A stretch of 64,000 nucleotides of DNA from Candidatus Acetothermia bacterium. Its GTDB lineage: Bacteria > Bipolaricaulota > Bipolaricaulia > Bipolaricaulales > Bipolaricaulaceae. The DNA lies in NCBI GenBank assembly GCA_024653305.1, contig JANLFW010000001.1, positions 155,780-219,779 on the forward strand. Reading direction: 5' to 3'. Every line of letters starts with the position of its first letter. Position 1 is the first letter of the stretch. Under the pieces are notes generated by a model. It searched no databases and was not told the origin of the DNA. It saw only the letters and a list, made by a program, of their open reading frames with translations. A program made the translations under genes and the position numbers. Below are positions 1 through 64,000 of this stretch, piece after piece.

Positions 1-529
1 TGCGGGGATCGGTGGACGTGCGCACCACCGCGCCCTCCAGCACCTCCCCGGTGAGCAGGGGTTCCCCCTGCACCAGGTAGTACTCGGATCGGTCGTTGCT
101 GGGGAAAATCTCCTGGGGCTCGACCCGTTTAGCTTCCAGATCCCCCCGGTTCGCCGCCGCGTCCAGCACCTTGCGGAACTCGAGGAGCGCGGTGCGCCCG
201 AGGAGCTGCTTGGCCTCCTCTGGATCTGCGGCGCCGGGGATCCGCACCTCCACCCGGTCGCCCCCCATGGGACGGATCTCGGCGTTGGCGAGACCGTACT
301 GGTCCACGCGTTCGGAGAAGATGGTCACCAACCGGTCCACCACATCCCGGCGCTGGGCAGGCTCCACGTCCTCCAGGCCCTCCGCCTGGAGGACCAACCG
401 CACCCCGCCCTGGAGGTCGAGGCCAAGCTTGATCACGTTCCCCAGGGGCCAAAACGGGTAGAGGAGCCCCACCACGGCGAACAGGGCTGCCAACACCACC
501 CCGAACCGAATCCAGTCGTTGCGTTTCAT
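1..529 (-). CDS. secD: Protein translocase subunit SecD (N-terminal part, cut by window edge)
   Basis: SecD works with SecF and YajC at the SecYEG channel, using the proton gradient to help pull proteins across the membrane. The reading frame is open from the ATG at 529 to the window edge. It begins MKRNDWIRFG, followed by one membrane helix (about residues 8-24), then the family hallmark GLDLQGGVRLVLQAEG and the start of the periplasmic P1 region. About 176 residues are visible; the rest lies to the left of the window. yajC ends 12 nt upstream, the usual yajC-secD order, and a GAGGAGAT-like site precedes the ATG. Identification rests on the LDLQGG motif plus this neighbour. Confidence 0.93.
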   Translation of the reverse strand, partial: MKRNDWIRFGVVLAALFAVVGLLYPFWPLGNVIKLGLDLQGGVRLVLQAEGLEDVEPAQRRDVVDRLVTIFSERVDQYGLANAEIRPMGGDRVEVRIPGAADPEEAKQLLGRTALLEFRKVLDAAANRGDLEAKRVEPQEIFPSNDRSEYYLVQGEPLLTGEVLEGAVVRTSTDPR

Positions 530-541
530 CTCCTCACTTCC

Positions 542-841
542 TCACTTGCGCGCCTTGTCCACGATGCTCGACCTGGATAGCCTGAGCTTTCCTTCCTCTA
601 CGGTGAGGACAACGGAGTCGTCCTCGATCTTCTCCACGGTGCCGAAGATCCCGCCGGCGGTAATCACCCGGTCCCCCCGCTTCAGGGAGGAGATGAGCTC
701 GCGGTGTTCCTTTTGCCGCCGCCGTTGTGGCCGGATGAGGAGGAAGTAGAAGATGGCGGCGAACACCACGAGCAGGATGACCATGGAGATGAGGGATTGG
801 CTGGCTTGGGCGTCCCCTGCAACCTGGGCGTACGCTGTCAT
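542..841 (-). CDS. yajC: Preprotein translocase subunit YajC
   Basis: Small single-span partner of SecDF. 99 residues: a short N-terminus, one hydrophobic helix (about residues 18-37), then the typical LIRPQRRRQKEH and LKRGDRVITAGGIFGTV motifs of the family. A longer in-frame extension exists upstream, but it would run through the neighbouring gene. The ATG at 841 gives normal family length and sits behind a GGGGTGATGAC context. secD follows directly, so the two are probably co-transcribed. Confidence 0.93.
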   Translation of the reverse strand: MTAYAQVAGDAQASQSLISMVILLVVFAAIFYFLLIRPQRRRQKEHRELISSLKRGDRVITAGGIFGTVEKIEDDSVVLTVEEGKLRLSRSSIVDKARK

Positions 842-845
842 GTCA

Positions 846-1322
846 TCACCCCTTAGCACGTTGAACCCGCAACACTCCGCGCGCCACGAAGGGAATGGCG
901 ACCACCGCCACACCCCCGCTCCAAGCCCAAAACGCCGGGCCGGAAAGGCCACGGCCCAACGCCACGAGCTGGTGCAGCACGGCGAAGAGGTCCAACCACA
1001 GTATAGCGTAAACGGGGGCGGCGAGCGACCGGGGCCGGGCGAGGTCGAGGGCCACAGTGAGCGGGGGAACAGCGAGCCATGCCGCGAGCGCGGCCCGGGC
1101 CCCGACCAGCCCGAGGCCGAGGAAGAGGAGGGCATGGCCGGGGAGGAGGCGGACCGGGGAGTTGCCCGCCAGCGGTCCCCGCCGGACGCGCCAGAGCCCA
1201 TGGCCCCATAGGCCGAGGAGCAACGCCCCGCCGGTGAGCCGCCATGGGACGGGGAGCGGGGCGAGGGCCGCGGCGATCAGCACCACGAGCAGGCTCCCCG
1301 AGAGGAAGACGATGCCCCTCAT
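846..1322 (-). CDS. Hypothetical multi-span membrane protein
   Basis: 158 residues, very hydrophobic, with four or five predicted membrane helices (roughly residues 3-22, 29-45, 62-85, 95-120 and 132-150) separated by short Arg-rich loops. No domain that I recognise and no obvious catalytic residues. The ATG at 1322 overlaps the mgtE stop by 4 nt and the gene ends 4 nt before yajC, so it looks like the middle gene of an mgtE-orf-yajC-secD transcript. The frame is open further upstream, but that part is only the antisense-frame shadow of mgtE. Function unknown. Confidence 0.7.
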   Translation of the reverse strand: MRGIVFLSGSLLVVLIAAALAPLPVPWRLTGGALLLGLWGHGLWRVRRGPLAGNSPVRLLPGHALLFLGLGLVGARAALAAWLAVPPLTVALDLARPRSLAAPVYAILWLDLFAVLHQLVALGRGLSGPAFWAWSGGVAVVAIPFVARGVLRVQRAKG

Positions 1323-2635
1323 ACCAGGTACGGGAGGAACGCGGTGGCCAGGCCCAGGAACAGGAAGATGCCGATGAGGTCGCCGATCGTGGTCGCCACC
1401 GGCCCGGACACCATCGCCGGGTCGATGCCCAACCGCTTGAACAAGAAGGGGAGGACGCCGCCCGTCAAACACGCGCCCACGGTGGTCCCCGCCAACGCCA
1501 CCCCGGCCACGGCCCCGAAGAATGGCCTCCGCCAAAGCAGGGTAGCGATGAGCCCGATTTGGGCCCCGAGTGCCAACCCAGCCAGAAGCCCCACCCTGAG
1601 CTCCTTCCACACCACCCAGGGCAGGTCTTTCCACTGAACTGCGCCGATGGCCATGCCCCGGATGGCCACGGACAGGGCCTGGGCCGCGGCGTTGCCGCTC
1701 ATGTCCGCAATCAGAGGCATCAGCGCTGCCACAAACGCCAGTTCCGCGATCGTCGCCTCGAACCGGCTCACCACGGCGGCCACGGTCATGTTGAGAATAA
1801 CTAAGGCCATCAGCCATGGCAGCCGTTTGCGCACCGAGGTCTGCGGAGGGTCCAAGGGATGATCCTCGCCGGCCGGGATGCCGCCCAGGCGAAGGAGGTC
1901 CTCGGTGGCCTCCTCGCGGATCACGTCGATCACGTCGTCCACGGTGACGATGCCGAGGAGCTTCCCCCCCCCATCCACCACCGGAAGGGCGAGGAAGTTG
2001 TACTTGTCAAACGTCCTCGCTACGTCCTCCACGTCCATCGTCGCGGGCAAGGACACGAATTCCGACTGCATGATGTTGCGGATCGGCGTTTCGGGCTGGG
2101 CGAGCACGAGTTCCCGCAGGGACAGGACCCCGAGGAGCCTCTTCTTCTCGTCCACCACGTACGCGTAGTAGATGGTCTCCGCCTCTTCCGCCACCCGGCG
2201 CAGATGTTCGATCGCGTCCTGAGCGGTCATATCACCTGGCAGGGCCACGACCTCGGGGGACATGAGCCCGCCCGCGGTGTCGGGGGGGTAGGCGAGGAGT
2301 TCCGAGAGGGACTTCGCTTCCCAGGTCTCAAGGCGAGAGAGGACGTCCTGCACCGTCTCGCGGGGGAGCTCGGCGAGGAGGTCCACCGCGTCGTCGGGCT
2401 CCATGTGGGAGAGAATCTGGACGGCCTCCTCCCGGTTGAGCTCAGCGAGGAGCTTGGCCGCCTCGTCCGGCTCCATCTCCCCAAGCGGCTCAGCCGCGGC
2501 CCGACGCCGGTACAGGCGGCGCAGGAGCTCCACCGCCTCCTCCTCCCGGAGGGCGGCGAGGATCTCCGCGACCTCAGCCGGATGGCGACGGATGAGGTTG
2601 TGGATGTCCACCGGCTCCCGAATCTCCTCAGGCAT
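1319..2635 (-). CDS. mgtE: Magnesium transporter MgtE
   Basis: 438 residues with the complete MgtE architecture: a cytosolic N-domain of short helical repeats (about 1-120, with repeated MEPDEAAKLL / MEPDDAVDLL motifs), a CBS pair (about 125-255) and a five-helix membrane domain (about 275-438) with the pore motif MPLIADMSGNAAAQ and a later SGPVATTIGD. The N-domain and CBS pair sense cytosolic Mg2+ and gate the channel in characterised homologs. The start ATG at 2635 lies 8 nt after a TATATT -10-like box (2649-2644), suggesting a leaderless transcript. It heads the run into the Sec genes. Confidence 0.95.
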   Translation of the reverse strand: MPEEIREPVDIHNLIRRHPAEVAEILAALREEEAVELLRRLYRRRAAAEPLGEMEPDEAAKLLAELNREEAVQILSHMEPDDAVDLLAELPRETVQDVLSRLETWEAKSLSELLAYPPDTAGGLMSPEVVALPGDMTAQDAIEHLRRVAEEAETIYYAYVVDEKKRLLGVLSLRELVLAQPETPIRNIMQSEFVSLPATMDVEDVARTFDKYNFLALPVVDGGGKLLGIVTVDDVIDVIREEATEDLLRLGGIPAGEDHPLDPPQTSVRKRLPWLMALVILNMTVAAVVSRFEATIAELAFVAALMPLIADMSGNAAAQALSVAIRGMAIGAVQWKDLPWVVWKELRVGLLAGLALGAQIGLIATLLWRRPFFGAVAGVALAGTTVGACLTGGVLPFLFKRLGIDPAMVSGPVATTIGDLIGIFLFLGLATAFLPYLV

Positions 2636-2720
2636 ACTCGGGCAATATACCCGACCGGTGCCGGGCTTCCAGGCCGCAGCCTTGGGCGAGGTGACAGGAC
2701 ACGGTGTGGTACGCGGGACG

Positions 2721-3191
2721 CTAGACGAGCGCGATCAGGCCCACCGCAGCAAGGAGGACGGCGGCCCCAGCGATGAGCACCCCGAGGGCGATCAGGGGGA
2801 GCGCCCTCCAGGGCGGGATGCCGAGCAGGGTGGCGATCACCGCCCCGGTCCACGCCCCAGTGGCCGGGAGCGGGGTGGCCACGAACAGGACCAGGGCCAG
2901 GTGCCCAAGATGGCGAAACCGTTCCCGCTGCCGCCTTTCCTGCCAGGCGAGATAGCGCACGGCACCCCGCCCGATCGGGCCGGGAAGGCGGGGGAGGTGC
3001 GGCAAGAGCCGCCCTAAGACGAGGAGGAGGAGCGGAACCGGGAGAAGGTTCCCCGCCACGGCCAGGACGTAGGCGGACGCGGGGGAGAACCCGAGGGCAA
3101 GGGCCAGGGGGAGTCCACCGCGCAGCTCGGCGATCGGCGCCGCGGAGAGAAGCAGCACCTTAGCCGCCGCCAGCCAGTCCATGGCCTGCAT
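2721..3191 (-). CDS. Small multidrug export protein family (COG2426-like) membrane protein
   Basis: A 156-residue membrane protein with the family signature LLLSAAPIAELRGGLPLALALG close to the N-terminus, followed by further hydrophobic spans and a conserved-looking ATPLPATGAWTG segment. Members are annotated as small multidrug exporters, but the substrate is not well established. Start choice is uncertain: ATGs at 3212, 3191 and 3182 are in frame. 3212 has a weak GAGGG site, while 3191 best matches the usual short N-terminus. It stands alone between mgtE and cysS on the opposite strand. Confidence 0.75.
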   Translation of the reverse strand: MQAMDWLAAAKVLLLSAAPIAELRGGLPLALALGFSPASAYVLAVAGNLLPVPLLLLVLGRLLPHLPRLPGPIGRGAVRYLAWQERRQRERFRHLGHLALVLFVATPLPATGAWTGAVIATLLGIPPWRALPLIALGVLIAGAAVLLAAVGLIALV

Positions 3192-3326
3192 TATCCATGA
3201 TCGACAGCTCATGTTCCCTCTGCCGCTCGGTTGTAGGAAACAGCGTTCCCCGCGTACCATCACCGTGGACCGTGATCGCCGGACCCGGTTCACGGATCAC
3301 GGATTTCGCATCGCGAAGGAGAGGTG

Positions 3327-4715
3327 GTGGGGTTGCGCCTGTACAACACGCTCACCCGCAAGCTGGAAGAGCTCTCGGTCCACGGCAACACGGTGCGGAT
3401 GTACGTGTGCGGCCCCACCGTGTACGACCTCATCCACATCGGCAACGCCCGCCCGTTCATCGTGTTCGATGCCCTGCGCCGGTACCTGGAGGAGCAGGGG
3501 TACACCGTGCATTACGTCCAGAACATCACCGATGTGGACGACAAGATCATCCGCCGCGCCCAGGAGGAGGGGCGTCCGCCGGAGGAGGTGGCGGCCCGCT
3601 ACACCGAGGCCTACCTCCAGGACCTTGCCGCCCTCGGGGTGCGACCGGCCACCCACTCCCCGAAGGCAACCGAGTACGTCCCCAAGATGATCGAACTCGT
3701 TCAGAGGCTTGTGGAGAAGGGGCATGCCTACGTGGTGGACGGGGACGTGTACTTCTCGGCCGGGAGCTTCCCCGAGTACGGGAAGCTGTCCGGCCGGGTC
3801 CGGGAGGAGCAGGAGGCCGGGGCCCGGGTGGAGGTGGACGAGCGGAAGCGGGATCCCCTGGATTTCGCCCTCTGGAAGGCGGCGAAGCCCCGGGAGCCCA
3901 AGTGGCCGTCCCCGTGGGGTGAGGGCCGCCCCGGCTGGCACACGGAGTGCGTGGTGATGGCGATGCACCTCCTCGGGGAGACGGTGGACATCCACGCCGG
4001 GGGCAGCGACCTCATCTTCCCCCATCACGAGAACGAGCTCGCCCAGGCCGAGGCCCTCAGTGGGAAGCCGTTCGTCAAGATCTGGCTGCACAACGGCCTC
4101 CTCACCGTGCGGGGGGAACGGATGGGGAAGTCCCTGGGGAACTTCGAGTACGCCCGGGACGTGGTGAACCGGTACGGGGGCGAGGCTGTCCGCTACTTCT
4201 ACTTGGCGCGGGATTGGCGCAAGCCCCTGGAGTTCTCCCACGAGGCCCTCCTTGAGGCCAAGCGGGCGGTGGAGCGGGTGTACGACTTCCTGTGGGGGGC
4301 CGAGGCCCTGCCCGAACCAGCTCCACCTGCTCAACCGACGGAGCTTGAGCAGTTGGCGGAGAGGTTCCACGCGGAGCTTGAGGAGGACTTCAACACCCCC
4401 GGGGCGATCGGGGTGCTCCAAGAGATCGTGGGGGCAGGGCACCGGTGCCGCCTAGGTGGAGATCCGGCAGGGGCCAGGGCGGCGGCGGCACTGGTGCGGC
4501 GGCTGGGGAAGGCGCTGGGACTGTTCCAGAGGTCTCGGCCGGCGACCGAAGGGCTTGCGGACAAACTGATCGAGATGCTGATCGAGCTCCGCGGGGAGCT
4601 GCGCCGGGAGCGGCGGTTTGCCCTGGCCGACCGGATCCGGGACCGGCTCGGGGAGCTGGGGATCGAACTGCGCGACGGCCCAACCGGCACCACGTGGGCC
4701 CTCCGGCCCCGCTAG
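3327..4715 (+). CDS. cysS: Cysteinyl-tRNA synthetase
   Basis: Class I synthetase that charges tRNA-Cys. It shows YVCGPTVYDLIHIGNAR (Zn-binding Cys plus the HIGH-type HIGN), the second zinc cluster CVVMAMHLL with HHENELAQ, and the KMSKS-type loop RMGKSLGN. The C-terminal anticodon-binding part is complete. About 462 residues, normal for the family. The frame opens at GTG 3324. I prefer GTG 3327, 5 nt after AAGGAG at 3316-3321, with TTG 3333 as an alternative. The gene ends with a 4-nt convergent overlap with the CoA-transferase. Confidence 0.96.
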   Translation: MGLRLYNTLTRKLEELSVHGNTVRMYVCGPTVYDLIHIGNARPFIVFDALRRYLEEQGYTVHYVQNITDVDDKIIRRAQEEGRPPEEVAARYTEAYLQDLAALGVRPATHSPKATEYVPKMIELVQRLVEKGHAYVVDGDVYFSAGSFPEYGKLSGRVREEQEAGARVEVDERKRDPLDFALWKAAKPREPKWPSPWGEGRPGWHTECVVMAMHLLGETVDIHAGGSDLIFPHHENELAQAEALSGKPFVKIWLHNGLLTVRGERMGKSLGNFEYARDVVNRYGGEAVRYFYLARDWRKPLEFSHEALLEAKRAVERVYDFLWGAEALPEPAPPAQPTELEQLAERFHAELEEDFNTPGAIGVLQEIVGAGHRCRLGGDPAGARAAAALVRRLGKALGLFQRSRPATEGLADKLIEMLIELRGELRRERRFALADRIRDRLGELGIELRDGPTGTTWALRPR

Positions 4716-5836
4716 CCCAAACGCCCGAGGACCTCGGCCGTGTGTTCCCCCAACCGGGGTGGGGGGAGGAGACTGGGCGGCCAGGCCTGGGGCAGCGGGC
4801 AGGCCACGCTCGTATAGCGGCCCACCGCGGGGTGATCCACCTCCACCAGGAGTCGGCCGGTGAGTCCAGGGTCTCCGAACAGCTCCCCAAGCGAGTTCAC
4901 CGGTCCGGCCGGAACCCCGGCCGCCTTCAGGTGGGCGATCCACTCCGCCCGGGGCCTCTGGCGGAACACGGCCTCCAGCACGGAGACGAGCGCGTCCCGG
5001 TTCTTCACCCGGTCGGGGTTCGTGGCGAACCGGGGATCTCCCGCGAGCTCGGGCCGGCCTACGGCCGCGCACAGGGCGCGGAACTGGTCGTCCGTGCCCA
5101 CCGCCACCATCAGGAGGCCGTCCCCCGCCGGGAACGCCTGGTACGGGACGATGTGGGGATGCGCGGTCCCGAGCCGCTTCGGTTCCTCGCCGGTGAGGAG
5201 GAACGCCTGGGCCACGTTGACCAGGGCCGCCGCCGAACACTCGGCGAGCGTCACCTCCACCGCCTGCCCTTCCCCGGTGCGGGCCCGCTCGAGCAGCGCG
5301 GCCAGCGTCCCGGAAAGCGCGGCCCACGCGGTGAGCACGTCCACGATCGCCACCCCGACCTTGGCCGGCCGCTCCCCCTCGCCGGTGATCGCCATCAAGC
5401 CCCCGATGGCCTGGATCAGGGCGTCGAACCCGGGCTCGTCCCGGTACGGCCCGGGCGGGAACCCGGCGATCGCCACGTACACCAGGCGCGGGCAGATCTC
5501 CCGCACCTCGGGGTAGCCCAATCCCACCCGTTCCGCCGTCTCCGGGAGGAAGTTATGCACAAGCACGTCGCTTCCGGCGATCAAGCGACGTAGGATCGCC
5601 TGCCCTTCCTGGGAAACCAAGTCCAGGGCAAGCCCGTACTTCCCCCGGTTCACCGCCAGGAAATACGCGGACTCTCCCCCCACGAACGGCGGCCCCCAGC
5701 GGCGGGTCTCATCCCCGCTGCCGGGCCGCTCCACCTTGATCACCTCCGCCCCAAGGTCGGCCATCCACATCGTCGCGAGTGGCCCAGCCAGGATGCGGGA
5801 GAGGTCGAGGACACGAATTCCGGCGAGGGGCTTCAT
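4712..5836 (-). CDS. Class III (CaiB/BaiF) CoA-transferase
   Basis: 374 residues. It begins with the family opening GIRVLDLSRILAGPLATMWMADLGAEVIKVERP and has the ANRGKYGLALDL and VLVHNFLPE segments. Class III CoA-transferases move CoA between organic acids through an aspartyl-CoA intermediate; the catalytic Asp is expected in the first third of the chain. Substrate cannot be read from sequence (carnitine, formyl/oxalyl, succinyl and mesaconyl types all share these motifs). Its ATG at 5836 overlaps the endonuclease Q stop by 4 nt, so the two are co-transcribed although functionally unrelated on known grounds. Confidence 0.9.
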   Translation of the reverse strand: MKPLAGIRVLDLSRILAGPLATMWMADLGAEVIKVERPGSGDETRRWGPPFVGGESAYFLAVNRGKYGLALDLVSQEGQAILRRLIAGSDVLVHNFLPETAERVGLGYPEVREICPRLVYVAIAGFPPGPYRDEPGFDALIQAIGGLMAITGEGERPAKVGVAIVDVLTAWAALSGTLAALLERARTGEGQAVEVTLAECSAAALVNVAQAFLLTGEEPKRLGTAHPHIVPYQAFPAGDGLLMVAVGTDDQFRALCAAVGRPELAGDPRFATNPDRVKNRDALVSVLEAVFRQRPRAEWIAHLKAAGVPAGPVNSLGELFGDPGLTGRLLVEVDHPAVGRYTSVACPLPQAWPPSLLPPPRLGEHTAEVLGRLG

Positions 5837-7068
5837 GGCTGATCAAACAGGGACAGCATTGGGGGCTCCTCATCCAGGAGGATCCTGACCTCCCCGTACA
5901 CCCCGTCGTAGCCGGGGCGGATCGCGAGCTTGCTCGCCCTCATCTTGCCGATGGCCTGGACGACCCGCTGCGGGGCCCCGGCGGCGAGCTCGGTCAGCGG
6001 AAGGTCGAGGAGGATCGCGAGCTCGCTCCCGAACCGCGCCACCAGGCGCTGGTACTCCTCCTGCACGGCCTTCGTGTCCGGCCCCTGGCCCAAGGCTTGC
6101 CCGAGGATCTCGGGGAGCGGCACCAGCGACCGGTACGGGATCGCCCCGACCGGTTGGGACCCGGGTGGTCGATCGGCCAGCTCTTCCACCCGGTGCATCA
6201 CCCCCACCGTGACCGGACGGCCGCAGACCGGGCAACGTCCCCTGTGGGCCCGCGTCTCGCTCGGGGCAAGCACCACCCCACACGCCCGGTGCCCATCGTA
6301 GTGGTACTTCCCCTCCTCGGGGAAGAACTCGATCGTCCCGAGGAACCGCTGCGGATCCTTGTTGCGGATGGCCTCGACCAGGGCGGGATAGGAGGGCTCG
6401 GAGAGGTCGAACGCGCACGCTTCCCGCCCGAGGCGGGACGGGGAGTGGGCGTCGGAGAAGGACACAAGGCTGAGGCGATCCAAGGCCGAGAGCCGCCAGT
6501 TCATCGGTGGGTCCGAGGAGAGGCCGGTCTCGATGGCGAACACGTGCCGGGCCGCCTCGCCAAGTCCCTCCTCCAGGGAGTCAAACCCGGACTGGGCCCC
6601 GAAGATCGAGCACCACGGGGTCCAGGCGTGGGCCGGGATGACGGCGGCGGAGGGGCTGGCGGCGAGCACGATCTCGATGAGCTTCGCCCCGGGGACGCCG
6701 AACGTGGGGCGCCCGTCGGCCGCGAGGCTCCCGAGCTTCCCCAGCTCCCGGTTGATGCGCGCTGCCTCCTCGGCCCCTGGGGCGAGCACCAGGAAGTGGA
6801 CCCGCCGCACCCGTCCGTCCTGGGACCAGATCGCCGATACCTCGGTGGTGAACACGAAATGGACGCCCCCGTACGTGTAGATCCCTGTCCCGGCCGGGGT
6901 GAGCCCCGCCGCGAGCTCCTTGAACCACTTGGGGTGAGTGAAGTCCCCGGTACCCAGGATCTGAAGACCCTTCCATCGCGCCCACTGTGCGAGGTGCAGA
7001 AGGTCCATGTCCCCGCTCGTGGCCCGGGAGTAGCGCGAGTGCAGATGCAGGTCGGCGATGAGCCGCAT
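5833..7068 (-). CDS. Endonuclease Q-like PHP-domain DNA repair nuclease
   Basis: 411 residues. The N-terminus carries the PHP metal motif DLHLHSRYSRATSGDMD, then GTGDFTHPKW and later HAWTPWCSIFG, FSDAHSPSRLG. A zinc-finger-like CPVCGRPVTVGVMHR lies near residue 285. This arrangement matches the EndoQ family, which in archaea and a few bacteria nicks DNA 5' of deaminated bases and abasic sites. The chain ends EEPPMLSLFDQP, close to the bacterial sliding-clamp motif QL[SD]LF. Start ATG 7068 is 6 nt after a TATACT box (7080-7075), so the message may be leaderless. The longer in-frame extension upstream is out of family and overlaps the divergent flavodoxin. Confidence 0.85.
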   Translation of the reverse strand: MRLIADLHLHSRYSRATSGDMDLLHLAQWARWKGLQILGTGDFTHPKWFKELAAGLTPAGTGIYTYGGVHFVFTTEVSAIWSQDGRVRRVHFLVLAPGAEEAARINRELGKLGSLAADGRPTFGVPGAKLIEIVLAASPSAAVIPAHAWTPWCSIFGAQSGFDSLEEGLGEAARHVFAIETGLSSDPPMNWRLSALDRLSLVSFSDAHSPSRLGREACAFDLSEPSYPALVEAIRNKDPQRFLGTIEFFPEEGKYHYDGHRACGVVLAPSETRAHRGRCPVCGRPVTVGVMHRVEELADRPPGSQPVGAIPYRSLVPLPEILGQALGQGPDTKAVQEEYQRLVARFGSELAILLDLPLTELAAGAPQRVVQAIGKMRASKLAIRPGYDGVYGEVRILLDEEPPMLSLFDQP

Positions 7069-7088
7069 AGGCCCAGTATAATCCAAGC
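7069..7088. promoter_or_regulatory. Overlapping divergent -10 elements in a 20-bp intergenic gap
   Basis: The only DNA between the endonuclease Q start (7068, minus) and the flavodoxin start (7089, plus) is 20 bp. It holds TATAAT on plus (7077-7082, 6 nt before ATG) and TATACT on minus (7080-7075, 6 nt before ATG), sharing four base pairs. Both transcripts would be leaderless, and RNA polymerase could occupy only one direction at a time. No convincing -35 box is seen on either side. Confidence 0.55.
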
Positions 7089-7526
7089 ATGACCAACAGG
7101 ATACGGGTCGTCTTCGCATCCCGCACCGGCAACACGCGCAAGGTGGCCGACGCCATCGCCCAAGCGGTGGGCGGGGAGCTCGTGGACGTCCGGAAGAGCC
7201 CGCACTGTGACCTTTCCCAGGCGGGGTTCCTGTTCGTGGGGGATGGGGTGTACATGGGCCGGCCATCCAAGGCGATGGTGAGATTCCTCCAAGGCCTTTC
7301 CGTCCCGGCTGGGCTTAAGGCGGCGGTGTTCGGGACCTACGGCGCCCAGGCCAAGCAGCTCGATGTGCTCGCCCGGCTTCTTGAGGAGAAAGGGATCGAG
7401 GTCGTGGACCGGTTCGCCTGCCCGGGCCGGGACTGGTTCGCCCTCGGCCTCCTTAAGCGGGGCCGGCCGAACCAGGACGAGCTCCGCGCGGCCCAGGCAT
7501 TCGCCCGTCGGGCAGTGGGCGGCTAG
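7089..7526 (+). CDS. Flavodoxin-like protein
   Basis: 145 residues. The phosphate-binding loop of flavodoxins is visible as FASRTGNTRKVADAIA (about residues 9-24), followed by an alternating strand/helix pattern, GDGVYMGRPSKAM and FGTYGAQAKQL. It probably binds FMN and acts as a small electron carrier or FMN-dependent sensor in the cytoplasm. Length is normal for a short-chain flavodoxin. It is divergent from endonuclease Q and converges with the downstream RHH gene (4-nt overlap). No partner oxidoreductase lies next to it. Confidence 0.82.
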   Translation: MTNRIRVVFASRTGNTRKVADAIAQAVGGELVDVRKSPHCDLSQAGFLFVGDGVYMGRPSKAMVRFLQGLSVPAGLKAAVFGTYGAQAKQLDVLARLLEEKGIEVVDRFACPGRDWFALGLLKRGRPNQDELRAAQAFARRAVGG

Positions 7527-7732
7527 TCCAGGTAGCCAAGGTCGCGCAGGCGCCGCTCGAGCTCCCGCTCCTCGTCCGGGGTGAGGTCGGGGAGGAGTCC
7601 CTCCGCCCGCAGCTTCTCCCGCACCACCGCAGCCACGTACTCGTCCAGCGACCGGGCGGAAAGCAGCTCCAGGTTGGCCTCGACCGTGCGGGCGACCTCC
7701 TCAGGAATCCGCACCGTCCGGTACTCGCTCAT
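7523..7732 (-). CDS. Small ribbon-helix-helix-type protein (distal gene of sulfate operon)
   Basis: 69 residues. The N-terminal strand-helix part EYRTVRIPEEVARTVE and following helix resemble MetJ/Arc-type DNA-binding folds; the acidic-basic C-terminus reads LTPDEERELERRLRDLGYLD. It is clearly related to the protein at the head of the operon (10920-11132), which also ends in a PR/DERELERRL-LGYL block. The ATG at 7732 overlaps the preceding phosphohydrolase stop by 4 nt (ATGA), showing co-transcription. DNA binding or an antitoxin-like partner role is inferred. No toxin gene is adjacent. Confidence 0.72.
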   Translation of the reverse strand: MSEYRTVRIPEEVARTVEANLELLSARSLDEYVAAVVREKLRAEGLLPDLTPDEERELERRLRDLGYLD

Positions 7733-9075
7733 CCCTGCTCCTCGACCCCGAAGTGGCGCAGGATGAGGTCCTTCACCTCGAGGATGCTCGCTTCGTGGCC
7801 CAAGCCCATGGGGGGGTCGGCGATGAGGATCCCGCACGGGGCGTGGTTGGCGTCGTCGGGACCGGTGTCGTTGGCGTGGAGGTGGATCCGGTTCCAGCCC
7901 ACGGTGCCGATGGACCGCCAGGCGAGGTCCCCGAAGTACACGAGGAGATCCGGCGGGATGCCCCGCACCGCCCGGTAGGTCCGCTCCGGGTAAAGGACGC
8001 GGGTGCCCAGGGGGCGTCCGTGCTCGTCGGGGAGCGCCGTCAGGCGTTCGGCCAGCTCGGCCCGCACCTCCTCGTAGCGCCCGGGAGGGACCACGCCCTC
8101 CGGCTCGCGTCCGGCCACGTTCAGGAACACCCGCCCGTAGTAGCCGCCCTCGCCCCAGGCAATCGTCCGCGACCAGTCCACGCGGCCCTCTCGGATCAGG
8201 GCCTCCATGCGGGTCGGCGCTCCCGGGTATTCGTGGAGCGCGAGGTACCCTTCCTGGAGGAGCCACTCGTTGACCGCGATCCCCCCGCGCATCGGCTGCG
8301 CCCCGTGGTCGGAGGCGACGAGCACCTGGGTTCGGGCCGGCAGCTCGGCGAGCAGCTCCCCGAGCTCGTGGTCCAGGAACCGATAGTAGTCGCGCAGCGC
8401 GTCCCGGAACGGGCTCCGGGGGCCGTGCTTCGGGTGTGTGGGATCGTGGTCCGCCCAGAACGCGTGGTGCACCCGATCCGGGCCCATCTCCACCATGGCG
8501 AAGAAGTCCCACCGGAGCTCGGCGACCATCCGGCGGGCCAGGGCGAATCGGTTCGCGGTGGCTGTCCGCACCCGATCGAGTAGAGCGGCCTTGTCCTCGG
8601 TGCGGAACTCGCGCACGTCGAACGCGTACCCCCCGATCCAGCGCCGGACATCGTCCGCAAGCGAGGTGGGGTAGGTGTAGTCGGTGGCCGCCTCGGGGGC
8701 GGGGAACCCCGAGACGAGCCACCCCCGCACCGGCTTCGGGGGGTAGGTGCCAGGGATTCCCAGGAGCACCGAGGAGAGGCCGTACCGGCCCAGGATGTCC
8801 CATGCCGCGGGAGCGGTGAACCGGGTCGAGGTGGCGAGGGCAAGGCCGGTGTAGGAGTGATCGGCTCGGTTGCGGAACCCGTACACCCCAAGTTCGCCCG
8901 GGTCCTTGCCGGTCATCATGCACATCCACGCTGGCACGGTGATCGGCGGGTCCACCGACCGGAGGCGGAGGAAGCTCCCGCCCCGGACGATCCCGGCCAG
9001 GGTCGGCAGGTCCGGAAGAAGCTGGGAAAGGAGTTCCGGATCCACGCAATCGAGGCCGATCAGGGCCAGCCTCAT
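7729..9075 (-). CDS. Predicted AlkP-superfamily phosphohydrolase/phosphomutase (COG3379-like)
   Basis: 448 residues. Metal and nucleophile motifs of the alkaline-phosphatase superfamily are visible: the first ligand in LALIGLDCVDPEL, the probable Thr nucleophile in PPITVPAWMCMMTGKDPG, and the second metal site in VLVASDHGAQPM. A third His-containing part follows near the C-terminus (RIHLHANDTGPDDANHAPCG). No signal peptide, so probably cytosolic. Possible substrates are nucleotides, phosphodiesters or sulfate esters; the operon context suggests APS/PAPS or PAP-type nucleotides, which is an inference. Its ATG overlaps the Sat/APS kinase stop (ATGA). Confidence 0.82.
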   Translation of the reverse strand: MRLALIGLDCVDPELLSQLLPDLPTLAGIVRGGSFLRLRSVDPPITVPAWMCMMTGKDPGELGVYGFRNRADHSYTGLALATSTRFTAPAAWDILGRYGLSSVLLGIPGTYPPKPVRGWLVSGFPAPEAATDYTYPTSLADDVRRWIGGYAFDVREFRTEDKAALLDRVRTATANRFALARRMVAELRWDFFAMVEMGPDRVHHAFWADHDPTHPKHGPRSPFRDALRDYYRFLDHELGELLAELPARTQVLVASDHGAQPMRGGIAVNEWLLQEGYLALHEYPGAPTRMEALIREGRVDWSRTIAWGEGGYYGRVFLNVAGREPEGVVPPGRYEEVRAELAERLTALPDEHGRPLGTRVLYPERTYRAVRGIPPDLLVYFGDLAWRSIGTVGWNRIHLHANDTGPDDANHAPCGILIADPPMGLGHEASILEVKDLILRHFGVEEQG

Positions 9076-10871
9076 CGCATCGCCTCCGCCAGGATCCGAG
9101 CCACCTCGGGTCGGGTCACCTCCGCCGGGGGCGTCTTCCCCTCCCGCAGCATCGCCCGGAGCTCGGTGCCGGACAGGGTCAGGTGGTCGGCCTCCGGGTG
9201 GGGACACGTCTTCTCCGTGGCCATCCCACCGCACCTCCGGCACCAGAAGGCAGGGCGAAACTTGAGGGGGATGATGCCGAGCTCGTCGGGGGCGAACCGA
9301 TCGAAGATCTGTTGGGCCTCGTACGGACCGTAGAAGCTTCCAACCCCGGCGTGGTCGCGGCCGACCACAAAGTGGGTGGCCCCGAAGTTCTTCCGGCACA
9401 GGGCGTGGAAGACCGCCTCCCGTGGGCCCGCGTAGCGCATGTTGGCCGGGAACGCGCAGATGAACACGCGCTCCCGGGGGAAGTAGCCATCCACCAGGGC
9501 CCGGTACGTGGTCAAGCGAACCTGGGCCGGGACGTCCCCGGCCTGGGTCTCCCCCATCAGGGGGGAGAGGAGGAGACCATCGCAAACTTCAAGGGCGCAC
9601 CGCAGGAGGTACTCGTGGGCCCGGTGCAGGGGGTTGCGGGTCTGGAACGCGGCCACCGTCCTCCAGCCGCGGCGGACGATCTCCGCCCGGGCCTTCTCCG
9701 GGGCCAGCTCCACCTCCGGGAACTCCGGGGCCGGGAGGTCCAGCGCCCAGGCCTCGCCGCCGACGAGGGTCGTGGGTTCGGCGAGGACCCGGGCCACCCC
9801 GGGGTGGTGGGGGTCATCCGTCCCGAACACGTGGTGGGCCTCCCACGCCGGATCACGGGTGAACACCTCGATCCCCCGCAGGATCCCCACCGCGGCCCCG
9901 TCCGGGCCGGCCAGGACAGCTAGACCTCCGGATCGCAGGGCGTCGGCGACCTTTGGCTCCACCGGGAGCACGATCGGGAGCGGCCACACCGTGCCGTCCG
10001 GGAGGCGCATCGTCTCCACCACCGACCGGTACGCCCGCTCCCCGAGGAACCCGGTGAGCGGGGAGTACACCCCGGTGGCCAGGCACCGTAGCTCCCGCAG
10101 GTAGTACGGGGACAGGGGAATTTGGGGAAGACCTTCCGCCTCCCGGCGCAGGGCGTCGGCTTCACGCCCCGTGAGGAGCCGGCACACCAGCCTCCCCCCG
10201 TGGGGCGGCACCACTCCCCCAGCTACGTCGCTCCCTTCTCTCGGATCCCCCTCTCCTCGTTGCGGGAGAGGGTCGCGGGCGAGGGGGACGCCCTCCCCCT
10301 GCCCCCGCCCATCCAGGGAGGAGAGCTGGGGAAGAGGGTGAGGGGCGATCAAGCCGTGCTCCTCCAGGTGCCGGATGACCTTGGCCGCCGACTCGGCGGG
10401 CGTCTCCCGGTCGGTGTCGCAGACGACCTCCGGGTGCTCCGGCTCCTCGTAGGGATCGTCGATCCCGGTGAAGCCTCGGACCTCCCCGGCGAGGGCCTTC
10501 TTGTACATCCCTTTCGGGTCGCGGGCGATCAACGTGGCGAGCGGACAGCGGCAGTACACCTCGACGAACCTGGGGGCGCGGGCCCGGGCAGCGCGCCGCG
10601 CCTCGCGGTACGGGGACACGAACGCGCACAGCGCGATCACGCCGTTCCTCGCAAGCAGCGCGGCCACGAAGCTCACCCGGCGGATGTTCTCGTCCCGGTC
10701 CTCCTTGGAGAACCCGAGATCCCAGGTCAGGTCCTGGCGCACCGTGTCCCCGTCGAGCCGCTCTACCGGACCGATCCCACGCCGCCTGAGTTCCCTCTCC
10801 AACGCCTGGGCCAGCGTCGTCTTCCCCGAGCCGGGAAGCCCGGTGAACCACACCACGAACCCTTGTTCCAC
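9072..10871 (-). CDS. Bifunctional APS kinase - ATP sulfurylase
   Basis: 599 residues. The N-terminal half (about 1-175) is adenylylsulfate kinase with Walker A GLPGSGKTTLAQAL, RLDGDTVRQDL and FVSPYREARRAAR. The C-terminal half (about 235-599) is ATP sulfurylase with FQTRNPLHRAHEYL and VGRDHAGVGSFYGPY. Together they convert sulfate to APS and PAPS. This order (kinase first) is opposite to the fungal fusion. Residues about 176-222, between the domains, are Gly/Arg/Pro-rich and are encoded by a copy of a genomic repeat. Start GTG 10871 follows a GAAAGGGGAT site. No APS/PAPS reductase or sulfite reductase is in the window. Confidence 0.94.
   Translation of the reverse strand: MEQGFVVWFTGLPGSGKTTLAQALERELRRRGIGPVERLDGDTVRQDLTWDLGFSKEDRDENIRRVSFVAALLARNGVIALCAFVSPYREARRAARARAPRFVEVYCRCPLATLIARDPKGMYKKALAGEVRGFTGIDDPYEEPEHPEVVCDTDRETPAESAAKVIRHLEEHGLIAPHPLPQLSSLDGRGQGEGVPLARDPLPQRGEGDPREGSDVAGGVVPPHGGRLVCRLLTGREADALRREAEGLPQIPLSPYYLRELRCLATGVYSPLTGFLGERAYRSVVETMRLPDGTVWPLPIVLPVEPKVADALRSGGLAVLAGPDGAAVGILRGIEVFTRDPAWEAHHVFGTDDPHHPGVARVLAEPTTLVGGEAWALDLPAPEFPEVELAPEKARAEIVRRGWRTVAAFQTRNPLHRAHEYLLRCALEVCDGLLLSPLMGETQAGDVPAQVRLTTYRALVDGYFPRERVFICAFPANMRYAGPREAVFHALCRKNFGATHFVVGRDHAGVGSFYGPYEAQQIFDRFAPDELGIIPLKFRPAFWCRRCGGMATEKTCPHPEADHLTLSGTELRAMLREGKTPPAEVTRPEVARILAEAMR
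10235..10350. repeat. GC-rich palindromic repeat copy inside the Sat/APS kinase gene
   Basis: This stretch contains two linked inverted-repeat units of the CCCTCTCC...GGAGAGGG type. It has the same order of blocks as the intergenic copies at about 21494-21548 and 46123-46225, including the CCTCCCT-GATGGG centre. It is translated in frame (SSLDGRGQGEG, PLPQRGEGD) and forms the linker between the kinase and sulfurylase domains. Boundaries are approximate. Confidence 0.65.
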
Positions 10872-10919
10872 CGTAATCCCCTTTCCGTGTTGGTACCCCC
10901 GAGGGGGTGGGAGCTCCGT

Positions 10920-11132
10920 CTAGAGGTAGCCAAGCCTGTGCAGCCGACGCCGGACGATCTCCACCTCGCGCGGGGTCAGGGTGGGCGGGTCGCCCTCGGT
11001 CTCGGCCACCAGGTCGCGCAGCACGTGCACCACGAACTCGTTCACCGAACGGTAGCCCGTATCCTCCACCACCCGCCGCAGCCGCTCGTAAAGCGGTCGC
11101 GGTATCTTCAGCGTCACACGATCGCTCGCCAT
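10920..11132 (-). CDS. Ribbon-helix-helix-type regulator at head of sulfate operon
   Basis: 70 residues: a basic strand MASDRVTLKIPRPLYERLRR followed by two helices (VNEFVVHVLRDLVAE), the pattern of MetJ/Arc/CopG repressors, and a C-terminal LTPREVEIVRRRLHRLGYL shared with the paralog at the operon's end. The start ATG at 11132 is itself the edge of an 18-bp perfect palindrome (11131-11148), the kind of site an RHH dimer binds, so autoregulation is likely. A TATACT box on minus (11150-11145) lies just upstream. sat/APS kinase follows after 48 nt. Confidence 0.78.
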   Translation of the reverse strand: MASDRVTLKIPRPLYERLRRVVEDTGYRSVNEFVVHVLRDLVAETEGDPPTLTPREVEIVRRRLHRLGYL

Positions 11133-11148
11133 ACTCCAATTGGAGTAT
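11131..11148. promoter_or_regulatory. Perfect 18-bp palindrome, likely RHH operator
   Basis: ATACTCCAATTGGAGTAT is a perfect inverted repeat. It overlaps the start codon of the RHH gene and the TATACT -10 box on minus. A lone half-site ATACTCC recurs at 11199-11205, overlapping a TATACT box that would serve the divergent TauE-type gene. Such a site fits a dimer-of-dimers RHH repressor controlling both directions. Binding is inferred. Confidence 0.65.
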
Positions 11149-11227
11149 ACAGCCGAGCTCAGGCCCATCCAAGCTCGTGTTTTCCTGGGCCGCTCGGTAT
11201 ACTCCGAACCGCTACCAAAGGAGGCCC

Positions 11228-11977
11228 ATGATCCCGTGGCACTTGATCGGGCTATCGTTCGTCGCCGAGTACGTGGACTCGGCGCTCGGCATGGGCTATG
11301 GCACTGTCCTGACGCCCATCCTGCTCCTCCTCGGGTACCCCCCCGGTCAGGTGGTCCCGACCGTCCTCCTCGCCGAGCTGGGGACCGGGTTCCTCGCCGC
11401 CGGCTGGCATCACGGGCTCCGGAACGTGAACCTGCGCTGGGGCTCCCCAGACCTCACCGTGGCCGGGGTGCTGGGGGCGATGAGCGTCCTCGGCGCGGTG
11501 GCGGCCGTGGTAACCACGGTGAGCCTGCCCGCTCCGGCAGTGAAGCTGTACATCGCGGCGATGGTCACCGCGATGGGTATCGCGATCCTGGTCAGGCGGG
11601 CCCGAGAGTGGCGGTTCTCCTGGCCGCGCCTCCTGGCCATCGGAGCCATCGCCGCGTTCAACAAGGGCATCTCCGGCGGGGGGTACGGCCCCCTTGTGAC
11701 CGCCGGCCAGATCCTGTCCGGGGTGGGTGCCAAGAACGCGGTGGGCATCACCAGCCTTGCCGAGGGGTTGACGTGCCTGGTAGGGGTGATGGCCTACCTG
11801 TTCCTGCAGCCGCCGGAGTCGTGGACGATGGCCCCCCCGCTCGTCCTGGGGGCGATCCTGTCCGTGCCGCTGGCCGCCCTCACCGTGAAGCGGGCCCCCG
11901 AACGAGGGGTCGCGCTCGCCGTGGGAGCAGCGGTGCTCGGGATCGGGGTCCTCAGCCTGGTCCGGGCCGTGGGCTAA
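11228..11977 (+). CDS. TauE/SafE (TSUP) family membrane transporter, probable sulfite/organosulfonate exporter
   Basis: 249 residues with about eight membrane spans. Family motifs include AEYVDSALGMGYGTVLTP near the N-terminus and GGGYGPLVTAGQILSG in the second half, the two inverted-repeat halves of TSUP transporters. Members move sulfite, sulfonates or related anions. ATG 11228 has AAAGGAGG 4 nt upstream, and a TATACT box lies at 11198-11203, so unlike many genes here it has a leader. It is divergent from the sulfate-activation operon and shares its intergenic region with the likely RHH operator. Confidence 0.88.
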   Translation: MIPWHLIGLSFVAEYVDSALGMGYGTVLTPILLLLGYPPGQVVPTVLLAELGTGFLAAGWHHGLRNVNLRWGSPDLTVAGVLGAMSVLGAVAAVVTTVSLPAPAVKLYIAAMVTAMGIAILVRRAREWRFSWPRLLAIGAIAAFNKGISGGGYGPLVTAGQILSGVGAKNAVGITSLAEGLTCLVGVMAYLFLQPPESWTMAPPLVLGAILSVPLAALTVKRAPERGVALAVGAAVLGIGVLSLVRAVG

Positions 11978-13164
11978 CGGGCGCGGGCCCCTGCCGCCTC
12001 GAGGAGCTCCTCCACCCGGTCGGGGGCCTCCCAGGTCGGGGCAAGATCGAGCCGGCCGAAGTGCCCGTAGCACGCGAACGGCTCGTAGATCGGCCTCCGC
12101 AGGTCCAGCCGCTCGATGATCGCCGCCGGGCGGAAGTCGAACACCTCGAGGACCACCCGGCGCAGCGCGTCCAGGGAGAGCCTCCCGGTGCCGTGCGTCT
12201 CCACGTTCACCGCGATGGGACGGGCCTGGCCGATGGCATACGCCACCTGGACCTCACACTCCTGGGCGAGCCCCGCCGCCACGACATTGATGGCCACGTA
12301 GCGGGCCATGTACGACCCGGACCGATCGACCTTGGTCGGGTCCTTGCCGGAGAACGCCCCCCCGCCGTGGGAGCCGTAGCCGCCGTAGGTGTCGGCGATG
12401 ATCTTGCGCCCGGTCATCCCGGTGTCCGAGGCCGGGCCCCCGATCACGAACCGCCCCGATGTGTTGACGAGGATCTCCGTGTCCTCGTCTAGCCATCCGT
12501 CGAGCACCGGTTCCACCACCAGCCGCTTTAGATCCAGCCGCAACTCCTCAAGGGGGGTCTCCTCCGCGTGCTGTACGGCGAGGAGCACGGTATGGGCCCG
12601 GATTGGCCGCCCGTCCTCGTACTCCACCGTGACCTGGGTCTTCCCGTCCGGGCGTAGGTAGGGAAGGGTCCCATCCCGGCGCACCTCGCTCACCCGCTGG
12701 GCCAGCTTGTGGGCCAGGGTGATGGGAAGCGGCATCCGCTCCGGCGTCTCGGTGGTAGCGTAGCCGAACACGATCCCCTGGTCCCCCGCTCCCACCTGGT
12801 CGTACGGGTCCGTGGACCCGGCCCGGGCCTCCCGCGCCTTGAGCACGGCCTGGGCGATGTCCGGCGACTGCTGGCGGATGAGCACCGCTACCGCGCACGC
12901 ATCGTGGGAAAGCCCGTACTCCGGCCGCGTGTACCCGACGTCCCGGATCACCCGGCGCGCGATCTCCCCCGGCTCGATGTGGGCGGTGGTGGCGACCTCG
13001 CCGCCGATGATGACCAGCCCTTGCATGGTGAACGTCTCGCATGCCACCCGGCCCTGCGGGTCCTGGGCGAGCACCGCGTCCAGGACCGCGTCGGAGATGC
13101 GGTCGGCGAGCTTGTCCGGGTGCCCCTCGGTCACGGATTCCGCGGTGATCAACTTCGTGGCCAA
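11974..13164 (-). CDS. metK: S-adenosylmethionine synthetase
   Basis: 396 residues. Characteristic motifs are TAESVTEGHPDKLADRISDAVLDA at the N-terminus, the GAGDQGIVFGYATTE loop, and GGGAFSGKDPTKVDRSGSYM (P-loop-like). It makes SAM from methionine and ATP. The frame opens at GTG 13170. TTG 13164, 5 nt after GGAGG, gives the typical MATKLITAESV start. It converges with the TauE-type gene (4-nt overlap). A link to sulfur metabolism is plausible but not shown by the arrangement. Confidence 0.96.
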   Translation of the reverse strand: MATKLITAESVTEGHPDKLADRISDAVLDAVLAQDPQGRVACETFTMQGLVIIGGEVATTAHIEPGEIARRVIRDVGYTRPEYGLSHDACAVAVLIRQQSPDIAQAVLKAREARAGSTDPYDQVGAGDQGIVFGYATTETPERMPLPITLAHKLAQRVSEVRRDGTLPYLRPDGKTQVTVEYEDGRPIRAHTVLLAVQHAEETPLEELRLDLKRLVVEPVLDGWLDEDTEILVNTSGRFVIGGPASDTGMTGRKIIADTYGGYGSHGGGAFSGKDPTKVDRSGSYMARYVAINVVAAGLAQECEVQVAYAIGQARPIAVNVETHGTGRLSLDALRRVVLEVFDFRPAAIIERLDLRRPIYEPFACYGHFGRLDLAPTWEAPDRVEELLEAAGARAR

Positions 13165-13332
13165 TCCCACCTCCTCGGATCTAAGCTCTTCCCAGAGCGT
13201 CGTCGGGGAAGACTACCATACCCGCGTCCGATCGGCCAGCGCACCTTCCTGGCATCGGTCACTGCCTCGGGTTTTGAAGTAAACTCGGGGGCTTAAGATC
13301 GGTGCGTGTCGAGTTCATCCCAGGGAGGGACG

Positions 13333-13782
13333 ATGGAACGGACGCTTGTGCTGCTCAAGCCGGATGCCGTGCAGCGGCGCCTCATCGGGCGGATCATCAG
13401 CCGGTTCGAGGACAAGGGGCTAAGCATCGTGGGGTTGAAGCTCCTTCGGATCTCCCCCGAGCTCGCGGAACGGCACTACGCCGAGCACCGTGGAAAGCCG
13501 TTCTACGGGGAGCTCGTGGCCTACATCACCTCGGCCCCGGTGGTGGCGATGGTGGTGGCAGGGCCGCGGGCCATTGACACCGTGCGCCGGCTGATGGGGA
13601 AGACCAATCCACTCGACGCCGAACCGGGCACGGTTCGCGGGGACTTCGGGCAGTCCATCACCATGAACCTCGTCCACGGCTCGGATTCCCCAGCCTCAGC
13701 AGCACGGGAGATCCCCTTGTTCTTCGGGGATCAGGAGTTGGTGGACTACCGGACGGCGGACGCGCCGTGGCTGGGAGGCTGA
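13333..13782 (+). CDS. ndk: Nucleoside diphosphate kinase
   Basis: 149 residues, full length. It starts [19 protein letters not shown], has the [17 protein letters not shown] segment, and the active-site region [12 protein letters not shown] with the catalytic His that is transiently phosphorylated. It balances NTP/dNTP pools. ATG 13333 follows GGGAGGGACG; the longer frame upstream lacks a good site. It is the first gene of a run ndk-valS-folC-uppS-cdsA with near-zero spacing. Confidence 0.96.
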
Positions 13783-13783
13783 C

Positions 13784-16423
13784 GTGGAACTCCCGGCGCG
13801 TTACGACCCCCGTGAAGTCGAGCCCCGCATCCTCCGGATGTGGGAGGACGGCGGCTACTGGGCCTGCGACCCTGGGAGCGGGAAGCCTCCGTTCTCCATC
13901 GTCATCCCCCCGCCCAACATCACCGGCCGCCTGCACTTGGGCCACACCCTCGTCAACACCCTCCAGGACCTAGTGATCCGGTACAAGCGCATGGACGGCT
14001 ACGAGGCGTGCTGGTTCCCGGGCACCGACCACGCCGGGATCGCCACCCAGAACGCGGTGGAAAAGGAGCTTGCCAAGGAAGGCAAGACCCGACAGGATCT
14101 GGGGCGGGAGGCGTTCCTCGCCCGGGTATGGCGGTGGAAGGAGCGGTACGGGAACGAGATCGTCGACCAGCTCAAGACCTTGGGCTGCTCGTGCGATTGG
14201 TCCCGCCAGCGGTTCACCCTGGACGAGGGCCTGTCGCGGGCGGTGCGGACCGCGTTCGTCCGCCTATACCGCGAGGGCCTGATCTACCGGGGCGACTACA
14301 TGATCAACTGGTGCCCCCGCTGCTCAACCGCGCTTTCCGACATCGAGGTCGAGCACGAGGAGCAAGACGGGAACCTATACTTCATCCGATACCCGCTCGA
14401 AGGTGGGGGGTCCGTGACGATCGCCACCACCCGACCGGAGACGATGCTCGGGGACACCGGGGTCGCAGTGAACCCCGGCGACGAACGGTATCGGCACCTC
14501 ATCGGCCGCGCCGCCGTCCTCCCCATCCTTGGGCGGCGGCTCCCCATCGTCGGGGCGGAGGAGGTGGACCCCACGTTCGGGACCGGTGTCCTCAAGGTCA
14601 CCCCGGCCCACGACCCGGTGGACCGGGAGATCGGGCATCGCCATGGCCTCCCGGCAGTGGACATCCTCAACGCGGACGGGACGATCAACGACCGCGGCGG
14701 CCCGTTCGCCGGCCTGGATCGGTACCGGGCCCGGGAGGCGATCCTCGCGCGCCTGAAGGTGGACGGGTTCCTGGAAAAGGTCGTCCCGTATCGGCATGCC
14801 GTCGGACACTGCCAGCGCTGCCAGACCCCGGTGGAGCCGCGGATCTCCACCCAGTGGTTCGTGCGCACGAAGCCCCTGGCCGAGCCGGCCATCGACGTGG
14901 TGCGGGCCGGGAGGATCGAGTTCATCCCCGAGCGGTGGACGAAGGTCTACTTCGACTGGCTTGAGAACATCCGCGACTGGTGCATCTCCCGCCAGCTATG
15001 GTGGGGGCATCGGATCCCGGCTTGGTACGGCCCGGACGGGGAGATCTTCGTGGGCCTGGATGTGGGGGAGGCCCGCGCCCTCGCCCGGGACCACTACGGA
15101 CGTGACGTGCCCCTGCGCCAGGATGAGGATGTGCTCGATACCTGGTTCTCCTCGTCGCTGTGGCCATTCTCGGTGATGGGCTGGCCGGACGAGACCGCGG
15201 ACCTGCGGCGGTTCTACCCGACCTCGCTCCTCGTCACCGCGTTCGACATCCTGTTCTTCTGGGTGGCGCGAATGGTCATGATGGGCCTTCACTTCATGCA
15301 CGAGGTACCGTTTCGCCAGGTCATGATCACCCCACTCATCGTGGACGAGCACGGCCAGAAGATGAGTCGGTCCCGGGGCAACATGATCGACGCCCTCGAG
15401 GTGAAGGAAAGCCACGGCATGGACGCCCTGCGGTTCACCATGGCCCAGAGCTCGTCCAAGGGGCGGGAGCTGCGCCTGTCGATGCGTCAGCTCGACGAGG
15501 CCCGGAACTTCGAGAACAAGGTGTGGAACATGGCTCGGTTCGTGCTCGCCACCACCGCCGACGTCCCAGCCGGGGTGGACCTCGCCGGCCGGCCGCTGGC
15601 CTGGGAGGACCGATGGATCCTGTCCCGCCTCGCCCGGCTCGTAGCCAAGGTGCGGGAGGAGCTGGACCGCTACAACTTCCACCTCGCCGCCGAGTCCCTG
15701 TACCACTTCACGTGGCACGAGCTGTGCGACTGGTACCTGGAGCTCGCGAAGCTGCGCCTCCATGATGGGCAAGGGGAGGCCCGTACCACATGCCAGCTCG
15801 TGCTGCGGGAGGTGCTGGACACGGTGGTCCGTCTCCTTCACCCGTTCATGCCCTACCTCACCGAGGAGATCTGGCGGCACATGGGCGGGGCGGGGACGGT
15901 GGCCCGGGCGGTTTTCCCCCGGCCTTGCCCCGAACGCATCGACCCCGAGGCCGAGGCGCGCCTGTCCCTGGTGATGGACCTGATCCGGGAAATCCGTGCG
16001 GTGCGCGCCGAGCTCGGGGTCCCGGCCGCGGCCGAGGTGGAGGTGGTCCTCGTTGCCGGGGACAAGGCGCGGGAGCTTGCGGCCTCGTTTGCCCCGGCGA
16101 TTCGGCGCCTGAGCCGGGCCGCGTCCGTCCGCTGCGCGGCGGGGTACCTCTCGAGCGCGGGCACGGCCTGGGGGGTGGCCGGGGACATCGCGTTCTTCCT
16201 GGCGCTTGGGGACATGGTGGACTGGGATGCGGTGGCCGCCCGGCTCTCGCGGGACCTCGCGCAGGTGGACGACGCCCTGGCCAAGGTGGAAGCCCGCCTG
16301 GGGAACCCGGCGTTTCGGGACAAGGCCCCGCCGGAGGTGGTGGCCAAGGCCGAGGCCGAGGCCGAGGGGCTCAGGACCCGCCGGGCCCGGTTGGCACGCC
16401 TGCTCGGGGAGGGAAGCCGGTGA
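13784..16423 (+). CDS. valS: Valyl-tRNA synthetase
   Basis: 879 residues, normal length. It has the HIGH motif as NITGRLHLGHTLVNT (about residue 45), the editing (CP1) domain with ATTRPETMLGDTGVAV, the zinc-type CPRCSTALSDIEVEHE, the KMSKS motif as KMSRSRGNMID, an anticodon-binding domain and the C-terminal coiled-coil arm (VDDALAKVEARLGNPAF) that contacts tRNA. GTG 13784 starts 1 nt after the ndk stop behind GGGAGGC. It overlaps folC by 4 nt. Confidence 0.97.
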   Translation: MELPARYDPREVEPRILRMWEDGGYWACDPGSGKPPFSIVIPPPNITGRLHLGHTLVNTLQDLVIRYKRMDGYEACWFPGTDHAGIATQNAVEKELAKEGKTRQDLGREAFLARVWRWKERYGNEIVDQLKTLGCSCDWSRQRFTLDEGLSRAVRTAFVRLYREGLIYRGDYMINWCPRCSTALSDIEVEHEEQDGNLYFIRYPLEGGGSVTIATTRPETMLGDTGVAVNPGDERYRHLIGRAAVLPILGRRLPIVGAEEVDPTFGTGVLKVTPAHDPVDREIGHRHGLPAVDILNADGTINDRGGPFAGLDRYRAREAILARLKVDGFLEKVVPYRHAVGHCQRCQTPVEPRISTQWFVRTKPLAEPAIDVVRAGRIEFIPERWTKVYFDWLENIRDWCISRQLWWGHRIPAWYGPDGEIFVGLDVGEARALARDHYGRDVPLRQDEDVLDTWFSSSLWPFSVMGWPDETADLRRFYPTSLLVTAFDILFFWVARMVMMGLHFMHEVPFRQVMITPLIVDEHGQKMSRSRGNMIDALEVKESHGMDALRFTMAQSSSKGRELRLSMRQLDEARNFENKVWNMARFVLATTADVPAGVDLAGRPLAWEDRWILSRLARLVAKVREELDRYNFHLAAESLYHFTWHELCDWYLELAKLRLHDGQGEARTTCQLVLREVLDTVVRLLHPFMPYLTEEIWRHMGGAGTVARAVFPRPCPERIDPEAEARLSLVMDLIREIRAVRAELGVPAAAEVEVVLVAGDKARELAASFAPAIRRLSRAASVRCAAGYLSSAGTAWGVAGDIAFFLALGDMVDWDAVAARLSRDLAQVDDALAKVEARLGNPAFRDKAPPEVVAKAEAEAEGLRTRRARLARLLGEGSR

Positions 16424-17697
16424 ACGGCCTCCCCTGGTCGGCCCTGGCCCCGGAGCGGGAGGTCAAGCCCGGCCTCTCCCGGACGCGGGCGCTCCTCTCC
16501 CGGCTCGGGAACCCGGAGGAGCGGTTCCCGGCGGTGCACGTGGCGGGGACCAACGGCAAGGGGTCGGTGGTGGCGTTCCTGGACTCCGTGTTCCGCGCCG
16601 CGGGCTTGCGCGTGGGGATGTACACGTCCCCCGACCTTGGCGACCCCACCGCCCGGATTCGTGTGGATGGGGAGAAGATCCCCATGGGCCGGCTGACCGA
16701 GCTCGTAAGCGAGGCGGCGCTGCCGGTGGAGGAGCTCATCGCCGGCCCGGGGCGGCCCACATACTTCGAGGCCTTGACCGCGGCCGCGTTCGGCCACTTC
16801 GCCGCGGAGCGGGTGGACCTGGCGGTGGTGGAGGTGGGCTTGGGCGGCCGCTACGATGCCACCAACTGCCTGGCCCGGCCGATCCTGTCCCTGCACACCA
16901 ACGTTGATCAAGACCATAGCGAGTTTTTCGGTCCAGGCCTCGCCCGCGCGGCATGGGAGGATGCGGGCATCGCCCGGCTCGGGGTGCCGTTCCTGACCTC
17001 GGAGGACAAGGAAGACGTCCTGGCGGTGGTGGCCGCGGAGTGCCGCGCCGTCGGGGCGGCGCTGTGCGTGGTGGATCCGGAGGACGTCCAACCCGTAGAG
17101 CTGGGGTGGGAGAAGGCAGTGTGGCGTTCCCGGACCGACCCGTTCGATCTCGGGCCATTCGAGACCGGCCTCGTGGGCGCGTACCAGGCGCGGAACCTGG
17201 CCCTGACCCTGGGGGCGCTGGCCGAGCTCGCCGGGGGGATAGGGCTGTCCCGAGACGCGGTGCGGGAGGGGCTGGCCCAGGCCCGGTGGCCGGGTCGGTT
17301 CGAGGTGGTGCGGATGCGGCCGTGGGTGGTGCTGGACGGGGCCCACAACCCGTCCGGGGCCCGGGCCCTGGTGGCAGCCCTGGACCGACTGCCCCCGCCG
17401 CCGGGACGGTGGACCTTGGCGTTCGGGGCATTGCGGGGGAAGATGGTGCGGACCATGGCGGAGATCCTGTTCCCCCGGTTCGACGAGGTGGTGCTGGTCG
17501 CGTCCCGTACGGAGCGAGCGCTCCCGCCCGAGGCCCTGGCCCATCAAGCACGGCGCCTGGCGGCGCGGTGGCGGATCGGGGCCGGGGAGACGGTGGCCGA
17601 GCTCGTTCGTAAACTGGGAGAAGGGGATCTCCTGGTGGTGAGCGGGTCGCTTACGGTGGTGGGGGAGGCGCGGCGTGTCCTTGTCGGAGCTCCTTAG
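16420..17697 (+). CDS. folC: Folylpolyglutamate / dihydrofolate synthase
   Basis: 425 residues, a Mur-ligase-family enzyme adding glutamate to folates. Motifs: ATP loop HVAGTNGKGSVVAFLDS, TSPDLGDPTARIRVDGE, the VDLAVVEVGLGGRYDATN signature, and VLDGAHNPSGARALVAAL near the C-terminus. GTG 16420 overlaps the valS stop (GTGA) behind GGGGAGGGAAG. Whether it also has dihydrofolate synthase activity cannot be judged from sequence. It overlaps uppS by 23 nt. Confidence 0.93.
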   Translation: MNGLPWSALAPEREVKPGLSRTRALLSRLGNPEERFPAVHVAGTNGKGSVVAFLDSVFRAAGLRVGMYTSPDLGDPTARIRVDGEKIPMGRLTELVSEAALPVEELIAGPGRPTYFEALTAAAFGHFAAERVDLAVVEVGLGGRYDATNCLARPILSLHTNVDQDHSEFFGPGLARAAWEDAGIARLGVPFLTSEDKEDVLAVVAAECRAVGAALCVVDPEDVQPVELGWEKAVWRSRTDPFDLGPFETGLVGAYQARNLALTLGALAELAGGIGLSRDAVREGLAQARWPGRFEVVRMRPWVVLDGAHNPSGARALVAALDRLPPPPGRWTLAFGALRGKMVRTMAEILFPRFDEVVLVASRTERALPPEALAHQARRLAARWRIGAGETVAELVRKLGEGDLLVVSGSLTVVGEARRVLVGAP

Positions 17698-18412
17698 CGC
17701 GGTGCGGGCGCGACCACTCCCCCAGCACGTGGCGGTGATCATGGACGGGAACGGCCGCTGGGCCAAGGCCCGCGGGCTTTCCCGCACCGAAGGCCATCGG
17801 CAGGGGGCGTTGGTGGTGGAGCGGCTGACCCGGTTCGTGGGCGAGGAACGCCTGTTCCCCTACCTCACCGTGTTCGCCTTCTCCACCGAGAACTGGGGCC
17901 GGCCCAAGGAAGAACTGGAGTTCCTGTTTGCGCTCCTCGATGGTTTCATCCGCGACAAACTCGGCGAGCTCGCCGCACGCGGGGTGCGGTTGCGGGTGCT
18001 GGGCGCGGTGGACCGACTTCCGGCGTCGTTGCGCCGCACCCTCGCCGCCGCGGTGGAGGAGACCAAGGGCAACGACGTCCTCCACCTTTCGGTGGCCCTC
18101 AACTTCGGCGGACGGTGGGAGATCGTGGAGGGGGTGAAACGGGCGATGGCCATGGCCCGGGAGGGGAAGGCGACCGCCTTGTCCGAGGACGCGTTCCGCA
18201 AGCTCCTGCCCACGGCCGAGCTCCCCGATCCCGACCTCATCATCCGCTCCGGCGGGGAACAACGCCTGTCCAACTTCTTCCTGTGGGGAGCGGCCTATGC
18301 CGAGCTCTACTTCACCCCCACCCTATGGCCGGACTTCGACGAGGAGGTACTGCTCCGGGCGATCCACGACTTCCAAGGCCGCAAGCGGAACTTCGGCCGG
18401 GTGACCACGTGA
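17675..18412 (+). CDS. uppS: Isoprenyl (undecaprenyl) diphosphate synthase
   Basis: 245 residues. All landmark motifs of cis-prenyltransferases are present: VAVIMDGNGRWAKARG (catalytic Asp, pyrophosphate site), FAFSTENWGRP, ALNFGGRWEI, and DLIIRSGGEQRLSNFFLW with the terminal RxSNF substrate-binding block. It makes the C55 lipid carrier for peptidoglycan. It is followed by cdsA with a 4-nt overlap, a conserved uppS-cdsA pairing across bacteria. Start GTG 17675 lies inside the folC end. Confidence 0.96.
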   Translation: MSLSELLSAVRARPLPQHVAVIMDGNGRWAKARGLSRTEGHRQGALVVERLTRFVGEERLFPYLTVFAFSTENWGRPKEELEFLFALLDGFIRDKLGELAARGVRLRVLGAVDRLPASLRRTLAAAVEETKGNDVLHLSVALNFGGRWEIVEGVKRAMAMAREGKATALSEDAFRKLLPTAELPDPDLIIRSGGEQRLSNFFLWGAAYAELYFTPTLWPDFDEEVLLRAIHDFQGRKRNFGRVTT

Positions 18413-19227
18413 CTTCGCTCACGAAGCGCCTCGTCACCGCCACCGTGGCCATTCCGCTCGTGCTGGCCGTCTTCTGGGTTGCCGAGCGCTACCAAGCAGG
18501 ATGGGCGGTGGCCCTGTTCCTCGCCGCAGTGGGCACGGTCGCCGGCTGGGAATACCTGGACCTGGTGGGCCGGCTGGGCATCCCCCTGCCGCGGGAGCTG
18601 TTCCTCCTGGCCGTTCCCGCGTTCTTGCTCCTTCTTCTCCCCTGGAACGGCCAGTACGCCCTTGTGCTGGCGTGGGGCGTGGTGTACCTGATCGTGATCT
18701 ACAGCTTCTTCCGCCGCGGCCCCGAGGAGGGGTTCTTCGCGTCCCTGGCCGGGATCTTCGGGTTCCTGTACGTCCCGGTGACCTTGGGGTTCGTGTACCT
18801 CTTGTTCAAGGCAGGGTTCGCCTACGTGGTGCATTTCCTGCTCATCGTGTGGGGCTACGATTCCGGAGCCTACTTTGTGGGGAGCCAATTCGGCCGTCAC
18901 CAGCTCCTCCCCCGCATTTCGCTCGCCAAGACCTGGGAAGGGACCGCTGGCGGGCTGCTCTTGGCCACCGTCGGCGCGGTGTTCCTCCCCGAGTTCTGGC
19001 AGGACCTTCCGCGTTGGCTCCCCCACATCGTGGCCCTCGGGGTGTGGGTGGGGAGCTTCGTCCAGCTCGGGGACCTGTTCGAGTCCCTGGTGAAGCGGGC
19101 GGCAGGGGTAAAGGACGCCGGGCACCTCTTCCCCGGCCACGGGGGGATGCTGGACCGCATCGATGGCCTCCTCGCCGCGGTCCCCGTATACTTTTTCTAC
19201 ATGCACTACATCGTGCGTCTGCTCTAG
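18409..19227 (+). CDS. cdsA: Phosphatidate cytidylyltransferase
   Basis: 272 residues with about seven membrane helices. The C-terminal signature is complete: SLAKTWEGTAGG, then LGDLFESLVKRAAGVKDAGHLFPGHGGMLDR, which carries the metal-binding Asp residues. It forms CDP-diacylglycerol for phospholipid synthesis, feeding pgsA at 40760. GTG 18409 overlaps the uppS stop by 4 nt. It ends the ndk-cdsA run, converging with a minus-strand gene by 4 nt. Confidence 0.96.
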   Translation: MTSLTKRLVTATVAIPLVLAVFWVAERYQAGWAVALFLAAVGTVAGWEYLDLVGRLGIPLPRELFLLAVPAFLLLLLPWNGQYALVLAWGVVYLIVIYSFFRRGPEEGFFASLAGIFGFLYVPVTLGFVYLLFKAGFAYVVHFLLIVWGYDSGAYFVGSQFGRHQLLPRISLAKTWEGTAGGLLLATVGAVFLPEFWQDLPRWLPHIVALGVWVGSFVQLGDLFESLVKRAAGVKDAGHLFPGHGGMLDRIDGLLAAVPVYFFYMHYIVRLL

Positions 19228-19523
19228 GCCCGGGCGAGCTTTTCCTCCACCGATTGGACCTTGGCCTGAAGCCGCCCCGGCGGGGCATCGCGGTCGTCGA
19301 TGCGGATCGTGGTCAGGACGCGGCGGTTCCTCGCTCGCACCGCCTCGTGGCAGCGACGGACCACGGCCATGATTTCGTCCCATTCCCCTTCGAGCAGGGT
19401 GCCCATCGCCGTGAGCTGGTGGGAGAGGCCGCTCTCCCGCACGATCCTAAGGCACTGGGCCACCTCGGCGGACACCGACTCCCCTCTGCCCAAAGGGACG
19501 ACCGAGAACTCGCACACGATCAT
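19224..19523 (-). CDS. MTH1187-family thiamine-binding protein
   Basis: 99 residues with the pattern of the YqgV/MTH1187 (COG0011) family: an N-terminal strand MIVCEFSVVPLGRGESVSAEVA, then SGLSHQLTAMGTLLEGEWDEIMAVVRRCHEA and a conserved VLTTIRIDDRDAP. Members form ferredoxin-like tetramers and some bind thiamine; a physiological role is unclear. Its ATG overlaps the tldD stop (ATGA), so it is translationally coupled to the protease gene. Confidence 0.86.
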   Translation of the reverse strand: MIVCEFSVVPLGRGESVSAEVAQCLRIVRESGLSHQLTAMGTLLEGEWDEIMAVVRRCHEAVRARNRRVLTTIRIDDRDAPPGRLQAKVQSVEEKLARA

Positions 19524-20965
19524 CCCGTGCCCCGCACCTGGACCCCTGTGAACTTGGCCGGGGCCGTCCCGTGCCCGACCTGCATCACCTGGCCCGGCTC
19601 CCCTTTACCGCAGTTGGGTAGGCCCCACATGTGCCACTCCTGGGGGCCACAGATGGCCACGCACGACCGCCAGAACTCGGGGGTGATCCCGGTATAGAGG
19701 GCGTTCTTGAGCATCCGGGCCTTGCGCCCGCCCCGGATCTCCCAGGCGATCTCGGTGCCGAACTGAAAGTTGACCCGGCGGTCGTCGATGGACCACGACT
19801 TGTTCGTCTCCAAGTAGATCCCATGCTCGGTGCCCGCGATGAGCTCGTCCAGGGTCCCCCGGCCGGGGAGGAGGCTGATGTTGGTCATGCGGATGAGAGG
19901 GATCCTCGCCCAGCTCGACGCTCGGGCCGCCCCGCCGCTACGCTGGACGCCGATCTTGGGCGCCGTCTCCCGTGACGTGAGGTAGCCGACGAACATGCCG
20001 CCCCTCACCAAGTCGACCTTCTGGGCGGGCACGCCCTCGTCGTCGTAGCCGAACGTACCGAGGCCCCCGGGGACGGTGGCATCGGCGACGATGTTCACGA
20101 TGTCTGACCCGTACCGGAAGTTCCCCCGCTTATCCAGGGTGAGGAAGCTCCCCCCGGCGTAGGAGAGCTCGGTGCCCAGCACCCGATCCAGCTCCGAGGG
20201 GTGCCCCAGGGACTCGTGCACCTGGAGGGCCATCTGGGAACCCCCGATGATGACGTCGAACACGCCCGTCGGGCAGACCGGGGCGGAGAGGAGGGCCACC
20301 GCCTCCTCGGCGATGCCTTGGGCGTGGCCGGGGAGGTCCATCGCCTCGATGAACTCGTAGCCGGCGTTGGCGAAGTCCCCCCCGAAGGAGTTAGGGTAGG
20401 AGCGGCGCTGGATCTCCCCCGCTCCTGCGGCGTAGGCCTCGATCCCGGCCCCACAGCTGGTGATCGTCTGCCGAATGAGGCTGCCCTCGGTGTTTCCGAA
20501 TACCTTCTCGATGCGCCACGCGGCCATCGACCCCTTGGCCATGGCCACCCCGGGAACGGCGAGGATCCGCTCGGCGGCGGTGATGAGGAGGCCCAGCTTT
20601 TCCTCGAGGGGAACGGCCAAGGGATCGCGGACGCAAGGGGTGGCGAACGCGTCCCGGTGGGCGGGTTCCGGGGCGAGTTCGACCGGTTCCCGCTGCAGTT
20701 GAGCGGTGGCTCGGGCGATGGCCAGGGCGCTCGTGGCGGCGCGGCGGAGACCCGTTTTCGTGAGGTCACCGGTGGCGGCGAACCCCCACGCGCCTCGGTG
20801 GAGGACGCGGATTCCAATCCCTCGGGATTCCCGGCGCGACAGCATGTCCACCTCGCGGTTCCTCGTGTCGATGTTCTCCTCGATGCGCCGCTCCCCCCGC
20901 ACCTCTCCGTAGTCCACCCCGAGGTCGGCCAAGACGTTCAGCCCAAACTGGACGAGCTCTTCCAT
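19520..20965 (-). CDS. tldD: TldD/PmbA-family metalloprotease
   Basis: 481 residues. It contains the TldD zinc motif ALQVHESLGHPSELDRVLG, downstream GTFGYDDEGVPAQKVDLV, and TSRETAPKIGV, which together define the TldD subunit rather than TldE. TldD/E process small peptides and antitoxins in other bacteria; no tldE is present here. ATG 20965 is preceded by a GAAAGGGGGA site and, about 30 nt further up, a TATACT box, so it has a conventional leader. Confidence 0.9.
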   Translation of the reverse strand: MEELVQFGLNVLADLGVDYGEVRGERRIEENIDTRNREVDMLSRRESRGIGIRVLHRGAWGFAATGDLTKTGLRRAATSALAIARATAQLQREPVELAPEPAHRDAFATPCVRDPLAVPLEEKLGLLITAAERILAVPGVAMAKGSMAAWRIEKVFGNTEGSLIRQTITSCGAGIEAYAAGAGEIQRRSYPNSFGGDFANAGYEFIEAMDLPGHAQGIAEEAVALLSAPVCPTGVFDVIIGGSQMALQVHESLGHPSELDRVLGTELSYAGGSFLTLDKRGNFRYGSDIVNIVADATVPGGLGTFGYDDEGVPAQKVDLVRGGMFVGYLTSRETAPKIGVQRSGGAARASSWARIPLIRMTNISLLPGRGTLDELIAGTEHGIYLETNKSWSIDDRRVNFQFGTEIAWEIRGGRKARMLKNALYTGITPEFWRSCVAICGPQEWHMWGLPNCGKGEPGQVMQVGHGTAPAKFTGVQVRGTG

Positions 20966-21112
20966 ACCGTCCCCCTTTCGAGAGCTAGTATAGCGGGCCC
21001 GCCGCTTCTCCTACCACCTTGGACGAGCATGCGCCGCGTCACGGCATGCCAAGCCGTCGAGTCCTTGGGGTAGACCGCACCGAGCTATGCCCCGCGTTGG
21101 CCTCCACGTCGG

Positions 21113-21481
21113 TCAACGGCGATCACGGCCGGCTTCATCGTGGCCCTCCTCGAGTTCCGCGAGCAGCTCCACCCCCCGGCGCAGATGGGGGATGACGATC
21201 GATCCGCCCACGACCAAGGCGATCGCCATGGCTTCGGTGATCTCCGCCGCTTTGGCTCCGGCCAACCGGGCTTGGACGAGGTGGTAGGTGACGCAGTCGT
21301 CGCACCGCAGGACGAGCGAGGCCACGAGGCCCATCAGTTCCTTCGTCTTGCGGGGAAGGGCCCCGTCCTCGTACGCATCCCCGTCCAGGGCGAAGAATCT
21401 TTTGATCGTCAGGTTCCCGTGCTTGAGTACAAGTTCGTTCAGCCGGGCTCGCTCGCTGAAAAACGCCTCCGCTTTGCCCAT
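21113..21481 (-). CDS. Carboxymuconolactone decarboxylase / AhpD-like protein
   Basis: 122 residues, all-helical. The active-site region LVLRCDDCVTYHLVQARLAGAKAAEI has the CxxC-xxx-H arrangement of AhpD-type peroxidase-reducing proteins, preceded by LPRKTKELMGLVASL. A role in thiol-based peroxide or alkylhydroperoxide defence is plausible. It stands alone between tldD and a repeat copy. ATG 21481 has a GAAAGGACC context. Not part of an ahpCD pair here. Confidence 0.85.
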   Translation of the reverse strand: MGKAEAFFSERARLNELVLKHGNLTIKRFFALDGDAYEDGALPRKTKELMGLVASLVLRCDDCVTYHLVQARLAGAKAAEITEAMAIALVVGGSIVIPHLRRGVELLAELEEGHDEAGRDRR

Positions 21482-21493
21482 CGAATGGTCCTT

Positions 21494-21548
21494 TCTTCAC
21501 CCTCCCCCTGCCCCTCCCATCAAGGGAGGGGGACCAGGAGGCTACAGG
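21494..21548. repeat. Intergenic GC-rich palindromic repeat
   Basis: Between two minus-strand genes: CCCTCCCCCTGCC, a CCCTCCC-ATCAA-GGGAGGG hairpin, and a trailing GAGAGGG block. It shares blocks with the copies at about 10235-10350 and 46123-46225. The family resembles REP-like elements; a terminator or attenuator function for the DUF438 gene's downstream side is possible but unproven. Confidence 0.6.
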
Positions 21549-21574
21549 AGAGGGCTGGGATGAAGGGAATGCAG

Positions 21575-22777
21575 TCACGGCTTCGCCCGGGGCTCATCGA
21601 GGAGCCGCCGCTCTCCCTCGATCCGCTTCACCCCCGTGATCTCCTGGGTCACCTCCAGCGTGCCCAGGTACTGGCCGTCCTTCCCCCGCACAGGGAAGTA
21701 CCGGATGTACACGAGCTTCCCCTGGACGGGGATCCAGAACTCGGCCACATCGCGTCGGCCTTCCCGGAACTCGCCCACGATGCGCTCCACCACGTGCACG
21801 CTCTTCTGGGGGTGGCAGTTCTGGACCTTGCGTCCGATCACGGCGGGGGTGCGCACGAAGATCCGGTCTTTGGACTGGTTGAAGTAGCGCACCGTGTCGT
21901 CCTTGTCCACGAACGTGATGTCCACCGGGAGCGTGTTCAGGACGGCCTCCAACTCCTCAAAGGACATGTTCCCGGTGGGGAAGCTCACCCGCTCCTCCCT
22001 GGCACCCGGCGTGGCGCCTTGTTCGGCGGCGGGGGCGGCAGGCACCGCCGGGGTGAAGCAACAGTACCCGATCTCGTCGAACTGGGCTCGGATCCCCCGC
22101 CATTCCCCCTCCGGGATGACCTGGAGGGCGGTGGGAAAGAGGATGTGGTTCTCCTTGTAGAAGTGGCCGGCGAGCATCTCCGCCATGGCCACGGCGACCT
22201 CGGCCAGCCGGGCGCGGGCCCGTGGGCGTTCGGCCTCCGCGGCGTGGCGCAGGATGGCCTTCTTGAGTTCCCGGATCCGCTGGTGCTCCGACCACATCAC
22301 CGCCGGGGGCTCGGTAACCCCATGCCGCTCGAGGTACGGGAACAGCACGTTCTCCTCGCGCAGGTAATGGCTTTCCGACTCTTTCGTGTGGGCAAGGAGC
22401 CGCTCCCGCTCTTCCCGGTCCTCCTCGGTTTCGGGTTCCTTGCGGACGAGCGCCGCCAGGCGGTTGGCCATGCCGAGGAGCTCCTTATGCTCCTCCATCA
22501 GGATGTGCACCGGGTGCCACGGCGGGGCCAAGGGCGCCGTTCGCTCCAGGGACTCCCGGAACAGGGCCAGATGAACATCGCACAGGCGCTGGATCTCCGC
22601 CCGCGGGATCCCCTCGCGTACCAACTCCTCTTCGAGCTGGGCGATCTCCATCGGGGTCACGTTCCCGACAGCCTCCCGGAACGCGGCCTTGACGGCGTCC
22701 GGGCTCTCCCCGGCGTGGAGGCGCCGGAGGATCGCCTTCAACGCCTCCTTCCGTTTCGTGCCGATCAACTCGCTCAT
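21575..22777 (-). CDS. DUF438 - hemerythrin-like - PAS protein
   Basis: 400 residues in three parts. The DUF438 module (about 1-85) includes LKAILRRLHAGESPDAVKAAFRE. The hemerythrin-like helical bundle (about 90-230) has well-spaced His/Glu residues: HPVHILMEEHKEL, HTKESESHYLREENVLFPYLE, SEHQRIRELK, AGHFYKENHILFP. The C-terminal PAS domain (about 275-385) includes LPVDITFVDKDDTVRYFN. This layout is known from putative O2/NO/redox-sensing or repair proteins. ATG 22777 overlaps the Rrf2 regulator stop by 4 nt, so the two form a sensor-regulator pair. Confidence 0.9.
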   Translation of the reverse strand: MSELIGTKRKEALKAILRRLHAGESPDAVKAAFREAVGNVTPMEIAQLEEELVREGIPRAEIQRLCDVHLALFRESLERTAPLAPPWHPVHILMEEHKELLGMANRLAALVRKEPETEEDREERERLLAHTKESESHYLREENVLFPYLERHGVTEPPAVMWSEHQRIRELKKAILRHAAEAERPRARARLAEVAVAMAEMLAGHFYKENHILFPTALQVIPEGEWRGIRAQFDEIGYCCFTPAVPAAPAAEQGATPGAREERVSFPTGNMSFEELEAVLNTLPVDITFVDKDDTVRYFNQSKDRIFVRTPAVIGRKVQNCHPQKSVHVVERIVGEFREGRRDVAEFWIPVQGKLVYIRYFPVRGKDGQYLGTLEVTQEITGVKRIEGERRLLDEPRAKP

Positions 22778-23217
22778 GCGAACCTCCTTCGCGCGCGGAG
22801 GGCAGGGCTGCCGATCTTCCTTGTCACGTCGGCCAAGGTGGTGGCCGCGAGGAAGTCCACAATTCGAGCCCGCAGCGGGTCCCACACCGGCTGTAGCGGG
22901 CACGCTGGATTCCCCGGGCAGGGGGCGACCTCGAACGGGCACTCCTGGAACACCCCTTCCCCGTCCAAGGCGCGGATCACGTCGGCGAGGGCGATTCCCC
23001 CAGCCGGTCGGGCGAGGTGGACGCCTCCGCCGCGGCCGCGGGAGGAGGCGAGAAGCCCGGCCCGCGCCAAGGGCGGAACGAGCTTGGCCAGGTAGGCCTG
23101 AGGGACACCTGCGGCCTCGGCAAGCTCGTGGACAGTGGCCGGGCCGCCGTCGCGGGCGGCAAGGGCGGTCAGGGCCAGGATCGCGTACTTGCTGGACTGC
23201 GAAAACCTCACCGTCAT
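22774..23217 (-). CDS. Rrf2-family Fe-S type transcriptional regulator (NsrR/IscR-like)
   Basis: 147 residues. The winged-helix N-terminus starts MTVRFSQSSKYAILALTALAA, with AAGVPQAYLAKLVPPLARAGLL as the recognition region. The cluster-binding loop has Cys residues in QECPFEVAPCPGNPACPLQ, compatible with a [2Fe-2S] or [4Fe-4S] centre that senses NO or cluster status. ATG 23217 follows GGAG. Its own upstream DNA (23221-23260) is AT-rich and could hold its operator. It is co-transcribed with the DUF438-hemerythrin gene. Confidence 0.9.
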   Translation of the reverse strand: MTVRFSQSSKYAILALTALAARDGGPATVHELAEAAGVPQAYLAKLVPPLARAGLLASSRGRGGGVHLARPAGGIALADVIRALDGEGVFQECPFEVAPCPGNPACPLQPVWDPLRARIVDFLAATTLADVTRKIGSPALRARRRFA

Positions 23218-23424
23218 CTCCAGATAACCGGATCTCTTTATCTTGTTTATGGTACAAGGTCGCCCCTTACCTGTCAAGGAGCGAGGCTAGGCGACGAAAC
23301 ACATGACTGGGAACCGAGGTTTGACACTCAGAACTTGGAACCTCGAACTGGGAACTGAAGTTTACGGGCCCGTGCGGGCCTCCGTCGTGGCCGGCTCAAC
23401 GGGCGCACCCGGCTCCCGAGCTCA

Positions 23425-23530
23425 GGCCAAGGGATCCCCTATCACCCACAGGGACCAGCTTACCGTTGCTCCCTTCCGGGCCTAGCGGGGTTCACCGGTA
23501 TGCGTCGCAGGGGGCTCGACCGTCATCGCC
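23425..23530 (-). ncRNA. ffs: Signal recognition particle RNA (4.5S/SRP RNA)
   Basis: On minus the sequence reads GTGAACCCCGCTAGGCCC, then GGAAGGGAGCAACGGTAAG, the nearly invariant helix-8 core of bacterial SRP RNA with its GGAA tetraloop and asymmetric internal loop that bind Ffh. Flanking segments (GCCCCCTGCGACGCAT upstream, CCTGTGGGTGATAGGGG downstream) pair to extend the rod. Outer ends are uncertain. A TATACG box at 23593-23588 would start transcription near 23581, and GC hairpins continue to about 23370, so the transcript may be longer than annotated. Confidence 0.88.
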
Positions 23531-23741
23531 CGGGGCATCCGGGCCCTTTTCCGTCTCCCCGCCCTCTCGGGAAGCCCATGGGTTCCACGTATAGCGGGTT
23601 TTGGATACAGGGGACCGCTAGCCCCCCACCTGCACGGGCCCGAAAGGCAGTTTAGAGGTTCTCGGTTGGTCGGTCAAGTTTCTTCCCCTCAAGGCGAGCG
23701 CCTGCGGGAACGGCGGTGTGTACGTACAAAGGGGCGAGGAC

Positions 23742-23990
23742 TCAGGTGCGTTGGAGGTAGCGGATGAACCCAGAAAGAAGCCACGCCGGCTGCGCGGTCC
23801 GCGGTGGTCTGGAACGCGTCCTGTGGGATATAGCCGAGGCCATGTGCGAGGTACAGGAGGCTGCGAACCTCACCTACCGATCCGCGAGCCTGGGCGAGGA
23901 ACTGGATACATTGCCGGTTTGATCCCCGCTCGAACCCCTCGGCGTGGCCAACCAAGAACTTCTGGACCGGGAACCGACCAACCGATGTTC
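23742..23990 (-). pseudogene. Degenerate four-helix-bundle (23S rRNA intervening-sequence type) protein fragment
   Basis: On minus a fragment reads EGFERGSNRQCIQFLAQ, ARGSVGEVRSLLYLAHGLGY, IPQDAF, the middle and second half of the short four-helix-bundle protein family often found in 23S rRNA intervening sequences. The expected ending PAWLLSGFIRYLQRT plus stop is present, but in another frame (stop 23742-23744), so a frameshift lies near 23785. The N-terminal third is unrecognisable, and tRNA-Ser begins 1 nt upstream. It is a relic, not a working gene. Confidence 0.72.
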
Positions 23991-24081
23991 TGGCGGAGGG
24001 GGTGGGATTTGAACCCACGGCACCCTTTAGGGGTGCACCGGTTCTCCAGACCGGTGGTTTAGACCGCTCGCCCACCCCTCC
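23991..24081 (-). tRNA. tRNA-Ser (anticodon GGA)
   Basis: Class II tRNA with a long variable arm. The acceptor stem is GGAGGGG (24081-24075) paired with CCCCTCC (24001-23995). The anticodon loop CTGGAGA sits in a CCGGT/ACCGG stem, giving anticodon GGA for UCC/UCU. The T-arm reads GTGGGTTCAAATCCCAC. Discriminator G is followed by an encoded CCA (23993-23991). A promoter lies immediately upstream. Confidence 0.95.
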
Positions 24082-24090
24082 GTAACCGTG

Positions 24091-24120
24091 ATTGTAGCGA
24101 GGCGGTCCCCCGCCGGTCAA
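24091..24120 (-). promoter_or_regulatory. Promoter of tRNA-Ser
   Basis: TTGACC (24120-24115) and TACAAT (24096-24091) are separated by 18 bp on minus, placing the transcription start about 3 nt before the mature tRNA 5' end. The -35 box overlaps the stop codon of the pit gene. It gives a clean example of the sigma-70-type consensus in this genome. Confidence 0.7.
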
Positions 24121-25058
24121 CCGGGCAGGGCACGGCCGATGGTGAGCCAAAGGGCGTACCCCACCAACCCCGCTCCCACCGGGGTCAATGCCCACCCGGC
24201 CGCGATCGCCAGGAGCTGGCGGAGGTTGACCGCGGCCACCCCCTTCACCAGGCCAATCCCGACCACCGCCCCCACCACCGCCTGGGACGCCGACACCGGA
24301 ACCCCGATCACGGTGAACGCCTGGAGCACCGCTGCCTGAGAGGCCACGGCGAGGAGCGCCGGCCACGCGCCGAGGGCGACCAACTTCTCCCCCACCGTCT
24401 CCATCACCGGCCGGGCGTAGGTGAGCACCCCGAGGGCGATGCTCCCCCCACCGATCAGGGCCGCCGCGCCCACGGAGAGGAGCCCAGCCCCCACGTACAC
24501 CCCGGTCACGTTGGCCACGTTGTTCGCCCCTAGGGCATACGCCCCCCATACCCCGATCGCAATGATCCCTCCTCGGACAACGCGATCGTACCACAGGACG
24601 CCGGCGAGCCGCCGCTCCACGAGCGGGCTCAGGAACTTGTGCAGGAAGTAGGCCAGGGCCAGGCTCCCAAGCGGTGAGGTGATCCAAGAGAGCACGATCC
24701 GCGTGAGCACCCCCCATTCCACCGGGCGACCGGCGGCCAGGGCCACACCGAGGATCGCCCCCACCGCAGCCTGGGTGGTGGACACGGGGAGACCACGCCA
24801 GGTCATGAGGGCCACGGTGAGCCCGGCGCTCAAGGCCACACAGAACGAGCTTCTAAGTCCCTGAGCGGCGAGGGCGCTGTAGGTGGCCATGCCCCTCTCG
24901 CCGGCAAGATACGCCCCAAGGAGGGCAGCGACGGCGGTGAGCAGGACAGCAGTGGGGTAGCGCACGGCGCGCACGCCGACCCCGAGGCCGAACACGTTGG
25001 CCGCGTCGTTGGCCCCGAGAGCCCAGCCCATCAGCACCGCCGGGATGATCGCCCACAT
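24117..25058 (-). CDS. pit: PiT-family inorganic phosphate transporter
   Basis: 313 residues with about ten membrane spans. The duplicated PiT signature is clear: MGWALGANDAANVFGLGVG at the N-terminus and AYALGANNVANVTGVYVG in the second half, each followed by the P(V)S motif regions (LPVSTTQAAVGAILG and VPVSASQAVVGAVVG). It imports phosphate with H+ or Na+. The leader contains a strong hairpin 6 nt before the ATG. No PhoU-like partner is adjacent. Confidence 0.93.
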   Translation of the reverse strand: MWAIIPAVLMGWALGANDAANVFGLGVGVRAVRYPTAVLLTAVAALLGAYLAGERGMATYSALAAQGLRSSFCVALSAGLTVALMTWRGLPVSTTQAAVGAILGVALAAGRPVEWGVLTRIVLSWITSPLGSLALAYFLHKFLSPLVERRLAGVLWYDRVVRGGIIAIGVWGAYALGANNVANVTGVYVGAGLLSVGAAALIGGGSIALGVLTYARPVMETVGEKLVALGAWPALLAVASQAAVLQAFTVIGVPVSASQAVVGAVVGIGLVKGVAAVNLRQLLAIAAGWALTPVGAGLVGYALWLTIGRALPG

Positions 25059-25063
25059 GTCGC

Positions 25064-25080
25064 ACGGCGCGGGGCGCCGT
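25064..25080 (-). promoter_or_regulatory. Hairpin in the phosphate transporter leader
   Basis: ACGGCGC-CCC-GCGCCGT on minus is a perfect 7-bp stem with a 3-nt loop, ending 6 nt before the pit start codon at 25058, exactly where a ribosome site would be. No AGGAGG-type sequence is present. Further up are TATAGAG/TATAAAG boxes (about 25104-25090). It may block or pace translation initiation. Confidence 0.5.
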
Positions 25081-25125
25081 GTATGGGGGCCTTTATACTC
25101 TATAGAGAGGTTCGTGCAAGGGAGC

Positions 25126-25200
25126 TGCGCCCGGGAGGACTTGAACCTCCGACCTGCGGTTTAGGAAACCGCTGCTCTGTCCGAACTGAGCTACGGGCGC
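25126..25200 (-). tRNA. tRNA-Arg (anticodon CCT)
   Basis: Acceptor GCGCCCG (25200-25194) pairs with CGGGCGC (25133-25127). D-arm AGCTCAGTTCGGACAGAGC; anticodon loop TTCCTAA in a GCGGT/ACCGC stem gives CCT (reads AGG); T-arm GGAGGTTCAAGTCCTCC. CCA is not encoded, unlike tRNA-Ser nearby. A TATGAT box at 25239-25234 may be its promoter. Confidence 0.95.
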
Positions 25201-25335
25201 ATGGAAGGCCACCGAATGATGGCCACCAAGGGCATCATAGCCGGAGGCGGGCCGGACCGGCAAGGCCTGAAACCCCTGTGCAGCGCTTTGCCCCAAGCGT
25301 GGCCCCTCCGGGGCGAATGCCCTACACTCGCCGTC

Positions 25336-26379
25336 TTACCCTGGTTTCCGCCGGGCACAGAGCTGGCCGCAGCCGGCCAGGATGCGCACCCCACGAGACC
25401 GGCGCACGGTGGCGTCCACCCCGTGCCGGAGGAGCTCCCGCCGGAACGCGTCCACCCGCGCCTCGTCCGGCCGCGCGAACGGAAGCCCGGGGGCCGGGTT
25501 GAACGGGATCAGGTTCGCGTGCGCCAGCCGCCCCCGGAGGAGGCGGGCCAGTGCCCGCGCCTGATCCAGCCCATCGTTGACCCCGGCGAGGAGCACGTAC
25601 TCGTAGGTCACCCGTCGGCCGGTGGCTTGGGCATAGACGTCGGCCGCGGCCAGCACGTCGGCAAGGGGCCACCGCATGGCGAGCGGCACGAGCTCCGTCC
25701 GCAGGGCATCGTCCGGGGCATGTAGGGACACGGCCAGGTTGAGCTGCAGTCCCTCCTCGCTCAACCGGAGGATCCCCGGGACCACCCCGGCGGTGGACAC
25801 GGTGATCCGCCGCGCCCCGAGGCCGAACCCGCGCCGGTCGTTCAGGTTACGGATCGCCTTCACGGTGGCCGCGTAGTTGAGCAAGGGTTCACCCATGCCC
25901 ATCACCACCACGTGGGCCACCTGCTCGCCGCGGGCCCGCAGTTCCCGGGCGAAGTGCAGCACCTGAGCGGCGATCTCCCCGGCGGAGAGGTCCCGCCGGT
26001 AGCCCATGGCCCCGGTGGCACAAAACGCGCAGCCGATCGGGCAGCCCACCTGAGTGGAGACGCACACTGTCCGGCGCCCGTCCTCCGGCATGAGCACGGC
26101 CTCCACGGCCGCCCCGTCGGGGAGGGCAAACAGGACCTTCGCTGTTCCCTCTTCGGGGTCGCCATGGCGGGCCGCCGGGGTGAGGATCCCGAGGCAATAG
26201 GTCTCGGCGAGGCGGTCGCGGAGGGCACGGGGGAGGTTGGTCATCTCCGCAAACCCGGTAGCCAGGTGGCGCCAGGTCCACTCCCACACCTGACGAGCGC
26301 GGAACGCCAACTCCCCCCAGGAAGTAAGCAACTCCTCGAGCTCGGGGAAGGACAGGTCCAGAAGATCCTGGCGAGGCAT
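25336..26379 (-). CDS. rlmN: 23S rRNA A2503 / tRNA A37 C2-methyltransferase (radical SAM)
   Basis: 347 residues. The radical-SAM cluster motif is CAFCATGAMGYRRDLSAGE, with GMGEPLLNYAATVKAI as the Cfr/RlmN family marker and the mechanistic Cys near the end (ILAGCGQLCARRKPG). It methylates A2503 of 23S rRNA and A37 of some tRNAs. ATG 26379 lies 7 nt after a TATAAT box on minus (26392-26387), so a leaderless mRNA is likely; an ATG 3 nt upstream is the alternative. Confidence 0.95.
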   Translation of the reverse strand: MPRQDLLDLSFPELEELLTSWGELAFRARQVWEWTWRHLATGFAEMTNLPRALRDRLAETYCLGILTPAARHGDPEEGTAKVLFALPDGAAVEAVLMPEDGRRTVCVSTQVGCPIGCAFCATGAMGYRRDLSAGEIAAQVLHFARELRARGEQVAHVVVMGMGEPLLNYAATVKAIRNLNDRRGFGLGARRITVSTAGVVPGILRLSEEGLQLNLAVSLHAPDDALRTELVPLAMRWPLADVLAAADVYAQATGRRVTYEYVLLAGVNDGLDQARALARLLRGRLAHANLIPFNPAPGLPFARPDEARVDAFRRELLRHGVDATVRRSRGVRILAGCGQLCARRKPG

Positions 26380-26447
26380 CATCCCGATTATAGTCGGGAC
26401 GGCCACCCGGTTGGACGTCCCCTGGCCTCCGGGCTATCTTCCACGAT

Positions 26448-27782
26448 GTGGATGAACTGGGCATCGTGGGGGGTACGGTGGTCACCTCGCGTGGGGTTCG
26501 CCCCGCGGACATCCTGGTCCGAGACGGGCGGATCGCCCGGGTGGGGAAGATCCGGGCGGTGGGGAAGTGCGTATCGGCCCAAGGGCTCTACGTCCTTCCC
26601 GGTGTGGTCGATGCCCACGTGCACCTGGCGCTCCCGGTGGCCGGGACGCGATCGGCCGACGACTTCGCAACCGGCACCCTGGCCGCGGCCGCCGGCGGGG
26701 TGACCACGGTGATCGACTTCACCGTGGGCGCCCCGGACCTGGACCTCCCCGCGGCCATCGAGCAGCGCCTGCTCCAGGCCAAGGCCGCGGCAGTGGACTT
26801 CGCCCTGCGCGCGGAGATGGTGGGGTGGACGCCGGAGCGGGCGGGGGAGCTTGCGGCCGCGGCGGAGCTTGGGGTGTGCTCGTTCAAGTTCTACCTCGCC
26901 TACGCGGCCAGCGGCCGGCGAACGCCCTTGGGGACCCTGCACGCGGCGATGAAGGGGATCCGCGCCCTGGGGGGGGTGGCGATGGTCCACGCCGAGGCGG
27001 AGGAACTGGTGGATGCAGCTGGGGGGCCATTCCCCGCGGCCCGCCCCGCGGTGAGCGAGGAGGTGGCGATCGCCGAGGTGGGGACCCTCGCCCTTCGTAC
27101 CGGGTGCCCCACGTACATCGCCCACATCTCCAGTGCCCAGGGCCTGGCCGCGTTGCTCGCCGCGCGTCGGGCCGGGGCCCCGATGATGGGGGAAACCTGC
27201 CCCCACTACCTCCTCCTCGACGAGGCGGTCTACGGTAGGCCCGATGGCCACCGGTACTCCGTGACCCCGCCCCTCAGGACCCCGGACGACCGGGAGGCCC
27301 TGTGGCGGGCCCTCGCCCGGCGGAACCTCCAGGCGGTGGCCACCGACCACTGCCCGTTCACCCGGGCCCAGAAGGACGCGGCCGCCGGCGACCCGGCCCG
27401 CCTCCCCTCGGGCCTCCCCGGGGTGGAGACCCTGCTCCCCCTGCTCTATTCCGAAGGAGTGGCCAAGGGGCGGATCGCCCTCCGCCAACTCGCCTGGTAC
27501 CTGGCCGAAGGGCCGGCCCGCGCGTTTGGCCTATGGCCGCGCAAGGGCGCCATCCGACCCGGTGCGGACGCGGACCTGGTCCTGTTCGATCCCCACGCCC
27601 ACTGGACGGTACACACCTCGGATCTGCACATGGCCACCGACTTCTCCCCCTACGAGGGGCTCAACCTCGCCGGCAAACCGGTAGGGTTGCTCTCACGGGG
27701 GGAGTGGCTCGTGCGGGACGGGGAGTTGCTCGCCCGTCCAGGGCGGGGGACGTTCGTCCCCTGGCAGTCAGGGCCAAGCTGA
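26448..27782 (+). CDS. Cyclic amidohydrolase (dihydropyrimidinase/hydantoinase/allantoinase-like)
   Basis: 444 residues, amidohydrolase superfamily. It shows the first metal pair in VLPGVVDAHVHLALPV, the bridging carboxylated Lys in CSFKFYLAYAASG, His ligands in AMVHAEAEE and TYIAHISS, and the catalytic Asp in AVATDHCPFTRAQK. TCPHYLLLDE and SVTPPLRTPDD are typical of dihydropyrimidinases and allantoinases. It hydrolyses a cyclic amide ring, probably in pyrimidine or hydantoin breakdown. GTG 26448 is 7 nt after TATCTT (26435-26440), another leaderless-type start. No other pyrimidine gene is adjacent. Confidence 0.88.
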   Translation: MDELGIVGGTVVTSRGVRPADILVRDGRIARVGKIRAVGKCVSAQGLYVLPGVVDAHVHLALPVAGTRSADDFATGTLAAAAGGVTTVIDFTVGAPDLDLPAAIEQRLLQAKAAAVDFALRAEMVGWTPERAGELAAAAELGVCSFKFYLAYAASGRRTPLGTLHAAMKGIRALGGVAMVHAEAEELVDAAGGPFPAARPAVSEEVAIAEVGTLALRTGCPTYIAHISSAQGLAALLAARRAGAPMMGETCPHYLLLDEAVYGRPDGHRYSVTPPLRTPDDREALWRALARRNLQAVATDHCPFTRAQKDAAAGDPARLPSGLPGVETLLPLLYSEGVAKGRIALRQLAWYLAEGPARAFGLWPRKGAIRPGADADLVLFDPHAHWTVHTSDLHMATDFSPYEGLNLAGKPVGLLSRGEWLVRDGELLARPGRGTFVPWQSGPS

Positions 27783-27856
27783 GGTCGACCTCGACCGGGT
27801 ATCCATTTGCCCCTTACCCTCCCCCCCCAGGTACATCGAGGCAAAAGGAGGTCTTC

Positions 27857-28269
27857 ATGCGGCGGCGGGGCAGGAGATCGCGTTCGGCGGGTTCACCGTG
27901 GAGGTGGCGCGGCCGGCGGCAGAGCGGACGCTGGTAGGGGTCGGCGCAGCCCTGGGCGGCGGGTCCCTCGACCTCACCGTGCGCGCCCGCTACCCGATGG
28001 ACTTCGCCGACGCCAGCGCCGAGCCCACCTCCACCCGGCTCAGCCTGGGGTTCGTAGGCGGCCTGGGCTACCTGCGCCTGCAGATCCAGCCGCTGGACTG
28101 GTTGTGGATCGAGGGGTGGCTGGGTTACCTCTTGGGCTTCCCCGGGCGGTGGACAGAGGGCGACCGAGAGCTGGCCGGCCCGGGGGTGCAGGTGCAGGGC
28201 CCCTTCTTCGGGCTCCGGATCACGTTTGGGGGCATGGCCGAGACCGCCGAGGAGAAGCCGGCGCCCTGA
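27857..28269 (+). pseudogene. Secreted or outer-membrane-type protein gene that lost its signal-peptide frame
   Basis: An ideal ribosome site (AAAAGGAGG, 27844-27852) and ATG 27857 are present, but the ATG frame stops after 26 Arg-rich codons. Two bases over, the frame reads AAAGQEIAFGGFTVEVARP and continues to 28269 with alternating aromatic/hydrophobic strands (LGYLRLQIQPLDWLWIEGW, FFGLRITFGG), like a small beta-rich exported protein beginning at a cleavage site. The hydrophobic signal core is missing between ATG and this start. A GTG at 27898 could still initiate but has no ribosome site. Confidence 0.6.
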
Positions 28270-28317
28270 CGCGACACTGGCATTCCCCCGCCGCACGAGC
28301 GGATTGGAATCAGGGGG

Positions 28318-28830
28318 TTAGCGGTTCCGCCAGGTGGCCAGGATCTCCCCGAAGAACAGGGTGTGCAGGTCTCCCCGCGGGTAGTACCGCGAGCGAACGC
28401 CGTCATCCAGCAGGCCCTGAGGGACGAGGGCCGTCTTGGCCACCACCCGGCATTCGTAGACAATGGTGCACCCCGCGAGCATGGGGACGGGTACCTCGTG
28501 CCCCGGTTCCGTCTTTAGGCCCAGGGCAGCGAACTTGTCCGTCTCCCGCCCCGAGCGGCTCCCGCAGAACTCGAGCTCCTCTGCCATTGTTCCCACCGGC
28601 ACGTTCACCGTGAACGCGCTTGTATGCTCGATGCAACCGTGGGTGTAGCGGGACGGGCGCACGAGGGCGAGGAAGATAGGCCGCGACCACACCGTACCGA
28701 TCTGGCCCCAGCCGATGGTCATCGCGTTCGGCCGGCCGCGCGCGTCCACCGACACCAGCAATGCCCCAGCCTCGCCGAGCTGTTCCTGCACCCGCGCGAA
28801 CTCGTCCCACGGCCCTATTCTCTCGCGCAT
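28318..28830 (-). CDS. Flavin reductase-like FMN-binding split-barrel protein
   Basis: 170 residues. The split-barrel pattern is visible as ALLVSVDARGRPNAMTIGWGQIGTVWSRPIFLALVRPSRYTHG, then SAFTVNVPV and KTALVPQGLLDD. Members bind FMN and reduce free flavin or act as flavoredoxin-type electron carriers. ATG 28830 lies inside the last codons of the upstream kinase (16-nt overlap), so translation is probably coupled. It is the downstream gene of a two-gene unit. The exact substrate is unknown. Confidence 0.85.
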   Translation of the reverse strand: MRERIGPWDEFARVQEQLGEAGALLVSVDARGRPNAMTIGWGQIGTVWSRPIFLALVRPSRYTHGCIEHTSAFTVNVPVGTMAEELEFCGSRSGRETDKFAALGLKTEPGHEVPVPMLAGCTIVYECRVVAKTALVPQGLLDDGVRSRYYPRGDLHTLFFGEILATWRNR

Positions 28831-30548
28831 CCTCGCCTCCAGGTTGCCCGTTCGAACGGGCTCGGGAAGTAACCGGCCAGGATCCCCCCGCCGATGAACT
28901 CCCGCAGGATGGACGTGGCCGGGATCTCCTCCTCCGGGTATGGGGTAAGCCAGCGGAGCATGCCCAGGAGCCGTTCCGCCTCCAGCCGAAGGCGCGGATG
29001 GCGCACCTGCAGGAGCAGCGGTTCCGCCCGCTTGCGGAGCACCGACCACTCGTACACCAGGGCCGAGTTGAACATCACGTCCGCTTCCCCCTGGTAGGGG
29101 AACACGTGCCGCTTCTCCCCCCGCCGGACGTTGGCCCACAGGCGCAGGGTGTTCTCGGCGCTGTATCCACGGAACGCCGCATCCCGCACGATGCGCCGGA
29201 TGAGCCGGGTGTCGGTGGTGGAGAGCCGCACGTGGTCGTCCAGGTTGAGCTGGGTCAGGGCGGACACGTAGATCTTGAACGTGCGCCCCCCCAGGCCGGG
29301 GGGGAGGAGCCCCGGATTCAGGCAGTGCAAGCCTTCCACCAAGAGCACGGCGTCCTCGGCCAGGCGCAGCTCCGCACCCTGTTCGCGCTTTCCCGTGAGG
29401 AAATCGTAGCGCGGGAGGCGAACCACCTTCCCCGCGAACAGTTGCTCCATCTGCCCCTGGAACAGGGGGAGATCCACCGCGGACAGGTCGTCGAAATCCG
29501 TCAGCCCCCGCCGGGCCATCTCCTCCCGGGGGAGGAAGTAGTCGTCGAGCGATAGGGGATAGGGCCTGAGGCCGTGGGCGAGGAGTTGGATGGCCAGCCT
29601 CTTGGTGAACGTGGTCTTCCCCGAGGAGGAGGGCCCGGCGATGAGCACCAGTTGCCGTCCCGTGCCACGGGCGGAGATGGTCTGGGCGATCTGGGCGATC
29701 CGTTGCTCATGAAGGGCCTCGGACACGAGGATCACCTCCGCCATCCGCCCGGTGCGCACCGCCTCATTGACCGTCCACGCGTCGTAGAGCCCCAATAGCT
29801 CCAACCAGTGTCCGTACTCCTCGAACACCTGCCACAGGGGCGAGTAGTCCTCCGGCGGAGCAAGCTCGGTCGGCCGTTCCCGGCGTGGGAACCGGAGGAT
29901 GAACCCGTTGTGGTATGGGGTGAGGGCGAAGTACTTGAGGTACCCGGTGGAGGGGACCATGGGGCCGAAGAAGTAGTCCCGCAGCTCCCCCAGCCGATAG
30001 AGCGGCACCCGGTCCCCGTTCATCCCCTGGGCAAGCAGCGCCGCCTTGTGGGGGAGCCCTACCCGTTGGAACCAATCCTGAGCCTCGGCCAGGGGCACCA
30101 GCTCCCGGCCGATGGGGAGATCGGCGGTGACCAGCTCCCGCATGTGCGCCTCCAGCTGCGAAAGCTCCTCCGGGGTAAACGGTGGGCGCCCGGCCACCCG
30201 GCAGTAGTAGCCCCCGAACGGCACGGAGTGGTCGATGATCAGACGGGCGTCGGGAAACGATTTTCGCACGGCGGCCGCGAGGAGGAAGCTCAAAGACCGG
30301 GTGTAGATCCTAATGCCATCGGAATCGGTGAGGAACACGGGCCGCACCTGGGCGTCCTCCCGGAGGGGGTCGGCAAGCTCACACAGCGCGTCATCCACGA
30401 TGGCGGCCATCGCCGGGACCGGCGCGTCGGGGTACGCGGCGCGCACGAACTCCGCAAGGAGCGTCCCGGCCGGCCCTTCGAACGTCCGCCCGTCGGGGAA
30501 GTGGGCCTGGACCGTATCGCGCCTCTTCGCCAGATGCACCTGGGACAT
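28815..30548 (-). CDS. TGS-domain uridine kinase-like nucleoside kinase
   Basis: 577 residues. The N-terminus has a TGS/ThrRS-like part (VQAHFPDGRTFEGPAGTLLAEF, then HSVPFGGYYCRVAGRPPFTPEEL). The second half is a uridine kinase/phosphoribulokinase fold with Walker A LIAGPSSSGKTTFTKRLA, YPLSLDDYFLPREEM, VLLVEGLHCLNPGL, and RLIRRIVRDAAFRG. It ends TSILREFIGGGILAGYF. This domain set matches a widespread bacterial nucleoside kinase family; the acceptor is uncertain. ATG 30548 is 9 nt after TATAAT (30563-30558). It is a distant relative of the ATP-cone kinase at 43526. Confidence 0.87.
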   Translation of the reverse strand: MSQVHLAKRRDTVQAHFPDGRTFEGPAGTLLAEFVRAAYPDAPVPAMAAIVDDALCELADPLREDAQVRPVFLTDSDGIRIYTRSLSFLLAAAVRKSFPDARLIIDHSVPFGGYYCRVAGRPPFTPEELSQLEAHMRELVTADLPIGRELVPLAEAQDWFQRVGLPHKAALLAQGMNGDRVPLYRLGELRDYFFGPMVPSTGYLKYFALTPYHNGFILRFPRRERPTELAPPEDYSPLWQVFEEYGHWLELLGLYDAWTVNEAVRTGRMAEVILVSEALHEQRIAQIAQTISARGTGRQLVLIAGPSSSGKTTFTKRLAIQLLAHGLRPYPLSLDDYFLPREEMARRGLTDFDDLSAVDLPLFQGQMEQLFAGKVVRLPRYDFLTGKREQGAELRLAEDAVLLVEGLHCLNPGLLPPGLGGRTFKIYVSALTQLNLDDHVRLSTTDTRLIRRIVRDAAFRGYSAENTLRLWANVRRGEKRHVFPYQGEADVMFNSALVYEWSVLRKRAEPLLLQVRHPRLRLEAERLLGMLRWLTPYPEEEIPATSILREFIGGGILAGYFPSPFERATWRRGCARE

Positions 30549-30586
30549 GGGACGTGGATTATACCCGGCTCGCCTGGGGCTTCCGG

Positions 30587-31141
30587 TCAGCCGGAAGCGG
30601 CGGTGCGGTAGGCGAGGAAGTCCGCTTGAGAGAACAGGACAAAGCGAACCTCGTCGAGCGCGCCCGGGTGCTCGCCCAGGAAGTCGCGCACCGTCTGCAG
30701 GGCGACGCGGGCCGCCTGCTCCACCGGATAGCCGTAGACGCCGGTGGAGATGCTGGGGAACGCGACCGACCGCAGGCCGCGCGCCACGGCAAGGGCCAGG
30801 CAGGACCGGTAGGCGCGGGCGAGGAGCGTGGGCTCCCCGTGGGCGCCGCCGTGCCAGACCGGGCCCACGGTGTGGATGACCCATCTGGCGGGAAGCTCCC
30901 CGCCCGGGGTGATCACCGCGTCCCCGGTGGGGAGGGGCCCTCGTTCCCGGCGGATCTCGGCCGCGGATTCCGTCACCAGGGGGCCGCCGGCGCGGTGGAT
31001 GGCCCCGGACACCCCGCCGCCCGGGGTGAGGTCAGGGTTGGCCGCGTTGACGATGGCGTCCACCTCCTCCCGGGTGATGTCCCCCCGGACGAGCACAAGC
31101 CGCGTTCCCGAAAGGTCGACCTCGAACTGCTCTTCAGCCAC
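30587..31141 (-). CDS. Macro-domain (ADP-ribose-binding) protein
   Basis: 184 residues. Canonical macro-domain motifs: GDITREEVDAIVNAANPDLTPGGGVSGAIHRAGG, then GDAVITPGGELPARWVIHTVGP and AFPSISTGVYGYPVEQAARVAL. The Asn and GGGV loop bind ADP-ribose; close homologs hydrolyse O-acetyl-ADP-ribose or remove ADP-ribose from proteins or nucleic acids. GTG 31141 lies 6 nt after the stop of the zincin-HEPN gene, so the two form an operon. Confidence 0.92.
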   Translation of the reverse strand: MAEEQFEVDLSGTRLVLVRGDITREEVDAIVNAANPDLTPGGGVSGAIHRAGGPLVTESAAEIRRERGPLPTGDAVITPGGELPARWVIHTVGPVWHGGAHGEPTLLARAYRSCLALAVARGLRSVAFPSISTGVYGYPVEQAARVALQTVRDFLGEHPGALDEVRFVLFSQADFLAYRTAASG

Positions 31142-31147
31142 GTCCGT

Positions 31148-31945
31148 TCACCTCCCACCTTGCCACGCATTGCGGGCCTTGGCCACCAGCTCCCGGGCAT
31201 GGGCGATCGCTTCCTGGGCCCACTTGGGACGCACCCGTTCCGCCGGGGACGGTGCCCCGGCGTCCCCCATGTCGAGGGCGATCTGGTCCAGGCGCAAGAG
31301 GGGCCGCAACCTGCGGAGTGGGGGGTCGCGGCGGGCGGCGCGGGCGAGGAGCTCGGGGACCCCCTCCTGGGCGACGGCCTCCGGGTCCTCCCCGCGCACG
31401 AAGAGGAACGCGCGGAGCGCCCGATCTGCGGCGGCGAGGGCGGCATCCAGGGCCCAATCATGGTGACCTCCTGCCAGCAGGGCCTCGGCCGCGGCCAGGT
31501 CGTGCTCCGCCTGGCGCAGGTACCGGCCGGCCTCCCCGCGCCGGGCTGCCTCGGGCCACGGTGTCCCCGCCCCGGCCCTGAGCTCGTCCGGCATCCCCTC
31601 GTCGGAGAACCCGAACCGGTGCCCGAGCTCGTGGTACACCGTGCGCCGGATCTGGTCGCACAGCTCCTCCTCGCTCCGGCACCACGCCTCAAGCGGGCGT
31701 TGGTAGATGATCATCACCCCGGGGAACACGTCCCGGTCCTCCACCTCGGGCAGCGCTGGCCCCTCGTACATCCCAAACGGATAGTTGGGCGGGACGAGGC
31801 CCCACTCCGCCATCAGCTCATCGTCCGGGTAGTCCTCCACCCGCACTTCGAGCCCCCGGAGGTAACGGCGGAACGGGGCCGGCAGCTCGGCCAGGGCATC
31901 TCGAACCAATTGCTCAAACCGGTCACGACTCACGTGAACGGGCAT
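31148..31945 (-). CDS. Zincin-like metallopeptidase fused to a HEPN-like domain
   Basis: 265 residues. The first 120 residues match the PF06262-type zincin family: VSRDRFEQLVRDALAELP, MYEGPALP, GVMIIYQRPLEAW, and the zinc motif RRTVYHELGHRFGFSDE. From about residue 140, the helical part YLRQAEHDLAAAEALLAGGHHDWALDAALAAADRALRAFL and LRLDQIALDMGD resembles a HEPN domain, without an R-x4-6-H ribonuclease motif. ATG 31945 lies 9 nt after a TAGGAT box. It is paired with a macro-domain gene. The fusion is unusual; a regulatory or stress role is only inferred. Confidence 0.75.
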   Translation of the reverse strand: MPVHVSRDRFEQLVRDALAELPAPFRRYLRGLEVRVEDYPDDELMAEWGLVPPNYPFGMYEGPALPEVEDRDVFPGVMIIYQRPLEAWCRSEEELCDQIRRTVYHELGHRFGFSDEGMPDELRAGAGTPWPEAARRGEAGRYLRQAEHDLAAAEALLAGGHHDWALDAALAAADRALRAFLFVRGEDPEAVAQEGVPELLARAARRDPPLRRLRPLLRLDQIALDMGDAGAPSPAERVRPKWAQEAIAHARELVAKARNAWQGGR

Positions 31946-31995
31946 ACCTATGGAATCCTACTCCTCCCGTCGCCCCCGGGCATCTCCGGATGGAG

Positions 31996-32023
31996 TTGAC
32001 CCGGCGCAGCCGCTGAGTACAGT
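31996..32023 (+). promoter_or_regulatory. Promoter of nitrilase gene
   Basis: TTGACC (31996-32001), a 16-bp spacer and TACAGT (32018-32023). The ATG is at 32031, 7 nt after the -10, so the expected transcription start coincides with the start codon (leaderless). Confidence 0.65.
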
Positions 32024-32030
32024 GCGGTCC

Positions 32031-32834
32031 ATGCGCGTGGGTTATGTCCAGTTCGCCCCGGAGTTCGGGGCGGTTGAGCGGAACCTGGAGGAGGTCGCCG
32101 AGTTCTTTCACCAGGACCGGGCCGACCTGTGGGTCCTCCCCGAGCTTTTCAACACCGGCTACCAGTTCGCCTCTGAACACGAGGTGCGGGAGCTCTCCGA
32201 ACCCCTCCCCGACGGTCCAACCACCCAGCGATTGATCGCCCTCGCCCGCGGGCTGGGGTGCCACATCGCCGCCGGGGTTGCCGAGCGGCATCGCGATCGC
32301 ATTTACAATGCCGCCGTGCTCGTGGGGCCGGGGGGTCTCGTCGCCCGGTACCGCAAGGTACACCTCTTCTACCAGGAGAAGCGGTGGTTCGTCCCGGGAG
32401 ACCTCCCGTTCCCCGTGGCCGACCTCGGCCCGGCCAAGGTGGGGCTGATGGTCTGCTACGACCACCTGTTCCCCGAGTCGGCGCGGTCCCTGGCCCTGCA
32501 GGGGGCGGAGGTCATCGCCCATCCCGCAAACCTGGTCATCCCGGGCCTCGCCCAGCTCACGATGCGCGTGCGGGCCCTGGAGAACCGGGTGTTCACCGTC
32601 ACCGCCAACCGCATCGGTACCGAGGCCCGCACCGGGGAGAGCCTTCGTTACACGGGAGAGTCCCAGATCGTGTCCCCGACCGGGGAAGTGCTCGCCCGCG
32701 CCGCCCCGGACATCGAGGAAGCGCGGGCGATCGAGATCGACCCCGCCCTTGCCCGCGACAAAAGGCTCCCCTTGGGTGGCGACGTGTTCGCCGACCGGCG
32801 CCCGGAGTTCTACCGTCGCTTGGTCGAGGGATAG
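32031..32834 (+). CDS. Carbon-nitrogen hydrolase (nitrilase superfamily amidase)
   Basis: 267 residues. The Glu-Lys-Cys triad is visible: Glu in DLWVLPELFNTGYQF, Lys in ARYRKVHLFYQEKRWFVPG, Cys in GLMVCYDHLFPESARSL. The rest of the alpha-beta-beta-alpha fold is complete (NRIGTEARTGESLRYTGESQIVSP). Such enzymes hydrolyse amides or omega-amides; the exact substrate is not deducible. Start ATG 32031 is chosen because it starts the family core and lies directly after a good promoter. An in-frame extension to about 31950 lacks a site. Confidence 0.88.
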   Translation: MRVGYVQFAPEFGAVERNLEEVAEFFHQDRADLWVLPELFNTGYQFASEHEVRELSEPLPDGPTTQRLIALARGLGCHIAAGVAERHRDRIYNAAVLVGPGGLVARYRKVHLFYQEKRWFVPGDLPFPVADLGPAKVGLMVCYDHLFPESARSLALQGAEVIAHPANLVIPGLAQLTMRVRALENRVFTVTANRIGTEARTGESLRYTGESQIVSPTGEVLARAAPDIEEARAIEIDPALARDKRLPLGGDVFADRRPEFYRRLVEG

Positions 32835-32853
32835 AATGCCCCCGGAGGGGAAG

Positions 32854-33642
32854 ATGACACGCACGTTCAAGGTGGCCACGTTCAACGCGAACTCCATCCG
32901 CAGCCGGCTTCCCTTGGTGCTGGAGTGGCTTGCCCGGGAGCGGCCGGACGTCCTGGCTCTCCAGGAGACGAAGGTCCAGGACCCGGACTTTCCTGCGGGC
33001 GCGTTCCGAGGAGCTGGGTACCACGTGGTCTTCCGCGGTCAGAAGGCCCAGGCCGGGGTGGCCCTGGCCAGCCGTGAGGAACCGAAGGACGTGGCGTTCG
33101 GGCTGGACGACGGCGGCCCCGCCGACGAAGCCAGGCTTGTCCGGGCCACCGTGGGCGGGATCCCGGTGGTGAACACGTACGTCCCCCAGGGCCAGTCGGT
33201 GGAGTCGCCGATGTTTCGGTACAAACTGGAATGGCTCGAGCGCCTCAGGGCCTACTTTGCCCGCCACTTCTCCCCGGACGAGCCCCTTCTGTGGTGCGGG
33301 GATTTCAACGTCGCCCCGGAGGAGATCGATGTCCACAACCCGGACCGGCTCAAAGACCACGTGGACTTCCACCCGGAGGCCCGGGCGGCCCTCGCCCGGG
33401 TTCGGGAGTGGGGGTTCGTGGACGTGTTCCGCCGCCATCACCCTGGGGAGCCGGGCCAGTACACGTTCTGGGATTACCGCGTGCCCGGGGCGCTGGACCG
33501 GAACCTGGGGTGGCGGGTGGACCACATCTGGGCCACCAGGCCCCTGGCCGAGCGCTCGACGGGCGCCCGGATCGACCGCGACGCCCGCCAGGCCGCGAAG
33601 CCCTCCGACCACACGTTCCTCGTGGCCGAGTTCTCCCTCTAG
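32854..33642 (+). CDS. xth: Exodeoxyribonuclease III / AP endonuclease
   Basis: 262 residues. EEP-nuclease motifs: TFNANSIRSRLPLVLEWL, PDVLALQETKVQD (metal Glu), VVNTYVPQGQS, LWCGDFNVAPEEIDVHNP (catalytic Asp/Asn), and C-terminal GWRVDHIWATRPL and KPSDHTFLVAEF with the catalytic Asp-His. It repairs abasic sites. ATG 32854 follows GGAGGGGAAG; a second ATG at 32836 is in frame. With endonuclease Q and PolX it gives the window a base-excision repair set. Confidence 0.94.
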   Translation: MTRTFKVATFNANSIRSRLPLVLEWLARERPDVLALQETKVQDPDFPAGAFRGAGYHVVFRGQKAQAGVALASREEPKDVAFGLDDGGPADEARLVRATVGGIPVVNTYVPQGQSVESPMFRYKLEWLERLRAYFARHFSPDEPLLWCGDFNVAPEEIDVHNPDRLKDHVDFHPEARAALARVREWGFVDVFRRHHPGEPGQYTFWDYRVPGALDRNLGWRVDHIWATRPLAERSTGARIDRDARQAAKPSDHTFLVAEFSL

Positions 33643-33701
33643 ACCCACGGCACCCGGACGAAGGACCCGCGCCCTTGTTCTCCGTCCGGTGGCAGGGGAC
33701 G

Positions 33702-34664
33702 ATGGCCGCGATGACGGGCGTTCGGGTAGCGGTGCTGTGCGGCGGTCCCTCCGCCGAGCGCGAGATCTCCCTGCGCTCCGGGCGCGGGGTCGCCAGCGCC
33801 CTGCGCCGGCGTGGCTGGAACGCTGACCTCGTCGAGATCGACTCCTTCGATGGCCTCCCCCAGCGTCTCGGCCCGTTCGCGGCGGTGTTCAACATCCTCC
33901 ATGGGGGGCCTGGTGAGGACGGCACCGTCCAGCTCCTCCTTGACCTGATGGGCAAGCCCTACGTGGGCTCCGGGCCGCTCGCCTCGGCCCTGGCCATGGA
34001 CAAGGTCGAATCCCGCAAAGCCTTCCAGGGGAAGGGCCTGCCCGTGCCGGACTGGTTTCTCTACTCCGAGGGCGACCTGGACGCGTTCCTCGCCCGGGCG
34101 GAGGACGAGCTCGGCTACCCGCTCGTGCTCAAGCCCCGTCGGGAAGGATCGAGCGTGGGGGTGCACTTCGTCCGCGACCGGGTCGAGCTCGTCCGGGCCG
34201 CGGAGGAGCTTGTGGCGCGGTTCGGGGAGTTCTTGGCCGAGCGGTTCATCCCCGGCCGCGAGGTCACCGCCGCCGTGCTTGAGGTAGACGACCGGGTCGA
34301 GGTGCTGCCCCTGGTGGAACTGCGTCCGCAGGGGGCGCTGTTCGACTGGGGGGCCAAGTACACCCCTGGAGCGTGCACGTTCGTGTGCCCGGCGGAGCTC
34401 CCGCCCGAGGAGGCCCGACGGACCCAGGAGGTGGCCCGGGAGGCCCACCTCCTCCTCGAATGTCGGGACTTGTCCCGCGCCGACATCCGCCTTGCCCCGG
34501 ACGGGACCCCGTACCTCCTCGAGGTGAACACCCTGCCCGGAATGACCGAGATGTCCACCTTCCCCCGCGCGGCCAGAGCGGTAGGCATCTCCTACGATGA
34601 GCTTGTGGAGCTGCTTCTCAAGCGGGCGCTCGCCCGCTTGCCCACCACCGCCCCGCTCGGGTAG
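33702..34664 (+). CDS. ddl: D-alanine-D-alanine ligase
   Basis: 320 residues, ATP-grasp enzyme making D-Ala-D-Ala for peptidoglycan. Motifs: VAVLCGGPSAEREISLRSG, NILHGGPGEDGTVQLLLDLMGKPYVGSG, LVLKPRREGSSVGVHF, and the metal site APDGTPYLLEVNTLPGMTEMS. Start at ATG 33702 (AGGGGACG before it) or 33711. Length is normal. It lies 59 nt downstream of xth, possibly on the same transcript. Confidence 0.94.
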   Translation: MAAMTGVRVAVLCGGPSAEREISLRSGRGVASALRRRGWNADLVEIDSFDGLPQRLGPFAAVFNILHGGPGEDGTVQLLLDLMGKPYVGSGPLASALAMDKVESRKAFQGKGLPVPDWFLYSEGDLDAFLARAEDELGYPLVLKPRREGSSVGVHFVRDRVELVRAAEELVARFGEFLAERFIPGREVTAAVLEVDDRVEVLPLVELRPQGALFDWGAKYTPGACTFVCPAELPPEEARRTQEVAREAHLLLECRDLSRADIRLAPDGTPYLLEVNTLPGMTEMSTFPRAARAVGISYDELVELLLKRALARLPTTAPLG

Positions 34665-34767
34665 AGTATCCTACCATCACCCCACCGAGATCTTGCGGTT
34701 TCATGGGGCCCTTAGCTGGCGGAGGGGGTCCAGAACCCGCAGGGCTTCTGGGGACAAGGAGGAGGTG

Positions 34768-35421
34768 GTGGTGTTGAAGCTCCAATGGATCGGACACGCC
34801 TGTTTTCGCATCGAGAGCAATGATGGCACGGTAATCCTCACCGATCCGTACGATGAGAGCGTTCCCTACAAGGCCCCCACCAGGCCGGCCCACATCGTGA
34901 CCGTGTCCCACGATCACTTCGACCACAACGCGGTGGGGCGGGTCAAGGGTTCCCCGGAAGTGATCCGCGGGCTGGGGGAGCGGACGGTGCGGGGGATCAC
35001 GTTCCGCGGGATCCCCGCCTACCATGATACCGAAGGGGGCAAGAAGCGCGGCCGGGACGTGATCATCCGCTTCGTCGTGGACGGGGTCACCCTCGCCCAC
35101 TTCGGCGACCTCGGCCACACCCTGAACGCCGAACAGCTCCGGCCCTTGCAGGACGTGGAGGTGGCCCTGCTCCCGGTGGGGGGGCACTTCACCATCGGGG
35201 CCAAGGAGGCGAGCGAGGTGGTGCGGTCGCTGCCGAGGCTCCGGGTGGTGATCCCCATGCACTACCGGACCGAGGTCGTCAAGGACTGGCCGATCCGGCC
35301 AGTGGACGAGTTCCTGGCCGAGGCCGGGCTCCCGGTGAACCGCATCCCCAGCTCGGAGGTGGAGATCACTCCCGAGGCCCTTCCCACGAAGAAGGAGGTG
35401 TGGGTCCTCGACCATGCCTAA
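34768..35421 (+). CDS. UPF0173-type metallo-beta-lactamase-fold hydrolase
   Basis: 217 residues. It starts LKLQWIGHACFRIESNDGTVILTDPYDES, then the metal motif VTVSHDHFDHNAVGRV, HFGDLGHTLNAEQ, and VVIPMHYRTE. This is the UPF0173/UlaG-like family of metal-dependent hydrolases of unknown natural substrate. Several GTG codons (34765, 34768, 34771) follow AAGGAGGAGG; 34768 is chosen for spacing. Its last 8 nt overlap the aminotransferase start. Confidence 0.9.
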   Translation: MVLKLQWIGHACFRIESNDGTVILTDPYDESVPYKAPTRPAHIVTVSHDHFDHNAVGRVKGSPEVIRGLGERTVRGITFRGIPAYHDTEGGKKRGRDVIIRFVVDGVTLAHFGDLGHTLNAEQLRPLQDVEVALLPVGGHFTIGAKEASEVVRSLPRLRVVIPMHYRTEVVKDWPIRPVDEFLAEAGLPVNRIPSSEVEITPEALPTKKEVWVLDHA

Positions 35422-36637
35422 GCCGTCGGCTCGCAGCGCGGCGGCCCCGGCTTCGCCGATCCGGCGCCTGTACCCTCTTGCCGTGGAGGCGAAGCGGCGG
35501 GGCAAGAAGGTGTACCATCTGAACATCGGCCAGCCCGACATCCCCACCCCGGACGCGTTCCTGCGCGGGGTGCGGGAGTCGGACGTGAAGGTCCTCGCCT
35601 ACGCCCCCTCCCCAGGGATCCCTGAGGCGGTCGACGCCCTGCACCGCTACTACGCGGAGTGGGGCCTCGACGTGGCCCGGGAGGAGATCCTCATCACCAT
35701 CGGCGGGTCGGAGGCGATCACGTTCGCCCTCACCGTGACCTGTGATCCCGGGGACGAGGTCCTCGTTCCCGAGCCGTTCTACCCGAACTACCAGGGCTAC
35801 GCCCGCCTGACCAACGTCGAGATCGTGCCCATCACCACCTCGCGCGAGGACGGGTTCCATCTCCCGCCCCGGCAGGACATCGAGGCCCTGATCGGCCCCC
35901 GTACCAAGGCGATCCTGTTCTCCCATCCCGGCAACCCCACAGGTGTGGTGTACACGCCAGCCGAGCTGGAGACGCTCGTGGACATCGCCACAAGACACGA
36001 TTTGTTCATCATCTCCGATGAGGTGTACCGGGAGTTCGTGTACGAGGGGAAGCACCGAAGCATCCTGTCCTATCTCGAGGCGGGCGATCGGATCATCCTC
36101 GTGGACTCCATTTCCAAGCGGCTATCCGCGTGCGGGGCCCGGGTGGGGGCGTTCATCTCCCACAATCGGGACGTGATGGCGGCCGCGTTCAAGTGCGCCA
36201 CGATCCGCCTGTCGGCCCCCACGTTCGAGCAGCTGGGCCTGGTGGCGTTCATGGCCGATCCCGATCACAGGCGGGTGGTGACGGACATGATCCGGGAGTA
36301 CCGGAGGCGGCGGGACGTGTTGTGCCAGGAGCTTGCGGCGATCCCGGGGGTCACGTTCAGAAAGCCAGAAGGCGCGTTTTACATCATGATCGGACTCCCG
36401 GTGGCTGACGCTGAGGCATTCGTCCGGTGGATGCTCACCGACTACCCGGGGCAAGAGACGGTGATGCTCGCCCCCGGGGCCGGGTTTTACCGGACCGAGG
36501 GCCTGGGGCTGGACGAGGCCCGTGGCGCGTACGTGCTCCAGGTGGACGATCTCCGCCGGGCCTGCGCCGCCCTGGCCGAAGGGCTGGAGCTGTTCGCCAA
36601 GGCCGCCGCCGAGGAGGCCGTGGTCGGGAGGGGATGA
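35414..36637 (+). CDS. Class I/II PLP-dependent aminotransferase
   Basis: 407 residues. Fold-type I motifs: YHLNIGQPDIPTPDAF, ITIGGSEAITFAL, SHPGNPTGVVYTPAEL (PLP phosphate/pyridine site), IISDEVYREFVY, and the PLP-binding Lys in DSISKRLSACGARVG. It resembles aspartate/aromatic aminotransferases; the exact amino donor is uncertain. The start overlaps the preceding hydrolase by 8 nt and the end overlaps tlyA by 4 nt, so the three are one operon. Confidence 0.92.
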   Translation: MPKPSARSAAAPASPIRRLYPLAVEAKRRGKKVYHLNIGQPDIPTPDAFLRGVRESDVKVLAYAPSPGIPEAVDALHRYYAEWGLDVAREEILITIGGSEAITFALTVTCDPGDEVLVPEPFYPNYQGYARLTNVEIVPITTSREDGFHLPPRQDIEALIGPRTKAILFSHPGNPTGVVYTPAELETLVDIATRHDLFIISDEVYREFVYEGKHRSILSYLEAGDRIILVDSISKRLSACGARVGAFISHNRDVMAAAFKCATIRLSAPTFEQLGLVAFMADPDHRRVVTDMIREYRRRRDVLCQELAAIPGVTFRKPEGAFYIMIGLPVADAEAFVRWMLTDYPGQETVMLAPGAGFYRTEGLGLDEARGAYVLQVDDLRRACAALAEGLELFAKAAAEEAVVGRG

Positions 36638-37470
36638 CGGCGGGGAAAGAGCGCCTCGACGTCCTCCTGGTGGAACGAGGGCTGGCTACGTCCCGGGCCC
36701 AGGCCCAAGCGCTGATCCGCGCCGGGCAGGTACGGGTGGACGGCCAGGTTGTGGACAAGCCCAGCGCGGCGGCGGCCGGGGATGTCGTCCTCGAAGTGAG
36801 CGCTCCTCCTCGCTACGCCTCCCGCGGCGGGGAAAAGCTTGCCGCGGCGCTTCTTGCGTTTGGCGTGGATCCCGCGGGCAAGGTCTGTTTGGATGTGGGG
36901 GCATCCACGGGCGGGTTCACGGATTGCCTACTCCAGCACGGGGCGGCACGGGTGTACGCAGTGGACGTGGGCCGGGGCCAGCTCGACTGGAAGCTGCGGA
37001 ACGACCCGCGGGTGGTGGTGAGGGAGGGCCTGAACGCCCGTTATCTTCGGCCGGAGGACATCGGCGCGCCGGTGGACCTGGCCACGGTGGACGTGTCGTT
37101 CATCTCCCTACGGCTGATCTTGCCCCCCTTGCGCGGGATCGTGAAGCCCCAAGGGGACGTGGTCGCCCTGGTGAAGCCCCAGTTCGAGGCTGGCCGGGGA
37201 AGCGTCCGGGGCGGGGTCGTGCGCGACCCGGCGGTGCACCGGGAGGTCCTGATCGGGATCGCGGCGTTTGCCAGGGAAGAGCTGGGCTGGTCGGTGCGGG
37301 GAGCGACCCCTTCCCCCCTCCTCGGCCCGGCCGGCAACCGCGAGTTCTTCCTGCACCTCGTCCCTCGGCTCGGGGAAGACGCCCCTATTGAGTGGACCCG
37401 CGTCGCGACGGCCGCTTTCAACCTACGTGAGGGCCAGACCCCAGCCCTGACCGAAGGAATCCATGATTAG
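36634..37470 (+). CDS. tlyA: TlyA-family 2'-O-ribose rRNA methyltransferase
   Basis: 278 residues. The N-terminal S4 RNA-binding domain (ERLDVLLVERGLATSRAQAQALIRAGQVRVDG) is followed by YASRGGEKLAAAL and the FtsJ-type SAM motif CLDVGASTGGFTDCLLQHGAARVYAVDVG. Later come VDVSFISLRLILP and LVKPQFEAGR. Homologs methylate 16S/23S rRNA cytidines and affect capreomycin sensitivity; some are called hemolysin A. ATG 36634 overlaps the aminotransferase stop (ATGA). It converges with the next gene by 4 nt. Confidence 0.93.
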   Translation: MTAGKERLDVLLVERGLATSRAQAQALIRAGQVRVDGQVVDKPSAAAAGDVVLEVSAPPRYASRGGEKLAAALLAFGVDPAGKVCLDVGASTGGFTDCLLQHGAARVYAVDVGRGQLDWKLRNDPRVVVREGLNARYLRPEDIGAPVDLATVDVSFISLRLILPPLRGIVKPQGDVVALVKPQFEAGRGSVRGGVVRDPAVHREVLIGIAAFAREELGWSVRGATPSPLLGPAGNREFFLHLVPRLGEDAPIEWTRVATAAFNLREGQTPALTEGIHD

Positions 37471-38231
37471 AACGGAATGTGGTGTGGCTCCTCGAGAACG
37501 ATACCGCGGGCAAGGGCCCAGCGCTCGACCCCAGACCAGAACGCCTCGCACGCGTCCACGACATGCTCGGGGTTGTCCAGTTTCCCCTCCATCGCCAGGC
37601 GGCACAGGGCATCGTAGCCGCCGGGTCGCCCGAGGAGCCGGAGCGACTCCTCGAACACCCGGGTGCCCGAGGTGTAGCAGTGCCGGTTGTCGAGCCCCAC
37701 CAGAAACGCCCCGTACAAGGCCATGTGCACGGCCAGCATGGGAAGGCCGGCGGTGTGCCCGAAATGGCGGGCGTTCCGGAGCTTGCCCACCAGTTCATAG
37801 AGGTCCCCCACGATCAGCTCCCGCATCGCGGCGAGGAACTTCTCCTTCGGCTGGTTAAGCACAACACCGCGTAGCTCAGGGAAGAACCGGTCCGGGTCGT
37901 GAAGAGCGCGGACATGGACGTACGCGCCGTGGGTAAGGGACCAGCGCCCATCCACCCCGGCCGCCTTCTCCAAGAGCACATCCTGCCCGTAGAAGTCCAC
38001 CTCGGCCTTCCACGGCCCGGCCACCCACTCGTGGGTGGAGTCCTCGCCCATGGTACGCAGGACGCACAGGATTTCGATGTCGGAGCAGGGGCCGTCCGTG
38101 CCGCGGGCTAGGGACCCGTATAGCCCCACCGCGAGCACATCGTCGCCCCGGGAGGCGCGTGCCCGATCCGCGATCGTTCGGGCCAGGGTCAGCCGTTCCT
38201 TGCACGCCATCGGCTGCGGTCCACCGGCCAT
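37467..38231 (-). CDS. Aminoglycoside ANT(4')-like nucleotidyltransferase (kanamycin nucleotidyltransferase family)
   Basis: 254 residues, the same length as staphylococcal/Bacillus ANT(4')-I. Active-site strand GLYGSLARGTDGPCSDIEILCV (two Asp metal ligands), then THEWVAGPWKAEVDFYGQDVLLEKA, WSLTHGAYVHVRAL, RHFGHTAGLP, MALYGAFLVGLDNRHCYT, SGVERWALARG and a C-terminal HHIPF, all matching the family in order. The putative catalytic base Glu is in GDLYELVGKLRNARH. The longer upstream frame is ignored: ATG 38231 gives family length, with TACAAT at 38255-38250. Chromosomal location suggests a cellular role or intrinsic resistance; activity is untested. Confidence 0.88.
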   Translation of the reverse strand: MAGGPQPMACKERLTLARTIADRARASRGDDVLAVGLYGSLARGTDGPCSDIEILCVLRTMGEDSTHEWVAGPWKAEVDFYGQDVLLEKAAGVDGRWSLTHGAYVHVRALHDPDRFFPELRGVVLNQPKEKFLAAMRELIVGDLYELVGKLRNARHFGHTAGLPMLAVHMALYGAFLVGLDNRHCYTSGTRVFEESLRLLGRPGGYDALCRLAMEGKLDNPEHVVDACEAFWSGVERWALARGIVLEEPHHIPF

Positions 38232-38359
38232 CTCGTTCCCGCCGAACCCATTGTAGCTCCGCCGCCAGGGCCCATCAGTCGCGTCTTGCATCCTGACCTG
38301 AAAGACAGCCGGGCGGGCATCCCGCTGCTCCCGGGGCCTGGCCGCCGGCCCGTCGTCCG

Positions 38360-39076
38360 CTAACCGGTGAGCCGGGTGCGGGTCAAGGTTAAACCGGATT
38401 CAATGCAGAGCAATTCACCGCTCGGCACCGGCCGCCAGCCAGGCCCTGCGTCCAGGGGCTCCGAGGCCACGACCACGGCCCCCTCGTCCATCCGGTGGTG
38501 CAAGGTGTAGTAGTCGGGGTCCCGCGTGTACAAGCAGAACGCATACAGCGAACTTCCATCGGTGAGGAGCAGGTTGAGCGCAGTGTAGTCGCGGATCATG
38601 CCCAGGAGCTCCCGAAGGGCGCCGGTGAGCCCTTGGAGCGTACGCGGTTGCCACGCCCGCGCTAGCCACCGCACGAGTTTTTGGGAATCGGTGCCGCTGC
38701 CCCGGTCCAACACCTCGGCGTCGCGGACCGTCCCGTTGTGGGCGAGGAACACCCCGTCGTGAACCATGGGGTGGGCATGGGCTCCCCCAGTCAGAGCCCC
38801 ATACTCCGGGGATGCCTTGCGGGCGTGGGCAAGGAGCAGGGTCGTGGCCGCATCGAGGTCGCTGGGGACCCCGTCGCCGACCCTGGCCAGGACGGCCCGG
38901 CCCCAGCGGTACAGCCGCATCCGCCCCCGCCCGTCCAAGTACGCCCAACCGAACCCGTCCCGGTGGGGCGCCTTCTGGCCGCGCCGGCTCATCGCCAGAA
39001 GCCCGTGCGGGGCATCCACGAGGTACCGCCGGATCGGGATCGGCTCCCGGCTCACGAACCCGAGCATCCGGCACAT
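38360..39076 (-). CDS. Class II glutamine amidotransferase (YafJ/EgtC-like)
   Basis: 238 residues. An N-terminal Cys follows the initiator (MCRMLGFVSREP), as needed for the Ntn-type glutaminase. Later are RRGQKAPHRDGFGWAYLD, LLLAHARKASPEYG (typical Arg/Ala motif), HPMVHDGVFLAHNGTV and ASEPLD. It liberates ammonia from glutamine, but the acceptor domain is absent, so the product is unknown. ATG 39076 follows GGAGCACGGG. FMN reductase lies 11 nt upstream on the same strand, so they are co-transcribed. Confidence 0.9.
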   Translation of the reverse strand: MCRMLGFVSREPIPIRRYLVDAPHGLLAMSRRGQKAPHRDGFGWAYLDGRGRMRLYRWGRAVLARVGDGVPSDLDAATTLLLAHARKASPEYGALTGGAHAHPMVHDGVFLAHNGTVRDAEVLDRGSGTDSQKLVRWLARAWQPRTLQGLTGALRELLGMIRDYTALNLLLTDGSSLYAFCLYTRDPDYYTLHHRMDEGAVVVASEPLDAGPGWRPVPSGELLCIESGLTLTRTRLTG

Positions 39077-39087
39077 CCCGTGCTCCT

Positions 39088-39681
39088 CTAGTGGGCCACG
39101 GCTTCCGCCAGGAGCCGACCCAACACCTTGGCCGTCTCGAACGGCTGGAGGTCGGTGTCCTCATCGAGGTCGCCCTTCCCGCCCGCGCCGTAGTACGGGT
39201 AGCGCTTCACCGCAACCGGGGTCATCCGCGCGGAAAGGGCGAACCCAAACAGGTACCTGAGCACCTCCAGAGGCTCGCTTCCCCCGGTCACCGCTGCCAA
39301 CGCGCACGGCTTGCCCTCAAGCGGGTGCGGCTCCGTGTGCCCACGCATGTCGTGGAAATAGGCCAAGCACGCGAGGCGCTCGGTCACGGCGATCAGCCGC
39401 GACGGCACGGGGTAGTACAAGGGGGACCCGAGAACCAGTCCATCGGCTTCCTTCAGCGTTTGGAGGAGCTCCTGGAAGTCGTCCTCGACCACGCACCGGT
39501 ACGGGACTTTCCCGCACACGTCGTAGCAGGCCTCGCAGGGGCCGATGTCGAGGTCGGCGAGGTGCACGACCTCGGTGCGGATCCTGGGGTTGGCCTCCTT
39601 GGCCGCAGCGAGCACCGCCGCGACGAGCCGGTTCGTGTTCCCCGCCTTGCGCATGGAACCCACGATGCCGAGAACGTACAT
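39088..39681 (-). CDS. NADPH-dependent FMN reductase-family flavoprotein
   Basis: 197 residues. Flavodoxin-fold phosphate loop GIVGSMRKAGNTNRLVAAVL, then DIGPCEACYDVCGKVPYRCVVEDDFQELL with four Cys, and the FMN-isoalloxazine loop LGSPLYYPVPSRLIAVTERL. The Cys-rich insertion is shared by iron-sulfur flavoprotein-type relatives and could hold an Fe-S cluster, which is an inference. ATG 39681 follows GGAGGTGGCGGTC. The gene is the first of the pair with the class II amidotransferase. Confidence 0.87.
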   Translation of the reverse strand: MYVLGIVGSMRKAGNTNRLVAAVLAAAKEANPRIRTEVVHLADLDIGPCEACYDVCGKVPYRCVVEDDFQELLQTLKEADGLVLGSPLYYPVPSRLIAVTERLACLAYFHDMRGHTEPHPLEGKPCALAAVTGGSEPLEVLRYLFGFALSARMTPVAVKRYPYYGAGGKGDLDEDTDLQPFETAKVLGRLLAEAVAH

Positions 39682-39761
39682 GACCGCCACCTCCGTCGAT
39701 GGCAGCCTATCCCCAACGCCCCGTGGCGGGCAAACGGCGGCCCCCAAAGGCGGTGGAACCA

Positions 39762-39792
39762 GGCTATTCAGGCCTGGAGCGGCCTTTTTGCT
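39762..39792 (+). terminator. Plus-strand terminator-like hairpin downstream of a minus-strand gene
   Basis: CCAGGC-loop-GCCTGG (39762-39780) followed by AGCGGCC and five T (39786-39790) on plus. The nearest genes on both sides are on minus, so in that direction there is no T-run after the stem. It could stop plus-strand (antisense) transcripts entering the DUF4438 gene's 3' end. Low confidence. Confidence 0.35.
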
Positions 39793-39801
39793 CCTCCCTG
39801 A

Positions 39802-40680
39802 TTAGCTGCGCAGGCCGAGGATGTCGGCCAGGTTCGCCTTGGGCTCGATACGGAACGCGAGCGCCCCCGGCTTTGACGTGGTGAACAGGGTGGTCACCCC
39901 TGGTCCATGGCCACTCACCACGCAGTCGGAGTGGACGACGATGCCGATGGACAGCGCCCCGGGGCGGTACACCCGGCCAAACGAGTGGTCGGTGTCCCGG
40001 ATCGCCACCAGGTCCCCGAGCCGCAGGTCGGAAAGCCCATACCGCTCCACGGTCTCCGGGTCGAACAGCTGGATGTCGTAGTCCCCCCGGTAGCACGTGT
40101 CCGCTCCCAGACCTGAACCCATGATCGCCGCGGGGACCTCGTGGGCCACCCCAACCACCAGCGCTCCCTCCTCTTCCCATACCGGCAGGCGATCGAGCAG
40201 CCGGGGGTCAAGGTTCATGACCCGTACGTGGGGATGATCGGGCAAGGTCAGCCCCACGCCGTACGCCTTGATCCCGACCTTGTCCCCGATCTGGAGCTTG
40301 TCGAGCGTGTCGGGGGGGAAATCCACGAGCACGTGCTCGATCCCGCCGTGCTTGCCGGTGACCACGCCCTTCGCCCCCTTGGCGTCCCCGGTGATCACCG
40401 TGGCCTCGTTCCCCACGCACGCCAGGAAGTTCAACCCCTGGTTGGTCGCGGGCAGGTCCTCCCGGTCCGTCATCAGGTTGCGCAGGGACACCCCAGGCTC
40501 GGCGTGATCCGCCGCCCACCCTACCGCCGGATCCCCGACCCGCAGGTTGTACGTGATCCCGCCCACGCCGGGGAGCATCACCGGCTGCCCCTCGTGGGTG
40601 ATGCGGTAGCCGCGCACGGACGGATTGGTAACCTCTCCCAGCACCGAGATCATGATCAGCCGATCGGCATTGGTCCTCAT
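39802..40680 (-). CDS. DUF4438 family protein
   Basis: 292 residues. The family pattern is visible: MRTNADRLIMISVLGEVTNPSVRGYRIT, GVGGITYNLRVGDPAVGWAADHAEPGVSLRN, ACVGNEATVITGDAKGAKGVVTGKHGGIEHVLVDF and GLGADTCYRGDYDIQLFDPE. No biochemical function is established for this family. ATG 40680 gives family length and has GGAGG/AGGAGG just upstream; a longer frame to 40731 starts with weak TTG and overlaps the pgsA promoter. It is divergent from pgsA. Confidence 0.85.
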   Translation of the reverse strand: MRTNADRLIMISVLGEVTNPSVRGYRITHEGQPVMLPGVGGITYNLRVGDPAVGWAADHAEPGVSLRNLMTDREDLPATNQGLNFLACVGNEATVITGDAKGAKGVVTGKHGGIEHVLVDFPPDTLDKLQIGDKVGIKAYGVGLTLPDHPHVRVMNLDPRLLDRLPVWEEEGALVVGVAHEVPAAIMGSGLGADTCYRGDYDIQLFDPETVERYGLSDLRLGDLVAIRDTDHSFGRVYRPGALSIGIVVHSDCVVSGHGPGVTTLFTTSKPGALAFRIEPKANLADILGLRS

Positions 40681-40724
40681 GTCCTCCTGCACCTCCAGCC
40701 CCATGCTATTGAGCACGGTGGGGA

Positions 40725-40753
40725 TTGACAAACGCCCCCTCGTCGGCTACGTT
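40725..40753 (+). promoter_or_regulatory. Promoter of pgsA
   Basis: A consensus TTGACA (40725-40730), 17-bp spacer and TACGTT (40748-40753). The GTG start at 40760 is 6 nt further on, so the transcript probably begins at the start codon. No ribosome site precedes it. Confidence 0.75.
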
Positions 40754-40759
40754 GCCCCC

Positions 40760-41326
40760 GTGACCTGGACGATCCCGAATCAGATCACACTCGCCCGGAT
40801 TTTGGCCATCCCTCTCTTCATGTACTTCCTGTTCGCCGAGGGCACGGTCTTCAAGATCCTGGCCCTCGCCATCTTCGCCGCCGCGGCCATCTCCGACGCC
40901 GTGGATGGTTACCTGGCCCGGTCCCTGCGTCAGGTGACCCCGTTCGGCGTGTTCGCCGATCCCATCGCCGACAAGCTTTTGCTCACCGCAGCCGTGGTGT
41001 CGTTCGTCCAGCTCGGGGAACTGACCGCAGTGCCGGTGGTGGTGATCCTGGCCCGGGAGTTCCTGGTCACGGGCCTCAGGATCCTGGCCATGGCCGAGCG
41101 GATCGTCATCCCAGCGAGCCCCTTGGGAAAGTTGAAGACGCTCTCCCACATCGGCCTTGTCCTGTTCATCCTGGCCACCCGCTATTTCGGCTTGGGGCCT
41201 ACCGGACAAGCGCTGAAGGACGTCTTTCTCTACTTGGCGGTGGCCCTGGCTCTCATCTCCGGGGCGGAGTACTTCTGGCGGGTGCGGGACTTGTTCCGGG
41301 GTTCACCCCGAGCAACTTCACGCTAG
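40760..41326 (+). CDS. pgsA: CDP-diacylglycerol-glycerol-3-phosphate 3-phosphatidyltransferase
   Basis: 188 residues with about five membrane helices. The CDP-alcohol phosphotransferase signature is complete: AISDAVDGYLARSLRQVTPFGVFADPIADK (D-x2-D-G-x2-A-R-x8-G-x3-D-x3-D). The N-terminus WTIPNQITLARILAIP and AREFLVTGLRILA are PgsA-type. It makes phosphatidylglycerol phosphate from CdsA's product. GTG 40760 sits 6 nt after its -10 box. It converges with the DUF4032 gene after 1 nt. Confidence 0.94.
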   Translation: MTWTIPNQITLARILAIPLFMYFLFAEGTVFKILALAIFAAAAISDAVDGYLARSLRQVTPFGVFADPIADKLLLTAAVVSFVQLGELTAVPVVVILAREFLVTGLRILAMAERIVIPASPLGKLKTLSHIGLVLFILATRYFGLGPTGQALKDVFLYLAVALALISGAEYFWRVRDLFRGSPRATSR

Positions 41327-41327
41327 C

Positions 41328-42167
41328 CTACGGGCCCCATCGCCACCGGGTGGGGTGGTCGATCCCGTACCGCTGAGCGTAGTCCCGCACCGCGCCCTCT
41401 AGGTCCACGTCCGGCCCGTACCGTTCCCGCAGGTAGTAAAGGTGCTCGGACACCCACACGTAGAGGTCGGCCTCGGTGCGGCCGGGGAAGTGGGCAAGGG
41501 CCTTGGTGCGGCGGAACGTGTCCACCAGGGGCCGGTATACCCGGTCGTACCAGGAGGCCACCGCCTCTGCGCACGGCACCTCACGGCGCTGCTCCAGCCC
41601 GAGGAAGTAACGGTGGACGTCGATGTGCTCGAGGAGAATACGGTACTTCCCGAGCTCGGTGAACACGATGTCCTGCTCTGGCCGGAGCTCGTCGAGGCGG
41701 GTGTGGGCGAGGAACGCGGAGTACTCGGCCTTGATCAGGATGTCCTTCGGGGTGTCGGTGGCGGTGATGGGCACGTCGGGCACGAACTCCACCACCTCGG
41801 CGTCGATGAACCGGCCGCCCCCCCGGCGGGCAGCGGCCACGCGGTGGTGGCCGTCCTCGACGAAGTAGGCGTCCCCGATCTTGTAGAGCTTGATCGGCGG
41901 GAGGATCTCCCCCCTTCGCCACGCCTCCTCCAGGCGCTCCAGGCGCTCCGAGGGGCCTTGTCGCGGGAGAAAGGCGCGATCGAAATCGCGGTACCGGTTC
42001 ACGCTGCCCACGATCTTGGCGATCTCCACCTCCTGCAGGCCTAGGTACCTCCAGGCCTTGATCCGCACGTGCTCCTTGACCCAGTCGAACGGGAGGAGCA
42101 GGCTCGGCTCTTGGCGCACGTGGGCGAGCACCCGGGCGATCAGCCGGTGCCACCGCGACCTAGGCAT
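41328..42167 (-). CDS. ParB/sulfiredoxin-like DUF4032-type protein
   Basis: 279 residues. The central block AYFVEDGHHRVAAARRGG is the ParB-nuclease-like GxHR motif, preceded by PPIKLYKIG. The N-terminus (VKEHVRIKAWRYLGLQEVEIAKIVGSVNRYRDFDRAFLP) and the long C-terminal helical part (SEHLYYLRERYGPDVDLEGAV) match a family of unknown function found in diverse bacteria. It probably binds nucleotide or DNA; no partner parA is nearby. ATG 42167 overlaps the phosphoesterase gene by 8 nt, so they form an operon. Confidence 0.78.
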   Translation of the reverse strand: MPRSRWHRLIARVLAHVRQEPSLLLPFDWVKEHVRIKAWRYLGLQEVEIAKIVGSVNRYRDFDRAFLPRQGPSERLERLEEAWRRGEILPPIKLYKIGDAYFVEDGHHRVAAARRGGGRFIDAEVVEFVPDVPITATDTPKDILIKAEYSAFLAHTRLDELRPEQDIVFTELGKYRILLEHIDVHRYFLGLEQRREVPCAEAVASWYDRVYRPLVDTFRRTKALAHFPGRTEADLYVWVSEHLYYLRERYGPDVDLEGAVRDYAQRYGIDHPTRWRWGP

Positions 42168-42786
42168 CGGGCACCTCGAGAAGATAGTGGCCGCGCACGT
42201 GGATCACCTCCGTGTCCCGGTACCGGGTGCGGTTGGGTTGTCCTGGGCGGGGGTAGGAGTGGCCGTGGATGAGGTACCGGGGCCGGTGGTGCTCCATGAA
42301 CGGGAGGAAGGCGTGGAACCCTTGGTGGGCAGGATCCTCATGATCGTGGATGCCCCGCGGTGGGGCGTGGGTGAGGAGGATGTCCAGGGCCTGACCCCCG
42401 CGCACCCGGTTCCACCACAGCGCGGGTCCCAGGCGGCGCACGCGCCGCCGCATCTCCCGCTCCGTGTACTGGTGCTCCCCATGGGCCAAGTAGCGGGGGC
42501 TCCCCCCGAGGCCGGCGATCAGGAGCCCCTTGGCCTCCACCACCCGCCCCTCGATGTTCACGCCGCCCGGAGGGGCGGCGATCACCCCGTGCTCCGTCTC
42601 CGCCGGGCGGTCGTGGTTCCCGTGTACGTAGAGAAGGGGCACGTCCAGGGCATCCACGAGGTATCCAAGGTAGTCGTAGGGCAAATCCCCGCACGACAGG
42701 ATCAACGCCACGTCGCGGAACTGCTCCCCCGGGAGCGCCCGCTCCAGGGCCGGACTGACCTCGTCGCCCACCACGAGCAGCTTCAT
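42160..42786 (-). CDS. Calcineurin-type metallophosphoesterase (YfcE-like)
   Basis: 208 residues. Metal motifs: MKLLVVGDEVSPAL at the start, LSCGDLPYDYLGYLVDAL, VHGNHD in PLLYVHGNHDRPAETEHG, LLTHAPPRGIHDHEDPAHQGF and GHSYPRPGQPNRTRY. The expected N-terminal DxH metal pair is not seen; the first motif is GDEVS, so one ligand is altered. It probably hydrolyses small phosphoesters or cyclic nucleotides. ATG 42786 is 9 nt after TACAAT (42801-42796). The first gene of a pair with DUF4032. Confidence 0.85.
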   Translation of the reverse strand: MKLLVVGDEVSPALERALPGEQFRDVALILSCGDLPYDYLGYLVDALDVPLLYVHGNHDRPAETEHGVIAAPPGGVNIEGRVVEAKGLLIAGLGGSPRYLAHGEHQYTEREMRRRVRRLGPALWWNRVRGGQALDILLTHAPPRGIHDHEDPAHQGFHAFLPFMEHHRPRYLIHGHSYPRPGQPNRTRYRDTEVIHVRGHYLLEVPDA

Positions 42787-42947
42787 CGCATCGTCATTGT
42801 AGCCAGGGCCATATCAGGGGCGGATTAGGACACAGGGCCGCTTCTCACCGGTCCGGCGACCTCGCATCGCGCCGCGGCTGGACCTGTCCCCCAGGGCCAC
42901 CGGCCGTATAGTGGGCCATCAACCGGTTGCTGCAAGGAGGTTGCGCC

Positions 42948-43448
42948 ATGGTGCGATGGGGGCTGATCGTGGTTTTTCTCGTCCTCGCCGGGCTTCCGGC
43001 GATGGCCGATACCTTGCACTTCAAGGACGGTCGGGCCTTGTCCGGGGAACTGGCCGGGATTGGGGATGCTGGCTTGGTGTTCCGGGTCGATGGGGTGAGC
43101 ACGGTGTACCCGTTCGCCGCGGTGGCCCGGGTGGACATCGACTGGCAGGGGAACCCCGAACCCCGGTTGACGAAGGCGAAATGGCAACGGGCGATGGCCA
43201 AGGCCCAACGGGCCCTGTTCGCCTGCCGGTCGGCCCGGTACGGACTTATGTTGGGCGGGTTCCTGTTCATGGGCGGCGGGTACTGGCTGAGCCTGGAGGG
43301 GTATGGGCCGTTCGGCAACCTCCTCACCGCGCTCGGGGCGGTGGCCACGGTGCTGGGTGTGGTGGCGCCCCCTTCGGAGTGCCCGGCCCAGGAAGCGCAG
43401 GTGAAGCTCCTCGCGCGCATCGGCCTTGACCACGACTGGGTCTACTGA
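42948..43448 (+). CDS. Secreted/membrane protein of unknown function
   Basis: 166 residues. A clear signal peptide WGLIVVFLVLAGLPAMA ends before DTLHFKDGRALSGELAGIGDAGLVFRVDG, which looks like a small beta-barrel (LSm/SH3-like) module often seen in exported proteins. Two hydrophobic helices follow (YGLMLGGFLFMGGGYWLSL and LLTALGAVATVLGVV) and the C-terminus has one Cys (PSECPAQEAQ). ATG 42948 has AAGGAGG 6 nt upstream, and TATAGT at 42907-42912. No family recognised. Confidence 0.72.
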   Translation: MVRWGLIVVFLVLAGLPAMADTLHFKDGRALSGELAGIGDAGLVFRVDGVSTVYPFAAVARVDIDWQGNPEPRLTKAKWQRAMAKAQRALFACRSARYGLMLGGFLFMGGGYWLSLEGYGPFGNLLTALGAVATVLGVVAPPSECPAQEAQVKLLARIGLDHDWVY

Positions 43449-43525
43449 GCACGAAAGCCTAACCCGCGGGCAAGGGGAGACAGGCCGGCGCGCCGCATCC
43501 CCCGCGTTTACGCTATAATCACGAC

Positions 43526-44980
43526 GTGGCCGTCCAGAACAGGATTCGAAAGGTCCAGAAGCGCGACCGGTCCCTGGTCCCGTTCGATCAAGGGCGGATC
43601 GTGCACGCGATCCTGCGGGCTGCCCGCTCGGTGGGCGGGTTTGCGTTGGACCTCCTCCCCGGGGTGAACGACCGCCTGTTCGCGTACGGGGACGACGAGC
43701 ACATCGCCGAATTCCTGTCGGACGTGGTGATCACTGTCCTCAACCGCGACCCCCGCCACTGGGTGGCCAACTTCCCCCCCACGATCGAGGAGATCCAGGA
43801 CACGGTGCTCCACGTGCTCAGGAGCTTCGGGTTCGTGACCGTGGCCGATGCCTACGAGTGCTGGCGGTGGGGGAAATACTGGGTGCGGGTGGGGGCGATC
43901 ACCCTGGACCAGTTCGTGGGGAACGGCTACCCCTCCCCGTTCCACGATGAGATCCTCGCCTGGAACCGCGACCATGGCTGCGACACGGTGGACGGGTTGA
44001 ACGCGATCGTCCGGTCGGGACGGCTTCCGGATCTGGTGGCCGCGGCCACCGAACGCTACGAGCGGTCGGTGGACGGGGCGGCGGAGGAGATTTTGCGGCG
44101 CCTCGAGCGAGGCGACGACCTCCGGATGATCTGGATCTCCGGACCCTCCTCCTCGGGCAAGACCACGACCACGGTCAAGCTCACCGCACGCCTGGGGAAA
44201 GAGGGCCTCCAGTTCCTGATGCTGAACCTGGACGACTACTTCTGGCCCCTGGTCGAGCATCCCACCGACTGGCTGAACGACCGGAACTTCGAGACCCCGG
44301 AGGCCCTGGACATCCAGGCCATCAACCGCCACCTGCGAGCGCTCCTTGAAGGCGAAACGGTCGAGAAACCGATCTACAGCTTCAAGGAAGGGCGGCACGT
44401 GGGGACGAAGCCAGTGCGCCTCAAGAAGGGGCACATCCTGCTGTTGGATTGCCTGCACGGGTTCTACCCGCCCCTCACCGCGGGGATCGAGCGGGAGTGC
44501 ATGTTCCGCCTGTACATCGAGGCCGTGAACATGCTGTACGAGGGCGACGGGGCGAGCGAGCGGCTGACCCAGTTCACCGACGTGCGGCTCCTCAGGCGGA
44601 TGCTGCGGGACGTGCAGCACCGGAACCATCCGCCGCTTCAGACCCTCCTCCATTGGCACTACGTCAGGAGCGGGGAACTCTTCTCCATCATCCCCCTCAT
44701 GGGCCTCGCCGACCACGTGGTGAACGGGGGGATGCCGTTCGACCTGCCCGTCTTGAAGCCGTTCTTTGTCCCGGACGGGATCTGGCCGCGGCCGGAGGAG
44801 GTGGCCCCGTACGATTCTTTCCTCGATGCGCGGATTCGGTATCGACGGATTACAAACCTGCTTTCGCAGGTGGCCGGGCTCACCCTGTGGGAGGCCGAGG
44901 ACCACGGGCTGATCCCTGGGGATCACCTGGTGCGGGAGTTCATCGGCGGAAGCACCCTCCGGATCCCGCATAACGAGTAA
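43526..44980 (+). CDS. ATP-cone domain fused to uridine kinase/phosphoribulokinase-like kinase
   Basis: 484 residues. The N-terminus (about 8-95) is an ATP-cone: VQKRDRSLVPFDQGRIVHAILRAARSVGG, as in ribonucleotide reductase and NrdR. The kinase part follows from about 205 with Walker A WISGPSSSGKTTTTVKL, LMLNLDDYFWPL, and HILLLDCLHGFYPPL. It ends LVREFIGGSTL, like the kinase at 28815. The cone probably senses ATP/dATP and gates the kinase; the acceptor (nucleoside, sugar or glycerate-type) is unknown. GTG 43526 is 6 nt after TATAAT (43514-43519), without a ribosome site. Confidence 0.83.
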   Translation: MAVQNRIRKVQKRDRSLVPFDQGRIVHAILRAARSVGGFALDLLPGVNDRLFAYGDDEHIAEFLSDVVITVLNRDPRHWVANFPPTIEEIQDTVLHVLRSFGFVTVADAYECWRWGKYWVRVGAITLDQFVGNGYPSPFHDEILAWNRDHGCDTVDGLNAIVRSGRLPDLVAAATERYERSVDGAAEEILRRLERGDDLRMIWISGPSSSGKTTTTVKLTARLGKEGLQFLMLNLDDYFWPLVEHPTDWLNDRNFETPEALDIQAINRHLRALLEGETVEKPIYSFKEGRHVGTKPVRLKKGHILLLDCLHGFYPPLTAGIERECMFRLYIEAVNMLYEGDGASERLTQFTDVRLLRRMLRDVQHRNHPPLQTLLHWHYVRSGELFSIIPLMGLADHVVNGGMPFDLPVLKPFFVPDGIWPRPEEVAPYDSFLDARIRYRRITNLLSQVAGLTLWEAEDHGLIPGDHLVREFIGGSTLRIPHNE

Positions 44981-44985
44981 CCCCC

Positions 44986-45014
44986 TTGACAGGGGGCGAC
45001 GGGCGTCGTATCTC
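44986..45014 (+). promoter_or_regulatory. Promoter of candidate small RNA
   Basis: TTGACA (44986-44991), 17-bp spacer, TATCTC (45009-45014). It points to a start at about 45020-45022, the base of a perfect hairpin. The TTGACA also lies in the loop of CCCCC-TTGACA-GGGGG (44981-44996), a hairpin right after the kinase stop. Confidence 0.6.
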
Positions 45015-45019
45015 TCTTT

Positions 45020-45130
45020 GTGCCGGGCGGAAGCCCGGCGCTTCGTTTGGTACAAGTTTTTCCGTGGCCCATGGAACCGAAGGCTTCCGCCGATGGGCCC
45101 GGACAGCCGCGGCACAACAAAACTTGTGTT
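45020..45130 (+). ncRNA. Candidate structured small RNA
   Basis: After a consensus promoter, the sequence opens with GCCGGGC-GGAA-GCCCGGC (45022-45039), then a second domain closed by ACAAGTTTT (45052-45060) and AAAACTTGT (45119-45127), with an inner TCCG-GGCCCAT / ATGGGCC-CGGA stem (45061-45072 with 45093-45103) and smaller hairpins inside. GTGCCG (45020-45025) can also pair with CGGCAC (45110-45115). No ORF of note on plus. It lies between two convergent genes. I do not recognise the family. Confidence 0.5.
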
Positions 45131-45134
45131 TGGC

Positions 45135-45548
45135 CTATCCCCCGAACAGCCTTGCCCAGAACGAGCGGTTCGCCCGCGGGGGCTGCGTCTGCACCGCTCC
45201 CTCCTGCCGGGCCTGGGCCACCGCCGCGTCCCACTTGCCCCGGGCCCGCGCCTTGGCCTCCCAGAGCTCGGCGAACTTGGCCACCGCTGCGTAGGCGTCC
45301 TTCCGCGACACCGCCGATCCCCCGCGGGCCAGGGACGCCAGCACCTCGTCCAGGGAGGCGATGTCCGGCCGGATGTGCACCTCCTCGCCCTCGGCCACGA
45401 GGAGGTACCGGGTGGCGTCGGCGATGAGCCCGAACGAACCGGCGTCCACCGAGCCCACCGGGAGCACTTCCTCCACGAACTCCCGGTCGGCCTCCAGGTA
45501 CTCCCGCTCCAGCCGCCCCCTCCAGCCCATCGCCACGCCCTCGGCCAC
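45135..45548 (-). CDS. Hypothetical protein downstream of ferritin-like gene
   Basis: 137 residues, soluble, charged. It has an acidic first half (LEREYLEADREFVEEVLPVGSVDAGSFGLIADATRYLLVAEGEEVHI), a helical middle (AYAAVAKFAELWEAKARARGKWDAAVAQARQE) and a tail ending FWARLFGG. No domain recognised. GTG 45548 overlaps the ferritin-like stop codon; ATG 45530 is the alternative. Coupled to the ferritin-like gene, so possibly involved in metal or oxidative stress handling, but this is only context. Confidence 0.65.
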   Translation of the reverse strand: MAEGVAMGWRGRLEREYLEADREFVEEVLPVGSVDAGSFGLIADATRYLLVAEGEEVHIRPDIASLDEVLASLARGGSAVSRKDAYAAVAKFAELWEAKARARGKWDAAVAQARQEGAVQTQPPRANRSFWARLFGG

Positions 45549-45964
45549 TACCGGCCCTTCATCACGAGGAACGCGTTGTGGTGCTCCTCCTCGTCGGCGA
45601 GGATCCCCTCGAAGAGCGTCCTGGTGGTGGAGTCCTCCTCCTTCGTGGCCAGCTTGATGATCTCCTTATAGAGGGCGATCGCTTCCTCCTCGGCCTTGAT
45701 GTCGAGGTCGATCATGTCGGAGAGCTTCTCCCCCACCGTGATCGGCGCGGGCTGGGTGGTGGGGACGCCGCCCAGGTAGTCGAGCCGCTCGGCGATCGCC
45801 TCGGCATGCTTCATCTCAGCGATCGCGATCTTCCTTAGCCGGTCCGTGACCTCCAGCGACTCCACCCCCGTGGCCCGCACGTGCTGCCACATGTACTGGA
45901 TGGACACCTGGATCTCCCGGGCGATCGCCTTGTTCATGAGCTCCTTCAGGTTCTCGGATGCCAT
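45548..45964 (-). CDS. Ferritin-like diiron protein (bacterioferritin-type)
   Basis: 138 residues, four-helix bundle. Diiron ligands are evident: ELMNKAIAREIQVSIQYMW, AIAEMKHAEAIAERLDYLGG, and second-half DIKAEEEAIALYKEI and ILADEEEHHNAFL. This pattern is the bacterioferritin/rubrerythrin-like class of small ferritins, which oxidise iron or detoxify peroxides. ATG 45964 has AAAGGAGGAAGC upstream. No rubredoxin domain is fused. Confidence 0.9.
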   Translation of the reverse strand: MASENLKELMNKAIAREIQVSIQYMWQHVRATGVESLEVTDRLRKIAIAEMKHAEAIAERLDYLGGVPTTQPAPITVGEKLSDMIDLDIKAEEEAIALYKEIIKLATKEEDSTTRTLFEGILADEEEHHNAFLVMKGR

Positions 45965-46097
45965 ACCGCTTCCTCCTTTCGCGCGTCACCGGCCAGCGAC
46001 CATGATAGCCGATGGCGCGCGGTCGGGCCAAGACGGCTCCCCTTGGAGGAGCCGGGACATCGCGGCGAGGGCCTGGCGCAGCCAGCTGAAGCCCGAC

Positions 46098-46256
46098 GTC
46101 GGGGATAAACCCCGACGCTACGGTCCTTCCCCCTCCCCCTTGATGGGGGGAGGGTCAGGGAGAGGGTGATCGCGGCACGAGGACGACCCCCCTCTCCCCC
46201 ACCCTCTCCCACAAAGGGGAGAGGGGGCAAGCATAGCGTCGGGCTTTATGGCCGAC
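46098..46256. repeat. Composite palindromic repeat with inverted hairpin arms (MITE-like)
   Basis: Two 25-nt arms at 46098-46122 and 46232-46256 are inverted copies with four mismatches; each arm can fold on itself around ATAAA/TTTAT (stems GTCGGGG/CCCCGAC). Between them lie two units of the CCCTCTCC/GGAGAGG repeat family that also occurs at about 10235-10350 and 21494-21548. No transposase is inside. The element lies in a gene-poor gap. Size and terminal inversion suggest a mobile or REP/MITE-like cassette. Confidence 0.6.
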
Positions 46257-46258
46257 GA

Positions 46259-46432
46259 CAGGTTTTCCATGGGCCCTTGATGAGGTAGGTAAGATACGCC
46301 CTGGGCGAGGAGGTCATAGAGCTCCCCGCGCCGAGCCATCTCGACGTGAGCTCCGAGCGCACCGCCTTGAGGTTTTGCTCCCGAAGGCCGCCTCCAGGCC
46401 GAGCCGCCCGAAGTGCCGGTACGTCTCGGCGA
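46259..46432 (-). other. Possible decayed coding remnant downstream of the flavodiiron gene
   Basis: No intact gene is seen here. On minus, two frames carry protein-like text: VPYANVIAETYRHFGRLG then LEAAF in one, and REQNLKAVRSELTSRW in another, as if one reading frame had been broken by a frameshift. I do not recognise a family, and chance in high-GC DNA cannot be excluded. The rest of 46000-46440 is repeat or featureless. Confidence 0.3.
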
Positions 46433-47635
46433 TCACGTTCGCGTAGGGGACGGCCGATGCTTCACCCGCTCCGCCACCCGCCGGCCGAGCTCCTCACCTT
46501 GGGCGAGGTCCTCCCGGACGGGAGCGCCTTTGAATTCGAGCTTGTCAACCAGTTCCCACCCCAGCTTCGCCACTTCCTCGGCCATCTTCCGCACTGCCCC
46601 GCCCTGCCACCCCGAGGACCCGAACAGCCCCACCACCCGGTTCGCGAGGCGCTTTCGCGCGATAAGGCGCAACGCGTGCTCCACCGCGGGGAAGATCCCG
46701 GTGTCGTAGGTGGGGGAGCCGAGGATGAGCCCCCGCCGCCGCCAGACCTCGGCGAGGACGAAACTCGGGTGGACCCGGGCCGCATCGATGACGCTCACCG
46801 GGAGGCCGGCGGCGGTCACCCCGCGGGCGACGGCGTCGGCCATCCGCCGGGTGTGGTCGTACATCGACCCGTACACCACCGTCACCGCCGGCTCCCCCTC
46901 CATCTGGGCGAGCCTGACGTACAACTCCACGATGCGCTGAGGATCCTTGCGCCAAACCAGGCCGTGGGATGGGGCGATGACCTCGATGGGGAGGGCGGCG
47001 AGCACCTCGATCGCCCGCAGCACGGGCCGCGTGTACATGCCCACGATGTTCGCAAAATAGCGCACGGCTTCGTCTCCATACCGTGCCAGGTCCGCCTGAT
47101 CGTCGCAGAGCACGCCATCCACGGCCCCGAAGCTCCCGAACGCGTCGCACGGAAACAGGACGCGTTCCGTTGACTCATAGGTGGCCATCGTCTCCGGCCA
47201 GTGGACGAACGGGATCGGGTGGAACGAGAGGCGTTTGCCGCCAAGGTCGAGGGCCTCGCCGTCGGCCACCGCCTGTGCCCCGGCTTCGATCCCGTAGAAC
47301 CGCCGGAGCATCGGCAGGGCGGCCCCCGTGGCGAGGATCTGGGCGTTTGGGGCGACCCGGCGCAGGAGGGGCAGGGCCCCGGAGTGGTCGGGCTCCATGT
47401 GGTTGACCACGAGGAAGTCGATCCGGGCCGGGTCCATGACCTGGGCGATGTTCGCGAGGAGCTCCTCGGCGAACGCGGCCTTGACCGAGTCGATGAGCGC
47501 GGCCTTCTTGCCCAGCACCAGGTACGCGTTGTAGCTGACCCCGGTGGGCAGGGGCCATTGTCCCTCGAACAGGTCGGTGACCCGATCGTTCACCCCGACC
47601 CAGAAGATGCCCGGACGGATCTCGAATGCGGTCAT
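46433..47635 (-). CDS. A-type flavoprotein / flavodiiron protein
   Basis: 400 residues. A lactamase-like N-terminal domain with diiron ligands in FLVVNHMEPDHSGALPLL (H-x-E-x-D) and HPIPFVHWPETMATYE, then DAFGSFGAV and IAPSHGLVWRKDP. A C-terminal flavodoxin domain has VVYGSMYDHTRRMADAVARG and LGSPTYDTGIFPAV. Such proteins reduce O2 to water or NO to N2O in anaerobes. ATG 47635 follows CGGAGGTGGAAC. NO detoxification would fit the NsrR-like regulator at 22774, but the genes are far apart. Confidence 0.94.
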   Translation of the reverse strand: MTAFEIRPGIFWVGVNDRVTDLFEGQWPLPTGVSYNAYLVLGKKAALIDSVKAAFAEELLANIAQVMDPARIDFLVVNHMEPDHSGALPLLRRVAPNAQILATGAALPMLRRFYGIEAGAQAVADGEALDLGGKRLSFHPIPFVHWPETMATYESTERVLFPCDAFGSFGAVDGVLCDDQADLARYGDEAVRYFANIVGMYTRPVLRAIEVLAALPIEVIAPSHGLVWRKDPQRIVELYVRLAQMEGEPAVTVVYGSMYDHTRRMADAVARGVTAAGLPVSVIDAARVHPSFVLAEVWRRRGLILGSPTYDTGIFPAVEHALRLIARKRLANRVVGLFGSSGWQGGAVRKMAEEVAKLGWELVDKLEFKGAPVREDLAQGEELGRRVAERVKHRPSPTRT

Positions 47636-47701
47636 GTTCCACCTCCGACCGAAGTTTACGCGGCCCCGTCAGGGGGCAACACGCGTGGTCTGGGGCTGAA
47701 C

Positions 47702-47740
47702 GGGGCGTCTCCTCGGACGGGCCCGTTCGCGCCCCTTTTT
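47702..47740 (+). terminator. Plus-strand terminator-like hairpin upstream of flavodiiron gene
   Basis: GGGGCG (47702-47707) pairs with CGCCCC (47730-47735), with an inner ACGGGCCCGT palindrome, followed by five T (47736-47740). Both flanking genes are on minus, so it would act on antisense transcripts. The second such case in the window (compare 39762). Confidence 0.35.
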
Positions 47741-47745
47741 ACCGG

Positions 47746-49464
47746 CTACCTCGGGCCGCGTTTGCGGGCGGCGAGAAGGGCGTCCAGGGGGAGCACGTTC
47801 AGCACGTGCTTGGCCTCCGCCCACCCCCGGCGGACGGCGATCACCCCAAGCTCCAAGAAATCCAGGTGCTCCGGGGAGTGGGCATCGGTGCCGATGGCGA
47901 GCTTCACCCCGACCTCGAGCGCCCGGCGGACAAGGTCGGGCGAGAGGTCCAACCGCTGGGGGTTGGCGTTCACCTCGAGGGCCGTCCCGCTCTTGGCCGC
48001 CCGGCGAAACACCTCGTCCCAGTCGACTTCGTACGCCGGCCGCTCCCCGATCAGCCGCCCGGTGGGGTGCCCGAGCACGTCCACCCCCTCGTCCTCCACC
48101 GCCCGGACCAGCCGCTCCGTCATCTCCTTCTTCCCGAGGCGGAAGTGGGTGTGGACCGAGGCAATCACCAGATCCAGTTCAGGCAAGAGGTCCCGCGGCA
48201 CGTCCACCGTCCCATCGCGGGCGATGTTCGCCTCCACCCCGGTCAAGAGCTGGATTCCCTTCAGCCTTTCGTTCAGGTGCCGGATCTCCTCGATCTGGCG
48301 GGCGAGGTCGGCGGCGGAGACGCCGGGGATGGCCTGGGCGAACCGGAGGTGGTCGGTGATCGCGATGTACCGGAGCCCTCTCGCCCGGGCGGCCCTGGCG
48401 AGGTCGGCGAGGCTCGCCGTCCCGTCCGACCAGTCACTGTGCACGTGGAGGTCGGCGATCACCTGGGCTTGCGTGACGAGGGTCGGGAGGGCGCCGCGCT
48501 CGGCGGCCTGGACCTCTCCCTGGTCCTCCCGCAGCTCAGGGGGGATGTACGCGAGATCCAACGCTCGGTAGATCCCGTCCTCGTCCGCCCCGGCCAGCGC
48601 CCTCCCGTCCGCGGCGAACAGCCCGTATTCGTTGAGCTTCCACCCTCGGGCCACGGCCCGCTCCCGCAGGCGGATGTTGTGGTCCTTGGACCCGGTGAAG
48701 TACTGGAGCGCCGCCCCGAACGAGCTTTCGGGCACGAGGCGCAAATCCACCTGGAACCCCCCGGCAAGCTTCACCGACGACTTCTTCGCCCCCTGGGCGA
48801 GCACCTGTTCGACTTCGGGCAGGGAAACGAACGCGCGTGCCGCCTGCTCGGGGTGATCGGACACGGCGAGGATGTCCAGGTCTCCCACCGTCTCCTTCCC
48901 CCGCCGCAAGGACCCCGCCGGCTCCAGGCGGCGGAACAGGCCGGTGCGCTCGAGCTTGCGGCACAGGTCCCGGGCCAGGGGCAAGGCGTACCCCAAAAGC
49001 TCGCGGTGCTCCGCCCCACGGGCTTCCTGAAGCCCGCGCAGGATCTTCTCCTCCGTCTTCGCCCCCAGGCCCTTCACCTGGCGGATCCTCCCCTCCCGCG
49101 CCGCTCGCTCCAGGTCGTCCAGGGTCCGCACCCCCAGCTCCTCATAGAGGAGCTTGGCCGTCTTCGGTCCCACCCCCTCGACCTGGGTCAGGGCGTACAG
49201 GTCCACCGGAAGCTTCCCCCGGAGCTCCTCGTGGTAGGCGAGCTTGCCGGTAGCCACGATCTCCTCGATCTTCCCGGCGATGGACTCCCCCACCCCGGGG
49301 AGCTCCCCCAGCCGCCCTTCCGCCACCAGGTCCTCGATCGGGGTCGGACAGGATTCCACCGACTGGGCAGCGCGGCGGTAGGCGCGGGGCTTGAACTGGA
49401 CCCCCTCCAGCTCGAGGAGCTCGGCCACCTCGTACAGGATCTTGGCCACGAGCCGATTCTTCAT
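47746..49464 (-). CDS. polX: DNA polymerase X family protein (PolX, polymerase/3'-5' exonuclease)
   Basis: 572 residues. N-terminal helix-hairpin-helix modules (ELPGVGESIAGKIEEI, VEGVGPKTAKLL, VKGLGAKTEEKI), then the polymerase palm AGSLRRGKETVGDLDILAVS with the metal-binding DLD and VDLRLVPESSFGAAL. The C-terminal PHP domain starts VIADLHVHSDWSDGTASL and includes YIAITDHL, GVEANI, SVHTHF, LGHPTGR and GTDAHSPEHL, so exonuclease metal sites look intact. It fills gaps in base-excision repair. ATG 49464 overlaps the Cys-rich gene by 4 nt. Confidence 0.96.
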   Translation of the reverse strand: MKNRLVAKILYEVAELLELEGVQFKPRAYRRAAQSVESCPTPIEDLVAEGRLGELPGVGESIAGKIEEIVATGKLAYHEELRGKLPVDLYALTQVEGVGPKTAKLLYEELGVRTLDDLERAAREGRIRQVKGLGAKTEEKILRGLQEARGAEHRELLGYALPLARDLCRKLERTGLFRRLEPAGSLRRGKETVGDLDILAVSDHPEQAARAFVSLPEVEQVLAQGAKKSSVKLAGGFQVDLRLVPESSFGAALQYFTGSKDHNIRLRERAVARGWKLNEYGLFAADGRALAGADEDGIYRALDLAYIPPELREDQGEVQAAERGALPTLVTQAQVIADLHVHSDWSDGTASLADLARAARARGLRYIAITDHLRFAQAIPGVSAADLARQIEEIRHLNERLKGIQLLTGVEANIARDGTVDVPRDLLPELDLVIASVHTHFRLGKKEMTERLVRAVEDEGVDVLGHPTGRLIGERPAYEVDWDEVFRRAAKSGTALEVNANPQRLDLSPDLVRRALEVGVKLAIGTDAHSPEHLDFLELGVIAVRRGWAEAKHVLNVLPLDALLAARKRGPR

Positions 49465-49661
49465 CCGGTGTGGAGCCCGGCGAAGCGGCGGAAGGACCGA
49501 TCGTAGGTGCGCTCCACCTCCGGCGGGAAACAGCACGCCGGGAGTTCCTGATGCGCGAGGTGGTAGTGGAGGCACTCGCAGCAGTTGCCCTTGCGGGAGC
49601 ACTCCGGCCACGTGCACGGGCAACGGGCCAGGTTTTCCTTCAGGTTTGAGCAGGCCGCCAT
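49461..49661 (-). CDS. DUF6485-type cysteine-rich small protein
   Basis: 66 residues. It starts MAACSNLKENLARCPCT and continues WPECSRKGNCCECLHYHLAHQELPACCFPPE, giving nine Cys in a compact pattern that suggests metal binding. It matches the small DUF6485-like family; function unknown. ATG 49661 lies behind GGGAGGG, and the longer frame upstream (to 49685) begins in a less likely place. It is coupled to polX by a 4-nt overlap. Confidence 0.78.
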   Translation of the reverse strand: MAACSNLKENLARCPCTWPECSRKGNCCECLHYHLAHQELPACCFPPEVERTYDRSFRRFAGLHTG

Positions 49662-49715
49662 CTCCAACCCTCCCTTCGCTCGCATGGGTTAGGCCACGGC
49701 TATAATGCCGAAGCC

Positions 49716-50936
49716 ATGCTTACCGGGCAAGACGTGCTGAAGCGCATCCTAACCGATACCCGTGGCGAGCGCCCCCACTACGAGCGGTACTCCCTCCTCG
49801 CCGTCCCGGCCACGGTGGAGGAGCTGTTCGGCCTCTCCGGCGATGTCCACGGCCTGCGCGACGAGCTTGGGCTGCCGGAGGCGGAGGTGGTGGTGAGCGT
49901 CCTCCTCGATGGCGTTGGGTACAGGCGGTTGGAGGAGCTGCGGACAGGAGGCGCGGTGGACCTCGCGCCGTTCCTGGACGGGGGGGCGTACATCCCGCTC
50001 ACCTCGGTGTTCCCCACCACGACCACCACCGCTCTGGCCACCCTGGCCACCGGGGTAAGCCCGATCGTCCACGGGATCCTCGGGTACAAGCTGTTTCGCC
50101 CGGACCTGGGGGCGGTGGTGGACATGATCCGCCTCGCCACCCCGGGGGCGCGGGAGAACGCGGTGGAGAAGCTGGGCCTCCCTGCGGAGCACCTCCTCAC
50201 CGCCCCCACCCTGTACCAGCGGTTGGGCATGGCGGGGATACCCACCGTGCTCTTCCTGCCCAAGTACATCGCCGATTCCGGTCTCTCCCGCATCCTGTAC
50301 CAGGGAGTGACACGGACGGTGCCGTTCCTCACCGGATCGGACCTGGTGATGCTCCTCGGGGAGGCGCTCGCTCGCCCGGGGCGGGCGTTCCTCGCCGTGT
50401 ACTGGCCGACCACGGACGGCTTGGCCCACGTGTACGGCCCGGGGTCCCCGGCGTTCGCCGCCGAGGTCGCCCATGTGTTCCGCCTCCTGGCCCAGGTGCT
50501 GGCCGACTCTCCGCGGCACAGCGTCCTCCTGATCACCGCCGACCACGGGTTTCAGGAGGCGGACCCGGAGCGGGACATGGTCTCCTGCCCGGCCCAGCCG
50601 ACCCTGCGGGACGGCCTTCTCCTCCCCCCGGTGGGCGACCCGCGGGCCGCGTACCTGTTCGTACGGCGGGGCCACGAGGCGCGGGTGCGCGACTTCTTCT
50701 CCCGGTTCTTCCCGGAGGAGTTCGCCGTCCTGTCCGTTGAGGAAGCGCTCTCCCGGCACCTGTGGGGGCTGGAGGAGCCCACGGCCGCGGTCCGGGTACT
50801 GCTCGGGGACTACGTGGTCATCGCGAGGAAGCGGCGGTTCCTCCTGTGGCCCACCGAGGAGTTCAAGCTGCGCGGCCTGCACGGGGGGCTCACCGCGGAT
50901 GAGCTGTTCGTGCCGTTTCTAGCCAAGGCGCTGTGA
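49716..50936 (+). CDS. AlkP-superfamily nucleotide pyrophosphatase/phosphodiesterase-like protein
   Basis: 406 residues. Motifs: first metal Asp in VVVSVLLDGVGYRRL, the Thr nucleophile region TSVFPTTTTTALATLATGVSPIVHGILGYKL, YWPTTDGLAHVYGP (Asp/His ligands) and LLITADHGFQE. This is the type I phosphodiesterase/nucleotide pyrophosphatase group; no signal peptide, so cytosolic. The substrate is unknown. ATG 49716 is 9 nt after TATAAT (49701-49706). It is followed by cupin and mnmA genes with short gaps. Confidence 0.87.
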   Translation: MLTGQDVLKRILTDTRGERPHYERYSLLAVPATVEELFGLSGDVHGLRDELGLPEAEVVVSVLLDGVGYRRLEELRTGGAVDLAPFLDGGAYIPLTSVFPTTTTTALATLATGVSPIVHGILGYKLFRPDLGAVVDMIRLATPGARENAVEKLGLPAEHLLTAPTLYQRLGMAGIPTVLFLPKYIADSGLSRILYQGVTRTVPFLTGSDLVMLLGEALARPGRAFLAVYWPTTDGLAHVYGPGSPAFAAEVAHVFRLLAQVLADSPRHSVLLITADHGFQEADPERDMVSCPAQPTLRDGLLLPPVGDPRAAYLFVRRGHEARVRDFFSRFFPEEFAVLSVEEALSRHLWGLEEPTAAVRVLLGDYVVIARKRRFLLWPTEEFKLRGLHGGLTADELFVPFLAKAL

Positions 50937-50947
50937 AGGAGGGGAAG

Positions 50948-51301
50948 ATGGCGGTGGTGAAGCGGATTGCGTGCGTCCCGGCCAAGGACATGTCCGATGG
51001 CCAGGAGGTGGTCGGGGCGACGAAGCAGGTGCTCATCGGCCCTGGCGAGGGAGCGCCCACGTTCGCCGTGCGCCTGTTCACCCTAGCTCCTGGCGGGCAC
51101 ACCCCGGCCCATGGTCATCCATTCGAGCACGGGGTGATCGTGCTCCGGGGCGAGGGCGAGGTCCTGACCCCGGAGGGGCCGCGGGCCATCGGCCCGGGCA
51201 CCGTCGTGTACGTGCCGCCCGGGGAGCACCACCAGTTCCGCAACCCCGGGAACGCCCCCCTGGAGTTCCTGTGTATCGTCCCGGTGCACGTGGAGGGATG
51301 A
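50948..51301 (+). CDS. Cupin-domain protein
   Basis: 117 residues. A single cupin barrel with both metal motifs: GGHTPAHGHPFEHGVIVLRGEGEV and the later PPGEHHQFRNPG. Mononuclear cupins have varied functions (dioxygenase, isomerase, sensor); none can be assigned. ATG 50948 has AAGGAGGGG 4 nt upstream, 11 nt after the preceding stop. It overlaps mnmA by 4 nt (ATGA). Confidence 0.88.
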   Translation: MAVVKRIACVPAKDMSDGQEVVGATKQVLIGPGEGAPTFAVRLFTLAPGGHTPAHGHPFEHGVIVLRGEGEVLTPEGPRAIGPGTVVYVPPGEHHQFRNPGNAPLEFLCIVPVHVEG

Positions 51302-52338
51302 AGCGCGTCCTTTTGGGGATGTCCGGGGGCGTGGACTCCACCGTCGGGGCGTGGCTTCTGCGGGAGCAGGGCTACGACGTCCTCGGGCTGACCCTGTGGC
51401 TATGGGACCCGGCTGGCTCCCTGGAGAACCGGTGCTGCTCGGTGGACACCGCTGCCCTGGCCGCGCGGGAGCTGGGCATCCCCCACGAGGTGGTCCACGC
51501 CGAAGCCGCGTTCCGCCGGCTCGTGGTGGAGCCGACCCTCGCCGCCTACCGCCGCGGCCTCACCCCAAACCCATGCGCCCTCTGCAACCGGGAGGTGCGG
51601 TTCGCCCTCCTCGTAGCCGAGGCCGACCGACGTGGCATCCCGTTCGTGGCCACCGGCCACCACGCCCGGGTGCGGTGGGAGAACGGCCGGGGGCTGCTCC
51701 TGCGGGGCCGTGACCCGAACAAAGACCAGTCCTACTTCCTGTACGGGCTGACCCAGGGCGAGCTCTCCCGGGCCCTGCTGCCGGTGGGGGAGCTCGTCAA
51801 GGACGAGATCAAGGGACGGGCGAGGGAGCTCGGCCTCACCGCGGCCCAGCTCCCGGAGAGCCAGGACCTGTGCTTCGCGCCCGAGGGCGTCGCCGGGCTC
51901 ATCGCAGGCGCCCCCCCTGGGCCGATCCTCGATCTCTCCGGCCGCGAGGTCGGAGAGCACAAGGGCCTTCCCCACTACACGGTTGGCCAACGCCGGGGGC
52001 TTGGGATCGCGTCCCCGGAGCCCTTGTACGTAGTGGCCCTGGACCCGAAGCGGAACGCGGTGATCGTGGGGCCGGAGCGGGCCCTGTACGCGGACGGGCT
52101 TGTCGCCACCGATCTGCGCTGGATCGCCGGGGAGCCCCCGGCGGACCGGTTCTCGGCCGAGGTCCAGATCCGCTACCGCGCGTCCCCGGTCCCGGCGGAG
52201 GTGGAGGTGCGGGGGGACGAGGCGTGGGTGCGCTTTGCCGAGCCGCAGCGGGCGGTGACCCCGGGCCAGGCGGCCGTGCTCTACCGGGAGGAGGTCACGT
52301 TGGGCGGGGGTACGATCGCCCGCGCCTACCGCAGGTAG
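51298..52338 (+). CDS. mnmA: tRNA-specific 2-thiouridylase MnmA
   Basis: 346 residues. The PP-loop SGGVDSTVGAWLL is at the N-terminus. The catalytic Cys pair is visible in LTPNPCALCNREVRF and ESQDLCFAPEG; the KDQSYFLYGLTQ motif and HYTVGQRRGLGIA follow. It installs 2-thiouridine at wobble U34 with sulfur from the IscS/Tus relay, none of which is in the window. ATG 51298 overlaps the cupin stop. Length is normal. Confidence 0.96.
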   Translation: MKRVLLGMSGGVDSTVGAWLLREQGYDVLGLTLWLWDPAGSLENRCCSVDTAALAARELGIPHEVVHAEAAFRRLVVEPTLAAYRRGLTPNPCALCNREVRFALLVAEADRRGIPFVATGHHARVRWENGRGLLLRGRDPNKDQSYFLYGLTQGELSRALLPVGELVKDEIKGRARELGLTAAQLPESQDLCFAPEGVAGLIAGAPPGPILDLSGREVGEHKGLPHYTVGQRRGLGIASPEPLYVVALDPKRNAVIVGPERALYADGLVATDLRWIAGEPPADRFSAEVQIRYRASPVPAEVEVRGDEAWVRFAEPQRAVTPGQAAVLYREEVTLGGGTIARAYRR

Positions 52339-52392
52339 GGCCTCGCCTGCGGCAAACATGCTGCGGACAAAGGGAACGCCCTCTGGAGATCC

Positions 52393-53259
52393 TCACTCCG
52401 GCAGCGCCGTGCGGGCGAGCTTGGGGTCCAGGGCGTCCCGCAGCCCCTCCCCGAGCAGGTTCATGCCGAGCACGAACAGGAGGATCGCGACCCCGGGGAA
52501 CGTGGAGATCCACCACCCGCGAAACAGGTAGTCGCGGCCGTCGGCGATGATCGCCCCCCAGCTCGGCTTGGGTGGTTGGATCCCGAGGCCGAGGAAGCTC
52601 AGCGACGCCTCCATCAGCACCACCCACCCCACCCGCAGGGTGGCGACGACGATCGCCCCAGGGATGACGTTGGGAAGCATGTGCACGAGGAGAATGCGGC
52701 AGGGGCTAGCCCCGATCACCCGCGCCGACTCCACGAACGCGGCCTCCTTGAGGGCCAGCACCTCGCTGCGCACGATGCGGCAGGAGGTGACCCATTCCTT
52801 GCACGCCAGCGCCACCACCATGTTCGCGAACCCCGGGCCGAACAGGCCCATCAGGGCGATCGCGAGCACGAGGTACGGGAACGCCAAGAGCACGTCCACC
52901 GTGCGTTGGATTGCTGCGTCCACCACCCCACCCGCGTACCCGGAGATGAGCCCCAGGGCCACCCCGACCACGGTGCACACGGTGATCACGACCAACCCCA
53001 GGGAGAGCGAGATCCGCGTCCCGTAGATGATGCGGCTCAGGACGTCGCGGCCGAGGTTGTCCGTGCCCAAGAGGTACCCGCTCCCCCCGGAAAGCCAGCG
53101 CGGGGGGCGGAGGCGGTGGACGAGGTCGCCGCGCTCGGGATCGTGAGGGGCGATCCACGGGGCGAGGATGGCGAGGAGGGAAAACATGAGGACGATCGCG
53201 CCCCCGGCCACCGCGAGGCGGTTCCGGCGGAACACCTGCCAAAAGCGACGCCAGGTCAC
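52393..53259 (-). CDS. Peptide-type ABC transporter permease (DppC/OppC-like)
   Basis: 288 residues with about six membrane helices. The permease signature LACKEWVTSCRIVRSEVLALKEAAFVESARVIGASPCRILLVHMLPN (the EAA loop) is complete, preceded by YLLGTDNLGRDVLSRIIYG, which is typical of DppC. It works with the DppB-like gene 10 nt upstream and the substrate-binding protein. No ATPase genes (DppD/F) lie in this cluster. Confidence 0.92.
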   Translation of the reverse strand: MTWRRFWQVFRRNRLAVAGGAIVLMFSLLAILAPWIAPHDPERGDLVHRLRPPRWLSGGSGYLLGTDNLGRDVLSRIIYGTRISLSLGLVVITVCTVVGVALGLISGYAGGVVDAAIQRTVDVLLAFPYLVLAIALMGLFGPGFANMVVALACKEWVTSCRIVRSEVLALKEAAFVESARVIGASPCRILLVHMLPNVIPGAIVVATLRVGWVVLMEASLSFLGLGIQPPKPSWGAIIADGRDYLFRGWWISTFPGVAILLFVLGMNLLGEGLRDALDPKLARTALPE

Positions 53260-53269
53260 GCGATCCCCC

Positions 53270-54280
53270 TCACTTCGGCCCGATCCGTGGGTCCAGGTAC
53301 ACGTAGGAGAGATCGGCGGCCAGGTTGAGGAGCACGTAGGTGAGCGCGTACACGAGGACGCAACCCTGGACCACCGGATAGTCCCGCGTGTACACCCCCT
53401 CCACCGTGAGCCGCCCCAGCCCCGGCCAGGCGAACACGGTCTCCACGATCATGTTCCCCCCGAGGAGCGCCCCCAGGTTGAGGGCCACCGCGGTCACCAC
53501 CGGGAGGAGCGCGTTGCGCAGGGCGTGTCTCAGGATGACCCTCCGTTCGGGCATGCCCTTCGCCCGCGCGGTCTGGACGTACTCCTGATGGAGGGTCGCA
53601 AGCAGGCTCGACCGCGTGAGGCGCATCGTCATCGCCATCATCCCGGTGGACAGGGCGAGGGCCGGCATCACCAGGTGCCGCAGCACGTCCCCGAGGGCGC
53701 GTCCGTTGCCCTGAAGGATGGCGTCGAGGATGAGGAACCCGGTCCGCGGCTCAAGGCCCGTCCCGTACGTGACCCGCCCCGCCACCGGCAACACCTTCAG
53801 CGTCACCGAGAACAGGATGACCAGGATCAACCCCAGCCAGAACCCGGGGATCGACACGCCGATGAGGGAGACCATGGTGCCTGCCGCGTCCAGCCAGGAA
53901 TAGCGGCGCACGGCGGAGATCACCCCGGCCGGGATGCCCACGAGAAGGGCGACGAACGCGGCGAAGAGCGTGAGTTCCACGGTGGCAGGAACCCGGTCCC
54001 AAATGAGCTCAGACACCGGCCGGCGGTAAACGATGGAGTGGCCGAGGTCCCCGCGGAAGATCCCGGCGAGGAAGCGGCCGTATTGCTCGTGGAACGGCTG
54101 GTCGAGCCCGAACTCGTGCCGGACGCGCTCGATCTCCTCGCGGGATACGATCCCTGTCCGCCCCATGATCAGTTCCACCGGGTCCCCAGGGGTGAGGTAC
54201 AGCAGGAGAAACACGATGAACGTAACCCCGAGGAATACGGGGATGGCCTGCAACAGCCGGCGCACGAAATAGGCAGTCAT
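53270..54280 (-). CDS. Peptide-type ABC transporter permease (DppB/OppB-like)
   Basis: 336 residues with about six membrane spans. The N-terminal helix region FVRRLLQAIPVFLGVTFIVFLLLYLTPGDPV and FGLDQPFHEQYGRFL are DppB markers; the EAA loop appears as YVQTARAKGMPERRVILRHALRNAL. It pairs with the DppC-like gene downstream. A substrate-binding protein lies 51 nt upstream on the same strand, so all three form a transport operon in the usual order. Confidence 0.93.
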   Translation of the reverse strand: MTAYFVRRLLQAIPVFLGVTFIVFLLLYLTPGDPVELIMGRTGIVSREEIERVRHEFGLDQPFHEQYGRFLAGIFRGDLGHSIVYRRPVSELIWDRVPATVELTLFAAFVALLVGIPAGVISAVRRYSWLDAAGTMVSLIGVSIPGFWLGLILVILFSVTLKVLPVAGRVTYGTGLEPRTGFLILDAILQGNGRALGDVLRHLVMPALALSTGMMAMTMRLTRSSLLATLHQEYVQTARAKGMPERRVILRHALRNALLPVVTAVALNLGALLGGNMIVETVFAWPGLGRLTVEGVYTRDYPVVQGCVLVYALTYVLLNLAADLSYVYLDPRIGPK

Positions 54281-54331
54281 CCAGGTGATGGAACCGGGGA
54301 GGGACGGCCCCCGCCCCTCCCCGAGGTGGGC

Positions 54332-55864
54332 CTACTGGCCCAGGTCCACGTCGTGGAGGTTGATCCGGCTGTCCGGGCTCGGCTGCCACCCGATCACCCG
54401 CCGACTCACCCCGTACAGTTCCTCGGCCACGTACAGGAACACCATCGGGGCCTCGTGATGGATCAGCTCTTGGGCGATATGGTACGCAGCCGTGCGGCTT
54501 GTGGGATCGCGGGCGATGCGCTCGGCGAACTCCATCAGCCCGTCGTAAAGGCAGCTCGAGTAGCCCGTGTAGTTGCCCCGTTCCCCGGTGCGGAGCTTGG
54601 GGATCATGATGTCCATCGGGTCGAGGGTGGCATTGCCCCAGTCGCCGATCCACATCGCCCGCTCCCGGTTGAGGAGCTTCGTCCGGAGGATCCCCCGCTC
54701 CCACACCTGGACCCGGGCGTCGATCCCGATCTCCCGCAGCATCTGGGCGCACACCAGGGCCACGTCCTTGAGGTAGTCCTCGCAGTCGATGGTCACCGAG
54801 AACCCGTGGGGGTAGCCGGCCTCGGCGAGGAGGGCCTTGGCCTTCTCCGGATCATACCCGTAGGGTTCAAGGTCCTTGAAGTACGGGGAGTCCGGGGACA
54901 GGAGGCTGGGGATGGGGGTGGCCAGTCCCCCGAGGACGTGCTCGATGATCTTGTTCACGTCGATCGCGTAGTTCATGGCCCGCCGCACCCGGACGTCGTC
55001 GAATGGGGGTTGGGTGACGTTCATCTCGAGGAACGTGCTTCTCGTCCCGCGGACGCTCATCACGAGGAGGTTCGGGCCGGCCTCGATCTCGGGGATCAGG
55101 TCCACCGGGATCCGGGTGGCGATGTGGATCTCGCCGGCCCGCAGCGCGGCGATGCGCGTTGAGGTCTCGGGAAGCACCCGGAAGATCACCCGGTCCAGCT
55201 TGGCCGGGCCCACCGGGGGGATGTCCGGAGATCCGCCGTAGTAGCCGTCGTAGCGCTCCATCACCACCTGCACGCCCTTGTCCCACCGCACGAACCGGAA
55301 CGGGCCGGTGCCGATGGGGTTCTCCGCGAAGTACGCGTCCCCCACCGCCTCCACGTAGTGCTTGGGCACGATCTCGTGGAACGGGAGGAACGCGAGCAGG
55401 GCCGGGAACGGGACCGCGGTGATGATCTTCACCGTGAGCCGGTCCACGACCTCGGCGCCGATCACCGGGTCGAGCAGGCTCTTCCTGGGCGAGGTCCGCC
55501 CGCCGATCCGTCCCTCCTTGACCGTGCGGTCCACGGTGAACTCCACGTCCTCGGCGGTGAACGGGACCCCGTCGTGCCAGGTCACTCCGTCGCGGAGGTG
55601 GAACACCCACTCCGTATCGGAGATCCGCTCCCAGGACACGGCGAGTTCGGGCACCACCTCCATCGCCGGCGTGCGCGTGACCAGGCCATCGAACATGTTC
55701 CTGATCACGTTTTGGGTGGTCCGATCGCGATGGTTCCCGGGGTCGAGGGTCATCACGTCGGCCTCGATGCCCACGATCAGGGTCTTCGCCTCTTGGGCCA
55801 CGCCAGCGAGCGACGGCACCAGGCACAGTCCCACGACCAGGAACGTCCACAGTCTCCGGTTCAT
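54332..55864 (-). CDS. Extracellular solute-binding protein, family 5 (peptide/nickel type)
   Basis: 510 residues. A signal peptide (WTFLVVGLCLVPSLAGVAQ) precedes the mature start KTLIVGIEADVMTLDPGNHRDRTTQNVIRNMFDGLV. Family motifs include the WVFHLRDGVTWHDGVPFTAEDVEFT and RRAMNYAIDVNKII blocks. It binds oligopeptides, dipeptides or metal chelates outside the cell and delivers them to the two permeases. ATG 55864 follows GGAGGGAGAAC; the longer open frame upstream is not used. No lipobox Cys at the cleavage site, so it is probably not lipid-anchored. Confidence 0.93.
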   Translation of the reverse strand: MNRRLWTFLVVGLCLVPSLAGVAQEAKTLIVGIEADVMTLDPGNHRDRTTQNVIRNMFDGLVTRTPAMEVVPELAVSWERISDTEWVFHLRDGVTWHDGVPFTAEDVEFTVDRTVKEGRIGGRTSPRKSLLDPVIGAEVVDRLTVKIITAVPFPALLAFLPFHEIVPKHYVEAVGDAYFAENPIGTGPFRFVRWDKGVQVVMERYDGYYGGSPDIPPVGPAKLDRVIFRVLPETSTRIAALRAGEIHIATRIPVDLIPEIEAGPNLLVMSVRGTRSTFLEMNVTQPPFDDVRVRRAMNYAIDVNKIIEHVLGGLATPIPSLLSPDSPYFKDLEPYGYDPEKAKALLAEAGYPHGFSVTIDCEDYLKDVALVCAQMLREIGIDARVQVWERGILRTKLLNRERAMWIGDWGNATLDPMDIMIPKLRTGERGNYTGYSSCLYDGLMEFAERIARDPTSRTAAYHIAQELIHHEAPMVFLYVAEELYGVSRRVIGWQPSPDSRINLHDVDLGQ

Positions 55865-56047
55865 GTTCTCCCTCCTTGGATCGGTACAGGATGAAGGGGG
55901 TAGCGGCTGCTGGTCTCGATAGCAGCTTCTAGGTGCGAGGTCATCCAGAAAAAAGGATACGGGGCGGTTCTCGGTAGCGCAAGCGGGCGGCGCGGGAGGA
56001 ACTTCCCGCATGGCTTGACCCCGACTGCGGAAGCGGCCGTTCGACTC

Positions 56048-56326
56048 CTACGTGAGCTTGGGCGGGAGCACGATCTTGCCGAAGTTCTTCTCGTACTTCT
56101 CGATGTTCTCCCCGATCGCGTCGTGCAGGCGCTTCATGTGGCGGGGGGAGAGGATGACCCGGGACACGAGCAGGGCCTGGCCCCGTTCCGGGGTCTGGGC
56201 CTGGGGGTCCACGAGCAGGAAATCGAGGAAGAACTCGTCCGGTTGGTGGGAGACGATGACGAGGTTGGAGTAGACCCCTTTCCGCGTGTCCATGTCCGCG
56301 CCGACCTGCATTTCCCGTTCTGGCAT
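56048..56326 (-). CDS. DUF3467 family small protein
   Basis: 92 residues. The pattern GVYSNLVIVSHQPDEFFLDFLLVDPQAQ, then LLVSRVILSPRHMKRLHDAIGENIEKYEKNFGKI, matches the DUF3467 family, found in many bacteria and archaea with unknown function. ATG 56326 has GGAGGTACCAAC upstream. It stands alone on minus between the peptide transporter and the ABC exporter. Confidence 0.87.
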   Translation of the reverse strand: MPEREMQVGADMDTRKGVYSNLVIVSHQPDEFFLDFLLVDPQAQTPERGQALLVSRVILSPRHMKRLHDAIGENIEKYEKNFGKIVLPPKLT

Positions 56327-56431
56327 GTTGGTACCTCCGCTTGCATCCTAGCCGCGATGGGAGGATAGGGCAACCGAGACCGCGCATTCGGCGGTGAGGA
56401 ACCGCGGTTTCCCGTATAATCTCCGATCGTC

Positions 56432-58147
56432 ATGCGCGGCATCCTCCGTGAGCTTTGGCGGTATCGGCTGCGCCTCCTCGCCGGCGTCGCGGCGTTGTTC
56501 ATCGTCGACGCCCTTCAGCTCATCGCTCCCCTCATCGTGCGCAGCGCGGTCAACGACCTCGTGGCCGGGGTCGGCACCGAACTCCTGCGCTACGCCCTGT
56601 ACCTCTTGGGCATCGCCGCGGTGGTGTTCGTGTTCCGGTTCGTGTGGCGGATCCTCCTCTTTGGCGCCGGGCGTCTGATCGAGCTCGACCTGCGCAACCG
56701 GTTCTACACCCACCTCCTCAAGCTCTCCCCCACCTACTACACCGAGCACTCCACCGGGGACTTGATGGCCCACGCCACCAACGACCTCGAGGCGGTGCGG
56801 CGGTCGTGCAGCATGGGGGTCCTGCTCGCTTCCGACACGTTGATCATGGTGTCGTTCTCGCTGGCGGCGATGATCGGGATCTCCCCCCGGCTCACCATGT
56901 ACGCGTTCGTGCCGCTCCCGTTCATCACGGTGGTGGTGATGGGGTTCGGCCGCCTCATCCACCGCCGGTTCGAGAAGGTGCAGGCGGTGTTCTCCATGCT
57001 CACGGAGCGGGTGCGAGAAGCGCTCTCCGGGATCCGCCTCCTGCGCGCGTTTGCCCGCGAGGACGGCATCGCCCGGGTGTTCGGCGGCACCAACCGGGAG
57101 TACGTGGACGCCAACATGTCCTTGGTGCGGGTGTGGGGGGTGTTCCAGCCGTCGATCGGGCTCCTCGCGGGGATGGGGACGGGGCTGATCATGTGGTTCG
57201 GCGGGCGGGGGGTGCTGGCGGGGACGCTCGAGCTGGGGGACCTGGTCGCGTTCACGAGCTACCTCGGGATGATGGTGTGGCCGATGATGGCCCTGGGGTG
57301 GATCGTGAACCTCCTCCAGCAGGGGGCGGCGTCGATGAACCGGATCGAGCGCATCTTCGCCGAGGTCCCGGACATCCAGAGCCCGCCGCGGCCGGCCCCG
57401 CTTCCGGCCTCGACCCGCCTCGAGTTCCGCAGGCTCACGTTTGCCTACCCCGGGGTGGAGAGGCCAGCCCTGCGGGACATCGACCTGGTGGTGGAGGAGG
57501 GGATGACCCTAGGGGTGGTCGGCCTCACCGGGTCCGGCAAGTCCACCCTGGTGCGCCTCATCCCCCGCCTGTACGACCCACCCCCGGGGTCGGTGTTCCT
57601 GGGGGGAGTGGACGTGCGTGCCCTTGACCTCAAGGAGCTGCGGGGAACGATCGGGATGGTCCCCCAGGACGTGTTCCTGTTCTCGGCCACGATCCGGGAC
57701 AACATCGCATTCGGCCGGCCGGAGGCGAGCGATGACGAGATCTGGCACGCGGCGCGCCTCGCCGGCCTTGCCGAGGAGATCGCGACCTTCCCCAGTGGCC
57801 TGGACACCGTGGTCGGGGAGCGGGGGCTGGCCCTGTCGGGCGGGCAGCGACAGCGGGTCGGGATCGCCCGGGCCCTGCTCCTCGATCCCCCCATCCTCGT
57901 CCTCGACGACGCCCTATCGTCGGTAGATGCCCAGGTGGAGGAGGAGATCCTGGGGAACTTGAGGGAGGTGCTCCGGGGCCGCACCTCCATCGTGGTGGCC
58001 CACCGCATCTCCGCAGTTCGGGACGCAGACTGGACCATCGTCCTTGAGGATGGCCGGATCGTGGAGCAGGGCGATCACGACCGGCTGGTGCGACACGGCG
58101 GCCTCTACGCCCGCCTGAACGAGCTCCAACAGGCCCTCATCCGATGA
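56432..58147 (+). CDS. ABC exporter half-transporter, degenerate-site subunit
   Basis: 571 residues: six membrane helices (about 1-310) then an ATP-binding domain (about 330-571). Walker A GLTGSGKSTLVRL, Q-loop MVPQDVFLFS, signature LSGGQRQRV and Walker B ILVLDDALSSVD, where the catalytic Glu is replaced by Asp. H-loop VVAHRISAV. Together with the next gene it forms a heterodimeric exporter of lipids or drugs (TM287/288 type). ATG 56432 lies 11 nt after TATAAT (56415-56420). Confidence 0.93.
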   Translation: MRGILRELWRYRLRLLAGVAALFIVDALQLIAPLIVRSAVNDLVAGVGTELLRYALYLLGIAAVVFVFRFVWRILLFGAGRLIELDLRNRFYTHLLKLSPTYYTEHSTGDLMAHATNDLEAVRRSCSMGVLLASDTLIMVSFSLAAMIGISPRLTMYAFVPLPFITVVVMGFGRLIHRRFEKVQAVFSMLTERVREALSGIRLLRAFAREDGIARVFGGTNREYVDANMSLVRVWGVFQPSIGLLAGMGTGLIMWFGGRGVLAGTLELGDLVAFTSYLGMMVWPMMALGWIVNLLQQGAASMNRIERIFAEVPDIQSPPRPAPLPASTRLEFRRLTFAYPGVERPALRDIDLVVEEGMTLGVVGLTGSGKSTLVRLIPRLYDPPPGSVFLGGVDVRALDLKELRGTIGMVPQDVFLFSATIRDNIAFGRPEASDDEIWHAARLAGLAEEIATFPSGLDTVVGERGLALSGGQRQRVGIARALLLDPPILVLDDALSSVDAQVEEEILGNLREVLRGRTSIVVAHRISAVRDADWTIVLEDGRIVEQGDHDRLVRHGGLYARLNELQQALIR

Positions 58148-60216
58148 ACGGACATCACGACTACGAGGAAGACCAAATCGGCAAGGCGGTCGACGTCCGC
58201 CTGATGCGCCGGCTTTTGAGCTACGCCCGTCCGTACTGGGGCCTGTTCCTGGCCGCGCTCTTCCTCGCCGGTGGGGTCACGGTGGTCGAGCTGGCGATGC
58301 CGTACCTTGTGAAGACGGCGGTGGACGTGGTGCTCGTGCCGTCATGGCTAGAGGTGGCAACCGCGATCCCACCGAGCCCGGACGCGGTGTCCCTCGGGGA
58401 GGGCCGGTTCCTCGTGGACGGTCGCGCGCTCCCCGAGGCCACGCGACAGGCGCTCGAAGAGGAGAAGGCCGTCGTCGGTCGGTACCTCGTCATCGCCCAC
58501 GACGACCCGGCGGCGCCGGTGGCCATGCGGTACCAGCACGTGTTCCGGGACACCCCGGTCGGCTACGCCGCCCCGGAGAGTGCCCTCCGCTCCATCCCCC
58601 CAGGGGACCTGCTGCGCCTGCGGGCGTCGTCGGTGCAGCTCCTGGGGCTCTTGGCCCTGGCGTACCTCGGGTTCCTCGCCCTCCGGTTCGGGCTCGCCTA
58701 CGGACAGGTGTACATCCTCCAGTACGCCGGGCAGCGCATCGTGTTCGACATGCGGCGGGCCATCTTCCGCCATCTCCTGCACCTCCCGATGGGCTACTTG
58801 GACAAACAACCGGTGGGCCGGCTGGTGACGCGGGCCACCAACGACGTGGCCGCGATCAACGACATGTACACCCAAGCCCTGGTCAGCCTGGCCCAAGACT
58901 TCCTAATGATGGCCGGGGTGCTGGGGATCATGTTCGCCCTGAACCCGCGGCTCACGCTGATCCTGCTCGCGTGCGGTCCGCCGCTGCTCGCGCTCACGTT
59001 TTGGTTCCGGGGCCAAGCCCGCGACGCGTACCGAACCGCCCGTCGGCTCCTGGCCCGCCTCAACGCGTACCTCGCCGAGTCCATCTCCGGGATGGGCATC
59101 ATCCAGCTGTTCCGCCAGGAATGGGCGAGCTTCAAACGGTTCGAAGACATCAACCGGGGCTACTTCCGGGCCCAGCTGCGGTCGATCATCGTGTACGGCG
59201 TGTTCGGGCCGGTGATCTCGGTCATGCAGTCGATGGCCCTGGCTCTCCTCATCTGGTACGGCGGGCGAGGGGTGCTCGGGGGCGTGTTCACGCTCGGGGC
59301 CCTCGTCGCGTTCACCAGCTACATCCGGATGCTGTTCCAGCCGCTCACCGACCTCTCGGAGAAGTACAACATCCTCCAGGCGGCGATGGCCGCCGCGGAA
59401 CGGATCTTCGGGCTCATGAACGAGGCGGAGGAACCATCCGGGCCGCGCAAGCTCCCCGCCCTCCGTGGGGAGATCGAGTTTCAGGACGTGTGGTTCGCGT
59501 ACCAGGGTGAGGATTGGGTGCTCAAGGGGGTCTCGTTCCGCGTGGCCCCAGGGGAGCGGGTGGCCATCGTCGGCCCCACCGGATCGGGCAAGACCACCGT
59601 GGTCAGCCTCCTCCTCGGCTTCTACCGGCCGCAGCGGGGGCGGATCATCGTGGACGGGGTGGACCTCGCGGACCTGGACCTCGAGGAGTACCGGCGGCAG
59701 CTGGCCGTGGTGCCGCAGGAGGTGTTCCTGTTCTCCGGGGACGTGGCCGAGAACATCCGGATGTGGGATGGGAAGCTTCCCCCGGATGCGGCGGAGCGGG
59801 TGGCGAAGAGCGTGGGGCTCCACGAGCACCTCCTGCGCCTGCCGGATGGGTACGGGACCCAGGTCAAGGAGCGCGGGGTGCGCCTGTCGGTGGGGGAGCG
59901 GCAGCTTCTCTCCCTGGCGAGGGCGGTGGCCGCTGGCCCTAAGCTGATCGTGCTGGATGAGGCCACGGCCAACGTGGACTCCCAAACCGAGGCCGCCGTG
60001 CAGACTGCGCTCGAACGGGTCATGGCCGGCCGGACCACGATCGCCATCGCCCACCGCCTTTCCACCATCCGCAACGCCGACCGCGTGCTCGTCATCCACC
60101 AAGGGAGGCTCGTCGAGGAGGGGACGGTGGAGGCGCTGCTCGCGAGGAAGGGCCTGTTCTGGGCCCTGTGGCAGCTCCAGTTCGCCGGGGAAAGCGGCCG
60201 GGCGGAGACGCGATAA
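58144..60216 (+). CDS. ABC exporter half-transporter, canonical Walker B subunit with large loop insert
   Basis: 690 residues. The membrane domain carries an extra segment of roughly 85 residues (about 60-145, between the first two helices), acidic and soluble-looking, so an outer-face insertion. The ATP-binding part has GPTGSGKTTVVS, Q-loop VVPQEVFLFS, a non-standard signature LSVGERQLLSLAR and Walker B LIVLDEATANVD with the catalytic Glu, H-loop IAHRLSTI. It overlaps the upstream subunit by 4 nt. Similar inserts are known in some heterodimeric exporters. Confidence 0.92.
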   Translation: MNGHHDYEEDQIGKAVDVRLMRRLLSYARPYWGLFLAALFLAGGVTVVELAMPYLVKTAVDVVLVPSWLEVATAIPPSPDAVSLGEGRFLVDGRALPEATRQALEEEKAVVGRYLVIAHDDPAAPVAMRYQHVFRDTPVGYAAPESALRSIPPGDLLRLRASSVQLLGLLALAYLGFLALRFGLAYGQVYILQYAGQRIVFDMRRAIFRHLLHLPMGYLDKQPVGRLVTRATNDVAAINDMYTQALVSLAQDFLMMAGVLGIMFALNPRLTLILLACGPPLLALTFWFRGQARDAYRTARRLLARLNAYLAESISGMGIIQLFRQEWASFKRFEDINRGYFRAQLRSIIVYGVFGPVISVMQSMALALLIWYGGRGVLGGVFTLGALVAFTSYIRMLFQPLTDLSEKYNILQAAMAAAERIFGLMNEAEEPSGPRKLPALRGEIEFQDVWFAYQGEDWVLKGVSFRVAPGERVAIVGPTGSGKTTVVSLLLGFYRPQRGRIIVDGVDLADLDLEEYRRQLAVVPQEVFLFSGDVAENIRMWDGKLPPDAAERVAKSVGLHEHLLRLPDGYGTQVKERGVRLSVGERQLLSLARAVAAGPKLIVLDEATANVDSQTEAAVQTALERVMAGRTTIAIAHRLSTIRNADRVLVIHQGRLVEEGTVEALLARKGLFWALWQLQFAGESGRAETR

Positions 60217-60286
60217 CCGGAAAAAGGATGAAGTCCCAGCTGCGCTTGGCCAGCGGAAGACGGCCGCCCCACGCGCTCTCGCCCGC

Positions 60287-60761
60287 TCAACCCAGGTGCC
60301 CCGGATCGTCGATTCGGGCGGCGTTTCGTTGGAGGGGCGCAGTGCCGTCAACTGGCACGGCGAGGTGCCACGGTCCGAACGGCCTTCCGGTCGCCGCGAC
60401 CTCCGAGAGCGCAGGCAGACCGAGGGCGAGGATTACCGCCAGCCCGGCGACGGGCGCGACGACCAGAACCCGATTCCGGCGGTGGGCCGCCGGGTCCAAG
60501 GCGTGCAGGCCCAACCATGGCATCATGGCAATTGCCGTGCCGGCCGCCACCAGAACGATGTGCACCGACGTCGGATCGGCGAAGAACGCCATCCCAAGAC
60601 AGCCCGTCACAAGCGGTGAAAAACCCCACCAGCCAGAGGCACACGGCCAGGGAGAATGGGGACCCGTGATACCATGGACTGAGCAAGATCAAGAGCACCG
60701 CCCCGATCGCGATCACACCCAGAAACCGTCGCCATCCACGGTTCTCCAGCCAACTCGTCAC
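60287..60761 (-). pseudogene. YgaP/DUF2892-like membrane protein with homopolymer frameshift
   Basis: From GTG 60761 (behind GGAGGAGG) the frame reads TSWLENRGWRRFLGVIAIGAVLLILL, a first membrane span like DUF2892 proteins, but runs out of frame at GGGGTTTTT (60627-60619 on minus). Deleting one base there gives VGFSPLVTGCLGMAFFADPT, then two more membrane spans and a stop at 60287. So either a broken gene, a sequencing error or a programmed slip. It belongs to the arsenic/redox locus by strand and spacing. Confidence 0.65.
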
Positions 60762-60847
60762 AACGTTTAGCCTCCTCCATCCAGGCGGGCCCTGCGGTGC
60801 ATTTCCCGGCCCCGGAAACCCGGGCCCTTCCGCGTGGCCTTTCCGGT

Positions 60848-62368
60848 TTAGAGATACCCGAGCCTCACCCCCACGATCATCCCCACCCCAAGGAGGACCA
60901 TCACGAGGCCGGTAGCGAAGTGGAGTTTCCCGAGGCGCGCCTTCCGCCACCGCTCGGCGCGGGCGGTGGTGGTGAGCCCGAAGTGCACCATCAGCGTGAT
61001 CGCGATCATCGGCAGGATGAAGATGAAGTTGTAGAGGAGGAGGAGCCCCGCCCCCTGCCAACGGGTCGCGGTCTGGGAGAGGAGGGTCAGGATCACGATG
61101 TACGGGCCCGAGGTGCACGGGGCGAGGAACAGGGAGTCGAGGAGGCCGATCACGAATGCCCCCGGCACCGAGGCCACCGACGCCGTGACCTTCTTCACCG
61201 ACGGCTTCCACCGCTCCGGAACCTCGATGGAGAACCACTTCCCGTACCAGAGGAGGTCCTTCATCTGCCAAAGGCCCACGACGATAGCGAGGCCCGACAC
61301 GGCGATGATGAACGGCTCGCGGAACGCCCTCGTCCCCACGGTGAGCCCGAGCACGGAGTAAAGGAGGAAGCCGATCGCAAAGTAGGCCACGAAGATCCCG
61401 GTGGCAAACGCCAGTCCGGCCCAGATGACCTTCACCCTTTTCCCCACCACGAGCAGGGTCCCCAGGAGAAGGACCAGCACCGCGAAGTCGCAGGGGTTGA
61501 TGGAGTCGAGGGCCGCCCCGGCGACCACTGCCCCCAGGGTGAGGTTCTCCCGGAGCGCGAGCCGGTCAAGAGGAGATGCGGCTTTGCTCGCGATCGCCCG
61601 CTTGACCGCCTCCTCCAGGGCCTCCTCCGCCTCCGGGCTCGGGAACGGCTGGGGATCGCGCCGGGGAGCATAGAGGTTCCCTCCCACCACGGCCACGTCG
61701 CCGACGAACAGGGCCGGGGGCTCGCCCCGGGCCCCGAACAGGCGTGTCAGCTTCTCGAACGTGGTGGATGTGCCCGGCTCATCGAGGGAGATCCGTCTCA
61801 CCCCGAGATCCGGGTGACGCTCCATGAGCCGCATCACCCGATCCTCGAGCTCGATGCACGCCGGGCAGAGCTCGGCGCGGGTGATGAGTATGGCCTGGGT
61901 GGCGGTGGGGGGAAGCTTGTCGAGGGGGGACAGGGCCCCAGCGGCTTGGGCCCGGAGGATCGCGTCCTCCAGCGCCATCTCCTGCGCCGCCCCCGCGAGC
62001 GCCTGCGGCCCCGGGCCGAGGCCGTAGAACGTGTCCCCAACCATGGCCACGTCCCCTACGAACACCATCGGAACTGGGCCCAAGTTCGCCCCGTACACGC
62101 TGAGGAGCTTCGTCAAGAGCTCCCAACCCTCGGAGGTATGGATCTCGTAGCGCTGGATGACGAGGTCGGGGATCGTCCGCCGGAGCTCGATCAGGAACGT
62201 CTCGACTTGCTTGCAGTGGGGGCAGCCCTCGTCGTAGAAGAACAGGAGCTCGGTCCCCCAGACCGGCAGACCGAGGGCGAGCACCACCGCCCCCACGGCA
62301 ACCGCGAGCCTGACCCTGGGCTTGCCCCAGACGTCCGTGTCCTTGGACCGTCCGACGTTGGTGTGCAC
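60848..62368 (-). CDS. Tandem thioredoxin domains fused to a CcdA/DsbD-like membrane electron carrier
   Basis: 506 residues. After a signal or anchor helix (about 20-38) comes a thioredoxin-like domain FFYDEGCPHCKQVETFL, a second one around LITRAELCPACIELEDRVM, and a DsbD/CcdA-like membrane part (about 270-506) with LDSINPCDFAVLVLLLG and LDSLFLAPCTSGPYIVIL, the Cys residues that pass electrons across the membrane. It would carry thiol-reducing power from the cytoplasm to the periplasm. GTG 62368 follows GGAAGGGGGTAAC. Its first Trx domain is a paralog of the small protein at 62576. Confidence 0.88.
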   Translation of the reverse strand: MHTNVGRSKDTDVWGKPRVRLAVAVGAVVLALGLPVWGTELLFFYDEGCPHCKQVETFLIELRRTIPDLVIQRYEIHTSEGWELLTKLLSVYGANLGPVPMVFVGDVAMVGDTFYGLGPGPQALAGAAQEMALEDAILRAQAAGALSPLDKLPPTATQAILITRAELCPACIELEDRVMRLMERHPDLGVRRISLDEPGTSTTFEKLTRLFGARGEPPALFVGDVAVVGGNLYAPRRDPQPFPSPEAEEALEEAVKRAIASKAASPLDRLALRENLTLGAVVAGAALDSINPCDFAVLVLLLGTLLVVGKRVKVIWAGLAFATGIFVAYFAIGFLLYSVLGLTVGTRAFREPFIIAVSGLAIVVGLWQMKDLLWYGKWFSIEVPERWKPSVKKVTASVASVPGAFVIGLLDSLFLAPCTSGPYIVILTLLSQTATRWQGAGLLLLYNFIFILPMIAITLMVHFGLTTTARAERWRKARLGKLHFATGLVMVLLGVGMIVGVRLGYL

Positions 62369-62419
62369 GTTACCCCCTTCCGGTTGGGATCCTCCAGCCC
62401 CGCAGTATACCGGGGCCGG

Positions 62420-62573
62420 TCACCGTGCTCCGGTCGTCTCCGGGCGCTCCGGCCCGAACGTGCCGTCGATCCACGCGCTTATCGCGTCCCGAACCCGGCG
62501 GAACGCGGCCCGCCGCCATCTGAGACCAAGCGGAATTGTGGGTGCACAGGAGCAGAACCCTCCCCTTCTCCAC
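62420..62573 (-). pseudogene. Internally deleted arsenate reductase (low-MW phosphatase-type ArsC)
   Basis: From GTG 62573 the frame reads VEKGRVLLLCTHNSAWSQMAAG, the ArsC P-loop with Trp in place of the usual Arg (CTHNSARSQM). In another frame the last part AAFRRVRDAISAWIDGTFG with a stop at 62420 follows at once, matching the ArsC C-terminal helix. The middle hundred or so residues are gone, so this is a deletion derivative. It starts right after the thioredoxin stop and belongs to the acr3 locus. Confidence 0.75.
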
Positions 62574-62575
62574 GG

Positions 62576-63052
62576 TTACCGTCCCCACAAGAACAGGAAC
62601 AGCACCAGCCCGACCGCGAGGAGGAGCGCGATCTCCAACGGGCTCAGCGCCGGCCGCATGCGATCGGGAAGCCGTTCCATGGGCGAGGGGCACCCTTGGG
62701 CGAGGCACCGCTCCACCTCTTCCCGGATCCTGAGCTCCACCGCCCGGCCGATCCCGGCCGTGGCGAGGCTCCCCACGATCACCGTGGGGGTGACCTCCCT
62801 GTCCAACCCGTAGGCCTGGGCGAGGGTGACCATCAGCCGCCAATTGTCCGGGTTGAACGTGACCTCGTGGGCCACGATCACAAGCTCGGGGTACTCCTGG
62901 GAGAGCTCCGCGAGGAACGCTTTCATCACCTGGCAGTCAGGGCAGGTCGCGGACCAGAAGTAGTGGAGCTCGACCTCTGCGGCCGCGGCCGCAACCCCGA
63001 TGAGCCCAACCGAGAGCACCGCTATGGCCTTCGTCAGTGCTGAACGCGTCAC
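62576..63052 (-). CDS. Membrane-anchored thioredoxin-like protein (CPDC)
   Basis: 158 residues. An N-terminal signal helix ([15 protein letters not shown]) is followed by a thioredoxin-like segment [24 protein letters not shown] and a cis-Pro region VTPTVIVG; a C-terminal hydrophobic helix ([17 protein letters not shown]) anchors it. It parallels the first Trx domain of the protein at 60848. GTG 63052 with AAAGGAGG overlaps the end of the acr3 frame. A likely redox partner of CcdA. Confidence 0.8.
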
Positions 63053-64000
63053 GTCGCCTCCTTTGCCGGGTGACCGAGGTGGCGAACCAGCCCCGGGTGC
63101 GCAGGCAGGCCCGGACCAGCATCAGCATCACCGGGACCTCGATCAGCACCCCGACCACCGTCGCCAAGGCCGCCCCGGAGGCGAGGCCATAAAGCATTGT
63201 GGCCGTGGCGATCGCCACCTCGAAGTGGTTGGAGGCCCCGATCATCGCCGACGGGGCGGCGTCCTCGTAGTCGAGCTTGAGGACCCGCGCCGCGGTGAGC
63301 CCGAAGATGAGCCACGTCTGGAGAAAGAGGGGAATGGCGATCCACAGGATGGTCAAGGGGTTCTCGAGGATCGTCTCGCCCTTGAACGTGAACAGGAGGA
63401 CCGGGGTCAGGAGCAGGGCCACCACGGAGATCGGAGTCAGGATGGGCAGGAACCGCGCGGTGAACCACGCCTCGCCCTTGGTCCGGACGATCCACCACCG
63501 GGTGAAGTATCCGGCCACCAAGGGGAGGGCCACGTAGATCGAGATCGAAAGAAGCAGCGCCTGCCATGGGACGGGCATCCAGTTGATCCCGAGGAGGAAC
63601 TTCCCCAAGGGCCCGTACAGGACGAGCATCGCGATGGAGTTGATCGCGACCATGACCAGGGTGCGGCCCTGGTTCCCGCGGGCCAGGTACCCCCACATGA
63701 GGACCATGGCCGTACATGGGGCAATCCCGAGGAGGATCGCCCCCGAGATGTAGGAGCGGAAAAGCTCCACTTGGGTCCCGTCCTTGACGATCTCCGTTCC
63801 CGGGAGGAGCCCCCCGGAACAGCACCCCCAGGAATAGGGTAGCGATCCCGAACATGGTGAACGGCTTGATCCCCCAGTTCACGGCCAGGGTCAGCAGGAC
63901 CGGCTTCAGGTTCTTGCCAGCCTTGAGGACCTCGGCGAAGTCGATCTTGACCATGATCGGGTACATCATGAAGAAGAGGGCGATCCCGATCGGGATCGAC
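62937..64000 (-). pseudogene. ACR3-type arsenite efflux gene with frameshift (cut by window edge)
   Basis: From the window edge one frame gives the first half ([42 protein letters not shown]). At six G on minus (63815-63810) it shifts: removing one base joins LFRG to [17 protein letters not shown], then [18 protein letters not shown] with the conserved Cys and the rest of the ACR3 family, ending in a 40-residue extension that overlaps the thioredoxin gene. Arsenite export is the expected role. Whether it is dead or rescued by slippage is open. Confidence 0.75.

Follow-up and report, generated by a model that had tools for sequence, protein, structure and literature searches.

The window, as the term is used here, is the whole 64,000-nt stretch of DNA that was analysed, and it belongs to a 1.59 Mb assembly in 73 contigs that is 95% complete (G000). 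Between a plus-strand gene ending at 44980 and a minus-strand gene with its stop codon at 45135, convergent as the preliminary description had them, lies the block 44986-45130. All the motifs named in that description were found in the sequence. The block does not correspond to one RNA, however, but splits at about 45050 into two parts, here called unit A and unit B. The features of the region are as follows.

43526 to 44980, plus strand: gene for an ATP-cone and uridine-kinase-like protein of 484 aa (Pfam PF03477 and PF00485; 99% identical in the sister genome G001)
44981 to 45050, plus strand: unit A, a candidate promoter and terminator-hairpin transcription unit (covariance models R1 and R2; one to two copies per genome in many relatives)
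44986 to 44991, plus strand: -35 hexamer TTGACA
45009 to 45014, plus strand: -10 hexamer TATCTC, its first two positions, T and A, invariant in 36 copies
45020 to 45041, plus strand: hairpin GTGCCGGGC-GGAA-GCCCGGCGC of 9 pairs, at the expected +1
45042 to 45050, plus strand: T-rich tail TTCGTTTGG, a putative termination site from a terminator scan, with T-rich tails in the family
45045 to 45050, plus strand: left direct repeat GTTTGG, a probable target-site duplication (a single CTTTGG in the sister)
45051 to 45127, no strand: unit B, a MITE-like palindromic insertion of 77 bp, absent at the site in the sister G001
45052 to 45060 and 45119 to 45127, no strand: perfect 9-bp terminal inverted repeats of unit B, ACAAGTTTT/AAAACTTGT
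45128 to 45133, plus strand: right direct repeat GTTTGG, a probable target-site duplication (single copy in the sister)
45135 to 45548, minus strand: gene for a conserved protein of 137 aa, the convergent flank, with homologues beside unit A in genera g1 and g5
45548 to 45964, minus strand: ferritin-like gene (Pfam PF00210), upstream of the 137-aa gene

The 137-aa protein matched no Pfam family, and in genera g1 and g5 its gene is conserved next to a ferritin-like gene.

The promoter of unit A had been called near-consensus. This applies to the -35 hexamer, which is perfect, and to the 17-nt spacer, but the wording is too strong for the -10 hexamer, which agrees with TATAAT at only three of six positions. 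A simple sigma-70 scan did not include the promoter of unit A among its listed promoters. Across the family the -10 hexamer has the form TATATA, TATTTA, or TACTTA, preceded by TCG or TCA. The GGAA-capped 7-bp hairpin of the preliminary description is present and is contained in the 9-pair stem, which begins five bases past the -10 hexamer. The 34 nt around this hairpin fold with -20.9 kcal/mol (z -4.1). Because transcription usually starts 6-7 nt from the -10 hexamer, the start of the unit A transcript would lie at about 45020-45021, on the first bases of the stem or within 1-2 bases of them. As a U-tract, the tail TTCGTTTGG of G000 is weak, and several relatives have TTTTTT or longer. A promoter-driven structured small RNA is thus retained for 44986-45050, with a conserved promoter, a covarying hairpin, and a T-rich tail, but not for the remainder of the block, where unit B is an insertion; the predicted RNA has a size of about 30 nt and not of about 110 nt.

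The site of unit B is empty in the sister genome, which reads CTTTGGCCTA where G000 has GTTTGG, the 77 bp, and GTTTGGCCTA. The pair ACAAGTTTT/AAAACTTGT, previously described as closing an RNA element, is present as the terminal repeats, and so is the inner GGCCCAT/ATGGGCC stem (45066-45072/45093-45099). Apart from these two positions, the 9-mer ACAAGTTTT is absent from the 1.59 Mb assembly, no further copies of the body or ends of unit B were found in the 95%-complete assembly of G000, and a full-length unit B was absent from 99 other genomes of the class. Unit B shares with MITE-type insertions its shortness, the perfect terminal inverted repeats, the probable 6-bp target duplication, and the empty site in the sister, but unlike them it is single-copy with no sibling copies found. 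A multi-copy MITE was rejected on account of the single copy in G000 and the lack of a full-length copy in a relative. Because a 20-base piece of unit B sits in the sister inside an insertion of about 280 bp, repeat-rich and missing from G000, unit B is assigned to DNA of the insertion type, with turnover between the sisters. On sequence grounds, it is an unrelated, recent MITE-like insertion behind the terminator and outside the RNA family of unit A. The insertion in G001 carries REP-like GTCGGCC..GGCCGAC hairpins (L057, contig 45, about 12100-12380, compared with G000 contig 14, 3197-3200), and a short repeat similar to it is found in the window near 46234-46258. A 15-mer from unit B gave scattered matches to viral contigs.

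In the preliminary description GTGCCG and CGGCAC were proposed as an alternative closing pair, which would allow one RNA of about 110 nt to adopt two conformations across both units. Both motifs are present as part of an 8-nt match, TTGTGCCG/CGGCACAA, and unit B is complementary to unit A in a 10-nt stretch as well (GGCGGAAGCC/GGCTTCCGCC). The whole 145 nt fold somewhat better than shuffles (z -2.1), and the score of the local alignment of unit A with the reverse complement of unit B was reached by 1 of 1000 shuffles, using gap costs of our own choice. On the other hand, 38 of 1000 shuffles attained the energy of the duplex between the units, and with the alternative long helix the fold loses 7 kcal/mol compared with the two separate hairpins. 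The sister, moreover, has no unit B at this site, and no full-length copy was found in any relative. A single two-conformation RNA is barely credible on this evidence. Because unit B is absent elsewhere, the pairing between the units is not read as a switch, and such a switch would be unlikely as an evolved feature. Colinear reverse-complement pieces of unit A (45018-45035) occur in unit B (45082-45117); they may be a partial inverted copy or have arisen by chance.

A DNA search showed that the first 58-70 bases of the block recur in other genomes. Outside the sister, these copies are not located beside the kinase gene but on the 3' side of ferritin-like genes. The covariance model R1, built from six copies found in this search, recovered 13 strong copies in as many genomes of genera g1 and g5, along with weaker matches in other genera in which the sequence of the hairpin differs. 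A second model, R2, with 23 members, gave E values below 1e-10 in 26 of 40 genomes of the Bipolaricaulota family, and it also recovered copies that were not part of the model (G003, G008, and G014, and second copies in G017, G019, and G006). In a second family, f2, matches to R2 were found at 1e-8 to 1e-10, whereas none better than 5.8e-4 was obtained in families f3-f9, no convincing unit A was found by R2 in genus g12, and a small control search of loci from other phyla gave a best E value of 0.04. Usually one copy of unit A is present per genome, sometimes two, and the family is now described by a covariance model and coordinates in over 30 genomes. As stated in the preliminary description, no recognised Rfam family is involved: at the gathering threshold, Rfam 15 gave no match to unit A in the window and in about 40 loci that contain relatives of unit A, where it found only SRP RNA and tRNA, and at a permissive threshold the block in the window gave only matches far below the gathering score.

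None of the 36 aligned copies departs from TTGAC or from the C.TA of the -10 region, the spacing is 17-18 nt, and the stem starts 2-10 nt past the -10 hexamer (median 6). The promoter is conserved more strictly than the hairpin, and the distance between them is nearly fixed. In pairs of copies from genera g1 and g5 the -35 block is identical at 11 of 11 positions, and the flanks have diverged. A stable hairpin followed by a T-rich tail was found in 29 of the 36 copies, compared with 0.05% of sites taken at random from the window. Double-sided, compensatory changes occur in five of the seven core stem pairs among 23 copies, and one is seen within genus g5 (GCGGGG/CCCCGT in G060 instead of GCCGGG/CCCGGT). 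In the stem alignment 97.5% of the cells are paired, a percentage that is inflated by the members outside g1 and g5 having been picked with a model that scores hairpins; no slid control exceeded 47%, and shuffled controls stayed far below. The covariation that the preliminary description had proposed to look for is present in the hairpin of unit A once relatives are included, but the six founder copies alone show none. The loop and the leader vary between genera and are not conserved.

The pattern CTTGACA-N13..16-TCRTA occurs at two sites in G000, in unit A and upstream of a tRNA-Leu gene, and in the sister G001 it is found in unit A, before a tRNA cluster led by tRNA-Lys, and before a short leader ORF. 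Because the same pattern elsewhere precedes tRNA genes and a leader ORF, the promoter of unit A is of the kind used for stable RNAs in these genomes. The possibility that a common promoter had been taken for an RNA gene was rejected, as the pattern occurs only two to three times per genome and its other sites lie before tRNAs, a leader ORF, and protein genes, none of them with a hairpin at +1.

The genes around unit A change from genus to genus. In g1 and g5, it faces the 3' end of a ferritin-like or bacterioferritin operon. It lies immediately 3' of CDC48 in G003, G008, G009, G011, G016, G017, and G006, and it faces the large SRP RNA in G008, G011, G017, and G006. Unit A is located between RtcB and tRNA-Pro in G007 and G022, ahead of tRNA-Pro in G019 and in the f2 genomes G036, G090, and G091, and ahead of trpS in G043 and in the other copies of G022 and G019. 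Among the genera, five or more different gene contexts are seen, and unit A is conserved independently of its neighbours. Because it usually occurs in one copy with changing neighbours, unit A looks like the gene for a product, judging from these comparisons, and not like a part of a neighbouring gene. An antisense RNA to the ferritin operon was rejected, since that arrangement holds only in genera g1 and g5. The earlier statement that unit A is no cis-riboswitch for a plus-strand gene is borne out by the relatives, which have no constant downstream gene; a riboswitch or attenuator was rejected with the convergent genes here and tRNA-Pro, trpS, or an SRP RNA on the opposite strand elsewhere. 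At five loci (L235, L286, L288, L289, and L295; CDC48 in four genomes) the TGA stop codon of the upstream gene lies within the TTGACA of unit A.

We infer that unit A is transcribed and that its transcription ends at its own hairpin, and that the hairpin RNA has a shape-based role in trans. A stable-RNA-type, sigma-70-like promoter would fire into a GC-rich hairpin whose first bases lie near +1, with RNA polymerase released by the T-rich tail after about 25-30 nt, so that the product would be little else than its own terminator hairpin. Such an RNA may act in trans not through base-pairing but through its stem, loop, and U-tail, which a protein or RNA polymerase would recognise. A dedicated start-stop unit that yields an RNA hairpin of about 30 nt, acting in trans and recognised by shape, is our preferred reading, to which we assign a probability of roughly one half. 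Targets are unlikely to be bound by base-pairing, given that none of the unpaired sequence is conserved: the conserved unpaired seed of a base-pairing, Hfq-type small RNA was not found, and loop and leader differ between genera. Hfq (PF17209) was absent in six genomes of the class and present in 5 of 14 control genomes, which makes the Hfq-like partner envisaged in the preliminary description unlikely. Against the preferred reading are the poor -10 hexamer and the weak U-tract in G000, a hairpin of about 30 nt devoid of conserved unpaired bases, and the lack of an obvious target in trans. In more general terms, and tentatively, unit A may be a conserved start-stop gene, transcribed from start to termination within about 30 bp, whose function lies in this act or in a sequence-free hairpin shape; the sequence of the RNA would carry no information, and selection in the two families of this deep-branching phylum would act only on the promoter and on the folding of the terminator.

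The main rival to the trans-acting hairpin is a start-stop element working in cis, where the RNA is waste and the loading and release of polymerase within about 30 bp form a roadblock or insulator between transcription units. No RNA sequence is conserved outside the stem, and the sites lie at gene borders (immediately behind the stop codons of the kinase, CDC48, and RtcB, opposite ferritin operons or SRP RNA, ahead of tRNA-Pro), as such a role would have it. RNA polymerase has moreover been observed to stay on the DNA after termination and then to restart (PMC6978322). Repeated cycling at unit A is conceivable because of this observation, which is not evidence for unit A itself. The usual single copy and the neighbours that differ by genus, however, are more in line with a gene product than with a boundary device that belongs to particular genes, and we consider the cis role rather unlikely. 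It is improbable that the hairpin is an ordinary intrinsic terminator of an upstream plus-strand gene, next to promoter-like sequence kept by chance or ancestry. Its location in G000, and in the copies behind CDC48 and RtcB, is the expected one for a terminator, and several of the hairpins have T-rich tails, but most g5 copies and those in G006, G014, G077, and G082 have an upstream gene of opposite orientation, so that there would be no plus-strand transcript to end, and a terminator does not agree with a promoter that is conserved more strictly than the hairpin at a nearly fixed distance from the stem. A terminator of the kinase gene only was rejected, as in many relatives no same-strand gene precedes unit A. 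Many copies in family f1 contain the inverted repeat TGACA-N12..13-TGTCR, which suggests a DNA site with TTGACA...TGTCRTA as an operator dyad and the hairpin as a feature of the DNA. The f2 copies carry ATATCGTA instead, so that the dyad is lost and the promoter spacing is kept, and the T-rich tail fits a transcript; an operator is highly improbable.

The oop RNA of phage lambda, about 77 nt long and antisense to a fixed gene, resembles unit A in the closeness of promoter and terminator and in being a very short RNA. It differs in its greater length and fixed antisense arrangement, whereas unit A has its hairpin at +1 and changing neighbours. The terminator-ended small RNAs of bacteria, such as SgrS and RyhB (PMC5558911), share with unit A, as predicted, an own promoter, a 3' intrinsic-terminator hairpin with a U-tail, and an independent gene, but unit A lacks a body or seed before the terminator and occurs in genomes of which the six searched have no Hfq gene. 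A search of the open-access literature turned up neither an earlier example of an RNA gene consisting of a terminator alone nor reports of small RNAs in Bipolaricaulota. If transcribed, unit A would rank with the shortest known genes dedicated to an RNA product. This leads to the question of what a cell gains from a promoter that serves only a terminator hairpin, be it a protein decoy, a site of polymerase cycling, or a boundary device. Existing metatranscriptomes would allow a test, as the definition of the family is sufficient for this purpose.

Promoters of the same class were also seen in front of other elements. In genus g12, one of them is followed by a conserved GC-rich block (..CCGGCCAACGCCCCGGCCGGGGCGTAACC) in G048, G018, and G024 (L221, L223, and L225), which gave no match in Rfam and is possibly a different small RNA or a leader. 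Another precedes a shared block (GTTGCGTCGCCC...GAGACCGCCTAGGTCTGAA..) in G012 and G045 of the same genus (L216 and L224), again with no match in Rfam. On contig 11 of G000 (L299, 2976-3160) and at L300, L248, and L211, a strong promoter of this class leads into a short ORF ending in YWFA, then hairpins, and a gene for the substrate-binding protein of an ABC transporter. This arrangement is conserved in G000, G001, and G021, and the ORF is possibly an attenuation leader.
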